Shown here: one piece after another, positions 1 to 64,000 of the stretch | Layout: each line of letters begins with the position of its first letter | How positions within the stretch are numbered: position 1 is the stretch's first letter | Source of the DNA: Laccaria trichodermophora | Lineage: Eukaryota; Basidiomycota; Agaricomycetes; Agaricales; Hydnangiaceae | Assembly: GCA_018417955.1 (NCBI GenBank) | Contig: JACTVC010000008.1 | Coordinates: 248,001 to 312,000 of the forward strand | Length of the DNA stretch: 64,000 nucleotides | Direction of reading: 5' to 3' | Program-made: the position numbers and the translations under genes | Notes under the pieces: model-generated | Seen by the model: the letters and a program-made list of their open reading frames with translations, nothing else | Database searches by the model: none | Told to the model about the DNA's origin: nothing

Positions 1-1659
1 GTGTGCTCCAACAATCGACAATGGTATTACACTAATAATTGAGTCAATTTCGGAAATGCGAAGAAGGATGAAGAAACATACATAGCAGTTGCAACCACCG
101 AGAAAACATATCGAGGAACGATAATTAAAGTGGGGATGAAGGTCTGACTATTCAGCGTTAACGAATAGAATGACGCTGCGATGTTTCCGGCTACGGAAAG
201 GCTCAGGAGCACGGCGAGAAACTTGCCAAACCCCCCGACGGGCTGGAGCATGGCTGCCAAGAGACCACCAATGTTTCCACCTGCATATCCCTGTTCCCAA
301 GATGGGACGGAAGGGACTGCGACGACCACAGCGGCGCCAAAGCATTCCAGGACGACCTGCATGAGGTGTAAGCGCAGTGAAGTATACATCAGAGAAAAGT
401 CGTACAATAGGCAGCAAGAGGCCTAAGAAGGAGTACCAGAATATCCTCCATCTATCAAAGTATAAGCACATTTTCAACAACGGAAGATTTCAACAACGTA
501 CCCGTTAACACTTGATACGTAATAATTTGTAAAATCAGCACTGAGACTGGAAAACGAAAGAGAAAAGCCAGCAAGGGTTGCCCCAAAGCTCAGAACGCCC
601 ATAACTGTCGCAGGCTCTGCAGGGGGAGGATGTAGGAGATGTTTGCCTCCCACTCCAAGGGAGATGATAAACGTGAGGAGTACCGGGAACCACGACACTT
701 TCTCGTACCTAAATATTAGCTGTTGGCTAGCCGTACCTACTTGAAGTAAGGCTGAGGACGCACCAGTTTAGAATCCCGTAACCGCAGAACGAGACGATCA
801 GTGAAATGACGGCTATAACGACAATTCCTACCCTGGATAGAAGCAACGTCGTGAGGGTTGGTATCCTCAATCGAAGAAATAGCTTACGTCCAGCTAAGAC
901 TCCCATTTCCTGCACTCGCCAAAGCCTGACCGCCAAGGATGCAATTGAGGACAGAAAACCCGATCAAGCCGATGAGGTTGATGACGCAGGGTATAATAAC
1001 TCCGTAGTACCTACCACGGCATTGAGGATCTGGTCAACAGTAGAAGAAAGAGTGCACGTACCCAAAGGAATACCGCGATATGATCATTTGCCTCATCCCA
1101 AGCTTGGGACCCCACGTCGCCCTTGAAAGATACCGTATCAAGATTGACGTGTCATAAAAGGAAATGCAACTTCAAAGGTACCCACATGTAAGCAGGCGGC
1201 CCACAACAGATGATGTTGAAAAAGAGGATCGACAAACACGAATCGCGCAAACCAAGGCCAAAGATGGCAGGACCCAACGTCCCGGTCGAGAATCTGCCCA
1301 GTGTACGTCAGAACCCTCATCCCAACGTTGAGACGAACTTGAAAGGAAGACCCACGTAAGGATGTTCACGTTGAACGAAACCCAGAGGTAAAAAATCTTG
1401 ATGAACTGGGTGTCTGTACGCTGTGCCTCGAGTACCGGTTGCACGCCTAGGACATTTCAGCTGAGAACGCCATGAGAGTAACATCACAAGCAGAATTTGA
1501 CGTACCCCGAGATTCCACTCCATACCTCATCAGCCTCTTAGTCCAGCGGTCTTTGTATGGCGAGGAGGTATCACCGTTCAAAGACTGCCTCACCGTCTCG
1601 GATAGCCACATTCCATCTACCTCGTCAACATCTCCATGTTGCTGCTCAGCTTTCGACAT
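1..1659 (-). CDS. NCS1-type purine/cytosine permease, paralog 0, 5' part (runs off the window)
   Basis: Membrane transporter of the fungal purine-cytosine permease family (nucleobase/cation symport 1); the substrate cannot be read from sequence. The ATG is at 1657-1659 on the minus strand. Successive exons match permease B (57689-59669) exon for exon: the N-terminal DRWTKRLMRYG block, LGPAIFGLGLRDS, the ATWGPKLGMRQM block, LNCILGGQALASAGNG, the GVGGKHLLHPPPAEP loop, and GYAGGNIGGLL followed by GGFGKFLAVLLSLSVAGNIA. All introns are about 50-65 nt with GT-AG ends. I saw no frameshift or stop up to the window edge, where the last exon begins near position 36. It is clearly more diverged than copies A and B are from each other, so it is an older paralog in opposite orientation. 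Confidence 0.85.
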
Positions 1660-3919
1660 GCTGAGTAACTGGATGGAAGGAAGAGAAATCGTTTGACAAC
1701 CGAGGGCCGTTTCTGGATGAAATTTGGTTCCATCCTTCGTCTTCTGGGTTTGGAGCTACCGATAATCACCCGATATATATACGTTCTTGCGGAGAAAGAA
1801 CCTTTCCAGCGGTTCGCCTGCGCTTTTGGAGGTCTCATGCAGCAGTCTTTGAGCTCCAGATCTCGGGAATTTCCAGTACTTCAAGCTCGGCCGAAAGGTG
1901 ACATGTGGAAAGGGGGAAGCTGTTGCAAGTTGCTGGTGCGTTTACCCACAGGTTCTGAGCATCCAGTACTGGAGTAAAAAGAGGCAGCTTCGAAAAAAAT
2001 GACACGAGACACGTAGAATGTTACGTACGTTGCCAAGCCCTGAGCTTCAAAGGAAAATCTGCAAAGCCGAAAAGGACTGCGGGCACAGCACCGCAGCTTC
2101 TAATGAAAACTTGGTGGTTCTTTCGGAGGATAAATGGAGGCCTCGTTTCTCATCGTCACTATGTTGTCAGAAAGAAGCTCAACATCTAGCATGCTAAGTA
2201 AAGGAGAACGACAACAGAACAACAGAACTGACAACAGAGACCACAGAAGCGTGCCGGTTGTATATCCAAGTCCTCCATCTAACAGGCATCTAGTAGCGGA
2301 AGATAAGCATGATATAGTCACAGGATGAAGATTGCAATGTTTTACCCCAACATTCCACCAACTAAACATATGTGAAAAATCAGAGCCAACAACCGTCGCG
2401 AGCCGGGGAAGCTTTACCTTCAATTTGTTGTGCCCCTCTCCCCTTATATAGACTGAAAACGCCACATTCCCAAATGAAACCGCTATTGAGATTCTGTCTT
2501 CTCCAATCGTTGGGGTCAGGAGGTGAGAAGTACCTCGATGCTGCCTTGCTTGTCCTGCCAACTGTAACCACCTGAAGATTTGTTCAGTTTGGCGAAATTT
2601 GCTGAACCTTCGTTGAACCTTCGCAGAGACAAACACCACCACAAGCACGCCACTGGCACCCGCGGCAGAGTCGTGGGTGCTGGAAGAACAGGGTTTCTTG
2701 TCCGCCATTGTGACCCCTCAAGAAGAGTTGGAGCGTCTTTCAATGCTTCGAAATTCGGAGAACCCAATCGACGTTCAACGTTGTGCGCAAAATCACTGGT
2801 CACCATTGACCATAGGTCACCTCACATGACGTGACAAACGCGTCAACACTGCAAAACAACTTTGAAATTCCTTGAAATACAAACTTCATGAATGTTGTCT
2901 GGGGCCGACGCTAAAGATGCGATTGAGGTCGCTCAATACCAATTTTAGTTAGCCAACGTCATGCTCGGGATATAGGGTTTCCAGCACCGAAATTTGGCAG
3001 TTACATTCTTCCTGACCTTTGCCATGGTACACTGTGATACGGGCGTAATGGTACGACTCTTTTAACAGTGTCGATAAATAGAGAATATAGTAGGTAACGT
3101 CCAGAAGAACACAAGTTATGAATTGACGGGGTTCTGCGAAGTGTCCTGATGGTTTCATCGATGGAGTTAGGTTTTGCATCCTCTTGAAAATGCTTGGCTC
3201 ACTTGCATCCTTCGAAGGCTGAAGGCATTTCAGTGGCACTTGGTCATTGCAAAAATGACCACGGAGAGAACTGAAAATGGCAGATACCAAGGAAAAGATA
3301 ATTAAAGAAGTCAAAAGCCGGATATTCTGTGGACAACACACTGTCCTCAACGATAATCAGCTCAAGCCAAGAGTGCAGTACATTGTTGACGGTAGATGGT
3401 CGACTTCAGCGATGTTGATCAGAACCCTGAGCATACTACCCGTCACCATTGAGTGTTCTCCTATCCCATATGTGCTGCGCCCATAATGAAATGTCGCACG
3501 ACAAGATTCCGATTGAACACCTGACTAAAAAAACGTGTATCATTTGGCAGGTACAAAGATGGCAGACAGCTCGGACAGCCATGAAGCTCAACAACATTCG
3601 TGATTAAGTCCGATAGACGCCCATTGCCCTGCTTCTTCTCCATTGATTGCCCCAAGCGTTTGTGAAATTTCCAAGAAAGGTGAGTCCGTTCTATTAAAAC
3701 TCCAAAACGTACGGACAAGGGGACGTTCTTTAGGACAGCCCCGAGTAACAATGGAAAAAGCAGAACTTGAGGTCAAAGTAGCACAACCCGAAGAGAAGCA
3801 CGTTGCTGCACCGGATTGTCGATTGAGGCGTTATGAAGCGCGCAACAGCTTTCCATTGCCATATATGTATGATTTCCCGGCTTCCGATTATTCCTTGCTC
3901 TTGACCATCATCATCTACT
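1660..3919. other. Intergenic stretch, no recognised gene
   Basis: The only open frames are short and mutually overlapping: 202 codons on minus at 2100-2708, 133 codons on minus at 2949-3350, and 69 codons on plus at 3277-3486. None shows a recognisable domain or a convincing exon chain. It probably holds the upstream regions of the divergently transcribed permease (minus) and the 855-codon gene (plus). A small lineage-specific gene cannot be excluded. Confidence 0.5.
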
Positions 3920-6487
3920 ATGGCTCCCCAGCACCAGCTACAAGACAAACAGAGAGAAAAGGCGAGTGATGCTATTCGAGTGGCGTGGAATGCATTCCAA
4001 AAAGAAACTTGGGAAAACCGAGGCAAGGGGAACGGCAGAAATTACGTTCAAATGAGTCCCAGAGAGCGGGAGATCATTTTCCGCGAGGATGCACGACGAA
4101 GATGGCGCAGTTTCCTCAAAGACCATCGAATGGATGCTGGGGCATGGATAATGACGGACACGGATGAGGAGGAGGTTGGCGTTCTCCTCGGTTGGAACCG
4201 GGACCAAATGGTCGATGCTTGCGAGGAGGAATGGGGCATCTTTGTAGTCAGCGCAGCTTTGTATATGTGCTTGCACAGGGCTGACACTTTTCAGAACCCG
4301 GCGAAGTTGAAGCCGGACATGGCTCGAAGCTTTCCTGGAACACCTACGCAGAGCATTCCCGGACCACCCTCGGTAGGGCGAACACAAGCAATTGTGCAGT
4401 CTCAACTCCCTACGCGGCAGTCGCAACTCCAAGATTTGCATGCCCCACAACCATATGCACAGCCTAGTGGGGTTAAGTTTCCAGAACATCCTGTGCATGC
4501 ACAAGTTCAGCGACCAATTGTGCAACCCCGACCTCCATCCGCCCGGATTTCGCAACCTCGAGATTCGCATGGCTCACATGCATATACTTGGCAAAGTGGT
4601 GTTCAACATTCCGCACCTGGACAAGCTCCCCGACCTGCATCTGCCCGGCGTTCGCATTTCCAAGATTTACGTGCCTCAGAAGTATATACACGGCCCAGCA
4701 GTGTTAAACTTTCAGAATATCCCGTGCATGCCCAAGCACAACTTCCCCGACGTTCACTTGGTCCATCACAAATGACACAATCACGACCTTCGAGTGGCCA
4801 ATCATCGCGCGTCCCACCACCTCGCCAATCACAAACTTACAGCGATGAAGGGGAAGGTGATACCAGTGGCGACGATGACGACGACGAAGAGGAAGGTGAT
4901 ACCAGTGACGGTGGAGAAACGAGCGGCGGGGATGACGACGAAGAGGGGGAGGATAGCGATGATTACGATGAAGAGGTGGATAGCGAAAATCCCATCAAGG
5001 AGGACGACGAAGAAGAAACCAACGGAGTCAACAACAGCACATCGGGTACCCCATTCTCGCACACCGAACCATTTTTCGGTGAGGTGAGTTGGGCCGATTT
5101 GAAGGCGAAATTTCCCGAAACAGCCTTGTTTGCCGAGGAGTCTGCCTATGCATGGGCGGAGAAGTGTCGTAAAAAGGCAGCACGAAACAATAGGTCGATC
5201 GCTAAATACCGGCTTGCTGGGCTTGCGAAGATGGGGGTCGAAGAATTGTTGATCCTTGACGTACGAGAATATGGTCGAATGGCCCACGAAAAATGGGTAA
5301 AAGCGGTTAATGCAGAGTGGGAACGGAACTTGGGGCGAGCTCAACGTGTCCCAGAGCAGACAGCAGTGCAAAATACATCCAATATTCAACCTCCTGGAGA
5401 GTCATTGGGGGCCAGGGAAGCACTGCAAGATAACTTCCGTTCCGGTCAAGTGAGAGACTCGAGAGCCTCGTCAGACCCAAAGACGAAAGACGGCAGGGGC
5501 GGACGCGTGCCCAAAGACATCTTCAAGCATTTGGAGTCGTTCGTTAGAAAGCGCAATGTGGCTGGTGACGAAGGTGAATCTAGACCCACACACCCTGATG
5601 GGCGACCAACCCCCAAAGAATCGCCCCCGACACTGAAGACAATCAGCCAGCTAGATCCATTTTTCAGTGAGACCTCTCTTATGCCACCCCCAGCCATGCA
5701 TCGCAACAACACTCCGGTGCCGTTTGGGTCCTATCCCATGTACATCAAGCCAGATCCACTTGTTGGTGAGACATCACATCGACCACCCTTGACCATGCAT
5801 CGTAACGGCACTCCAATGTCCTCTGAATCCCATCCCATGCACGCATCGTCCGCAATGTGGTACGACATTGATGAAGAAGCTATCGCAGCTGAGGAGAAAG
5901 CGGAGTTGAAGCCCTGGGCTTCCGTACCTCACGAATATGACCGAACTGAGCAGCCTCACAATGATATCAACAGCGTGAGGTCATCTGCGTTCATGTTGGC
6001 CGAAGAAGGCGGAGAACAATATCGCCAGGATGATGAAGAGGATGACAGCGATTGGGATAGTGTCATTAGTTCAGAAAGCTCCATAACCATGACAGAGGCT
6101 TCTGCGTACTTGACGAGATCTGATCAACCACAGCCAAGCAATATTGAACAATCCGCCCCAAGGACGGTGAATGCAGGAGGAGCAAACCAGGACCAGCCAA
6201 GCGTCCTGCGTTCTGCGTGGCGAACGACACAATCCATCCCTAAATCCGTGATGCCAGCCGATATTCGTTCAAAAAGTTCCACCACCAGCACGACGGCCGC
6301 TGGTCAACAAGATCCCTGGAATAGCAGCCAATACACCCTGGCAGGGGCACAAAATGGCGGAATTAATCGACCTGGCGCCCAACGAACAGTACGGATGATG
6401 CAAGGCCTTCAGAGGTTTGGGATGTTTTGGGGGGGTCCTGGATTTAACAACGGCGATAGCGATAGGAGAGGGTGGAAGGATAAGTAA
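3920..6487 (+). CDS. 855-aa acidic, largely disordered protein of unknown function
   Basis: Uninterrupted single-exon frame from ATG 3920 to the TAA at 6485-6487. I do not recognise the family. Residues about 10-125 form a charged, probably helical region with several Trp. Residues about 150-300 contain imperfect repeats of roughly 40 residues (forms of SGVKFPEHPVHAQ and SSVKLSEYPVHAQ, with PRPPSAR or PRPASAR). Residues about 308-370 are a D/E/S/G/T tract. Residues about 378-470 form a second charged helical block starting near FFGEVSWADLKAKFPE. Residues about 577-640 hold a two-copy repeat (DPFFSETS...TMHRN type). The rest is polar and low in hydrophobic residues. No signal peptide or membrane segment is evident. 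The acidic tract and basic helical blocks would fit a nuclear or chromatin-associated protein, but that is inference only. Confidence 0.8.
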   Translation: MAPQHQLQDKQREKASDAIRVAWNAFQKETWENRGKGNGRNYVQMSPREREIIFREDARRRWRSFLKDHRMDAGAWIMTDTDEEEVGVLLGWNRDQMVDACEEEWGIFVVSAALYMCLHRADTFQNPAKLKPDMARSFPGTPTQSIPGPPSVGRTQAIVQSQLPTRQSQLQDLHAPQPYAQPSGVKFPEHPVHAQVQRPIVQPRPPSARISQPRDSHGSHAYTWQSGVQHSAPGQAPRPASARRSHFQDLRASEVYTRPSSVKLSEYPVHAQAQLPRRSLGPSQMTQSRPSSGQSSRVPPPRQSQTYSDEGEGDTSGDDDDDEEEGDTSDGGETSGGDDDEEGEDSDDYDEEVDSENPIKEDDEEETNGVNNSTSGTPFSHTEPFFGEVSWADLKAKFPETALFAEESAYAWAEKCRKKAARNNRSIAKYRLAGLAKMGVEELLILDVREYGRMAHEKWVKAVNAEWERNLGRAQRVPEQTAVQNTSNIQPPGESLGAREALQDNFRSGQVRDSRASSDPKTKDGRGGRVPKDIFKHLESFVRKRNVAGDEGESRPTHPDGRPTPKESPPTLKTISQLDPFFSETSLMPPPAMHRNNTPVPFGSYPMYIKPDPLVGETSHRPPLTMHRNGTPMSSESHPMHASSAMWYDIDEEAIAAEEKAELKPWASVPHEYDRTEQPHNDINSVRSSAFMLAEEGGEQYRQDDEEDDSDWDSVISSESSITMTEASAYLTRSDQPQPSNIEQSAPRTVNAGGANQDQPSVLRSAWRTTQSIPKSVMPADIRSKSSTTSTTAAGQQDPWNSSQYTLAGAQNGGINRPGAQRTVRMMQGLQRFGMFWGGPGFNNGDSDRRGWKDK

Positions 6488-7198
6488 CGAAAGCAACAGA
6501 TGATCCTGTTACGCTCGATGGCCGGTCAACCTGAGCGCTCACAAGGAGGAGACGAGATCCTGCATCGTTTTAACACCAAAGTAGTCCTTCCTATCAACAT
6601 AGTGGCAGGAGCCTCCAAGCATCTGGGGTGAGATTGCGCCGTCGAGAACGCAAGAGAATAGAAAGAAGGATTGGCGAGTGCATAGGTGAGGAGGATGTTA
6701 ATGGTGTGGAATCCACCTGAGTCCCACGAGGTGAACATATACCATATCGATGTTGTAAAATGATAGCCACGTGTACAATCGTTCCGGAAGGATTATGAAT
6801 CTTGTTATTTGACGAATATACAAATACTTTTTCTGTCCACAGCTATTCAAAGCTGGGATTTCCTTTGGAAGAATAGGACGCAACCGAAGCGGCGAGTGGT
6901 GTTATGCGGGTGAGGTAGCTGTCCTAATCGACTGGCTCAAACAAGTCGTGGTCGTCCAAAAGACGTCCAACTTTCAACTGTTGGTAAGCACTCCGCAATA
7001 GAGTTTGAGTACATCTTGACGACTTTCCTCGAGAAACGAGGGGAAGCCATTCGGAGATGTCTCAAAGTCCATTTTCCAAGTGCCTCTTCATCAAGATCTG
7101 CACGGAAGTATGCCTTGAAGCACGATCAAGTCAGCCAAAATATAAAATTGAAATCGAGAAGATATGCAAGACTAACAATTGGATTAGCTCGCACTTTC
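6488..7198. other. Intergenic, nothing recognised
   Basis: This lies between the converging 3' ends of the 855-aa gene and the F-box gene. Only short unsupported frames are present. It presumably holds both 3' UTRs. Confidence 0.5.
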
Positions 7199-8480
7199 TC
7201 ATGGCCTTTGTCTTCTGTATGCAGTTCCACGTGCCAGAACGTCAGATAAAGCCATTGAAGGCTCTCGAAGCTCCTCGCAAGATTGAGAGTCAAGAACAGG
7301 CACCTCGAGGCGCAAGCACTTTATCGTGTTTTGGGAACCTAAAAACTGGAGCAAGGTTTCGTCGTCGTAATCCTTGTAAATAACAGCCACATCGTCAAGC
7401 AGGTCAAGCCTGGTTACCGTACCAAACGCTTGAAACCACTGGACGGTGTCATTGTAGTGAGAAGGCAGTGCTCCACGCCCGACAGCCAATGTGCGCAAGT
7501 TTGGTAAGGAACAAAGCGGGAGGTGTTGACGGATCCAGGACAGCGCGCCGTTCTCTGCGGCTGGTGTGTATCTAATGTGTAAGCGGAGTTCCTGAAGACT
7601 GCTGCCAATAGATTCTACCAAGAATTGCAGCTTGGATGAGGGTATTGAATGAAATGGTAAAGCCATTCTGAGAGCGCGGAGATGAGCAATGCGGCTCAAT
7701 GCCTCTAGGAGAGGGTCAAAGACTTCTCTAGAGTCCAGGGGAGTTGGGAGGACCAGCGCTACCAATTGAAGGGTGTTTTCATGGGTGGCAATGAAGGCTG
7801 CCAAATGCTTGAGAACTGGTGGTGAGGTTAAATTCAGGGTGTAGCTGCGTCGTTCCTCCAATGTGACATCAAAATGCATAAGGTTCGGAAGCTTATGTTC
7901 CAACGGAAGGAACGATAGGACAAAGGCATATGCAAGAGAGATCTTCAGTTTGAGAAGACTTGTGCGCGAAGAGTCGAGGATGGCTCTGACGATAGGGAAA
8001 AGCGTGTCTAACTCCGAATCGACGGTCAACTCTGTAATGCCATTTAAACCTCGCACTACGCTGACCATGTTTTCAATGAGGTCGCCAGAGCTTATCCCTT
8101 GCTTGAAGTATTCTCGGGCGTTCCTCATTCGCAGCAAGGGATTCTCGGGATTAGGCCATCTCTGTTGCTTAAACACTTCTTCAGCCAAGGAAGGCCCCAG
8201 GACGAGTGAGCGAACACGTTTAACAACGAACGGGTCTCTATTCGGAAAGTCTGACTGTGAGTTTAACCAAAGAATCGTGCCAGGAGGTTGAGTAGTACCT
8301 GAGACGAACAAGATTTTGAACAAGCCGTTTGTCCTTGATAGAGGTGAAAGAAATTGTTTGGTACCGAACTTTCATCGATGCCAAGAACAGCGGCCTGTTG
8401 ACACCATATAAAGCACGTAGTCTCCTCACTGGAATGTGAGAGGCAATGACCTCCCAGACATCGTATGGCAAATCTTGCAT
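7199..8480 (-). CDS. F-box protein with LRR-like C-terminal region
   Basis: Likely substrate-recognition subunit of an SCF ubiquitin ligase. The minus-strand ATG at 8478-8480 opens an F-box core (MQDLPYDVWEVIASHIP). An ATG 13 codons upstream also exists, but this one starts directly on the F-box. One 61-nt intron at 8238-8298 (donor AG/GTACTA, acceptor AATAG) restores the block RLRDPFVVKRVRSL, which is typical of mushroom F-box families. The exons are 8299-8480 and 7199-8237, together 1,221 nt, giving 406 aa. The remainder is rich in regularly spaced Leu and resembles degenerate leucine-rich repeats. Mushroom genomes carry large, fast-evolving F-box families. It is divergent from the glomulin-like gene that starts at 8824. 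Confidence 0.8.
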
Positions 8481-8823
8481 GACAGGCGAACAAGTTGGAA
8501 TAAATGGTTTCTTCAACACGCTCCAATGGCAGTGATGTCCACCTTTTTTTTGAAAGGAGCCTTGGCTCGAGTACTGAGATTATAAGAAGGCCTTGAAAGT
8601 TGATAACGAGTTGAAAATTCAAATGTCGCACGTGACTCCACTCTCCCTAAAACTCTGAGCACCGCGATGCAAGTTGCAGGACTACCACATCGTAGGTGAT
8701 GCCGCTGGACAAAGATCTTGCGACAGCGCTTCACCTTCCTGTAGGCTCTGACGACGAGGTACTGTCCGTGTTATAGATCTCATAAACATCTTGACAGAAC
8801 TGCAGGCAGCGAGCACAGCGATA
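8481..8823. promoter_or_regulatory. Divergent intergenic region between the F-box and glomulin-like genes
   Basis: About 340 bp separate two divergently oriented start codons, so this should hold both promoters. No specific factor site can be supported. The equivalent DNA is absent from duplication copy B, which joins an ORC5-like fragment to the glomulin-like gene at about 55661 instead. Confidence 0.4.
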
Positions 8824-10758
8824 ATGGCTCTACTCACATCTGCTACACACGATGCCAAACCAAAGCACTCTCTTTCGGAGATACACCATCTTATATTCAA
8901 GTCGGAATGCTCAGATCTTCTCGTACGTTGTCTTATTTAACACGTTATCTTGAATGTTGAAACAGAATTACAGGATCCGCTGAATTCGATTCCACTGCTT
9001 CTATCGTGCGATGACCCAGCCGCGAGGGAATTTTTATCTCTAATCGGAGAATGCTGCTCCGCGAAAGAGGTTGTCATCGCCGTTCAGGAAGCAGTTGAGA
9101 GGCTGGAGGTATCATTCAACTCCGATGACGATGCATGTGAAGAAATGGAGCAAAAAGTACCCCAACAGGCGGCTTCCTCGCCTGTAGTTTGCCTTTCTAT
9201 TCTCACTGAGCTATACGCTGCTTGTGAGCTCTTTTACTGTTCGATTCATGGGAAAGCAACTGATGACACACAGCGATCCCAAGGCTGAAGCTGCGAAAGA
9301 AAACAGCCCCGGACACTCTTCGACCTTTACTTACTGAGCTAGAAACCGTGAATCTTATGGCTGGGTCCACGGCGTCCACTGAAGAAGGCCGAGCACTTAT
9401 TTCTGCGACGGCGTCTTTGGTGAAAAGGGCTGCTCAGTGGGTCAAGGGCATCCCGGACGCCAAAGAGGAAGACATTCTAGGATGCACCGTACGTATCATC
9501 GAAATAGACTTCTTCTACAAAGATCTCACTTACATCTTTTAGAAACTCATGAGAAACCTCTTAGATCAAACTTTGATCGCTTATGCTCACTGTATTCGCT
9601 CATCCGTGGCACAGAGAACATTTGAGCAATGTTTCCCTCGACTGACTATCAAAACTTCCGTTAGTGCTGGATGGGAAGAGGGAGAGAAGGTGGTTTTTAG
9701 AAGCTCTCGTATGCGTTGTGTCCATTGTCCCGGCTTCATTCAACTAATCAAAATGGCAGGACGCGTATACCTTTCTTGGATGCACTCTCAAAGAACTCAC
9801 ATCACCACCAACGACGGCCACCCTAGTTGTCGTAGCATATCATCAAACTGGTTTGCCAGACTCAAGTGACGACCTGGCGCTCATCTTCCCCATCCTAATC
9901 TCCTCTATTCAAACCAACTCTGCCCTCGACGAATGCTTATCGATTCTGCTCAAGTTCCTTCACCACATACGATCGTCATCCGTATCTCCACCACCCACTA
10001 TCTCTCCAGAAATTGTAACGCCTTTGTGTACTATTCTACCTACCATAGCCAGCGCCCACCCTGACCCACTCGTCAGACATCAAGCATTCCGAATCATCTC
10101 CTCTCTCCTCACACTCACCCAACCCGATTTAAGGATTCAGCTCCTCGCAGACCTTAGTGGGGATTCGCAGCTCCCGCAGATGCGCGTTGCGGCCGTGGGT
10201 CTCGTTAAAGAAGCAATCATAGAGTCGCTCTCCTCTACGAAACCAAACCTATTCGCATCCCCACTCTTTTTACGTGTCTTTGGCCCTATACTGTTTAGGC
10301 CCGATCCTCCGGATTTGTTCAGTGGGAGCAAGGAACTTTCGTTGGGTAGCTTCCAAGAATCAAGCGAACCTCAGCGGTTGGTAGAATGCTTAGCACTCTA
10401 TTACGTCCTTCTCCAGCACGATCACCAGAATCTGGTTCGTTGCCTCTGCTTCCTCTCTCGATGCGTGCTGAAAGTATGATTCTTGTCCAGACGGGCGTGC
10501 GTGATAAAGATGTCTTATCAAGTGTTGAGAGCAGTCTTTTAGAACCACTGCGTTCGATCTTGGCAAAGTGGATGAACCATCCGTCTGTTTCTGGAAGTAA
10601 GTCGACCAGAACGGATTCTTGGGCCCGTCTGAACGCTCATCTCAGGTCATATGCATGCTATAATGCCCGTCGTGGCTCTTCAGATGGGTCTTGAGAGGGT
10701 AGACGCTGCCATAGCCCAACTCCGATTTCCCAGAACTTGGAGCATGCAAAAATACTAA
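8824..10758 (+). pseudogene. YAP1-binding/glomulin (Ybp/ALF4)-like gene, copy A, one frameshift
   Basis: The exon chain is 8824-8922, 8974-9223, 9274-9488, 9543-9708, 9760-10434, 10491-10596 and 10646-10758, all with GT-AG introns. The ATG at 8824 gives an N-terminus running into DLLDPLNSIPLLLS. The lengths total 1,624 nt, one base more than 541 codons. The excess is one T in the run 9694-9698: copy B reads VVLEAL here, while copy A shifts frame and stops at 9867-9869. Without it the product would be 540 aa. The Leu-rich helical layout, with a C-terminal block around RIISSLLTLTQPDLRIQLL, fits the fungal Ybp1/Ybp2/glomulin family (HEAT-like, linked to Yap1 oxidative-stress signalling or kinetochores in yeast). 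AATAAA lies at 10815-10820. A genome assembly error could also explain a single T. Confidence 0.7.
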
Positions 10759-10909
10759 CGAGGAATGGTGGAACTCCATATGTACCGTATCTAATCTGTT
10801 GACATGAAAATCTAAATAAAGAGTGAAAAAATCTATTTTCTCTTTCTGATGCTGTCTTTACCGTGTCGGATGCTCCGCTCCTCCTCCATTCTCACCATCC
10901 CCCACCATA

Positions 10910-12889
10910 ATGTCCCTCGACGACAAGGAAGACGTAGAAAAAGAAAGCAGTACATGGCAGCCTGTGACAGCGGTAGCGTCGTTGCCGAGCAATACTTCCC
11001 CTCTGTACACGGACCGCTGGACTAGAAAACTCTTATCATATGGGATCGAATCGCGGGGTACGTCTTTCTTACACCTCTTTCCTTTGGGATATGAAGTTTG
11101 GTTGTAGGGATTCAGCCAGTGCCGGTGGAGGAACGTACAGATACCCAGTTCAGCAAAATCTTTTTTCTCTGGTTTTCGTGGAACGTCAATATCCTTACGT
11201 GAGTCATTCGTTGCGTATTGCGTACGGTAATGGAGTTTTGACGGAGTGATGGCAAGGTTCTCCGCTGGAACGTTGGGCCCTGCTATCTTTGGGCTTGGAC
11301 TACGCGACTCGTGTCTGACCATCCTGTTTTTCAACATCATATGTTGCGCGCCGCCCGCTTACTTGTGCGTCATTTGTCCACTCCTGGCGTTTGAAGGTTC
11401 ACGCGACAGTTAAGAGCGACGTGGGGTCCTAAACTTGGGATGCGGCAGATGGTCATATCGCGATATTCTTTTGGGTATGTGGGCTTGGGGTGTAGGATTG
11501 ATTCACCATTTCCTGACCCTCAATGATAGATACTACGGAATTATTATACCCTCCATCCTCAATCTTGTCAACATGTTTGGGTTCTCTATCCTCAACTGCA
11601 TTCTTGGTGGGCAGGCTCTTGCAAGTGCAGGGAACGGAAACCTCAGCTGGACGTGAGCACCATTGTCTCTCCCGTCAGATCAGGAGCCACAGCATCTGAT
11701 GCTTTATCAAATTCAGAGTGGGCATCGTTGTCATTGCTATCATCTCACTGCTGGTCTCGTTCTGTGGATACGAAGTTTTGAACTGGTAAGCCCAAGCTCA
11801 TTCTTTACCTATGATTTCTAATGTCAAATAGGTACGAAAAAATATCATGGGTCCCAGTACTGATCACGTTCATCATTGCCCTTGGAGTGGGAGGCAAACA
11901 TTTGTCTAATCCTCCGCTCGCGGAACCTGCAACGGCAGCTGGTATCCTTGGTTTCGCGGGCACCCTTGCTGGCTTTGCCATTACATTCTCGAGCCTAAGC
12001 TCCGATTTTACTACTTACTACCGGTCGGATGTCTCTGGGTAAGTTATTGCCGTGCTCACATGCCATCTGAGCCACGCTGACATATCGTCAGTTGGAGGAT
12101 ATTCGGGTACTCTTTTGCGGGGCTCTTACTACCTATCGTACGTTACCATCGTGCGTCTTCGCTCTCTTACGCTCAATCATCCCCCGCAGGTCACTCTCCA
12201 GTGCCTTGGTGCTGCAGTAGTTATTGCAGCTCCTTCCATACCCGCTTGGGAACAAGGATAGCAGGCGGAAACATTGGCGGCCTCTTGGAGGCCATGGTCC
12301 ACCCCACCGGAGGATTCGGAAAGTTCCTCGCAGTGCTTCTGAGTCTTTCAGTGGCAGGCAACATCGCAGGAACATTTTATTCGATATCGCTGAACATTCA
12401 GATCTTCATTCCTCCCCTGGTTGTAGTTCCACGATATGTATTCTCGGTAGTTGCTACGGCGATGTAAGTGCTCCCAATCGCCTTCTTCACGGAAACTTAC
12501 ATTCTCTTCTCAGAGTGATACCAATATCGATCGTAGGCGCACACAGGTTCTATGACACGATCACCAACTTCCTTGGGCTGATCGGGTACTGGGCCAGCGC
12601 GTTTATCGCTATTGTCATTCTAGAGCATCTTGTGATCCGACACAACAACCCTGCGGAGTATGACCTCGATGACTGGGACGCACCAAGAAGGTTGCCTTTG
12701 GGCATCGCTGCTTTTGTTGCTGGGATAGCTTCGTTCGGACTTGTTATACCTTGTATGAGCCAGGTGTGGTTCACGGGCCCAATCGCCAAAACGACGGGGG
12801 ATATCGGCTTTGAGGTTGCGTTTGGGGTCAGTGCAGTACTATACCTTCCTTTTCGTCTGCTTGAGATTAGAATACTGGGGCATGTGTGA
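10910..12889 (+). pseudogene. NCS1-type purine/cytosine permease, copy A, single-base deletion
   Basis: Ten exons: 10910-11057, 11108-11198, 11257-11364, 11415-11474, 11530-11652, 11717-11785, 11832-12038, 12092-12137, 12190-12463 and 12514-12889. All splice sites match copy B. Exon 9 is 274 nt rather than 275: copy B reads GGATACGCAGG where copy A lacks one base, giving an in-frame TAG at 12259-12261 and a frameshift. Everything downstream (GGFGKFLAVLLSLSVAGNIAG and the final exon to TGA 12887-12889) is otherwise open. The lesion is therefore recent, or a sequencing error. A truncated product would lose roughly the last 215 residues, including several membrane segments. Confidence 0.85.
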
Positions 12890-15800
12890 TATATATGTGC
12901 AAGACATGCCTGCGCATATTCACCGTCAATTCCAAGGGTTTCCAGCGAGATTTCGCAATTGAGCATGGACATCACGTTGTCAAAATTCTCCAAGTTGTCG
13001 CAGACGAAAACGTTTGTCCTTTTAGTTTTACATGTTACGGTGCAACATCACCCAATAAAGGTCGCCACTGGGTCTAACCTCATTGGCCCGCAGGCTCCGG
13101 AATGCGTCAGCTTCATTCAACCTCATATACGAAAGATAAATACACGGTTGAACAACTGAAAAAGCTGAGTTCTCGTGCACGACGCGGGCCAGCTCATAAA
13201 CAAGGTAAAGGGCGGGATTCACGGCGAATCATAATGCCAGACGGTGAAAAAAGCTGTTTTGAGCTTAGAAACTCTTTCAATTCTTCGGAACGTGACCCTT
13301 GTACTGGTCATCCACTACTTTGCCCACACGTTCCTACGTATCGTCCTCCTGCCACCAATGGGTTCCCAGCCTAACGGCGTGTTTGAGTTGCTGTCCGAAC
13401 ACCGTTTGTTCCTCGTCAAAAGGTTGTCCTAGCAGTAATCGGATCCTGTCTGCCATGGCTCCTAGGGGGCTGGGGTCAGAGACGGGGGATCGACTTGAAT
13501 GGGGAGGGGACGTTCATGTCATTTGCAATGGCGAATTTGGCTCCTTTCAACTTCAAGTGGTTTTGCACACAACCACGCAAGTCAATTGGGTTGAAGATTT
13601 GATGGACTCTGCTGCGGATGCTAGTAAGGAAGAACACTATGATCGTTTCTTGTCGAAGGGTACTATGGTTTTTGTAGTGGTTGGTGGGTTGTCGAGGAGG
13701 TTTGGTGATGATTCGTTGGCTTTTGCCCAGTTTGTGGCGTTTTAGAGGTAGGGGTGGAGAGCGGCGAGGGCGAGAGGGAGGGAGAGGTTGAATACATGGC
13801 TGAGACGCATGCAGGTTTCTTTTGGTGGGGGTTGAAAGGGTCCTTTCAGAGTCAGACTCTGCGTCCAGGTCTGTCGCGTTTATTGGCATCCAATATGGTC
13901 AAATGTGGGTTCAGCGAATCCGGGCCATGGCGCAGCTGCGATGTATGCTAGCTCATGAGGGTCATGAGAATGAACAGCAAACATCGTAGCATTTAGACTG
14001 GTTTGAGGGGACGTGTGGAATGAGTACTTCGAGACTAGGTGTTTGATTACGTCTGGAGATTGTATGAGTGCTTTGAAGAAATATTTTTTCCCGAAGACAT
14101 ACCTTCCTTGGTAGGAGGTGTTTCGAAGTATGGATCAGGAGACGCGCTCAGCGGTCGAATCCTCTCCCATAGAGCCCCACAAACAACGACGATGCAAAAG
14201 TCGACTCATGCCTGTCAAAGAAGGGGAGTTGGGCCGTGAATGACGATGACAACGATGGGCTCAACAGTTCGGCAAGTTTGGCACCATCAACTCCGATACT
14301 AGCCTCTCAGCGTATTTCACAACAATGACGAGCCTCCAATACGCATTGTGAATGGCACATAAGCCGTGCAGAAATCCGTCAAAGGTGCATATCGACAACC
14401 AGGTCTATAGATTCGTTAGCTACCGCCATGATGGGAACAAAGAGAGCCATACTCGGGAAGTCTCCACAATAAGATGTTAACCGATGAATCAAAAGCCGTT
14501 TGACCTCACGTTGATAAGATTTGAAGACCACGACCCTCCCTTTGCCTGTGAGCGCTCTTTCGAGCATTGTTGTCACTTATGAGCATCGAAGGCCTCGACA
14601 AAACTCAACCTCCCAGCACAGTTCACTGGTAAGGTCTGACCCCAATCGGAACTTTCAATGACGACTGTAAACGGGCTGAGCTGCTACACGATAGATTGCG
14701 TCGTGAAAGAAAGTTCAGAGGCGGGGTATGCACACCTTTCCGCAGCCATGGCTGCAGGTGGAAGACGCTTCCTTGGGTTTTGAAAGGGCATACTTGGGGC
14801 ATACGGACGTCAATTCCTGGATCACAGGGTATGTAGAAAGAGCCAAAGTTCTTGTGAGCGTGCCTCCCAGCGTCTTTAAGAAAAACGGCTGACAGGATGT
14901 GGGTATTACCAGGGCAGAGGTACCCGGAGACGATGGAAATGAGTCGACGATACGGTGATCAAGATTCAAGAAATGCAGTCAAATTGCGCTGATAGGGAAT
15001 TGCGGATGAGACAGCTGAGTGGGAGGAGAAGGACAGATGGATTGGCGTGGATTGTGATGCTCCGGAGAGACTTGACAAGTAAGATCTGCTGAGTTTGAGG
15101 GTCGACATTCATCGGTGGGGACGTAGATGTCCACGGGACCGTCGAGATCGTGTTCTTGCGTCTCCTGTGCTACTAACAAACTCAATCCGCTCACCAACGC
15201 CGCATTCGTTCACGTTCCCCACGAATTGTGGCGATAGTTGAGGAGCGCCAATTCAATTTCGACATCGAGCGAGATTCTCCAGTCCGTTCGCACTGCAAAT
15301 TCACTCCAGCTCGAAGACATCTGCGCGGTACACGGTGGCGACTCTCCATCCCATCCACATGATTTCCAACCAACGAGTCCGAGGCTCGTTGACGTTCCAA
15401 TCCTGTGAAAAGACGGGTAACAAAGGGAACTGGCCGTCTATCTGAGAAACGCAAACCGCGGAAATGCCAGAGCACAGTGGGCGCCTGCCTGAGGATTCCG
15501 GGGTGGGTGACAGGCGAGATATATAGGACCGAGGTGTGAGATGGATGGAGCTGGACGGCTGCTAATGGGATGAGGGACGGATGTCAGTTGAAGGAGACAG
15601 ATAAGGAGACAGATATTGATCAGGCTTCTTGCCCATCGTTTCCGTTCGTTTCACATTATGCCTTTGGTTACTGAAGGCTCGACATCGAGGTACAGTTATT
15701 GTTATCCGTCGGAGAAATACGCCGCTATTCAATCTGTTAAATGCGAGTCAGAGACTCATAGTGGTGACGAAATAGTCTTACACAGGAATTGTGACCTTGT

Positions 15801-17060
15801 CTGGGCGAACTGGTCGTTCCCTGAAAATGTGAACCCATGCTTCAATCGTCAAGGCCCTGCTAATGTTGGATTTCGCCCCAGAACGCTCGCACGCCCCAGC
15901 GGAGAGGTGGATTTCTAAGTCTGAGTTTTTGAGGTGTGCTGGCGAGAAAGTGCAATCTCGCGGGTGCGTTGTGGTAAGATCAATCACGACTTGGTTCATC
16001 ACAACCATCACTCTCCTAGCCAGGATGCTCACCATCTCTGCTCTACGTGCGCGTGAGGGCCCATCGTCTGGCCCTTCGCGCCGTTTCTGGGAGGATAAGG
16101 CGTCGTCGAGTCACCTCGATGACATGGGTACGTACTCAGTACTTATCTGCTATCATTCTCATCGTAATTTCGTCAGTCCACAGAGTTGACCTGACGTGAC
16201 TATTTCAACGTCCCCATCCTTTTCTGGACAATATCTTTGCGTAGACTTCCGACTGCCCTGTAACACGCTGCGATCCTGGGGTTTCCGATGTCGGTCATCT
16301 GCCACATGCCTCCCAACACTCTTCCTCCCCTTTTGCCGCATCCTCATCGTTGTTCAATGAAGGCAATGGCCACGATTTCCAGCAGCAACCTACAGGACGT
16401 TATTGAGTGCACTGATCTCAGATGTGTGGATGATCTTGATGGACCGATGAACAACGGTGAGGAATATTTTCTATTTCAGATCCATCTTCCATTCATACAC
16501 ACATTATCTAGTACCAAGGATCGTGTGTATCGCAAGCCGCTCGCGGGCGTCCATTTCTCCTCAATGGTTCTTTACCGTAACTCAAACGCAGGCAAGGATC
16601 CTCTCCGCTTTTCGTCGCTTTCATCTAACCCTCCTCACAGTAAAAGCTTTTCGGGTTGCGAGATCAAGAAAAGGAGACACCATTCAAAGGTCGTCACCCA
16701 GCAAGCCTCACAACCCGGTGTACTGATGTGGCAGATGTCCGTGGACAGGAGGGATCGTCGGACATTTGGAGGATGTAGGTTCATTCAATGTTAAAGTTTC
16801 AGCTGTTGCTGATGACTGCCCTCAGGTCGGCAGAATTCAAGTTGGCTCGACAATACCGTTCGGCGGGGACATGATCTCAAACATACCACGGGTTGTTCAA
16901 AGACTTGGCATCTCTTCCATTCCGCTCGTTTGCACGCCACGTATATAGGCCTGGCCGTGGTCGTCCAATTGATTTGGTTTGGTAAGTGAGATTTCATCTG
17001 TACCGCTCCTTTTCTATCTCTCACTAGTCCGATCTAGAGCTACCAGTTCCTCGAACCTGC
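12890..17060. other. Distal part of duplication copy A, unrecognised sequence, probably decayed genes
   Basis: About 4 kb with no convincing intact gene. Open pieces shared with copy B include a plus frame at 13456-13745 (ends DDSLAFAQFVAF), a minus frame at 14379-14576 (around CGDFPSMALFVPIMAV), and plus frames around 16288-16794 with possible GT-AG introns. The part 13370-15960 also matches, inverted and more weakly, 50940-53610. I do not recognise any of these as a known family. Confidence 0.5.
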
Positions 17061-19576
17061 AGGAGGTGACGTGTGGTGCTTGGGTCGGCGGTGGAACAGT
17101 GGATTGTCAGACACTTGGCATCCGAGAGAGGGGACGGAGGACGATCGTACGGGTGACATACCATCAAGGAGGCCAACTTTCGGCGGGTGTCGGACGTCGT
17201 CATGGGGCAGGGATTGCTAGGCGGGCGCAATTGGGTTTCGTCTGCGTTGTGGAGCACTGTGGCTTCTCAGTGACGACGTGCTGCAGCGTGGTTTGGCTTC
17301 ACCATAGGCCATACGTCTAGTGCTGTGGAAGGCCGTGGTCGGCTACCGAGATCGGTAGTCTCGAGTTCCTGTGGGTGGGGACAATGGTACAACAAAAAGG
17401 GAGTGTTAGTTCGAGCAGCAATTCTGTGGTCGCGTTTGGGTTGCGTCAGCCGGGGGATTGCACTGTACAGATCCGTGCTTTGGGAGAGAAACTGGCCTTC
17501 AATAGTAGGAGCGGTTAAGAAACCGTAGGAAGGGAACCTAGCTAGACCCATAATCCTGTCGCACTCTTGGTACATACTAAGTACTTGCAAGAAGACGTTT
17601 CAATATTTTGTTATGTCGTGATCACATGACTACAACGTTGAATCGACTGGGAGTGGGGAGGCGCATCGTCCGCGAATGGATTCGGCTGCTTAGTCACCAC
17701 ACAGTCACCACAAAACTGCCAAATCGTGTTCTCCTCGAGTGCAAGACAACGCAGCGAGGCTTTTTGAGTACAGAGATGCCTGTAAATCATTTTATAAGAT
17801 GTATATAAGAATTCAAACTACAGGTCATCATTATCTGACTCATATAAGTGATCTTCCCTGCAGTCTCCAATACTTACTTTTGTGTTGATACTTCAGCTTT
17901 CTTTGGAAGGCCTTTATTCTTCTTCCTCAGCCTTTTGATGGCTTTGCTGGGTGAGTGTGGTGGAATTATGTTTGTCCTTTCTCCAGGAGGGATTCTTTGC
18001 TGATCATGAGCCTTTTGCAGGTTTTCAATGGCTGAATTTTGAAGATTTTAATCTTTCATTGACAATTTCCTCCATTTTTTTGTATTCACGGCCCATTAGA
18101 GTATTTTGGCACATTCAAGATTGTTTCTTGGTGGGTATATACCTGCTTTTCTGAATCTCGGGTGGCTCTTGAGGCGTCCGAGACACATATTACATAATCA
18201 CTTAATGAGGTTTTGGCTCTGCCCCACCTAAAGCAATTTTGCTCTTTCATCACAGCGATTACTGGCATTCTGAATAGTTCAACACAAACTTCAGGGCTTT
18301 CTCTTGGGTGTAATCACGGTACTTTTTTGAATTTCTATTCCAAAACCTATTTTTCATCTTAGATCTTTGGCTTGCAGGACTAATATTGAAAAACTGCCGT
18401 GATTACCCCCAGCGGAATATCTTTATAAACCGATCTGGGTAACAATTGTAGGCAAATAGGAGATATTCATCCCAAAATATTGATTTTCCATTGAAATTAA
18501 GACAATGACAGAAACACAACAAGTACAAACAAGCTGGCAGCTGAAGCAGCGGTGCACCGCCTATGTAAGAGCCATGGTATTTGTACATGTTGATCTCCTG
18601 CCAATCTGTTAAAAAACAAGGAAAATCAATATTTTAAGTGCAATAGCTGTGTCTCACCTGATATTTGTGCCTAGATCAAGACAAAAAGTAATTCTGCTGG
18701 GGGTCTTGGCTTTAATTTTTTGATATTCACACTTAAACCCTTGAAAATATTATAAGGAACAGACTTTTAGCAGAAATTATTGAAAACCAAGGCTGAGACC
18801 CCCAAGTGCAAGGCCAGACCAATGCATTAACACGTTCACTAGGTGCAGAACAAGTGTGAGGAAAGAGAAATATTGATTTAGTTTTACAACGCGCAAAAGC
18901 CAATTAAGTGACAATGTAACACATGTGACTGACATGTCGAAAGCCCACCGATCCTCAAAAAAGCGCGTCTCTCGCATCTCGACTGCCCATAATCTGCATA
19001 TCTTACTGCTTCTCCACTAATATGATGCACTACTACCTATAATGGATTGTCACCATGAGATCGAGAAGTGTTTGGCAGCTGACAGCGCAAGAACTGAGCC
19101 AGGTCAAGCCTCAGAGAGCGAGGTCAACATAGTACCATTGAAAAGCTGCATGAAACTAAAAGAAGATCGCATGGCTGCGCTGAAGAAAGCTGTGGCAAGA
19201 TTCCATGCTTGAGGTGAAACAACTGAAGGAGCAGAACAACTAATTTCAGGCATGGACACTAATAAGCAGGCCGGACATGACAATTTATATGAGTCGGATA
19301 ATCAACGGATAATGATAATTTGTAGATTATATTTCTATGTACAGTCATGCACGTGCCAATGTCACACCCAAATCATAGAAATCATGCAATGAAAGGAATA
19401 AATAGAATTTCACAAACAAAAAGGTACAACAGTATCAATGTGTATCCCAGCTACAATATGAAAGTGATTTTAAAAGAAATGAGCAAGATTTGAGAGCAGG
19501 GCGAAGGAATTGGAGGTGGCTGAGGTGAAACCGGAATTATGGGTCAATGGCACAGGGCCCGGCCCGCCTAGCCTGT
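17061..19576. other. No recognised gene; AT-rich from 17600
   Basis: 17061-17600 is GC-rich, like the neighbouring duplication. From about 17600 the sequence becomes AT-rich and TpG-rich and starts the transposon island. A hairpin-forming pair of about 23-nt arms around TAATCACGG lies at 18309-18331 and 18387-18410. At 19146-19209 lies a 64-bp piece repeated at 26673-26736. No coding gene is supported. Confidence 0.5.
19146..19209 (+). repeat. 64-bp direct repeat, left copy
   Basis: Matches 26673-26736 with five differences that I can count. It reads KLKEDRMAALKKAVARFHA in one frame, so both copies may be fragments of one transposon gene. The two lie on either side of the pogo-like element. 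Confidence 0.6.
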
Positions 19577-20366
19577 TCAGTCATTGTCGTCGTTGTCGTT
19601 GTCTCCATCGCTGCTGCTCATGCTTGCACTTCCCCCCCCCTCATCAGCGTCGTCACCACTGCTCTCGGGTTCTTGATCCTTGGCTACGGCACCCAGAAAG
19701 TCCTTCAACTTCGGCTTTGGGGTGGCTTTCGGGGCTGGATCCCCCTTTGGTTTGATTAAGGTGAAGCGCATTCCCTTTGCCTTTGCAGCGTCCTGTTTCT
19801 TCTCCCATGCTTTGACAGCCTTCTTGAGATTAGCAGTGGTGAGGGCCTTGGCATCCTTTCGCTCCTGTTCAACAACCTCCCATTCCTCAACAGCTGCCTT
19901 GTACAATGCTCTGCCATCCTTCTTTCTCTCCTTCTCCCTCACAACCTCACGCATCTCCTTCTCTTTCTGCTGCGCTAGCTCGTAGAACTCGTCCCCACTC
20001 AAAAGCCGAGCCAGACCATCACCAACCAGCTTTATGGTCTTCTTCTTATTGCGCTTCTCTTCTTGTGCCGCCAGTTTTGTGCAGAGCCACTTTGCGTAGG
20101 CTTCGTTGAGGATGTTGGATGCCTGGAGCTCGAATGCATGGACCTCAGTGCAAAGGTTCTGGCTTTGTGATTCCCGAAGCGCTGCCAGGAGAAGCAGCTC
20201 GTTTGCTGTGGTGGGCACAATAGCCAATGCCGCTGCTGCATTGTTGATGGGAATGGAATTTTGCTGGACAGTATGGGGGTAGTGGTAGGCATGGGATCAG
20301 CAGCAGTAGTGGGAGTGGGAGTGGCAAGGAAGGCAAGGTTGGTCTTTTTGAGGGTGGCAACAGCTC

Positions 20367-20685
20367 TGTGAAGCGTTCACTCTGAACTTCTCGCATAGCT
20401 GAAGCCAAGAGGGAAGGAGGAGGCAAGAATGGGTGGATCTGGGATCAACACCCATGAGTGAGCAATGAGCAGTTACAAGATACTCAGCTGGCCCAACATG
20501 ATTATGCATACTGTAGGAAGTACAGTTATACAAAGCACTACATGTAGTGCAAGAGGATGGCAAGACTGCTGACAAGGTGGTGGTTCAAGACAAAAGATCA
20601 ATATATTATGTAAGATATCCAAATCTAGCTATATACCACTGTTTGACTATGGCCTCTGGGCATTCCCTTCCAATCCTATATCACA
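20367..20685 (-). repeat. LTR (3' LTR in element orientation)
   Basis: 319 bp, TGTGA...TCACA, apparently identical to 23927-24245. Confidence 0.9.
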
Positions 20686-21486
20686 AAGCCCCCCAATGTC
20701 CAGAGGGCATGTAAGGAAAACAATGGTGGGGAAGAATAATAGAATAGAAATCCTCTTGCCCCCCAGAGTGAATATCAGGATAAAATGAGACCAAAAGGTA
20801 GCAAAGCAAAGAAGATGAATAAAAGAAAGAAAAAATTTGGCCCCAAATAATTTGCTATCTGGAAAGCTGGTCACTGTAAGCTCCCAGCTTAACCCAGAAA
20901 TACCCATATGATCCTCCCATTCTCTCTTCAGTGATGTATAACCATGAGTACTGGGAAACCATGCAAGTGGATGGCTTCCAGGTCATCCATCCCAACTCCA
21001 TTGCCTTTCCCCATCAAGATGGTGTAGCATGCTTCCATCATACTTGTGGTCTGGGTATAAGACATGTATAGTGTGATAGAGGCTTGCGCCTCTCCACTCA
21101 GATCATTGATCCCAACTTAACTCCCTCTACCCATCAAGATGATGTAGCTTGCTTCCATTGTGGTGTGTCGTCTGGACGTGGGGAGCGTGTAATGGGATAG
21201 AGGCTTGCACCTCTCCTCACATCTTCCACCTATACTCCCCTACAGCCCCCCACTTTTCCAGTGTGCGAATCTCAAGAATCAAGCCAGGGAGGATAGAGGC
21301 GAAGAGATCGTGCAGTGGAAAATTACAAGCCGTGATCCTAAGTTGGTGTTAGAGTAGGTAGAGGTGGTGCCAGTTGGGTAGGAATGATGAGAGGTTGAAG
21401 GAAAGGGGGAGAGAAAAAAAAATGTTGTCATAAATCTTGCCCCCCAGAGTGGACACAGGCCATGCAACACACAAGCAGCAATCTAT

Positions 21487-21890
21487 AAGGTTACCATGAT
21501 TGAAGAAGAGTCCGCCGCATAATGTGCGAGCAGCAACTCCTCAACACTGATCTGCCGCAAAACATGCGAGCTGCAATCAGGAGCCAGAAGGTTACCATGA
21601 TTGAAGAAGAGTCCACCGCGTAATGCGCGAGCAGCAACTCCTCAACACTGATCCGCCGCGTAACTCGCGAGCAGCAATCAGTACTTCTGAGGGACTCAGA
21701 AGGTTACCATGATTGAAGAAGAGTCCGCCGCGTAATGCGCGAGCTGCAACTCCTCCACACCGATCCGCCGCGAAATGCGCGAGCAGCAATCAGCCTTCTG
21801 AGAGAGCCAGAAGGTTACCATGACTGAAGAAGAGTCTGCCACGTAATGCGTGAGCAGCAACTCTCAACCAGTTGAGGTGTCTCCCCTGCC
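21487..21890 (+). repeat. About 105-110-bp tandem repeat with CpG palindromes, 3.6 copies
   Basis: Each unit starts AAGGTTACCATGATTGAAG and contains two copies of a motif of the form GCCGCG-n-CGCGAGCAGC. Related motifs recur at about 23560-23650 and 23777-23800 inside the same LTR element. Confidence 0.8.
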
Positions 21891-22239
21891 CATAAGAGTC
21901 CTCCAATCAAGTCTTAACGCCCCAAATAGAGGGGAGATCCTGAGGTAGCCAAAAATGTGTTTGAGCATAGCGTAGTGATTTCTGGCCCGTTCCTGGAGAT
22001 CAAATACCCGTTCGAAAGCTACGAACGACACCTTTCCAACGGTATAATTCGCGTATTGTGACGAGCCGTGGTCGTTGAGATAGAGAGGAAGTACCCAGAA
22101 ACTGCAGTTCTGGAGTAAATGCATACTGCAGACCAGGCTGTTGTCCGTTATCAACGTAAATAGGTGCGTCGGAAAGGTACGAATCCAACGTCCAAAACGG
22201 GCTATAGAACGTCCGATGCGAGCGGGTTAAGACAATAGG

Positions 22240-23215
22240 AATGGGGAAATGGTTGTTGAAGAGATGGCACTGTAACACAAGGACCGCTCGTCCATTTGAT
22301 GCGTATGAGGGCTTCCCAGAAGCGCATTGACCGTGGCTTCAAAACGAACCAAAGAACGAAAGAGGCGACCGAGATCTCGCCGAGAACGGACGAAATATGT
22401 TCATCTTGGTCATACCAGACTGAACTAGGCGAAGCGCCGCCAACAGGTGACCGTTTGGCGAGTTCAGGGAGTCCAAAGGAAGGTGTGGATCAGGGCTTTC
22501 CAACGCAAAAAAGATGAGAGCGATACGACCGTCAGTTGGCGAGATATGACATGAACAAGTCACATGCAAATGGTTGTTGGAGGGATGGTGCTGTGACACG
22601 AGAACCGCTTGTCCGTTTGACGCGTATGAGGGCTTCCCAGAAGCGCATTGACCGTGGCTTCAAAACAAGCCAAAGAACAAAAGGAACGACGAGGATCTCG
22701 CCGAGAACGGACGAAATATGTTCATCTTGGTCATACCAGGCTGAAGTAGGTGAAGCGCAGCCAATACGCGACCGTTTGGCGAGTTCAGGGGGTCCAAAGA
22801 AAGGTGTAAATGAGGGCTTTCCAGCGCAAAAGAGACGAGAGCAATCGGGGCGTCGGTCGGCGAGATATGACATGAACAAGTCACATGTAAGTGGTTGTTG
22901 GAGGGATGGTGCTGTAACACAGGAACCGCTCGTCCGTTTGACGCGTATGAGGGCTCCCCAGAAGCGCATTGACCGTGGCTTCAAAACGAGCCAAAGAACA
23001 AAAGGAACGACGAGGATTTCGCCGAGAACGGACGAGATATGTTCATTTTGGTCATACCAGGCTGAAGTAGGTGAAGCGCAGCCAATACGCGACCGTTTGG
23101 CAAGTTCATGGGGTCCAAAGAAAGGTATGAACGAGGGCTTCCCAGCGCAAAAGAGACGAGAGCAATCGGGGTGTCGGTTGGCGAGATATGATGTGAATAA
23201 GTCCCATGTTGATGT
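22240..23215 (+). repeat. About 321-bp tandem repeat, 3 copies
   Basis: The word GGGCTTCCCAGAAGCGCATTG recurs near 22310, 22631 and 22951. The period is a multiple of three, so long frames stay open on both strands (254 codons plus, 243 codons minus). No known domain is seen. It lies inside the LTR element. Confidence 0.75.
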
Positions 23216-23926
23216 CCCATCAACCCCATCCAACCCAAAACCACTCCAAACCCTTCTAACCATTCAGAAACCAAGAGGAGCCATTCCAGGGAGTTCATAG
23301 AGAAGTAAGGAGGATGAGAATACTCATTCCTCAAGCAAGAAAACAGCAAAGATTGGGAGAGAAGCATAGTAGGGCATAGCACATAATTTCCAGAGCAGCA
23401 GACTGAACTGGAGGGATGTCAATGAACATCTGGCTGTTCTTGAGAGGCCTAGATGCTAAAAGACAAGGGAAATGGTTGAGGAACAGGTGGAGTCTGAGAG
23501 ACAGTGAAGCAGCACAAAGCAGCAGGCAACACTGGTTGTGGGCAACCTCCTCACCAAGTCAATGGCCGTGTAGTCGCGAAATCCAGACATAGGTGAGAGG
23601 AACTCTCCTCACAGTAGACTTCAGGCCGCGTAGTCGCGAAATCCCAAAGCCCAGCTGCTCAGAGTCAGCACAGCACCCCAATCGAACAAACCTCAACCTG
23701 CTGTGCAAGCACAAGCTAAAGTCAATGGTTCATCCAACTGAAGGATGGATGAGCCCTTTCACATGAAGTAGTAAGCCCGCCGCGAAGAGCGCGAGCAGCA
23801 GCTACCATCCATGCTAAGGTTCCTCCTGTGATGAGCTGGCACATTCCCACAACTCTCCAGCTCTCCCTCTACCAAGAAATGCAGACTTCAACCATGCTTT
23901 GGTGAAGTCCGCGGTGCCCCCACCAT

Positions 23927-24245
23927 TGTGAAGCGTTCACTCTGAACTTCTCGCATAGCTGAAGCCAAGAGGGAAGGAGGAGGCAAGAATGGGTGGATCT
24001 GGGATCAACACCCATGAGTGAGCAATGAGCAGTTACAAGATACTCAGCTGGCCCAACATGATTATGCATACTGTAGGAAGTACAGTTATACAAAGCACTA
24101 CATGTAGTGCAAGAGGATGGCAAGACTGCTGACAAGGTGGTGGTTCAAGACAAAAGATCAATATATTATGTAAGATATCCAAATCTAGCTATATACCACT
24201 GTTTGACTATGGCCTCTGGGCATTCCCTTCCAATCCTATATCACA
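23927..24245 (-). repeat. LTR (5' LTR in element orientation)
   Basis: 319 bp, apparently identical to 20367-20685. Flanked on its outer side by AGCTC and on its inner side by the primer-binding-site candidate. Confidence 0.9.
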
Positions 24246-25847
24246 AGCTCCTTTGAGGATTTCGAGGTGAGTGGTGGTTCTGGTTGAATGGCATGTGTGT
24301 GTGGAATTTACTGTTGTTTCATTTCATGTGGATGACAGCCTGGCCTGCTGCCCCCCTGAGATAACATCAGCATCGGTATCTGGAGTATCTCCTGCGATTT
24401 GAAGATCCCTCAACATGGTGGCAAGAATCTGGACAGGCTGAGAGGAAGTAGGGACAGGAAGGTGGCTCTGGATGGATGTCTCCTTGCTTGGTGCAAGCAT
24501 ATCAGCAGTAATGACATCAGGATTGAATGGCCAGATGCTGGTCTTGCAGAAAGCAGTCTTGATGAGTTCTGGGGTCAGAGTGGTAATGTAGGCCTTGGAT
24601 ATGACCTGGAGAAAATTTCCCTTGTCGATTGCATTCCCAGTTGTATGAAGCAGTGCATCGCGCTCCACACCAAGATAGTGTTTCAGCACAGCAAACACGA
24701 CCACATCAAGACCTTGATAGATGTGTGTCCCATGCACAACATAGCAGATGACTATGACCATGTGGAGGTGAGCAAGAAGGAGAAAGGCGACCGTGTAGTG
24801 TGAGTTGTGTCCGTCCACAATTAGTAAGCAGTACTTGCCATTTGCCTTTTCTCGTGTCGCTTTCTCAAATAACTTCATCCATGATGCACCAATTTCGCCA
24901 TCTGTCCAGCCCTTCTGCTGGTATCTGATCCTAGCAGAAGATTTATTTACAGACATGAAGATAGTGAATAGAATGACATACGATGCATTAAGGGGATTAT
25001 TTTCCCCCCATTTGACCTGGTAGGCGCTCCCCTTGAAGATAACGGCAGGAGGTGTGCCTGTGCCATCTGCACAGATTGTAACGATGGTGGTAATATTTTT
25101 ACATGTTCCAGAGCGCTGCTGGTAGAGTGTGGCTTTTGTACAGGGGCCGAAAACATACTCACGCTCACCACCTCCCTGGGCCTGTATTCCAACTTCATCT
25201 GTTGCGTATGTGTTCTCCTCTTTGATCTTGTATTTTGTGATGGTCTCCCCGAGAAGTTTCCACCATGCCTTGTTGTTGTGTGGATTTGTTGCACGTCCTT
25301 GTTTGTCTTCTAGTGGTCGGGAACATGAGATCTTGATCCGTTCGGAATACTTTTTGGAAAAGCGGTAAGTCCAATTCTCTCTGACACCTTTGATGGGAAA
25401 GGAAGCACCAAGGCACACACTGCATATGTCATTGACATGCTCCTTCAGCCGTGCATGACTGAGAGGGAACCCATGATACGCCATCTTGTTAATGAAATCG
25501 ATGACGATGTTGACCTCGGAATCAGTAAGCCAGGATCAATCTGCACTTGCTCGTTCACACAACATTCCACCTGCAACATGTCGTTTCAAGGTCATATAGC
25601 TGAGTTTGATATGATTTCCTGTCAAAAAAATGAGTTGAATGACATTTAGAATAGCATTAATATACTTACCAGTCTCTTCAAATTGAAGACTCTCGAAATC
25701 GAGGCAGATTTTGCGATATCCACAACGATCTTTCTTCAGTTTCTTTTGATCTGCCTTGTATGCGGCAACAGCCCGGACCATCAAAGCCTCATAAACACAT
25801 TTGCGTGCATAAGCCTTGTCGACATCGGATTTGGCTCAGCCAGCCAT

Positions 25848-26989
25848 AGGTAGAAGAGAGGGGCGCTCAATTAAAAGTTAATTAAAACATTGGGCCCACT
25901 CCGCATATACATACAGAAACCTGCAGCTAGCCTTGCAGCTGCAGGTTGGTGATCTTTCTGAAGCAAATCTGCTGTGCTGAATGAATGAATGTCCACTAAG
26001 ATTAACAATAAGTGTTTATAGACCCTCTGCGTACATGAATACATGGATCAAGATTCAGTAAATACAAGTAGGTGGAGCAAGAGCCCATAAACGTGAGTCG
26101 ATGGCAAGGAGGGTGTGCACGCAGCTTCAAGTTTCACACGTGGGTGCGGGTTCTTTGTCAAGATGCAGTTGTGATACAGTGTGATGTGCTCATTATGGTG
26201 AAAAAACTGTGGCATTACCCATGCTGGTCACTAAATACATGAGTGGTATGGTTAGGTACAGCATTTTTATGGTGAGGCCCTCTGTATAAAATTGAAAACA
26301 TCCAAAATCCATGATCTACCTGGCTTGCTCGGCAGTTTCAATACTTAAAAGTGTTTTTTTCATCGAGAATTTTTTATGGTCAATTCCGCAGGCATTAGAT
26401 CCGAAGATTGGAAAAAATTTGAGCAGATTACCTCCTTTCATTCCACCAGGAGATGCAAAATACATCCCAAGTGTTTCACTGAGTGATTATGTGACATTGT
26501 CATGTGGATGACTGTACATCCTTTTACAAATTTCTATCATAATTTCTACTCTACACACCCCTCAATTGCATTCTCGAGTCAGGATGTCTGAATGCAAAGT
26601 GATTTGGCCGTTTTGAAGTGGCTGTACAATGACTAAGCAGCTGTGTCTTGATGTTGGTGGTGCGCCTCCCCACTGCATGAAACTAAAAGAAGATTGTGTG
26701 GCTGCACTGAAGAAAGCTGTGGCAAGATTCCATGCTCGGGGTGAGTGGGAGATCCTGAGAATAATCACCTGATGACCACAATTGGCTGGTGGTGGAAGTT
26801 GTTGTTCAATACTAGTAAACAAAGTCAACAAGAACATAGTTCACCCTCTGCACCCTGGGGGAAGAAGCTTGAAACTATCAGAAATGCACTTGACGCAACT
26901 AAGCATAATTTTAAGTCAATCTACATTAAAATTATGAGTACCGGTGTCCTGAGGAACAGAAAAATGCAATATTTTGGAAGAGAACCTCC
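25848..26989. other. AT-rich transposon debris
   Basis: No gene is supported. It contains the right copy of the 64-bp direct repeat (26673-26736) and ends at the target duplication GAACCTCC (26982-26989) of the next element. Confidence 0.5.
26673..26736 (+). repeat. 64-bp direct repeat, right copy
   Basis: Partner of 19146-19209. The coding-like frame KLKEDCVAALKKAVARFHA is followed by a GTGAGT donor-like site. Confidence 0.6.
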
Positions 26990-28287
26990 CAGTACTTTAC
27001 ACTCCCTGATATGTTCCATATGGATTCCAAATGGAATAGATGGAAATCCATGGATTCCATGGAATGGGGGATGGACTCCATGGAATGTTTGGGTGATGGA
27101 ATCCATGCTTTTTTAAACTACATTGCATACAATTTTCAGGGGAATTTATCATAAGTTCAAACTTAAAAGGTGTAGCTGATTTAATCTGACCATACTGAAT
27201 AAAGATAATTAAATGTATTGAATATAACTACATATTATCATATTACATAATATAATACTACATTCAATACTAAAGGGAGGGGGAGGGAGTGGTGAAGTGT
27301 TATAGAGGGGAGGGGATGGAGGGGGCAGTGATGAAAGGGGGAAGGGAGTGATGGAGGAGGAAGGGAGTGATGGAGAGGGAGGGGTGAGAGTGCAAGGGGG
27401 GGGGGAGGCAGAGGGATGAGGGACATGGAGCTCACTCACCTGAGCTCAGGACCCTCATTCGTGGGCGGTCGGCGACGTGGCCCTCCATCCGCGACGTCGT
27501 CCGTCGGCGCTCGTCTTCGTGGGCGGTGGTCCTTGCTCGTGGTGACGTGGCCCGTGTCGCGGTCGTCGCGTCACGTCGTCGTTTCGCGTTGTCGTTTGTC
27601 GTCGCGTCGCGTCGTCTTGTGTCGTCGTGTCACGTCGTCGTGTTGCGTCGTCGTTTTGTGTCGTCGTGTCGTGTCGTCGTTTGTCGTCGTTGTCTTGCGT
27701 CGTCGTTTCACGTCGTCGTCTGTCGTTGTCGTGTCGCGTCACTGACCGTGACGTGGCACCTGCTTGGTGCCCCGTCATCGCGTCGTCTCGTTCTCGTGCG
27801 TCGGCGCTCGTTTTTTGGTGACGTGGCGTTGCCGTGCCGTTCTTGGTATGTAGCGGGGTGTGCCAGGGTGGTCGTGGGTCAGCGGCGAGGGTGGTGGGGT
27901 GTAGTCACAGGTGACGGCAGTGGTGCGGAGGTGATGGGCAGCGTCGTGGATGGTGGTGGTGGTGGTTGAGGAATAGGTTGTGTTTTTTGTTGATAGCATC
28001 CAAATTGATCGTCGGCATTTGCCGATGTTTGTTTTTTTCCCACGAAATACCAAAATCTCGGACTATCCAATCAATTCCATTGGAATCCACCTGGAATAGT
28101 CCATGGAATCCATGTGGAATATACCATTCCATGTCTATTCCATATGGAATCCATAGTGACTATGGAATGAGAAAATAGCAGGGGACTCAGCTAAAAATCT
28201 TCCATATGGAATCCATGGAATGGATGGTGGAATCCACTGATTCCATATGGAATCCATATGGAAGAACTCGGGGAGTGTAAAGACCTC
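26990..28287. mobile_element. Non-autonomous DNA transposon with palindrome-cluster ends (element 1), 8-bp TSD
   Basis: The left end is CAGTACTTTACACTCCC. The right end, read inward on minus, is GAGGTCTTTACACTCCCC. A perfect 8-bp duplication GAACCTCC flanks it at 26982-26989 and 28288-28295. Inside both ends lie clusters of self-complementary words (ATTCCATATGGAAT and ATTCCATGGAAT type; 27010-27110 and 28075-28265). Between them are an AT-rich part, a G+A tract (27275-27415) and a CpG-dense G/T-rich part with CGTCGT words (27420-27960). No transposase is present. An 8-bp duplication suits hAT elements, and Zisupton/KDZ-type elements also give 8 bp, so the mobilising enzyme is open. Confidence 0.85.
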
Positions 28288-28356
28288 GAACCTCCCATCA
28301 CATCTGGAAAAGTGTTTCTGCTCGATAGTAGCGGCTCTGGTGCCATGTCTGGGACA

Positions 28357-29166
28357 CCCAAGGGGCTCCTGTCGGTGCATCCCGTGAATGCAACTACCTC
28401 TGACATGTACCAATTTCTCACTGTCAGGGTCAGTCGCTATATCAGGAAATTGATTAGTAATGCGTCGAAATCAGTACAAGTACACATCTCAAATCTGTGT
28501 ATACATCTGACTGCCACGCGCTGCCTGCTCTCATTCTCTACCCCTTCCACACTGTGTCTTCTCCTCTGATAGCAGGATTTTTCTCAGTAACAAAAGGTGA
28601 GGATGAGGTGGCCATAATTGTGACACACAACCAACATGGTACTTACAAACAGATCATGATGGAATTTCAAGCTCCGAATAAAACTCAAGCCTCTTCCCCC
28701 GTTCTGCGCACGTCGGAGTTTGAGATTACATCGCCTCTCATCATGTTGTGCATCTTCCATATTTCCCTACTACTTACGGTCATAATGGCTGGTGTATTAC
28801 TTTTCATATCATTTGTACTCTATGCAAAAAATAAATGGTGCAGTTTTACAATCACAATTTGAGAACTACACCTTTCTATCAGTTTGTCCAATTTCTTTAC
28901 ACCATTCAGGTGTGAGATAAAAATTGGAGGAACTCATATTCATGTGTTAATATGTCATTTATATGCTATTGATTAATCACAAATTTATGAAGTGGGTTGT
29001 GGTAGAGATAAAAATCAAACAGTCTCTGTTTTCAAGCATGTACTTGTACTGATGTCGACGCGTTACTAATCAATTTCCTGATATAGCGACTGACCCTGAC
29101 AGTGAGAAATTGGTACATGTCAGAGGTAGTTACGTTCACGGGATGCGCCGACAGGAGCCCCTTGGG
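28357..29166. repeat. Inverted repeat pair, arms of about 112 bp, 585-bp spacer
   Basis: 28357-28469 and 29055-29166 are reverse complements with about four differences, all transitions. Outer ends read CCCAAGGGGCTCC. No target duplication was found outside, so this may be a foldback element or an inverted duplication. The spacer has no supported gene. Confidence 0.8.
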
Positions 29167-30829
29167 GACACCTTATGTCCATATATAGACATAACTTATG
29201 TCTATATTGAGACATGTCCAAAAAAAGACATAAGGTTGTCCAAAAACAGACATAGGCCATCAATCTCAGCTCAAGCAGTTGACCTCCTACCAGCTTTTCT
29301 CCCTGTGCTATGCGCTGCAGACCAGAAAAATATTTGAATAGTTCAGTTACCTTGTGGGAATAATAGGATACATTAATATGAACCCAGAATGCATTTTTAA
29401 ACCATTGAAAAGAGAATTTATGCTGTTCTGAGCATAAAGTCAGTTCCACTTAATGTAATTGCTCATCAAAGTATGTGTCCATGCTAGTAGAATATCTCAG
29501 AGTATGTAGAAGCACTTTACATGCACTTCCTCCTCCTAATGGCAGGTTGCTGCACTAAATGCAACAAAAAGACAGAATCAATGGGTAAAAAAAATGTTGT
29601 ACTGCTTTAAAAATGCTGATACAGGAGTGCTGGTATGTTGTTAATATCTCCTCACATAGTCTTGACCTTCATATAAAAAGAATTTGTAACAATCTCAAGA
29701 TCTGGACTGTGTCACCATAAATCTATCTAAAGTTGAGAATAAATCTGTCATAATTGAACAACCCTTGCTGTCGATCTATAATTCTACATGTATAATCAGT
29801 GTAAAGTACTCTGCTTCTTACATGCACATTTTTGAAAAGAATTGAAACACTCTTGGCTGTTCTAGACATAACACTAGAGCCATCATTGTTCCTGTTCATT
29901 GTAATTTTTAATACTCTATCCTTGTTAGCTCAACATGAGGAACTTGGACATAAATCTGCTTTGCAATTAATCTGAGCTCTTGGCCTAATCTCCTGTCTTG
30001 TGTTTTCATGTGTAAAAATGCATGCTGATGGGAAGACTTACTCATGATATCTAACCTGTTTCCTCATAGTTGTAGCCCCCAATGGGTGCCTGCCCCATTT
30101 TAAAATGGTAGATAGGGAGAGGATATATTTCACAAAATTTCATAGCAATCTGTCAAGTTTCTAACAAGATACATATTTGTGATTCAATTATCTCTGTGAA
30201 AAAAAAAAAAGATGTCAATTGCTGGAATTGAACTTAGGTTGGCCATAAAAAGAGACCAAAAAAGTGCAATAATCCACTACACTGTACAGCCCTATATAAT
30301 CATTACATGTAGTTACCATATATGTAATTTTTGAAAAACGGTGTCCTTGTCCCAGACATGACACCAGAGCCATAGTAGCTGGCTGGTCAGTAGGCCTGGG
30401 TAGTGGCGCAGTGCTTACAAAGCAGTCAGTAGGAGCGCTCATCTACTGTAGGACTATGTAGTCACTCACTTCCTACCATGCTCACTCCAAGTCAGTTTTC
30501 ATGATGACCACTACAAGACCTGAAAGCATGAAGCTTTGAATTCGGTACGCCGCTTTCCCAGGCTTTGGGCACGACTTGACTCCGCTAAGTCCTCTCAGTC
30601 ATCTACCAACAAATGGCCCACCATGTGAAATCCACAGGAACTGGAGACGGCGAATCAAGACTTTCATGCCCCCTTCCCTCTACTCCAACCTTCATGGATC
30701 AAACCTGATCTCCTTTGAAGCTCGAGCCTTCACCGGACGAAACTGTGAATAGTTCTGTTTGCGGTGAACAAGAGGTATGAGTTATTCATCGGTTTTTTTC
30801 ATCCACACTACTATTACTTTTACAGATAT
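29167..30829. other. AT-rich, no gene; a palindrome cluster at its left edge
   Basis: 29168-29255 carries repeated words TATGTC and GACATA in alternating orientation, reminiscent of the end clusters of elements 1 and 2. 30198-30450 has a poly-A run and weak tRNA-like box B words, possibly SINE debris. Nothing else is recognised. Confidence 0.4.
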
Positions 30830-31496
30830 CAATCCAGGTTGATGCATACTACTGGGTTCCTTCTGGGGTATCCCAAACAACACCCACGCACCATTTGAGC
30901 CCTGTTTGTAGCTTGCCACCTTCGACGCCAACTCCTTCGTACCCCCGGCTTACCCAATTGATGCTCAGCCCAAACAGCTCCTCCATTGGCACAAACCATT
31001 TCAGGTGTTGGATGGATGCTCATGATGAACGTGACACATGGCAGGAAAGTGAGGTAAGCATGATATTCTTCTAGGCTAATTGATCCTTTCCTCACTGTCA
31101 TTGCAGGATCACCGTTTCTTCGAGGAAGCTGATCAGGATAGGGTCAACATTTTTGAAGCATGGCCAGGCTTTGCTCAATGGCTGGCCCAGAGAGATAGTC
31201 ACCCCCAATCCTCACAGTCTTTTCATCAACCCACACCTCAAGTAAGTATGTATTTTGATCGATATTGCCACTCTTTTAACACCATTTCCAGTCACCATCA
31301 CCACCACACCGGAAACATCTCACGTCGCCTACTTCGCTACCTCAATCCCAAGCTACATCAAATCCGCACTCGGCACGCAGGGCACAACGCGCGCATCGAG
31401 TTGCATGCCAACTGACATGGGAGTTGGCGTCTTTGGATTCAATTCAGGCGCGCCTTCGGAGACATCAGCAGAAGATGTTAAGGCTCCAACTAAATA
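30830..31496 (+). pseudogene. Unrecognised Pro/Ser/Thr-rich exon chain, probably transposon-derived
   Basis: Three open pieces on plus look joinable by GT-AG introns: about 30830-31050 (Pro-rich, then CWMDAHDERDTWQESE), 31107-31242 (EEADQDRVNIFEAWPGFAQW) and 31291-31496 (ending TSAEDVKAPTK before TAG). No domain is recognised and the start is unclear. It sits head-on to the Plavaka remnant. Confidence 0.35.
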
Positions 31497-31542
31497 GTAC
31501 TCTCTCTTTACTTACACCTTGCAAAATTGAATCGGCATTGAA

Positions 31543-33690
31543 TTACATTGGCAGAGTGTCAGTACAACCTAATTTGACCATACAAAATGTGTGTGCATCA
31601 ATATGAGAGTTGAAAAGATACTGTGGTTTCTTCCCAGGCTTGACTACAAGCATAGCATTGCGTACAATCCTGTGAACTGGAATGATCTCAGCATATGGAC
31701 CATCAATGCCTCCCTTCTGCCAAGTTGATTTTGTGATGTGGTGATAGCCACTCACGGAGTCTGGTTTACATAGGGCCATAAACCATTCAACACATGCCAG
31801 CAGCTCGTCGCACTTGAGTGGATAGTCAGGTGGGAGCTGGAAAATTGTGTGAACATGAGCGAGCCATAGACCTGCAAACAGTTAGAAGATTGTCAACAAG
31901 CGTGATATTGAACACATACCTTGTAAAGCTGTCCCGTCAGTGTGCAGGTTCGCTTCGCTGGTCTTCACCAGTGCGAAATCCAACTGTGCTGACAGTGCCG
32001 CTGTACGGCGCCCAGCTCCCGTTGACTCTGCCCTCACACCAACAGCACACACAACATTCCGTGAGTGTCATGCACCAACTTCAGGGATCTTTGGCAGCTT
32101 GAATGCAACCTGCTTCCAGAGACTGAAGATATCAAAGTCGTGAGGAACAAAAGCACAGCCGCGGCTAAGCAGGAAGGTTGAGAGGGCAGGGAGAAACCAA
32201 GTGGCACCATGGCCTTCAGGCGAGATGATGTGCCTTGCAAGAACCTTCCTTGTTGCAGGAGGTGGTTGCTTGGCAAGTGAATAGGTGGTCAAGGTGATCA
32301 ACAGTTCTTCAGGTTCTTCCTGTGCGTCAGTGTGAGGGGGATTTGTCGAGAGTGGGTCTTGTTGCTGGGTCCAAAGGACATAGGCTGAGAAGAAGTCGAC
32401 AGCTTCCTGTCTCCTCAGCCAGGTCGTCATTTGAGTGATGTAGTCTTTGTGGTTGGTGGCACAGTAAGCATTTTTGGCATAGTCGATATGTAGTTGTTCA
32501 GGAGATTCTGTGTTGAATCCATCTGCACTTCCAAACAGACGAATGAGTTCCTCGTAATGTTCCAGAGAGTGTAGCTTGGGGATGTTGAAGTGGGCTGGGG
32601 ATTGTGCCTCCAATTCAATAAACATGTCCTTGACAGCGTGGAAGTCATTGAGCACTTTGCGAAGGGTAAGTAAGGTGTGGGATGTGTGGGATTGGAGGGA
32701 AGCATAGTGGATGAAGTCCATGAGAGCTTGCACAGCTTTGACGACACGCTCATCAGCCTTCCCACTTGCCATGACGAGAGTGAGGAACACCTTCTCCATC
32801 TCCTTACAGGTGCGATGGTAACACCTTCAGGAAGCAGATTCTGACACATTACTGTTCAACAGATTGCCAAGAAGAGGTAATATAGAGACTGACTTGAATA
32901 TTCCACCACCAGCTTCCGGTCCACATCTCATTTATGACCTCCACCTTTCCTTGCGCATCTGCGAAGTGCCGCTCAGGTGCGTACTTCATCACATCACGAA
33001 ATAATGGGTTGCCCAGTAATTCAGCTACACATTCCACAGGGTCACGATACCACAGTTCATTTGTCTCCGTTCACATCATTTGTCCAGTGGAGTCTTTTGC
33101 AAGATCAGGTTCGTCCCCCGTTACTGTCAACTCAATACACTGCCAATTGACGCTTGGAGGCAGCGCATCAACCCTGTCAAGAAATTGCTGCTTGTTGGCA
33201 AATGATGGGCATGCGCAGTTTGTAATCTAACATATTTGAGAAATGTCAATTAACAAGTGTATCCGACAGGACCATTTTCCACATACAATAGGCAACTTCA
33301 AAAGTGTATCAGCCTGTGTATGTCTGACATTCTTGATGAGCCATTTCGCTAGCTCCCACTCTTCTTCATCCTGAAATGGACCCCATATCTGAGCACCTGT
33401 CAAGACTTGCTCATCGCGGATTTGCTCGAATTTTGTAGGTCCCTTCTTCAATCCCTGGCCAGCCTTCCTTGATGCTGGGTAGGCTTGCTTCCAGGTTTTT
33501 CTTGGTCGGGCATCAATGTCAGGAATTTCCACTATACGTGGGGGGATCACGTCGACATCCACCTCATCCTCGACATCCTCCTCCATGGCAAAATCTGATG
33601 ATTCAATTGTTGCCCCTTCCATGTCCAGTACTGGGTCAATGTCCATTGGTGTTGGCTTGGGTTCTGGAGACACTTGAGACCCACACATTC
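31543..33690 (-). pseudogene. Plavaka-type transposase with the central part deleted
   Basis: The N-terminal block (33690-33227) contains KFEQIRDEQVLTGAQIWGPF and EWELAKWLIKNV. The next block (33037 downward) contains NPLFRDVMKYAPE and a Trp-rich MWTGSWWWN. After the conserved LPEGVTIAP the sequence jumps at about 32808 straight to EMEKVFLTLVMASG, a block that in full-length Plavaka proteins lies some hundreds of residues later. The end half continues with HFNIPKLHSLEHY and GSADGFNTESPEQLHIDYAK, and the C-terminal exons run to the stop at 31543 (PYAEIIPVHRIVRNAMLV). The deleted segment is where the catalytic core would be, so this copy cannot transpose on its own. Confidence 0.75.
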
Positions 33691-34660
33691 ATGTAACCCT
33701 TCTTCTAGGACCTGACAAATACAAGCCTCAAAGATTCAATGTACCGAAACCCAATCATCCAAAAACTCCTCAATGTCAACTGGTTCGGGGAAGGTACCCA
33801 TCAGAGGGTTGCATATTTCAAGAATGCAACCGAACTCCCCACGGTTACCCTTGCTTTGGAGCTGACCATGGTGCATGCATCCCCTCATTGCTATTTGTTC
33901 CCCACTCTTACGTGAATCCAGATCTCATGCACCATTGATGAGTGGGCAACAGGGCACCATAAACTTGTCAAGTTCGAAGCGAAGACGTTCTTGCCCCACT
34001 TTTAACATCACCTCAAGCAGTTGATGGATTGGAAGAAGTTCACAGCATCACAGTCTCATGATCTCACGACCAGGCTTCAAGAAACTCTGCTCTGCAATGC
34101 ACAGTAAGGCCGACTTTGAGTACTTGAACCATTACTAACTTCAGCTTGTTGAACATCAGGGCTTTGGCAGCAGATGAGTGTGGAGCTGAAAGCAATGAGG
34201 AGGAGGATGAGGAAACCACAATGGCACTCTTTTCAGCAAATCAGGTCTAGCTGTGATTGGGCCACTCTGTAGATACTATTAGGTTTCTATTTTGTTGATG
34301 TAGTGGTCAATTCATACTTTCTTTCATTCAATCCATGCTATGATATCTATCTATGTATCAGTATAGTACCTGACCAGCCTATGTAGGACTTTCGGACTCT
34401 ACAGAATGACATGCCTATGTGCCTATGGGAACTATGTAGATAGTGGTAGCCAAAAAGCCTGCTATGGACAACTAGCATAGAGGGGTACCATGCTACAGCA
34501 CTGTCATGCTACGCAGGCCTATATATCTCTCCATAGCCACAGTGCATTTTCCAGATGCAAGGTTAGTCACTACATGTCACTTTCTGTGACAAATACATTT
34601 CTCATTGTGTTGCATTGCGTTCACCACTTTTGCCACTTCAAAAGGAATCTACACTAAACC
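33691..34660. other. Transposon debris, no intact gene
   Basis: The plus strand shows broken coding-like pieces at about 33800-34260 (around NATELPTVTLALEL, then an acidic ESNEEEDEETT tail) that faintly recall hAT transposase C-termini but contain stops. 34260-34660 is AT-rich with no gene. Confidence 0.35.
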
Positions 34661-36918
34661 ATGGATATAAAGTCCACAGCCAAAGCTCTGCTCAAGTGTC
34701 CGAGTCTTTACAAACTTGGTTTCCACATGATCCCTTGCTTTTTCCAACTGGCACAGCTTGCTCAACCTTATGTTGAGTCTCAGATGCAAGACAGGCGTGC
34801 TCCTCCAACTACACTTCCCCCAAAGATTGTCAAAGTATTTATGGGGGCTCTGGATCAAGAAAATAGTTCTGCAATTGAAGCTCTGGTCTACCTTCAGATA
34901 TTCAATCTGGGGAGTGTCAAGTGCAATTGAAGCCAATGAGGAAGATATCACTATATACAATAAATTTTCTCTGACTCTTGGAACTTGTGAGTACTCTACA
35001 ATTGCTTACAACTGACAAAATTACTCTAGCTTTGTGAAACAGCATACCACCATCTGTATCCACCTGTCCGATCATGCCAAGATGCTTTCTGTGTCAATCA
35101 TCAAGAAGTGGATTCAGACATCTTGACACTTGTGGAGCCTGTCACCCACCAGGCAACCCTATTCACGTTAACAAGTGGTGCTCTCCCCATCTACACTACT
35201 TCTCTTTATTGCCGCAGTATGTTATAATCTCTCAATGGAAAATTTACTTCATTAATCTGCTGCAAATAGAATGTAAACGCCGATATCACCATAACTACAT
35301 TGTCCACAACTCTTCAAATACATGCACCTACTATGGTGATGTACCTGATGTGATACAGGTTGCCCAACATTTCTTCGTTGAGAGCTTCTTGCTTGAGTTT
35401 TTTGCGAATATGAAAGTTTTCGGTTGGTAAGTTGTCCAGTTTCTATGATGATACAGGTTCTCAATTGGATTTTCTGTAGGTTATCATCATCAAATTGCAC
35501 ATGAATATACAACACCTCTTTGCGTGTTCCCCATGCCCACATTCTCAACAACAAACTTGCCTTTCAGTCCAATTATCACAGATACGAGAAAGTGAATGTT
35601 GATTGGCAGACTTCACTGTCACTTTGAGATGTGGATGTACTCAATGGGTTTTTCCTATATTCTCTTCTACTTGAGAAAGCAGAAAGATGAACTATTCTGC
35701 AACTTCCCCATAACAAGAGCTCACAAAAGGATCACCTTGCCGCTGCACTTCAGGAGTGTAATCATCTCACAGAGGGTATCAGACAAGAGCAATATCCCCA
35801 TGCCTGCAATCTGTGCTTCATTGTCTTCAAGGACAAAAGTGGGAAGCTGAGTCAGTTCTTACTTATTTTTGTGAGCTCTGATGGACTCAATAAGTTTACA
35901 GTGAAAATGCAGGCAGCTGTTTGTGATGGTGATGTGATCGGCCACCCCTGTTGTGCAGTGCATGACTGTAAAGACACTCTTGTGAACCACAGAAATTGCT
36001 TCTGTGCTCAGCACAACCACCTGAACTTCCAGTGCACAGTAGTTGATTGTGTCACAGCATCTGAGGTTGGCTTCAAGACCTGTACCAATCCTGAGCATCA
36101 TGTACTTGAGGAGGCATACTTTCGATGCAGAAAGGCCATATTTCAGTTATGCGCAAAACTCAAAAAAGCAGGAGCTACACCTGCAAATTCAATACCATTG
36201 GACCTGGACACTGGCAAAGGCAATGATGAGGTTATCATTGAAGCAACAATGGAGGAAGACAACATGAGTTGTGGTGAAAAACCAGAAACTGGAAACCGCA
36301 AACTACAAGCCATGTTTGGAAGGTGACAAACACATAATGAACAGTTGATTATGCACCCTTGTGGCATCATTCTCTTGCGAGCAACATTCTTTGGATCAGA
36401 AGCTATATCTGCTGTCAATGTATGCCACTTTTTCCCCTTCCCATGCCAGGTGTTTCAGTACTGACCCTGTTCCTTAGACATTTGTGAAGGCTACATTTCC
36501 AACACCTGAATCTAATCCTGAGTACTTCATCTTTGACAACAACTGCAAGCTGGTTGCACATCAACATGTAATAGATGACAAGCATTTCAAAGACACAGCC
36601 ATGCCTGTCAATGTCTTCCATTTCAACACCAAACACAAGGAGTCCGACCTCCATTGTCAAACACATTGCAATCCTGCAGCATTTCCAGAGCTTATCGATG
36701 TGAACAACAAGTGGAAATTTAATACTTCCATTTGCAAGCAAACCAATGTATGGCTTGGGGGGTATCAGGCAATTCTTCGTGATATGGAGGTGACATGGTT
36801 TGATTTCTACCTTGATGAGATGATCAAATGCAGAAATCGATATACCATCTCACAGTTACATTCAAAGGGGCACCATCCATGGCATGTTCCGGTGAAGGCA
36901 TGGTTTCCTGACTGCTAG
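34661..36918 (+). CDS. KDZ transposon protein with CxC5 and CxC6 cysteine clusters (transposon-borne, probably partial)
   Basis: Exon pieces on plus from ATG 34661 (MDIKSTAKALLKCPSLYKLG). A CxC5-like region spans about 35040-35430 and ends YYGDVPDVIQVAQHFFVES. A CxC6-like region spans about 35871-36326, with the spaced Cys/His pattern HPCCAVHDCKDTLVNHRNCFC and CVTASEVGFKTC. The following block at about 36327-36918 (DNNCKLVAHQH, FHFNTKHKESDLHCQTHCNPAAFPEL, EQTNVWLGG-like) is conserved in Kyakuja-Dileera-Zisupton element proteins. Introns separate the pieces and exact joints are uncertain. The stop is TAG at 36916-36918. The family moves DNA transposons and is expanded in mushrooms. No disabling lesion is certain. 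Confidence 0.7.
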
Positions 36919-37223
36919 TACTGGACATACATTTTTGTAATGAATGAGTTGTGGTTTAATGAACAAGTAATTTTAATCAGTAACTAAAATGGTATGAGGC
37001 CCAGGCTAGTACAGAGGTGATTGCAAACATGGCTTTCCATGAAGTTGTCAAGCACTACCTGACTGCCATTGCCAAGGTAGTTATGTCTGTCATGATCATG
37101 TTCACTGTCAAAGTAATGGTCAGAAGAATGTATGAGAGCATAACAATGACACACTTGGCATGTGTTTGGCTGTCAATGATGTACACCTGGCTAGGGAGGG
37201 TCCATATACCTTAATATGATCCA

Positions 37224-39115
37224 TCACAATGAGCTGATTATTTGAAGTTGGAGAAAGAGCTCACAGTTAAAATCAGTGTGTAACAGAGCACCGTCAGTGG
37301 AGTGAAAGACAAAGTGACTGAACGTGATGAGTGCGTCATAGGCTCGGGAGTGACGGAGCTTCATGATTGACGCAGCCTCCCCACCACTGTTGTACTGAAC
37401 ACCTGTCTTCCATAGCTGGGCTACCACACACCACACATCCCCCGAAGTGAAGAGATAGGTGGGTAAGACATCAAAATCTATATATTGAAGTGAGAGCCCA
37501 GCGGCGGATTGGTACATGAGAACCAACATACCCTTCTTTGTTGATCCGACTCCAGTTGCTAAGCATGAGTGAAATTTCTTTGCAAGGAGTCTGCATCGTT
37601 CCATCCTTGCACCCACATGCCATACAGCCTGCAACTTACTCCCAGACTGGCTCCACCATTGGCCAGGTAAGTGGATGCTCTTGATGGCAAAGGTCATCAT
37701 CTCCATTCCAAGGGTGGGGTGAATGCCAACCATCCGAAAGATGACATTAATAGAGATTCACTATGACTACCTCCCAACATACCTGTCATATCGTCTTGTG
37801 AGAACCTTTCATATAGTCATTGTACAAGTATATCACAATTACTTCTTTGCTAGTAGACCTTGTCTCCAAACCATCAGCTCCTTCCTCATACCACTCCATT
37901 TGTACAGATCTAATTGTCCAGTCATCATCGTCATCCGCCACCGAAGCAGCAGCATCATCTGCCACTAAAGCAGCAGTGTCATCCACCACCAAAGCAGCAG
38001 TGCCATCCACCACCAAAGCAGCAGTGTCATCCGCCACCGAAGAAGCAGTGTCATCCACCACCAAAGCAGCAGAGGGTGCATGTGGGTCAGGGGTTGGTTT
38101 AGCTGCAGGCAGCATGACAAGTGGAGTGTGGGGTGGAGAAGTTGGCTTGGCAAGGAGGACGGATGATGCAGGCATAGCTGCAGGAATTGAAGCAGGTACT
38201 GTAGTGTATGTTACATTAGCACTTGAATAGGATTGAAGGATAAACAACATACATTTTGCAAGCTCCAACACTAAATTACCCCACAGACCTTCATCTGTGC
38301 GACCATAATCAACATATTTCTGAAGAACATCAAGCTTCTTTGTCTGGTTGAAATGCCTTCTGTGCTGGTAATACATCGACTGCACATACTTGCAGGTCAG
38401 AAAGTGGATCGCGAAGGTGTTGCAGATGTCATCGTCATTGTGAAAGTTTCTCATGAGGTCCAAACCCTTTGCCATATCAACTGTGTATGCAAGGGGGAAC
38501 ATATCGTGAGGGACAGTTTTGTTGGGGATGGTTACTGTGATACTCGACAATGACAGGGCAGGGGCAAGTGTCGCAGTGGAACACGAAGAAAAGGAGAGTG
38601 GGGACATGGAGGTTGCCTGGGCAGGTACATGAGTGGCAACAGTTGAAGTCTCACCTATCAAAAATGACAGCTCTTTGTCGATGCCAGAGCAGTCCTCGTC
38701 TTTGAAAAAAGGCCTTTGCATGAGGATGCAAGAAGTTGAGGGGGCTAAAATAGGGCAGGTCATGTCTTGCATCAACCATTCTGCAGGTAGAGAGGAAGAA
38801 GGGAGTTGGGTGAGAACCTCGATTGACAGAGAGTGGCTGATGCACTCCATGAAGATGTTACTAGAAGGTGAGTGTTAGTATCTCATCAAAATGTCGCAAC
38901 GTGCATGGCCATACCTTTTGAAAATAGCGGCTCCAGTTTGTTATGACCGTTGGGTGTTTGCAAAGTGTGAGTTTCCCCAGGGTTGGTTGCCCACAATATT
39001 TTTCAGGGCACTGAGCCCGTGGTGTTGGTCGGAGGTTGATATTTGGCCTTGGCAAGTTCTCAGCCATCAAGCAGGATGGGCCTATTGTATGGTTAAGAGA
39101 AAGAGTCAAAAACAA
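37224..39115 (-). pseudogene. Possible alpha-kinase-domain protein, transposon-island gene
   Basis: Three exon-like pieces: 39115-38861 (Cys-containing CPEKYCGQPTLGKLTLC), 38850-37786 (354 codons with a repeat of ALVVDDTA type at about residues 268-310) and 37733-37224. The last piece contains FAIKSIHLPGQWW and ends with AYDALITFSHFVFHSTDGALLHTDFN. This resembles the C-terminal part of atypical alpha-kinases (..AFIHFVFQHS...FADLQG). The key final motif is altered here. Function is not secure, and it may be a decayed copy. Confidence 0.4.
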
Positions 39116-39992
39116 GGTAAAGCATGAACATACCGAGCAGAGAGTGTTGTTGAGAAAATCAATGTTCTTGTCTTTATAAAGTGGGTTGTATTGAAAATTT
39201 GCTGGTTATAATTGAGCCCCTGGCATGGCATGCTTGAGTATCAAGAGTGGGTAGAAGGAAGATAGATCAAGCAAAGTCAGTGGACAACATTGTACTGCAG
39301 AACGTTGCACCAAGAAGGGGGGAGGGGAAGAGTTATAATTTGAGGCAGGTGTTACAGACAGAGGATGTTACTTCTAGGTAGTTGAGGACTGTGGACAGCC
39401 ATGCTCGATGGAGGCCATCATCGAATTTGATATTGTCGATCAAGGTCAGTGTCATCAATTGGGTTCGTCTCCATGGCATAGTGTGGGTTTCAGTGGACTG
39501 TACTGGCCCATCTGGCTAACCCCATGGTCCTACCCTCTGAGTCCTAGTACTCACTGGCATTGCTCACAGCCAGATGAGTAATGGAAAATGTTTGGGTGCC
39601 TCAGGTGCAGTGAGAGAAAGAAGGGAGCGTCATCGATCAGGTTCATTTCCATGGTGGATGTGGTACATAGTGTGGGTTGTTTGGCATTGGAGCCCTTAGG
39701 GTAAGCCAAGTGGGAGCATGATTCTCAGATTCTCAGATTCTCAGAGCCCCTGCGGGTTCAATGTTCTGAAGGCAGTTGAGGTTCAATTAGACTCGCAAGC
39801 CAGTCACACTTGCAAGCTCTATGTCACAGCAGTCACAGGACATTACAAGGCACATGATAAGAGAAGGGCGAGCTTGTGAGCAGACTGGAAACTCTTGTCA
39901 CCCTTTTGGTGGAGAGTCAATTTCCCTGCCAAACCAGAGGGGGTCACTTCAACAAATAAGCCTTTCAATTTAAAAAAAAAAACACCCCAAAG
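39116..39992. other. No recognised gene
   Basis: AT-rich, TpG-rich debris. It ends in a poly-A run and the target duplication CCCCAAAG (39985-39992) of element 2. Confidence 0.5.
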
Positions 39993-41778
39993 CAGTACTT
40001 TACAGTGCCCCACCTATTCCTGCAGGAATCCTGCAGGAATGGGGTCATTCCAGTGGAATTCCAGGGGAATCCTGCAGGAATAGAGTCATTCCAGTGGAAT
40101 TCCAGGGGAATCCTGCAGGAATAGAGTCATTCCAGTGGAATTCCAGAGGAATTCCAGAGGAATCCAGAGGAATTCCAGTGGAATCCAGGGGAATCCTGCA
40201 GGAATAGAGTCATTCCAGTGGAATCCACAGCATTCCACTGGAATTCCACTGGAATAGGACTGGAATCAAGCAGAGTAAGTTTTTTTCAACTCCCCTTATC
40301 CTGATGACTTGGCACTCATATTTCCTTATAAAATTCACATGTAGAAGTCATAGATTGAGTTGTAATGTATTTGAAATGTATTACTACACACACTACACAG
40401 TTTATCTTAAAGGGAGGGGTGAGGGACAAGGTGGGAATGTATTTGAAATGTATTACTACACACTACACAGTTTATCTTAAAGGGAGGGGGTAGGGGAGGG
40501 ACAAGGTGGGGGTGTATTTATATTTTTGGGAGGGACAAGGAAGAGGGAAGAACAAGGGAGGGGAGGGAGGAAGGGGGAAGGACAAGAAAGAGGGAAGGAA
40601 GGAAGGGGGAGGGAGAAAAGGGGGGAGGGAGGACAGGGGGGAGGGAGGAAAGGGGGGAGGGAGGAAAGGGGGGAGGGAGGAAAGGGGGGAGGGAGGAAAG
40701 GGGGGAGGGAGGAAAGGGGGGAGGGAATGGTGGAGCAAGGGGGAAGGGAGCAAGGGGGAGGGACGAGGAAAGGGGGAAGGAGGAAGGGAGAGAGGGAATG
40801 GTGGAGGGGAGAGGGAGTGTGGCTGGGACCTCCATCGTCGTCCCGCGTTGGCGTCCCATCGTTGTGTCGCATTTCGTCGTCCTCGTCGCGTGTTCGCGTT
40901 TTCGTCGTGTGTCCGTGTTTTTGCGTTATTCGTGGGCGTTGTCGTCGCCGTCGTCGTGGGCGCTGGTTGCCATTGGGGGCGTCGTCGTGGGTGGCGTTGG
41001 TGTGGACGTGGTGGTTTTGGTAGGCGGCGTGGTGCCGTCGTGTGTCGTGTGGGCGGTGCGTGTTTTTCGGTAGGCGGCGCATGTTTTTCGGTGGGCGCTC
41101 GTGTTTTTCGGTGGGTGGTGGGGTGTTTTCGTGGGCGGGGTATGGTTCTCGTGGGCGCTGGTGGTGTACGTGGGTGGTGGGCGTTGTTTTGTCTCCGTTG
41201 GGTGTTGTTTTGTGCCCGGGGGGGTTGTTTTCGTGGGCGTTGGGTGTTTTCGTGGGTTCTGGTGCTCGTTGTTTCGTGACGTGGCGTCGCCGCGTTGTCG
41301 TTGAATGGTGTTGTGGTTGATTTTGGTGGTCGTCGTGGCCATGGGTAATTGACGAGTGACGTGGGCGGTGGTGGCTACGGGTGACGGCGATGGCGTGGCG
41401 TTGGCGGTGGTGACGAGCGTGGTGGTGGTGGTGGTGGAAGGAGAGAGTATGTTTGGTGAGCATTGTTTGCCAAACAAGCATTGTTTGTTATTCATCGAAA
41501 ATAAATAAACTATAATACATAACAAATAAACAAAATAAACAGGATTTCCATTCCTGCCCACTCCGGGGAACACCATTCCTGCCCATTCCGGGGAAGACCA
41601 TTCCGGGGAACATTCCGGTGTAAATTCCGGAATCCACCGGAATTCCACTGGAATGGAAAACACCGGAATGAATAATTTAGCAGGGCCTTCTGCTAAATTC
41701 CATTCCACTGGAATCCACCGGAATTCCACCGGAATGACCGGATTCCTGCAGGAATAGGGGGGGCACTGCTAAGACCTC
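39993..41778. mobile_element. Non-autonomous DNA transposon with palindrome-cluster ends (element 2), 8-bp TSD
   Basis: The left end CAGTACTTTACAGTGCCCC shares its first 12 bases with element 1. The right end, read inward, is GAGGTCTTAGCAGTGCCCC. A perfect 8-bp duplication CCCCAAAG lies at 39985-39992 and 41779-41786. End clusters are made of ATTCCTGCAGGAAT, GGAATTCC and CATTCCAGTGGAAT words at 40015-40270 and 41555-41760. The interior repeats the order seen in element 1: AT-rich, G+A tract (40470-40800, with a 16-bp sub-repeat), CpG-dense G/T-rich tract (40830-41450), AT-rich. There is no transposase. Confidence 0.88.
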
Positions 41779-41786
41779 CCCCAAAG

Positions 41787-42193
41787 TTAGTATATGAAAG
41801 TTGACTTTTACAATGAGTAGAACAAAACAAGGGGGCACCAGCAATAGAATGCTGGACCGGTACCCAGTTAGTTAGTCCAAGGTCCAGTCCAAAAAAAAAA
41901 AAAAGTAATCTTCAACAACTTAGTTCCCAAATCATCGTAGAATGTCATATCAGTTTACTGTGACCCAGCCAGACTCCCACCTATGCTAACTAGTGTTGTA
42001 GAGTCCAAATAATAGTGGTTTCTGTTGTACATAATTGTGCTTATGCTATAATTATCTTATCACAAATCACAAAAATCTTTTTCAGATTTTCGACATGAAA
42101 ATGGAACCAGTAGAACCTGCAATGAAATCTCAGGTAAGTAGTCAAGCATCTGTCAATCAGGTTACTTACTGGTCATCTTGACAGGGAAGTAAT
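41787..42193. other. Short AT-rich gap
   Basis: Contains a poly-A run at 41891-41904 preceded by GC-rich sequence, possibly SINE-like. No gene. Confidence 0.4.
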
Positions 42194-43947
42194 ATGGTGC
42201 CAACATCAGAGTTGGTTTTTGATGCTGACAGATGCACCATATGTCCAGAGTGCAAAGTATGCATCCACTGCAGCAGTGTTGGGATCTTGAACCTCACAAT
42301 ATGTCATATGGGTTCAAAAATCTGCTGTGAAACAAAAGCAAAACATGATAAGGACGACAAGAAGAAGAATGCTTCCATACTCGCCTTTTTCAAATGACCG
42401 AAAGTGGCCCCTGTCCCTTCAAAAGCCATGCCTACAACCATAATCAGTAACTGTCAACTGACAAGTGGGGCAAGTTTAACCTCTTCCCCCCCCCCCAACA
42501 TTCATAAAATGCTGCTCTCTGGACAGCCAGTCAGCAAACTCATTGCAAAATTCCAGTCTCTGATCAATAACCTACCAGAGTGTGTTCCTGAAGCATTGGC
42601 TGATGATCCCCTTGCAATTTTTGAAGAAGACCCCAAGAGTTTTGATGACCTGAGCCTGGATGCTGAGGAACTCTGGGAGGTGAAGTTGAATGGGCTGCTG
42701 AAGGCAGTGTTGGGTTGGGGAGTGGATCAGAGCATGGATGGGATGATACAGCAAGGTCAGAAGGGTGTAGATGGCCTTGCAAAATTTGTGGAATACTTTA
42801 TCATGAAGTGTGGGGTGAGTGAAGCTTTATTCAAGGGAAAGCTGTTGCACCTGTTAGGAGAACTTGAGAAACTGTGAGTCCGATATGCTTCGACTTGTTT
42901 TTGGGGTTTGGTACTCATCTCTATCTGTGGTGGTAGTCCATTGACTCATACCAATACCACCACAGTGCCTATGATATCTTCCAAACCTTCATCTATTGAT
43001 ATCACCCAATCTGACAGAATGGACATATCAACATTGCTCTGTCAAGGATCAGCTGCAGCTAGCACCAAAAATGAACAGTGCACCATCATCAACATTGATT
43101 CATTTGAAGAGGAAAAATTTCCTGGCCAACTGTGCAACCAACAATTAACAACAACCTGTAAGGGGTTTAAACTTGACTTCCCACCTGGATTATCTCTACA
43201 TACTGCATATACATTTGCCCTTCACACCAAGTGTGTACTCCCATGGGACTACACTGTCAGAAACAGTGTAATGATGCTGTCTGCTCAAAGTTGTACTGGG
43301 TTTTCTGAAGGCAACCATCAGCTTTGTTGTCCATGTCAACAGTTGATAAGAAATGGAACACTTGAGGGAATTATCAGGCAGATGGATGAGGGTCTTCATA
43401 AAAACTCACCATTTGCATATTACGGTTTCAGTGGACTTCAGGAACTCCTTCAAAAGAAGAACCAACTATAGCGTTATCAGACCAGAAGAGGTTGCTGATG
43501 GCCATAGCAAGTGGGAGTGTCAATCATGTTGATCATGTCATAAGTCTTGGTCTTCACCAAAAAAAGGGCACACATGGACTTCTGGCTTCATGCCTGGCAG
43601 TTGCAGATGGAGTGTACAAGCCAAAAAGCTTTACAGAGGAAGAGGACATGAAGGCACTCCTCCTCTGGAAACTTGCTGGAAATTGTGTGGCTGAAATCAA
43701 CCATCAAGCTAATGGGGCACAAAGTGTCTCATACCTTAGAACTTGGTCAACTGTTCCCCCAATTGTCCCCTCCCATGCATGGCCAACGGTGGATGAAGTT
43801 CACAGCAATGTAAACATGATCCTCCAGGGTATACTCGAAGTGATGCACCAAAGGATAGGTTCAAGCATCATTCATGCCACTGTTTTTGCTGTCTATAGAC
43901 CAGTTTCCATCTGCATCGGTTTTAACTGGTTTATGACTGGTCTTTAG
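42194..43947 (+). pseudogene. N-terminal half of a large Agaricomycete transposon-type protein, truncated
   Basis: Pieces at 42194-42397 (Cys-rich CTICPECKVCIHC), 42404-42877, 42908-43471 and 43492-43947. The third (CVLPWDYTVRNSVMML, HKNSPFAYYGFSGLQELL) and fourth (MAIASGSVNHVDHVISLGL, EEEDMKALLLWKLAGNCVAEINH) match a widespread uncharacterised multi-exon protein of mushroom genomes that I associate with transposons. Homology stops at about 43890 (GSSIIHATVFAV), just where a palindrome-rich segment begins, so the 3' half has been lost or displaced. Confidence 0.55.
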
Positions 43948-44290
43948 GCCAATATTTTAAAATTGAAAATTATGAATCAGTAAATTTATTAACATCTTTA
44001 TTAGCTTCAAAAAGAGCCCAAGAATGTTAAATTCCATTAGGAATTGGTGCTTCTATAAAATAAGTCTAGTACATCTATTATTCCCAAAAGTAATTTACAT
44101 TTTAATTCATATCTCTCTCATTTTTTGACCAAATCATACATTCTTGGATGCATTTTAAAGGGTATTTAAGGGGCTACAAAAGACTGGTTCACATTAACAG
44201 GTTTTTTTGCAGTCTTTACATCTCAAAAATAAAAAGACCAAACCACAGGTCTGGTCTGGTTACAGTCTTTTTCCAGTCATGAGACCAGAC
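43890..44290. repeat. Palindrome-rich segment with GACCAG/CTGGTC words
   Basis: Clusters of AGACCAGT- and ACTGGTCT-type words lie at about 43898-43952 and 44180-44290, around an AT-rich core. At 44210 there is CAGTCTTTACA, which resembles the element 1/2 left end. No 8-bp duplication could be matched. Confidence 0.4.
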
Positions 44291-44940
44291 TTCCAAACAC
44301 TAACACCTTCTGCCTTTTCCCTCCCTGCCTTTTCCCTCCCACTTTCTTTTCCCTCCCCTTCCTTCTTCTTTGTCCATCTCCCCTCCCTTTTCTCTCCCCC
44401 TTCCTTGTGCATCCCTCCTCCTTTTCTCTCCCCTTTCCCCATGCCTCCCCCCTTCCTTGTGCCTCTCTTTCTCAGAAATTTCATCCTTTCCCACCCCTTT
44501 TATCAGCATGTATCAATTTTGCATCACATCTGAAAACAAAGGATCCATTTGCTTTGGCTTTCCTCTTAATCTTGCGCATCAGTCTAACCTTTACTACAAT
44601 TTCACTAACATGAAAATGCTTTGAATATTTCAGCTTTTGTTCACCCTTTACAGGTGTGGTAAAGGCAAAGCAAAGTTCTTGGCCTGGATTTTTAAAAATC
44701 CCATGCCTTTCCCAACATGAAATACTTTAAATATAATCAGAATGTTCCTGAAAAGAAAAAGCGTCACACTTTCTCAGGATATTCTAACTGGTAATATTGG
44801 GCAATGTTTCTCATGTGGTGATTGTTGAGAGAGAAAGGTGATGTGACATGTCACATATGAAAACCATGATCAACAAACATATGCACATGATGCATCCAAG
44901 CACATGTCCATGGGTCATGTGACTCATCACATGCATCAAG
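44291..44940. other. Pyrimidine-rich tract and AT-rich debris
   Basis: 44300-44480 is almost pure C+T on plus (G+A on minus). The remainder has no supported gene. Confidence 0.5.
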
Positions 44941-45808
44941 CCTCAGACTAATCCTGTCTGAAAATCCCAATGGACCCCCACCAGAATGTCGGACCGCCCG
45001 CTGACCTGGCTACAAGCCCCAGGGCTCTTAGCCTTGAGGCTCCTTTGGAAAACGCCGCTGAGGCTCTCACGTGTGGCCACAACTGAACGTGACGAGGTGA
45101 TGGGTCCGTCGTGTCCGTTGCGTTGGTGTCGCTTCTCCGTTTTCCTTCTGTACTTATCATGCCGCTCGCAAACATTCAATTCCACATATATACAATGTAT
45201 TCAGAGCATTAAACACACAAAATTTTCACTGCCACCTCATGCTTGAGTGGTAGTTACTGATGCTAATGGGTTGATGCTTAGCTTGACTTTGTAAGTTCTT
45301 CTTTCCAATTTTCACTATGTATACATTTGTCTTAGAACAATGTAAGTTTATTCTTCGTGAAATCCGTCACCGTATAAGGCTACAGCATTGACACTCTATT
45401 TGGTAGAGTGTTTGGTGGTGTTGATTCCGTCACTCCACATCATTTTCGGGTATCTTTCACAAAAGTTGTCTGGAATTTGAAAGCTTCTCTCGTTTTTATT
45501 ACTCACAGAAAATTATTTGAGACGTTGGTCGTTCCATGAAAAAGTCTATGTAAGTTGTTGTTTGAATGGAGTCTGATGGGCTGGCAGGGTTTGCCGAATT
45601 CTTGATCATTCCGCGGCCCATCAGTGATTGCACAAACAAGTACAACAAGCCTTAGGGCTAATAGCCCTAAGGCTTGTAGCTGACTCTCCGGGCGGTCAGA
45701 CGATCCCACCCCCACAGGACTGAAAAAATTGGTTGGTACATCAGCCAATACTCAGTCCTGGAACTGTGCAGGAATCCTCAGGAATCTGTGGGGGACAATA
45801 AAGACCTC
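44941..45808. mobile_element. Partial palindrome-end element (element 3)
   Basis: The right end AATAAAGACCTC at 45797-45808 matches the right ends of elements 1 and 2. A subterminal hairpin with a perfect 14-bp stem and 3-nt loop lies at about 45650-45680. Its imperfect partner at 45010-45045, next to GGACCGCCCG, matches in inverted orientation the CGGGCGGTC near 45690. A CpG-richer stretch lies at 45070-45170. The left terminus and target duplication could not be matched, so this copy is degenerate or chimeric. Confidence 0.5.
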
Positions 45809-46020
45809 TGGAAAGGCTTTGTTTTCAGTCAGTTACTGAAATTTTCAGATAGTCATCACAATCTTAACATGTATAAGATATCACAGAGGTCAATTGTTAC
45901 AAAAGTTTTCATAAAGCTATTTGAACAAGTTATTGACTTCTGTGAAGTAAGAGTTTATAATTGGTATATCTTCACTAATTTTTCAAGATCTTCCAACAGA
46001 CAGTAAGTAATGATCAGGCC
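45809..46020 (+). pseudogene. Inverted fragment of a second NACHT gene, 3' end only
   Basis: Plus-strand sequence aligns with the end of the main exon of the NACHT gene on the opposite strand: here FIKLFEQVIDFCEVRVYNW, there LIKIFQEVIDFNEVRVYNG. It retains the donor GTAAGAG after the codon GAA, the acceptor CCAACAG, the triplet ACA (45999-46001) and the next donor GTAAGT. No further microexons follow; homology ends by about 46020. It starts directly at the outer edge of element 3. Confidence 0.65.
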
Positions 46021-46270
46021 ACAATGCTGTAGGGTCATAGTCTCAGCAATGAATATGTCATATACAAACACCACAAGAGACTGAAACTGAAACTGAGTAC
46101 ATAGAATTTTTGCTTCTCCTTAGTATCTACATAACTCAATGATAGACATGTTAAAGAAACCATTGGTATAGGAGATGTAGCAACCACTAAGAGGAATAGA
46201 GATGGTGAACAAGAAGAAATAAAACAGATAAATACACATACAAAACTTGACAGTTTGCAAAGAAATAGGC

Positions 46271-49200
46271 TCATTGTAATCTGGATAGCTGTGTCTCTCT
46301 CTATATATTTTGAACATGAATATTGAGTAAGTGGTAAGAGATAGAAAAAAAGCATACCCTCTAAAAATGGGAGAGTTGTATGACACCAAAGATTCTAATA
46401 TGGTAGAAAATGGAGTTGACTTGCCCACTATATATTGGAAATAAGTGACCTGGTTAAATAATGTGAAGAAGTACATACTTTCTAACAAAAAGAATGGTTG
46501 AAAGAGGAGCTGGAATTGGAAATGGATCAAAGACATACAAGCTACAAAACATGAGCATTCTTCTATAATAAGAAATAAAAACATACAATCTGATTTAGAA
46601 TAATCATATATCAGAGTGATGGAAATGAGAGTGAATGGACAACCTACAGTCTAAAAAAATGAAATGAAGAGATGTTATAAAATTGGTCTATGGAATGCTT
46701 AAACTCTACTAACCTCCTTAAAAGATATTGATTGAAGATTAATTACCTGATAAAGAATAATGACTGAATAGATACAGATTGAAAAACAAAATGTACAAAA
46801 TAAAACTTACAAGATATGCAGGAGAGACCACATACTTTCTTAAAAAAAGTAAGAAGAGATAGTGTGATAAGAGTAATTCATGGCCAAAAGCAAAGAAACT
46901 CACCTGCTAAAAAGAAGCACCAAAATATGTGTTACCAGAAGGGTGTACATTAAAAACCAGGCCAACTCACCCACTGAAACAAGACAGGCCACAGTCAGTG
47001 TCACCAGAAGAGTGCACATTAAAAACCAGGCCAACTCACCCCCTGAAACAAGACAGGCCACAGTCAGTCTCACCAGAAGAGTGCACATTAAAAACCAGGC
47101 CAACTCACCCCCTGAAACAAGGCAGGCCACAGTCAGTCTCACCAGAAGAGTGCATATCAACAACCAGGCCAACTCACAAACTGAAACAAGACAGGCCACA
47201 GTCAGTCTCACCAGAAGAGTGCACATTAAAAACCAGGCCAACTCACAAACTGAAACAAGACAGGCCACAGTCAGTCTCACCAGAAGAGTGCACATTAAAA
47301 ACCAGGCCAACTCACTGCCTGAAACAAGACAGGCCACAGTCAGTCTCACCAGAAGAGTGCACATTAAAAACCAGGCCAACTCACCCTCTGAAACAAGACA
47401 GGCCACAGTCAGTCTCACCAGAAGAGTGCACATTAAAAACCAGGCCAACTCACTGCCTGAAACAAGACAGGCCACAGTCAGTCTCACCAGAAGAGTGCAC
47501 ATTAAAAACCAGGCCAACTCACCCACTGAAACAAGACAGGCCACAGTCAGTCTCACCAGAAGAGTGCACATTAAAAACCAGGCCAACTCACCCTCTGAAA
47601 CAAGACAGGCCACAGTCAGTCTCACCAGAAGAGTGCACATTAAAAACCAGGCCAACTCACTGCCTGAAACAAGACAGGCCACAGTCAGTCTCACCAGAAG
47701 AGTGCACATTAAAAACCAGGCCAACTCACATCCTGAAACAAGACAGGCCACAGTCAGTCTCACCAGAAGAGTGCACATGAAAAACCAGGCCAACTCACAT
47801 CCTGAAACAAGACAGGCCACAGTCAGTGTCACCAGAAGAGTGCACATTAAAAACCAGGCCAACTCACCCCCTGAAACAAGACAGGCCACAGTCAGTCCCA
47901 CCAGAAGAGTGTACATTAAAAACCAGGCCAACTCACCCACTGAAACAAGATAGGCCACAGTCAGTCTCACCAGAAGAGTGCACATTAAAAACCAGGCCAA
48001 CTCACAGACTGAAACAAGACAGGCCACAGTCAGTCTCACCAGAAGAGTGCACATTAAAAACCAGGCCAACTCACAGACTGAAACGAGACAGGCCACAGTC
48101 AGTCTCACCAGAAGAGTGCATATCAACAACCAGACCAACTCACTTTCTATAAAAAGAATGGCCAGAGCATGTGTTTTAGAAGTGTGCAAAATGAAATGGA
48201 GAAAAGCATACTTTCTGAAATAGGGAACAGCACATCATAATCACCAGAACAGTGCACAAGAAAGGGAAAGGCCAGAGAATGAGTCAGCATATGAGTTAAT
48301 AGTTAATAGAGGAACAACTCACAACCTAGCAAATGGTAGGTGTAGAAGAGAATTGAGTCAGAACATAGTTATTTCAGAAACTTAATAATAACTTACCCAC
48401 TAAAGAAATCCCTTATAGTCATACAGAGACAATGTAAATAGACCATATATCACCTTCTAAATTCATAAACAAGAACATTAGCTGTACAAGTAGCAAGGTC
48501 AACAGTTAATACTTACATTCTGAAAGAAACAGACAGCTGCTGATAAGATGTGACATGTTATGCAAAATATTGGCCCACAAACTAATGACAACCATGAGAA
48601 TAGATAAAAACTTGAACAATTTGTAGACATACATGCTGCAAGAAAAAACAACAATCAGAATAAATCTATTCTTCTCTTGATGATTGTTTTGTTCTCACTT
48701 CCTGTGCTTTATCAATAGTAATAAAATTTTGTTATAAGTTGGCTTACATTCTGTAAAACAGATCAACATGCTATTTTGATACATCTTAGTCACTGTATAG
48801 AACCACATACCTCCTATTAATTTTACAGATTAACTTGTGAGCAGCATTACACTCCTGTTACTTACTGTCTGTTGGAAGATCTCAATAAATAACTGGAGAT
48901 GTCTCCATTATAAACTCTTACTTCATTGAAATCAATGACTTCTTGAAATATCTTGATCAAATTCCTTGTAATCATTGACTCTTGCAATGTCTTATACCTG
49001 TCAAGAAATGATAACCATCTGAGAAAATTGCAATAACTGACCTGAAACAAAATCTTTCCATCCTTCACACAGCTTAACATCCCTTCCCTTTTATCAGACC
49101 TCAAATTCAGCATAGTATTATACCATGTTTTACTCTGAAAAATCAGTAAGTTTTTAATGAGAGTTACCAATGAGGTCATAATTGTTTCATCCACATTTGA

Positions 49201-50701
49201 TCCTTGCTTTTGGAATCCCAAAAGAATATGGTGTGGCCAATTAAGGGAAGTATACTCAGCCACATCACCCTCAAAAAAGTCTTTTGAAGGATATTTTACC
49301 AGATGCTGCAAAGATAGTATGGCTAGATGAATGTGTTGCAGAGGAGGATTGATAAAATATTGCTTTGATCGTGATTGGATGGCCAAAAAATCCCGGAGAG
49401 ATGTGTGATAGAGCATAATTGGCTTATCATCATCTCCAGGAATTTTGATAATGGACTGTACTTGCAATAGCCCACAAATGACCTCCTCACACTGAAGAGA
49501 GAGGAGAGAGCTGAGAAAGGAAATGGATTTGTTCTCTGTCAGAACCATGATTGTTCCAAGAATCTGACAGAAGTCTTCTGTCCAAGAAGCAGAAGAGAGG
49601 ACTTGTTCATAGAGTGAATCTAGACCATTAGCTCCTGATGCCAGAAGTTTTTGCAAGGCCCTATGTGGTATGAGATCTCCACCAACACATTGGATCAATA
49701 TAGTAGCAAATGTGAATGAACTGCAAGCCTTGTTAAGAAGTGTAATGAGATCTTGAGCTGATGGCCAGGGCCTTGGGATCCTCCGCATGATTTGCCAATT
49801 TTCGTTATAGATGCAATCAAATGCACTCCGAAAATGTACTTCAATGTCCCGACGAGCATCAAAATTCTCTAGCTCCAGACGATGCAAAAACCAAGAGTGA
49901 GAATTATCAAACTTTTTTCGAATATGTTCCTCCACCCTGCTCGTGAGGAGAATTCGGAAAGGAAGACAAGTCCTCCCAGAAGAAGCCCTGAGCAGGACAT
50001 CAATGAAGTCTGCCATCTCAGCTTTATCATCACATTCATCAAGAGCATCAATAACAACAACAGAGCTATAGGAGGTTCGTGAAGTGTTGAGATGGAGTGG
50101 GTCTATGATGAGCCTTTGAAGTCGATAGGCCATAGAGACAGTCAACCCGAGCAGGGCTGGCTCATCCTTAAGAGCATGTTCAATAAATGGCTTTGCACCA
50201 GGAACAGTGAGAGAGATCTGATGGGCAAGAGTAGGAATCAGGCGAGATATATGGCTGCGTTCACCAGCCCCTCGCAAAAAGAAGAAGCTCCCTAAGAGGC
50301 GGCCCTCCTCAGTATAGCGCTCCGCAATGGTCTGTGCCAATGCCGATTTGCCATAGCCAGCTGGTCCGTTAAGCCAACAGACAACAGCTCGCTCATCATT
50401 ACCATGGCCATCGAGCCACCACCGGATCTGAGCAATGACCTCCAAACGAGTCCCAGGGTCACATCGAGCGACGTGACCTGCGCGAGTGTGTGTAGCATTG
50501 CTGACAGGACTAAGCAAGCTGGCTAGACCTACATGCCATCAATTATATGAGCAGTATTAATGGATTGTAAAACTTTGACGTACTTGGAACTGGCGGAGGG
50601 CCATGAAAAACAACATCGCGGCCGGCGTTTATGAGCTGTGCTCTTCCGGATATGGTGGTTCCGATAGCGTTTTGCAGCTGTGCGGCTCTTGACGAATCCA
50701 T
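46271..50701 (-). CDS. NACHT-domain NLR-like protein with a C-terminus encoded by one-codon microexons
   Basis: STAND-class signalling ATPase, by analogy with fungal NLR-like proteins used in non-self recognition. Exon 1 is 50701-50584 (ATG at 50699-50701, ending FHGPPPVP). A 55-nt intron spans 50529-50583. Exon 2 is 50528-48922. Together they give 1,725 nt, exactly 575 codons. Walker A GPAGYGKS is at residues 94-101 and Walker B VVVIDALDE at about 196-204, followed by LLTSR and the conserved HTSLRDFL. A donor GTAAGAG at 48921 opens a series of introns separated by 3-nt exons (see the separate entry). The last proposed exon is 46300-46271, reading about nine residues to a TGA. The predicted total is about 620 aa. 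Read without splicing, the frame ends at 48862, so a 594-aa product is the conservative alternative. No WD40, ankyrin or TPR repeats are seen. The domain call is strong; the spliced tail is inferred. Confidence 0.8.
46358..48868 (-). other. Array of 36 consecutive 3-nt microexons
   Basis: On minus, 36 sites have AG, three bases, then a donor. Triplets (lowest coordinate): ACA 48866, GAG 48811, AAT 48748, CAT 48633, AAT 48517, AAG 48454, TGG 48397, GTT 48323, AAA 48212, AAA 48144; repeat array TCT 48075, TCT 48006, TGG 47937, GGG 47868, GAT 47799, GAT 47730, GCA 47661, AGG 47592, TGG 47523, GCA 47454, AGG 47385, GCA 47316, TTT 47247, TTT 47178, GGG 47109, GGG 47040, TGG 46971; then CAG 46904, AAA 46836, GAG 46714, ACT 46648, ATT 46587, CTT 46539, AAA 46479, TGG 46425, AGG 46358. 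Introns run 45-119 nt. Donors are GTAAGT, GTATGT, GTGAGT and similar, with GCAAGT after 46425 and GTGATA after 48454. All triplets are in phase 0 and none is a stop. Confidence 0.7.
46907..48146 (-). repeat. 69-bp minisatellite: 66-nt intron plus variable triplet, 17-18 units
   Basis: The period is exactly 69 bp from 46971 to 48077. On minus, each unit starts with GTGAGTTGGCCTGG, has an ACTGAC branch-site-like word about 25 nt before the 3' end, and ends CTTGTTTCAG. That is a complete short intron, followed by a triplet. Units differ at only a few bases in the 66-nt part but show seven different triplets. The period is a multiple of three, so long spurious frames run through it on both strands. 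Confidence 0.95.
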
Positions 50702-50939
50702 GAGTGAAATGACGTGTTGTAATATGGAGACTAGGAAAGTCGGAAGGCTAAAGACGTCGATAGGTCGAGTGGTCGTCGTAGTCGATGAAGAAGAGGTGAT
50801 CAGTCGGAGATCAGTTGTGAGAATTCGCTGTCGGGAATCTAATCGGGCGACGAAACCCCTTCACACAGGGTTCTGCTTCCAAAAATGCCACCAACGTCAA
50901 CTCGCGCTACTGAGCGAACTCTTGTGGGCCACTGGGTCT
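50702..50939. promoter_or_regulatory. Upstream region of the NACHT gene
   Basis: Short GC-richer interval between the NACHT start codon and the decayed inverted duplication block. It presumably holds the promoter; no specific element can be supported. Confidence 0.35.
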
Positions 50940-53610
50940 TAGAAATTGCACCTCTCGACCGAGGCGAGCGTTCTGGGGCGAAATCCAACATCAGCTGGCC
51001 TTGGCGATTGAAGCATGGGCTCACAATTTTCAGGGAATAACGTTCAAACAGGTTACAATCCCCAAAAACTTTCCCCGTAAGACCTTCTTTACCACTATGA
51101 CGCTCTGATTCGCATCTAACAGTTTGAATAGCAACCCACTTCTCTGACAGAAAATACCCCCATGTCGACTGTTCAGCAAACAAGAGCGAATTCTGCCGAA
51201 GGCATTTTACGAAACGAGCCGATGGGCAAGAACCTCATCAAATCCCTGTCTTCTTGTATCAATATCCGTTCCTCATCCCATTAGCAGCCGTCCAACCCCA
51301 TCCACCTCACATCTGCCTCCTCCACTCCCCCAAACTATGTATTTCTCTTGCGCGAAACAGGCGAGCAGAAGGCACCATCCACAACTGCCCTCCACCCCCA
51401 TTTCCCCGCTCATTCGCTCCTCAAGGCCTCAACGTTCAACCCCCAGCTCTTCTTCCATCACCATCCCCTCCGGCGATGGCTTAAAACTCTCCCTTCCCTA
51501 ACCCAACCTCGGTCCTATCTCGCCTGTCGTACACCGGAATCCTCATACAGACGCCCACCGCGCTCTAGCATTTCCGTGGTTTGGGTTTCTCAGATAGACG
51601 GCCAGTTCCTTTTCTTAGCCGTCGGGACTGGAACGACGATGAGCCTCGGACTCGTTGGTTGGAAATGACGGGGATGGGACAGAGAGTCGCCGCCGTTTAG
51701 TGGATACTATTCCGCAGATCTCTTCCAACCGGAGTTGATTCGCATCACGAACGGACTGGAGAAGCTCTTATCCAAGCACTCCGAGACGACACACCCTCAA
51801 GTCCGGCTCGACGTCGAAATTGAATTGGAGCTCCTCAACAATCACGACAATTCGTGAGGAGCGTGAACGAAGACGGCGGCGGCGAGGGTTGAGTTTTTTT
51901 GTTAGATGGTTCCGCGAACACCTTCATCCCCTGGATGGATGTTGACCCCCCAAACTCAGCAGACCTCACTTGTCTATCACAATCCACGCCAACCCATCTG
52001 TTCTTCTCCTCCCACTCATGCCGTCTCATCCGCGATGCCCTATGACCGCAATCTGACCGTATTCCTTGGATCTTGATCACTGTATCATCCACTTGTTTCC
52101 ATCGTCTTCTGCCCTGGTCATACCCACATCCTGTCAGTCGTCTCTCTTGAAGAGGCTGGGACGCACGCTTTCCGCTACCCCATCTCTGAACTGTCTTCCA
52201 CGACGCAATCTACGGTTCTACCGTGTAGCAGCTCAGTTCGTTTACAGCTGGTCATGGTTGAAGGTTCTGGTTGGGATGAGACCTTACCCATGAACTGTGC
52301 TGGGAGTTAGAGTTTCGTCGAAGCCTTTGATGTTCAGTGGTGAAAATAAGTGACGACGATGCTTGAAAGAGCGCTCGCAGGCGAAGGGAGGCTCGTGGTC
52401 TTCAAATTCCATCAACTTGAGCTCAAACGGCTTTTGATTCACCGGTAGACATTACATTGTGGAGACTTCCCGAGTATGGCTCTCTTTGTTCCCCTTATGG
52501 CGGTGGCTCACGAATTTCTAGCCGGCTGGGTCTTCGAATGAGAGACGAGTATCGACTATCAGAGTCCTACCTGCTTCCTCTGTCACAAAATAAAGCGCGA
52601 GGCCTACCGCTTCTACTTGCTTCCCTCAAGTCAGTGACGGACGACAGCAATCTAACCTCTGCAAGTCTTTCACGCATTACCCTGCTACAGTCTCACCTCT
52701 CATCCCTGGTCTGTTTTACCGCCACAACACAAGGACACAAATCAGCCCCGAACGCCTTATGCTAGACTCGTTGGGACTTTTCACGAACTACGGATGCGCA
52801 GCTTCGAGGTTTCGTAGCCGACTTGGATGTTATTGGGTTGCCGCTCGAGCTATTGAAGGACTTGACAAGGAGATTGCTAGTCCACAAGTAGTCATGTTGT
52901 GAACTCTTGTCATTCGTATACGATGTACATCCCCAAGTTGTTCTTAGAATTTTCAGTCAATTTTGCCAATTGTAGCTCATCGTGGCCACTGGCCATGTAC
53001 TTACTTGAGGAACGGAGTCAATCTGTGCAACTGGCTGTATGGTATCCACTGGGTATCCATCGTGATCTAACACCCATCATGGCAAGCAAACATCAAGACC
53101 AGCCATTCTTCGAAAACTCACAACACCCGTCACCAGTCGAAAACTACTTACGAAGCCCCTCAAAGAACTATCAGTCGACAAACTCACAGTAAAACCTGTC
53201 AATACTACGGGGAGAACAATTCTAACACCCTCGGATCTAGCGGTATAGTGCGAGGCGCCTGTCCAGTAACTCGCCAAAAACTCGCAGATTCGTTGGTAGC
53301 TGAAGAGAGGACGGAGAATCTTGGTTCCGTTAGGGAGCTGGTGAGTGCTTACTTGGGTTTCGTGCATATCAATGACATGTTTGTCCAGATTCTGTCTAGT
53401 TGTTCATCCCTTTGGCTATACGTACCGTACGTCATGAGGCCAAATTCTACACCAACGCACAATGAAAACGACACGTACAAACTGAGTCCCCCCTCCGTCT
53501 CGGACCCCAGCCCCCTAGAAGCCAACCCACCTGCGCCGTACAACTTTCAAAGGAGCAACAAACAGTGTTCAGACGGCAACTCAAACACGTCGTTAAGCTA
53601 GGGAGCCCAC
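50940..53610 (-). repeat. Inverted, degenerate third copy of the distal duplication block
   Basis: The reverse complement aligns with 13370-15960 and 60120-62870. Anchors are the stretch with CCCATGCTTCAATCG and GGATTTCGCCCCAGAACGC at 50970-51020, the GGACGGCTGCTAATGGGATG word near 51290 (inverted), the CGGAAATGCCAG region near 51560, the pair CGACTTCCCGAG/CATGGCTCTCTTTG near 52470, and GGGGGCTGGGGTC near 53510. It carries many more differences than copies A and B show to each other, so it is older. Confidence 0.75.
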
Positions 53611-55189
53611 TGGTGATACGTACTCATGAGTTGAAGGGGCGATACGTGGCGGATTTCGAGGGGAAGTACCGAAAGAGTCCAAGGTTCGTTTCATTCCCTT
53701 TGCTTTTCCCAGTTCTTCCAAACCCATAATACTACCACAGATTCATGTTCCCTTTTCCTCCGATATGCTAGAGTCCGCAGCGTCACGATGGAGGCGAGGG
53801 ATAATGCGCGGGGAGTATAGAGGTCTTGGCTTAGGTGCATTTGAAGAAAGATCAAGCTGCGCGTCATCGCCGAACACACGCTGCCTTTGCGTCCCATTTT
53901 CGCATTCTTTTCCGTCTGGAGAGCTTCCTCCTACTCCCACTCCCGTGACCCATACTCGCATAAGCCCCCCTCCAAGGTCTTGCATTACAGCAGAATGTCT
54001 TCGACACGACCAGTCTTCGGTGTCCCCTCTCTTTGGACGAGGAAGATTTCAGTCTACCAACGTGTACTTGCAGGGCGCGGATTTGAAGACAGACATCGCG
54101 AATGGAGTCAAAGAATTCCGATCCTGTCCTTGTGGTATGCTCTTCATTGACGATCTCTCCCACGATGCTCAATCCAAATGCAGCTCTTCCACAGTTGACT
54201 TGATATGGGAGGAGGGTCGCTTGCGCCATGTCACGGCTGTACTTCAAGTTGGGGGAAGCAGGACAGCAATGTGGCCGTTATGCGCCTGGGATTGGGGATG
54301 AAGATGGAATTGATTATGTTCAAGTCGTTCATCTTTTGGCTGAACATACCACTGCATCTCCTCGCGAACCGTCTTCTTCCGGTAAGTCCTCAATTTTTCT
54401 TAATTTTTTATGTGAGAACTAAGTGACCGCTTTGTTAGATATGGGACATCATACTAGGAATTCAATTCCTCCATCAGAATAAGTGTTACAAGGGGATATC
54501 AAAGGCGTAAGACCTTTTTCATTAGTAGTCGTTCGACATTTACTGATAATTCTTAGATTTTCACCTTCCTCACATCCACCCCGACGGTATCACGATTCTG
54601 AGGAAGGCCGATTTCCTGGTAGCCATACCTCCCTCCTTTTTCCTAGATGACTTGGCTTCCTCTTCAACCTTATACCACGGCACGCGCACGGGCGGGGAGA
54701 TGGAATGTGTTGAAGTGTTGGTGCCACGGAGGGTCGGGGGTGGCAGACGTGCGCCCTCAGCTCTAGTTGCGTGAGCTTGATGATGTCCTTTGGGCACCTA
54801 AGGGTGACATTTTGGGAGTGGGCAGACCGTCGCCATGTGACAGACACTTGTCATGCTCGATCCGCTCTCGAACGACCAGCTCCAATCTTTCATAGACGTT
54901 TCTAGGGATGCGGCCTTTTCTCTCCTTTTCCCTTCCAGACGGCGAAGGAGAATGCAAAGCACTCGTATCTTCCCACTGCTGCTGTTGTATGGACAACCAC
55001 ACAGCTGACACCCGGTCATGGCGTCTAGAAATCCTTTCTCCTGCACTCGAGATCACCGATCCTTAAAGGGCACCCTTCACTTCCTCGCCAAAGTTGAACG
55101 TTAACTACAGTGATTGAGGTTCTCCCATGAAGACATTTTGATCAGGTCGTGAAGCTTGTGTTGGCGAAGGACGGTATCCTTCATTCCTC
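53611..55189. pseudogene. Decayed coding remnants, one with an AAA+/torsin-like segment
   Basis: The plus frame at about 54000-54210 reads NVYLQGADLKTDIANGVKEF and then CPCGMLFIDDLS, resembling the pre-Walker-B and Walker-B part of torsin/Clp-type AAA+ ATPases. Flanking frames are broken. Frames around 54570-55056 contain no recognised domain. No intact gene is supported. Confidence 0.35.
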
Positions 55190-55637
55190 CTTCATTCCTT
55201 CTCCATTCTTTGTCCATTCTTTATCCCTTCCTTCTCCCTTCCCTCCACCATTCACGTACATAAACGACGCTGACGCCATGCAAACCACCATAGCAGTCAT
55301 CGATAATGTTCTCGACCATCTTTCATTCCCACCAGGACCCTCAAAGATCAGCTACGTACGCGCAGATGCCATCGCCTATTTCGTAACGCGGCTCTTCTAC
55401 GAATCCATAATCAATTCTTCAGCAAGCTGGAGCACCATTGGGAGAATGGAGCCGTGAATGGGTGCATATAAGGGGGTGACACCTTTGAGGGGTTTCTGCA
55501 CGGCTTACGTGCCGTTCACAATGCATATTCAACTAAACGGAAGCAGAAGGAGGGAGATGTAAGGCTCGTCATCGTTGTGAAATGCGCTGAGAGGCCAATA
55601 TCGGAGTTGATGGTGCCAGACTTGCCGAAGTGGTGAG
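55190..55637 (+). pseudogene. 5' fragment of an ORC5-like gene
   Basis: Plus-strand pieces read PPFTYINDADAMQTTIAVIDN, then ISYVRADAIAYFVTRLFYESIIN, then, after a frame break and a TAA near 55468, TFEGFLHGLRAVHNAY and RLVIVVKCAERPISELMVPDL. This order matches the N-terminal ATPase part of basidiomycete origin recognition complex subunit 5 (Walker-A-like region, RLFYDSVIN, FLHGLRAL, RLVIVIERAE). It ends with AAGTG/GTGAGT at a donor-like site, and the glomulin-like sequence starts within 30 bp. It is truncated, frameshifted and not functional. Confidence 0.55.
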
Positions 55638-55748
55638 TCCTTCGTTGTCGTTGTCATTCGCCATCTTATATCCAAGTCGGGATGCTCAGATCTCCTCGTG
55701 CGTTGCTAGACTCAACACGTTATATTGAATGTTGAAACTGAATTGCAG

Positions 55749-57514
55749 GATCCGCTGCATTCGATTCCACTCCTTCTATCGTGCGATGACCCAGCTGCGG
55801 TGGACTTGTTATCTCTGATCGGAGAATGCTGCTCCGCGAAAGAGGTTGTCATCGCCGTTCAGGAAGCAGTTGAGAGGCTGGAGGTATCATTCAACTCCGA
55901 TGACGATGGATTTGAAGCAATGGAGCAAAAAGTACCTCAACAGGCAGCTTCCTCGCCTGTAGTTTGCCTTTCTATTCTCACTGAGCTATACGCTGCTTGT
56001 GAGATATTTCCCTTCTTGATTCATGGGAAAGCAACTGATGACACACAGCGATCCCAAGGCTTAAGTTGCGAAAGAAAACAGCCCCGGACACTCTTCGACC
56101 TTTTTTTGCTGAGCTAGAAAACGTGAATGTTATGGCTGGTCCCACCGCGTCCACTGAAGATGGCCGAGCACTTATTTCTGCGACGGCGTCATTCGTGAAA
56201 AGGGCTGCTCAGTGGGTCAAGGGCATCCCGGACGCCAAAGAGGAAGACGTTTTAGGATGCACTGTACGTATCATCGAAATGGACTTCCTCTTCAAAGATC
56301 TCACTTACATCTTTTAGAAACTCATGAAAAACCTCTTAGACCAAACTTTGACCGCTTATGCTGACTGTATCCGCTCATCCGTGGCACAGAGAACATTTGA
56401 GCAATGTTTCCCTCGACTAATAGTCAAAACTTCCGTTGATGCGGGGTGGGAAGAAGGAGAGAAAGTCGTTCTAGAAGCTCTCGTATGCGTTGTGTCCATT
56501 ATCTCGGCTTCATTCAACTAATCAAAATGACAGGACGCGTACACCTTTCTTGGGTGCACATTCAGAGAACTCACATCAGCACCAACGACGGCCACCCTGG
56601 TTGTCGTAGCATATCATCAAACCGGTTTTCTAGACTCAGATAACGACCTTGCGCTCATCTTCCCAATCCTAATCTCCTCTATTCAAACCAACTCCGCCCT
56701 CGACGAATGCTTATCGATTCTGCTCAAGTTCCTTCACTGCATACGAGCGTCATCCGTATCTCCACCACCCATTCTCTCTCCAGAAACTGTAACGCCTCTG
56801 TGTACTATCCTACCTACCATAGCCAGCGCCCACCCTGACCCACTCGTCAGACATCAAGCATTCCGAATCATCTCCTCCGTCCTCACACTCACCCAACCCG
56901 ATTTAAGGATTCAGCTCCTCGCAGACCTCACTGGGGATTCGCAGCTCCCGCAGATGCGTGTTGCGGCCGTGGGTCTCGTGAAAGAAGCAATCATAGAGTC
57001 GCTCTCGTCCACGAAACCAAATCTATTCGCATCCCCGCTCTTCTTGCGTGTCTTTCGCCCTATACTGTTTAGGCCCGATCCTCCGGATTTGTTCAGTGGG
57101 AGCAAGGAACTTTCACTGGGTGGGTTCCAAGAATCAAGCGAACCTCAGCGGTTGGTAGAATGCTTAGCACTCTATTACGTTCTTCTCCAGCGCGATCACC
57201 AAAATCTGGTTCGTTTTCTCTGCTTACTTTCCTTGATGCGTGCTGAAAGTATGATTCTTGTTCAGACGGGCATACGTGATGCAGATGTCTTATCAAGTGT
57301 AGAGAGCAGTCTTTTAGAACCATTGCGTTCGATCTTGGACAGTGGATGAGCCATCCGTCTATTTCTGGAAGTAAGTCGGCCGAAACAGACTCTTGGGCCC
57401 GTCTGAATTCTTATTTCAGGTCATATGCATGCTATAATGTCCCTCGTATCTCTTCAGATGGGTCTTGAGAGGGTAGATGCTGCCATAGCCCAACTCCGAT
57501 CTCCCAGAACTTAG
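55749..57514 (+). pseudogene. YAP1-binding/glomulin-like gene, copy B, 5' exon replaced and 3' frameshift
   Basis: Exons equivalent to copy A: 55749-55998, 56049-56263, 56318-56482, 56534-57208, 57266-57370 and 57420-57514. Exon 4 is intact here (KVVLEAL). The first exon of copy A (MALLTSATH...) is missing: homology begins only at its last third (CCATCTTATA, 55661) and no in-frame ATG is found upstream. Exon 6 is 105 nt instead of 106 (TTGGACAGTGG versus TTGGCAAAGTGG), giving TGA at 57347-57349. AATAAA lies at 57593-57598. Copies A and B are therefore disabled at different positions. Confidence 0.7.
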
Positions 57515-57688
57515 AACATGCAAAAATAGTTACCTACGAGGATGGAGGGGAACTGTATATCGTATCTAATCTGATATCAGATACAAGATCTAAATAAAGA
57601 GTGAAAAAAATCCGAATGCTACCCTATTTATCGCTCCAGTCATATCGCATGCTTCGCTCCTACACCATTCTCCCCAATCCCCATCGTC

Positions 57689-59669
57689 ATGTCCCTCGAC
57701 GAGAAGGAAGATTTGGAAAAAGAAGGCGGGACATGGCAGCCTGTGACGGTGGTAGCGTCGTTGCCGGGCAATACTTCCCCTCTGTACGCGGACCGCTGGA
57801 CTAGAAAACTCTTGTCATATGGGGTAGAATCGCGAGGTACGTCTTTCTTGCACTTTTTTCCGCTGGGATGCGAACTTTTGTTGTAGGGATTCAACCAGTG
57901 CCGGTGGAGGAACGCACAGATACCCATTTCAGCAAGATCTTTTTTCTCTGGTTTTCGTGGAATGTCAATATCCTTACGTGAGTCATTCGTTGCGTATTGC
58001 GTACGGTAATGAGTTTTGACGGACTGATGTCCAGGTTCTCTGCTGGAACGCTGGGCCCTGCTATCTTTGGGCTTGGACTACGCGACTCGTGTCTGACCAT
58101 CCTGTTTTTCAACATCATATGTTGCGCGCCGCCTGCTTACTTGTACGTCATCCGTCTACTCCTGGCATTTGAAGGTTGACGCTGCGGTTAAGAGCGACAT
58201 GGGGTCCTAAACTTGGGATGCGGCAGATGGTCACATCACGATATTCATTTGGGTACGTGGGCTTGGACTGTAGTATTGACCCACCATTTCCTGACCCTCA
58301 ATGATAGATACTACGGAATAATTATACCCTGCATCCTCGATCTTGTCAACATGTTTGGGTTCTCTATCCTCAACTGCATTCTTGGGGGGCAGGCTCTCGC
58401 AAGTGCAGGGAACGGAAACCTCAGCTGGACGTGAGCACCTTTGTCTTCCCCGTCAGGTCAGAAGTTACAGCATCTGATGCTTTATTAAACTTAGAGTGGG
58501 CATCGTTGTCATTGCTATCATCTCACTGCTGGTGTCGTTCTGTGGATACGAAGTTTTGAACTGGTGAGCCCAGGCTCTTTCTTTACCTATGATTTCTGAT
58601 GTCAAATAGGTACGAAAAAATGTCATGGGCCCCAGTACTGATCACGTTCATCATTGCCCTTGGAGTGGGAGGCAAACATCTGTCCAACCCTCCGCCTGCG
58701 GAACCTACAACGGCACCTGGTGTTCTTGGTTTCGCGGGCACCCTTGCTGGCTTTGCCATCACATTCTCAAGCCTAAGCTCCGATTTTACGACTTACTATC
58801 GGCCGGATGTCTCTGGGTAAGCTATTGCCGTGCTTGCATGTTATTTGAGCTACACTGACATATCGTCAGGTGGAGGATATTTGGCTACTCTTTTGCGGGG
58901 CTCTTATTACCCATTGTGCGTTACCATCGCGCGTCTTCGCCCTCTCACGTTCAACCCTTCCCTTGCAGGTTACTCTCCAGTGCCTTGGTGCTGCAGTAGT
59001 TATTGCAGCTCCTTCCATACCCGCTTGGGAACAAGGATACGCAGGTGGAAACATTGGCGGCCTCTTGGAGGCCATGGTCCGTCCCACCGGAGGATTCGGA
59101 AAGTTCCTCGCAGTGCTACTGAGTCTTTCAGTGGCAGGCAACATCGCAGGAACATTTTACTCGATATCACTGAACATCCAGATCTTTATTCCTCCCCTGG
59201 TTGTAGTTCCTCGATATGTATTCTCGCTAGTTGCTACGGCGATGTAAGTGCTCCCAATCGCCTTCTTCACAGAAACTTACATTCTCTTCTCAGAGTGATA
59301 CCAATATCGATTGTAGGCGCACACAGGTTCTATGACACGATCACCAACTTCCTTGGGCTGATCGGGTACTGGGCCAGCGCGTTCGTCGCCATTATCATTC
59401 TGGAACATCTTGTGATTCGACACAACAACCCTGCAGAGTATGACCTTGATGACTGGGACGCACCAAGAAGGTTACCTTCGGGCATTGCTGCTCTTGCTGC
59501 TGGGATAGCTTCGTTCGGACTTGTTATCCCTTGTATGAGCCAGGTGTGGTTCACGGGCCCAATCGCCAAAACGACGGGGGATATTGGCTTTGAGGTTGCG
59601 TTTGGGGTCAGTGCAGTACTATACCTTCCTTTTCGTTTGCTTGAGATTAGAATACTGGGGCATGTATGA
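57689..59669 (+). CDS. NCS1-type purine/cytosine permease, copy B, intact
   Basis: Plasma-membrane nucleobase or vitamin transporter of the fungal purine-cytosine permease (Fcy/Tpn1-like) family; substrate unknown. Ten exons: 57689-57836, 57887-57977, 58035-58142, 58193-58252, 58308-58430, 58495-58563, 58610-58816, 58870-58915, 58969-59243 and 59294-59669. All have GT-AG introns of 48-64 nt. Total 1,503 nt, 500 aa plus TGA, normal for the family. Visible blocks in order: DRWTRKLLSYG, TFSAGTLGPAIFGLGL, ATWGPKLGMRQM, LNCILGGQALASAGNG, GVGGKHLSNPP, SWEQG-like loop then GYAGGNIGGLLEAM, SLSVAGNIAGTFYS, HRFYDTITNFLGLIGYW, and a C-terminal IRILGHV. About 12 hydrophobic segments. The ATG is the first in frame after the upstream gene's polyadenylation signal. 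It is the only demonstrably complete permease of the three in the window. Confidence 0.92.
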
Positions 59670-62600
59670 TATATATGTGCAAGACATGCCTGCGCATATT
59701 CTAGCGAAATTTCGCAATTGCACATGGACGTCACGTTGTCAAAATGCTCCAAGTTGTCGCGGACGAAAACGTTTGTCCTTTTAGTTTTACATGTTACGAT
59801 GCAACATCGCCCAAAAAAGGTCTCCACTTGGCCTAACGTCGAATACGGCGTTGGATTCATTCCACCTCATCTACGAAAGATAAATACACGGTTGAACAAC
59901 TGAAAACGCCGAGTTCTTGTGCACTGGCAGCGCGGGCCAGCTCATCTGGATTCCAAACAAGGTAAAGGGCGGGATTCACGGCGAATCATAATGCCAGGGT
60001 GAAAAAAACTGTTTTGCGCTTGGCAACTCTTTCAATTCTTCGGAACGTGACCCCTGTACTGGTCATCCACACACGCTCCTACGTATCGTCCTCCCGACAC
60101 CAATGAGTCCTCAGCCTAACGGCGTGTTAGAGTTGCCGTCCGAACACCGTTTGTTCCTCGTCGAAAAGTTGTCCTAGTAGTAATCGGGCCCTGTCATATT
60201 TTGACGATAACGGCGCAGGGCGGGTGGGCCATGGCTCATAGGGGGCTGGGTTCAGAGACACGGGAGCGGCTTGAATGGGGAGGGGACGTTAATGTCGTTT
60301 GCAATGGCGAATTTGGCTCCTTTCAGCTTCAAGTGATTTTACACACAACCACGCAAGTCGATTGGGTTGAAGATTTGATGAACTCTGCTGCGGATGCCAG
60401 TAAGGAAGAACGCTATGATCGTTTCTTGTCGGAGGATACTATGTTTCTTGTAGTGGTTGGTGGGTTGTCGAGGAGGTTTGGTGATGATTCGTTGGCTTTT
60501 GCCCAGTTTGTGGCGTTTTAGAGGTAGGGGTGGAGAGCGGCGAGGGCGAGAGGGAGGGAGAGGTTGTATACACGGCTGAGGCGCATGCAGGTTTCTTTTG
60601 GTGGGGCTGAAAGGGTTCTTTCAGAGTCAGAGTCTTCGTCCAGGTCTGTCGCGTTTATTGGCATCCAATATGGGTTCTACGAATCTGGGCCATGGCGCAG
60701 CTGCGATGTATGCTAGCTCATGAGGGTCATGAGAAATTAATAGCAAACGTCGCAGCGTTTAGACTGGTTTAAGGGGACGTGTGGAATGAGGACCTCAAGA
60801 CTAGGTGTTTGATTACGTCTGTGGAGATTGTATGAGTGCTTTGAAGGAGTATTTTTTCCCCAAGATATACCTTGCTTGGTAGGAGGTGTTTCGAAGAAGT
60901 ATGGATCAGGAGACGCGCTCAGCGGTGGTCGAATCCTCTCCCATAGGGCCCCACAAACAAAGCCGATGCAAAAGTCAACTCGTGCCTGTCAAAGAAGGTG
61001 AGTTGGGCCGTGAATGACGACGACAACGATGGGCTCACCAGTTCGGCAAGTTTGGCACCATCAACTCCGATATTAGCCTCTCAGCGTATTTCACAACGAT
61101 GACGAGCCTCCAATATGCATTGTGAACGGCACATAAACCGTGCAGAAATCCGTCAAAGGTCCATATCGACAACCAGGTCTATAGATTCGTTAGCTACCGC
61201 CATGATGGGAACAAAGAGAGCCATACTCGGGAAGTCTCCACAATAAGATGTCAACCGATGAATCAAAAAAGCCGTCTGACCTCACGTTGATAAGATTTGA
61301 AGACCACGACCCTCCCTTTGCCTGTGAGCGCTCTTTCGAGCATCGAAGGCCTCGACAAAACTCAACCTCCCAGCACAGTTCACTGGTAAGGTCTGAGCCC
61401 AATCGGAACCTTCAAAGACGACTGTAAACGATCTGAGCTGCTACACGATAGATTGCGTCGTGAAAGACAGTTCAGAGGCGGGGTATGCACACCTTTCCGC
61501 AGCCATGGCTGCAGGTGGAAGACGCTTCCTTGGGCTTTGAAAGGGCATACTTGGGGCATACGGACGTCAATTCCTGGATCACAGGGTATGTAGAGAGAGT
61601 CGAAGTTCTTGTGAGCGTGCCTCCCAGCGTCTTTAATTAAAACAGCTGACAGGATGTGGGTATTACCAGGGCAGAGGTACCCGGAGACGATGGAAACGAG
61701 TCGACGATATGGTGATCAAGATTCAAAAAATGCGGTCAAATTGCGCTGATGGGGCATTGCGGATGAGACAGCTGAGTGGGAGGAGAAGGACAGATGGATT
61801 GGCGTGGATTGTGATGCCCCGGAGAGACTTGACCTGCTGAGTTTGAGGGTTGACATCCATTGGTGGGGACGTAGATGTCCGCGGGACTGTCGAGATCGTC
61901 TTCTTGCGTCTCCTGTGCCACTAACAAACTCAATCCGCTCGCCAACGCCGCATTCGTTCACGTTCCCCACGAATTGTGGTGATAGTCGAGGAGCGCCAAT
62001 TCAATTTCGACATCGAGCGAGCTTCTCCAGTCCGTTCGCACTGCAAACTCACTCCAGCTCGAAGACATCTGCCCGGTAGTATCTGCTACAGGGTGGCGAG
62101 TCTCCATCCTATCCACATGATTTCCAACCAACGAGTCCGAGGCTCGTTGACGTTCCAATCCCGTGAAAAGACAGGTAACAAAGGGAACTGGTCGTCTATC
62201 TGAGAAACGCAAACCGCGGAAATGCCAGAGCGCAGTGGGTGCCTGCCTGAGGATCCCGGGGTGGGTGACAGGCGAGATATATAGGACCGAGGTTGGGTTA
62301 GGGAAGGGGGAGTTTTTGAGCCATCGTTGGGGGGATGGTGATGGAGGAAGAGCTGGAGGTTGAACGTTGAGGAGCGGATGAGGGGATGGAGGGAAGCTTG
62401 GACAGTGCTTCGCCTTTTGCTCGTACGTTTCGCAGAAGAAAGATAGGTAATTTGAGGGAATGGAGGAGGCGGTTGTGAGATGGATGGAGCTGGACGGCTG
62501 CTAATGGGATGAGGGACGGATGTCGGTTGAAGGAGACAGATAAGGAGATAGATATTGATCAGGCTTCTTGCCCATCGTTTCCGTTCGTTTCATTTTATGC

Positions 62601-64000
62601 CTCTGGTTGCTGAAGGCTCGACATCGAGGTACTTCGGAGAAATACACCGCTATTCAGACTGTTAAATGCGAGTCAGAGACTCATAGTGGTGACGAATTAG
62701 AAAGTCTTACACAGGAATTATGACATTGTCCGGGCGAACTGGTCGTTCCCTGAAAATGTGAACCCATGCTTCAATCGTCAAGGCCCTGCTAATGTTGGAT
62801 TTCGCCCCAGAACGCTCGCACGCCCCAGCGGAGAGGTGGATTTCTAAGACTGAGTATTTGAGGTGTGCTGGCGAGAAAGTGCAATCTCGCGGGTTGGGAA
62901 AGTGCGTGGACAACGACAAACATTTGTGATAAGATCAATCACGACTTGGTTTATCACAAGCATCTCTCTCCTAGCCAGGATGCTCACCATCCAATCACCA
63001 TCTCTGCTCTACGTGCGCGTGAAGGCCCATCGTAGGCGTCGTCGAGCCACCTCGATGACATGGGTACGTACTCAGTACTCATTCCTCATCTGCTAACATT
63101 CTCATCGTCATTTCGTCAGTCCACAGAGTTGACCTGACATGACTATTTCAACGTCCCCATCTTTTTCTGGACAATATCTTCGCATAGACTTTCGACTGCC
63201 TCTAACACGCTGCGATCCTGGGGTTTCCGATGTCGGTCATTTGCCACACGCCTCCCAACACTCTTCCTCCTCTTTTGCCGCATCCTCATCGTTGTTCAAT
63301 GAAGGCAATGGCCACGATTTCCAGCAGCAACCTACAGGACGTTATTGAGTGCACTGATATCAGATGTGTGGATGATCTTGATGGACCGATGAACAACGGT
63401 GAGGTATATTCTCTATTTCAGATCCGTCTTCCATTCATACACACATTATCTAGTACCAAGGATCGTGTGTATCGCAAGCCGCTCGCGGGCGTCCATTTCT
63501 CCTCAATGGTTCTTTACCGTAACTCAAACGCAGGTAACGATCCTCTCTGTTTTTCGTCGCTTTCATCTAACCCTCCTCACAGTTAAAGCTTTTCGGGTGG
63601 CGAGATTAAAGAAAAGGAGACACCATTCAAAGGTCGTCACCCAGCAAGCCTCACAACCCGGTGTACTGATGTGGCAGATAACCGTGGACAGGAGGGATCG
63701 CCGGATACTTGGAGGATGTAGGTTCGTTCGATGTTAAAGTTTCAGCTGTTGCTGATGTGCCCTCAGGTCGGCAGAATTCAAGTTGGCTCGACAATACCGT
63801 TCGCCGGGGACATGATCTCAAACATACCACGGGTTGTTCAAAGACTTGGCATCTCTTCCATTCCGCTCGTTTGCACGCTACGTATATTGGCCTGGCCGTG
63901 GTCGTCCAATTGATTTGGTTTGGTAAGTGAGATTTCATCTGTACCGCTCCTTTTCTACCTCTCACTAGTCCGATCTAGAGCTACCAGTTCCTCGAACCTG
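59670..64000. other. Distal part of duplication copy B, unrecognised sequence
   Basis: Counterpart of 12890-17060 with the same short frames, such as a plus frame at 60229-60521 ending DDSLAFAQFVAF and plus frames at 63230-63586. Copy B carries an extra stretch of about 170 bp at 62290-62460 relative to copy A. No gene family is recognised. Confidence 0.5.

Follow-up and report, generated by a model that had tools for sequence, protein, structure and literature searches.

A NACHT gene with a predicted tail of one-codon exons

The window analysed here, a 64,000-nucleotide stretch of the Laccaria trichodermophora genome, carries on its minus strand (50701-46271) a NACHT gene of the NLR type with 38 predicted one-codon exons at its 3′ end. 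Its features, in the direction of the gene, are as follows.

50584-50701, minus strand: predicted exon 1, with an ATG at 50701 and a reading (MDSSRAAQLQ...) that by eye is like the start of Laccaria amethystina P0002.
49042-50528, minus strand: exon 2, the NACHT body, supported by Pfam matches and homologues.
48991-49041, minus strand: predicted in-frame intron of 51 nt, removed also (by eye) in the L. amethystina gene model P0057.
48922-48990, minus strand: exon 3, 69 nt, ending in phase 0 at 48922, with a 69-nt stop-free counterpart in 18 of 18 arrays.
48323-48868, minus strand: head, ten predicted one-codon exons, ACA GAG AAT GAA CAT TTT AAT AAG TGG GTT (TENEHFNKWV), with introns unlike one another.
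48144-48214, minus strand: two predicted one-codon exons ahead of the repeat, AAA (48214-48212) and AAA (48146-48144).
46934-48143, minus strand: 69-bp minisatellite, 17.5 copies, with 17 predicted one-codon exons (SSWGDDARWARAFFGGW).
46358-46906, minus strand: tail, nine predicted one-codon exons, CAG AAA GAG ACT ATT CTT AAA TGG AGG (QKETILKWR), TGG having a GC donor.
46271-46300, minus strand: terminal exon, RETQLSRLQ followed by the stop TGA (46273-46271).

Parsing of the minus strand confirmed the AG|NNN|GT chain where a sequence-only reading of this DNA had placed it, each triplet flanked directly by an acceptor AG and a donor. That reading had counted 36 microexons, 19 of them outside the minisatellite; the chain and its outside part both exist, but the parse gave 38 triplets, 17 within the minisatellite and 21 outside. 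The introns separating the triplets span 45-119 nt, the range first reported, and the minisatellite introns are near-identical at 66 nt except for the last, which is 64 nt. Also as described earlier, the main exon has its phase-0 end at 48922, the triplets include no stop and the chain finishes in the in-frame TGA. The 575-codon body of the original description holds if the predicted 51-nt intron (49041-48991) is kept and becomes 558 codons when it is removed.

The 558-aa frame (P0001) matched the Pfam families NPHP3_N (2.2e-24) and NACHT (4.6e-9). No WD, ANK or TPR repeat was matched in this frame at E values up to 1, nor was an effector domain detected by Pfam within it, the 39 residues of exon 1 lying outside the scan. 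The microexon tail occupies the place where other fungal NLRs have C-terminal WD, ANK or TPR repeats. The closest named proteins among the matches listed were from L. amethystina, with up to 79% identity. An AlphaFold model of the gene body had a mean pLDDT of 53, and a fold search returned only weak matches, to P-loop and AAA-type ATPases and to ABC transporters, with no E value as low as 0.001; neither result was used.

The three-nucleotide spacing exceeds chance expectation

Outside the window minisatellite, 12 of 14 GTRNGT donors have an AG exactly 3 nt upstream, compared with 0.13 on average and never more than 3 in 2000 dinucleotide shuffles. The sequence-only reading had proposed such a comparison with shuffled DNA, and both the shuffle test and a pattern scan of the window and 21 loci favoured the chain. 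In the first 16 loci, AG-N3-GTRNGT occurred 520 times, while each of the other spacings from 0 to 30 occurred at most 112 times (several of these counts being inflated by the repeat itself) and the N3 spacing on the opposite strand occurred 14 times.

The site scores used for parsing were trained on the parsed loci themselves, and the held-out check used a splice model trained on a single paralogue, L025, whose introns are unrelated to those of the window. This model gave the 38-site window chain a score of 446; the runner-up over both strands of the 64 kb reached 36.6 and was the antisense of the same minisatellite, the other chains listed scoring 16 or less. With the minisatellite masked, an 11-site head chain scored 114 for 3-nt exons, versus 31 or less for exon lengths of 0, 1, 2, 4, 5, 6 and 9 nt. 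Without masking, 7-nt exons also formed a chain (163), by way of a weaker GT located 4 nt inside the minisatellite donors.

A family of arrays adjoining NACHT loci

A genome search with the array, a NACHT search and parsing of the fetched stretches together identified 18 arrays, the window and 17 paralogues, containing 714 triplets, and a NACHT match adjoins every one of them. As parsed, the chains hold 24 to 103 triplets and their middle parts 5 to 84 residues; the triplet counts are lower bounds, since weak sites were missed in L015, L017, L018, L023 and L025. The counts omit a far-upstream first site in each of L013, L017 and L022, as well as loci with fewer than five sites (the decayed copy L026, with 3, and L027-L029, with 1 each), and the family counts exclude one partial close paralogue, C20:390527. 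No chain was found at L027-L029, three distant NACHT loci (35-36% identity) taken from 53 more distant match rows.

The NACHT match is free of stops in 8 of the 18 copies, and in the other ten it contains stops, some of which may be introns, or is split, and some members of the family may therefore be dead. The triplets are stop-free in these copies as well. Among the best candidates, array DNA outside NACHT-linked loci was limited to one matching tail fragment (G000:C34:1153808) about 9 kb from L022, whose array is interrupted before its end; this suggests an insertion.

The most informative paralogue was L025, which has 49% NACHT identity, 29 triplets and 28 introns. None of its 378 intron pairs are alike, and comparison with the introns of the other arrays gave a single 19-nt match; at the DNA level L025 matched only itself. 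The chain spacing is thus not a by-product of one repeat, as the sequence-only reading had argued from the window. Head and tail residues are nevertheless conserved in L025, which reads K-E-M-Q-N-W-N-N-W ... K-E-I-I-I-Q-W-Q where the family has T-E-N-E-N-F-K-K-W ... K-E-T-I-L-K-W-R. Order shuffles fitted the family's head and tail as well in 1 of 100000 cases for L025 (with M, a weak site, inserted by hand) and in 0 of 100000 for L024; for the tail alone, the corresponding numbers were 55 and 82 of 200000.

Sequence evidence for coding triplets

None of the 714 triplets is a stop, where 42-52 would be expected from base composition and 46-47 with equal contexts collapsed, an expectation that is not a true probability given that the array copies are related. 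Endings AA, AG or GA occur in 0 of 154 triplets that start with T and in 35% of the others. Since triplets ending in AA or AG are frequent when they begin with A, G or C, the lack of TAA and TAG is not accounted for by splice constraint.

Both borders of the chain are consistent with coding. A stop-free 69-nt reading in phase 0 leads to a donor ahead of the chain in all 18 arrays, that of L025 being unlike the others. At the far end, a terminal exon of the form [RK][DE]T.L followed by a stop was present in 11 of the 14 arrays in which an acceptor was found, and in L010 by another pattern; L013 reads KDTTEL and then a stop. These readings use the upstream AG, and a second AG 2 nt downstream gives a different one in the window, L009, L017, L019 and L020. 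The terminal exons of L021 and L023 depart from the family reading, with no stop in 22 residues, and a search for one in L022, L024 and L025 found none. The GC donor after the tail Trp recurs in 17 of 18 arrays, including L025.

Public annotation touches the start of the chain. In the L. amethystina gene model P0057, exon 3 is joined to Thr and then VSNRRTMLLKS, showing that a gene caller accepted the first intron of the chain; by eye, 9 of the 12 residues at this end resemble what the window gives when translated past the first triplet into its donor. Among 120 listed homologues screened for exon-3-like ends, only P0057 continues into the first triplet and none goes beyond it, so microexon tails have probably been missed in annotated genomes. 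With the spliced tail as query, 5.8 billion proteins gave no match, though exons of 3 nt are rarely placed by gene callers.

If the splice sites are real, the ordinary mRNA could nevertheless skip most of them, joining exon 3 to the tail or terminal exon and including microexons only occasionally. Skipping any of the microexons leaves the frame intact, exons of 3 nt are difficult to define, and array length is very free, the middle varying as widely as the parse indicates; in addition, the available descriptions of the nank genes of Tuber melanosporum present them as alternatively spliced (PMC4986451, PMC3689799, PMC10197012). The lack of stops and the conserved head and tail residues nonetheless favour frequent inclusion, and we regard predominant skipping as unlikely.

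Two further features of the parsed arrays were recorded. No cysteine codon occurs among the 714 triplets and NGT triplets are rare (n=7), perhaps because NGT would make a competing donor. In 14 of the 18 arrays the long tail intron (window 46717-46835) is parsed at 103-119 nt, and in 12 of 18, including L025, it contains an internal AG|GTAAT, with a looser AG|GT in 2 more; a zero-length exon at this site was rejected, as what it would leave in the window, about 30 nt, is less than an intron needs.

Triplets vary more than the introns around them

Variability was assessed by comparing the divergence of triplets and introns, there being one codon per unit. In the six arrays with regular units (the window, L009, L010, L012, L013 and L014), mean triplet distances were 0.62-0.68 and intron distances 0.017-0.145, the sharpest cases being the window (0.678 versus 0.019) and L009 (0.669 versus 0.017). 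Unit pairs in which both flanking introns were identical but the triplet different made up 17 of 21 in the window, 13 of 18 in L009 and 0 of 9 in L010; L012, L013 and L014 had no unit pairs with both introns identical. Allowing up to one intron difference, the triplets differed at two or three bases in 32 of 42 pairs in the window, 33 of 50 in L009 and 0 of 13 in L010, and the triplets of the window and L009 look like draws from a small repertoire, not like stepwise mutants. The behaviour of L010, where all 9 identical-intron pairs share their triplet and codon blocks recur (RIED three times), is explained by the copying of whole blocks, codon together with intron.

Triplet likeness tracked intron likeness at p<0.05 in L010 only, one of the six arrays, and adjacent equal triplets exceeded shuffles only in the window (p=0.03); unit duplication alone therefore does not explain the pattern. 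No significant periodicity, helical or other, was found in the variable part of the six arrays. Between the close paralogues L019 and L020, differing bases numbered 19 of 81 in triplets and 74 of 1609 in introns (p=2e-8). Across 15 arrays, triplet versus intron distances were 0.128 versus 0.201 for the tail and 0.184 versus 0.204 for the head, while in the closest clade the triplets of head and tail were no more conserved than the introns (0.046 versus 0.044 and 0.088 versus 0.066, respectively).

Near-identical introns between triplets about as different as random ones, uncorrelated with intron likeness in five of six arrays, would also result if a single intron had spread, in the manner of the introner-like elements described in the available literature on fungi, to codon boundaries within an ordinary exon and so come to separate old, unrelated codons. 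Set against such an origin, L010 units were copied as codon plus intron, the 28 introns of L025 are unlike, and array matches (best candidates only) sit at NACHT loci except for the tail fragment near L022, whereas introner-like elements are near-identical introns spread over many unrelated genes. We consider this origin improbable; being a question of origin, it could also have preceded an exchange of codons of the kind proposed below.

Two readings in which the triplets are not exons fared worse. A translated 23-residue repeat, with the 69-bp units read through unspliced, could draw on the 444-codon frame open on the minus strand at 46900-48234, but unit lengths differ elsewhere (60-nt introns in L014, mixed in L012), 265 of 696 introns are not a multiple of three in length, 678 of 696 would produce a stop or frameshift if retained in the triplet frame, and L025 is free of the repeat, so a tandem protein repeat was rejected as scarcely credible. 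Equally implausible was a non-coding minisatellite that inherited its AG-N3-GT spacing by chance, for which the near absence of CpG in the arrays might speak, since the spacing persists where introns share nothing (L025), shuffles and other chance controls fall short of it, and stops are avoided.

The ratio of observed to expected CpG is 0.00-0.04 in the arrays and 0.84-0.97 at 0-18 kb and 50-64 kb of the window. CpG depletion is expected of methylated repeat DNA, and we infer that the array locus is heavily methylated. Only 1 of 714 triplets ends in C; the base after the triplet is always G, and the near absence of C-ending codons thus fits CpG loss.

A receptor tail that may be diversified codon by codon

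The sequence evidence strongly supports one-codon exons in this family. For the window, our preferred reading, to which we assign a probability of roughly 0.78, is a NACHT gene whose 38 triplets are spliced singly to form a C-terminal tail, likely the part of a receptor that varies and senses. It rests on the chain and its phase, on triplets free of stops and far more variable than the flanking introns, on recurrence in 18 paralogues and on residues conserved at head and tail. Most or all triplets would enter the mRNA, probably through stepwise, intron-defined splicing: intron definition is favoured where introns are short, and a 3-nt exon has no room for two spliceosomes, which would collide there. 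The predicted product is a NACHT protein with a tail of fixed ends and a free, hypervariable middle, which its place in the protein and its variability suggest may bind a ligand. Exon skipping, always frame-keeping in the parsed sequence, would perhaps be a further source of isoforms.

The middle has likely diversified through recombination among the intron repeats. The near-identical introns would be the substrate, and unequal exchange among them could add, remove or reorder single residues; it would never shift the frame, because homologous introns surround every codon and only whole codons are gained or lost. Selection would keep the residues of the middle diverse while the introns homogenise. 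Such codon cassettes, in which meiotic or mitotic exchange between intron repeats, within and between the 18 genes, writes peptides residue by residue and splicing choice multiplies them, we rate at somewhat less than an even chance. If they exist, a receptor tail would change one amino acid at a time, a diversification at one-amino-acid resolution with no risk of frameshift, and they would show how the concerted evolution of an immune-type receptor could rest on introns instead of repeats in the protein.

The sequence-only reading had known of no consecutive one-codon exons in a fungal receptor, but a precedent exists: later papers, in the text available, attribute to Iotti et al. (2012, Fungal Biol 116:261-275) the finding of codon-sized microexons, spliced alternatively, in the NACHT-ANK genes of T. 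melanosporum (PMC4986451, PMC3689799, PMC10197012). As far as those descriptions go, the Laccaria genes resemble nank in belonging to an expanded fungal NACHT family with tens of codon-sized exons, here predicted from DNA. Tuber melanosporum is an ascomycete and Laccaria a basidiomycete, and unlike nank genes, which bear ANK repeats, the Laccaria body has no detected ANK; the gene would work like nank and is not filed as one. In the six regular Laccaria arrays the intron is the repeat and the codon the variable position, a point on which the Tuber descriptions at hand are silent, so the two may or may not differ. In the literature covered, with subscription papers mostly outside it, we found no report of such arrays in basidiomycetes or of codon-variable intron minisatellites, and some basidiomycete papers mention microexons in other genes (P450, beta-glycosidase). 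What appears to be new, relative to these sources, is a family with no detectable ANK whose repeat is made of introns, with the codon as its variable element.

A second parallel is provided by the WD, ANK and TPR repeats of high internal conservation (HIC) in fungal NLRs, for which concerted evolution together with diversifying selection has been proposed in the accessible text (PMC4986451). Like HIC repeats so described, the Laccaria arrays consist of near-identical tandem units with variation limited to few codons, in what would be the sensing part of an NLR; the HIC unit is a repeat of the protein, whereas the Laccaria unit is an intron, with one translated codon predicted per unit. Selection for a diverse middle, as that source argues for HIC repeats (PMC4986451), would account for codons that stay diverse while their introns are homogenised.

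Chains of tiny in-frame exons able to vary a protein are likewise a feature of the micro-exon genes of Schistosoma. Those genes encode secreted proteins, have exons of several codons and are not known to include an NLR. A natural system with dozens to about 100 consecutive 3-nt exons would be a hard test for exon-definition and stepwise-splicing models, and long reads make it testable what these fungal NLRs sense.

Surroundings of the locus

Behind the gene, at window 45809-46010, lies a diverged inverted copy of exon 3, the first intron and the first triplet. It is present also in L009, L010, L017, L020 and L021 and in a short form in L015, and is absent from the other 11 arrays; its arms are 19-27% apart. 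The possibility that it forms an RNA stem was rejected: the arms diverge separately, with 3 columns varying in both, and the 3′ flank folds no better than shuffles.

The NLR gene lies in CpG-poor, repeat-rich DNA between two copies of a stretch of about 8 kb (8881-17059 and 55656-64000), approximately 46.8 kb apart and 87-98% identical in the listed blocks. A reading frame for a Tc5-type DDE transposase is found at 24327-25535 of the window. Each 8-kb copy contains one Kinetochor_Ybp2-type protein, 92% identical to the other.
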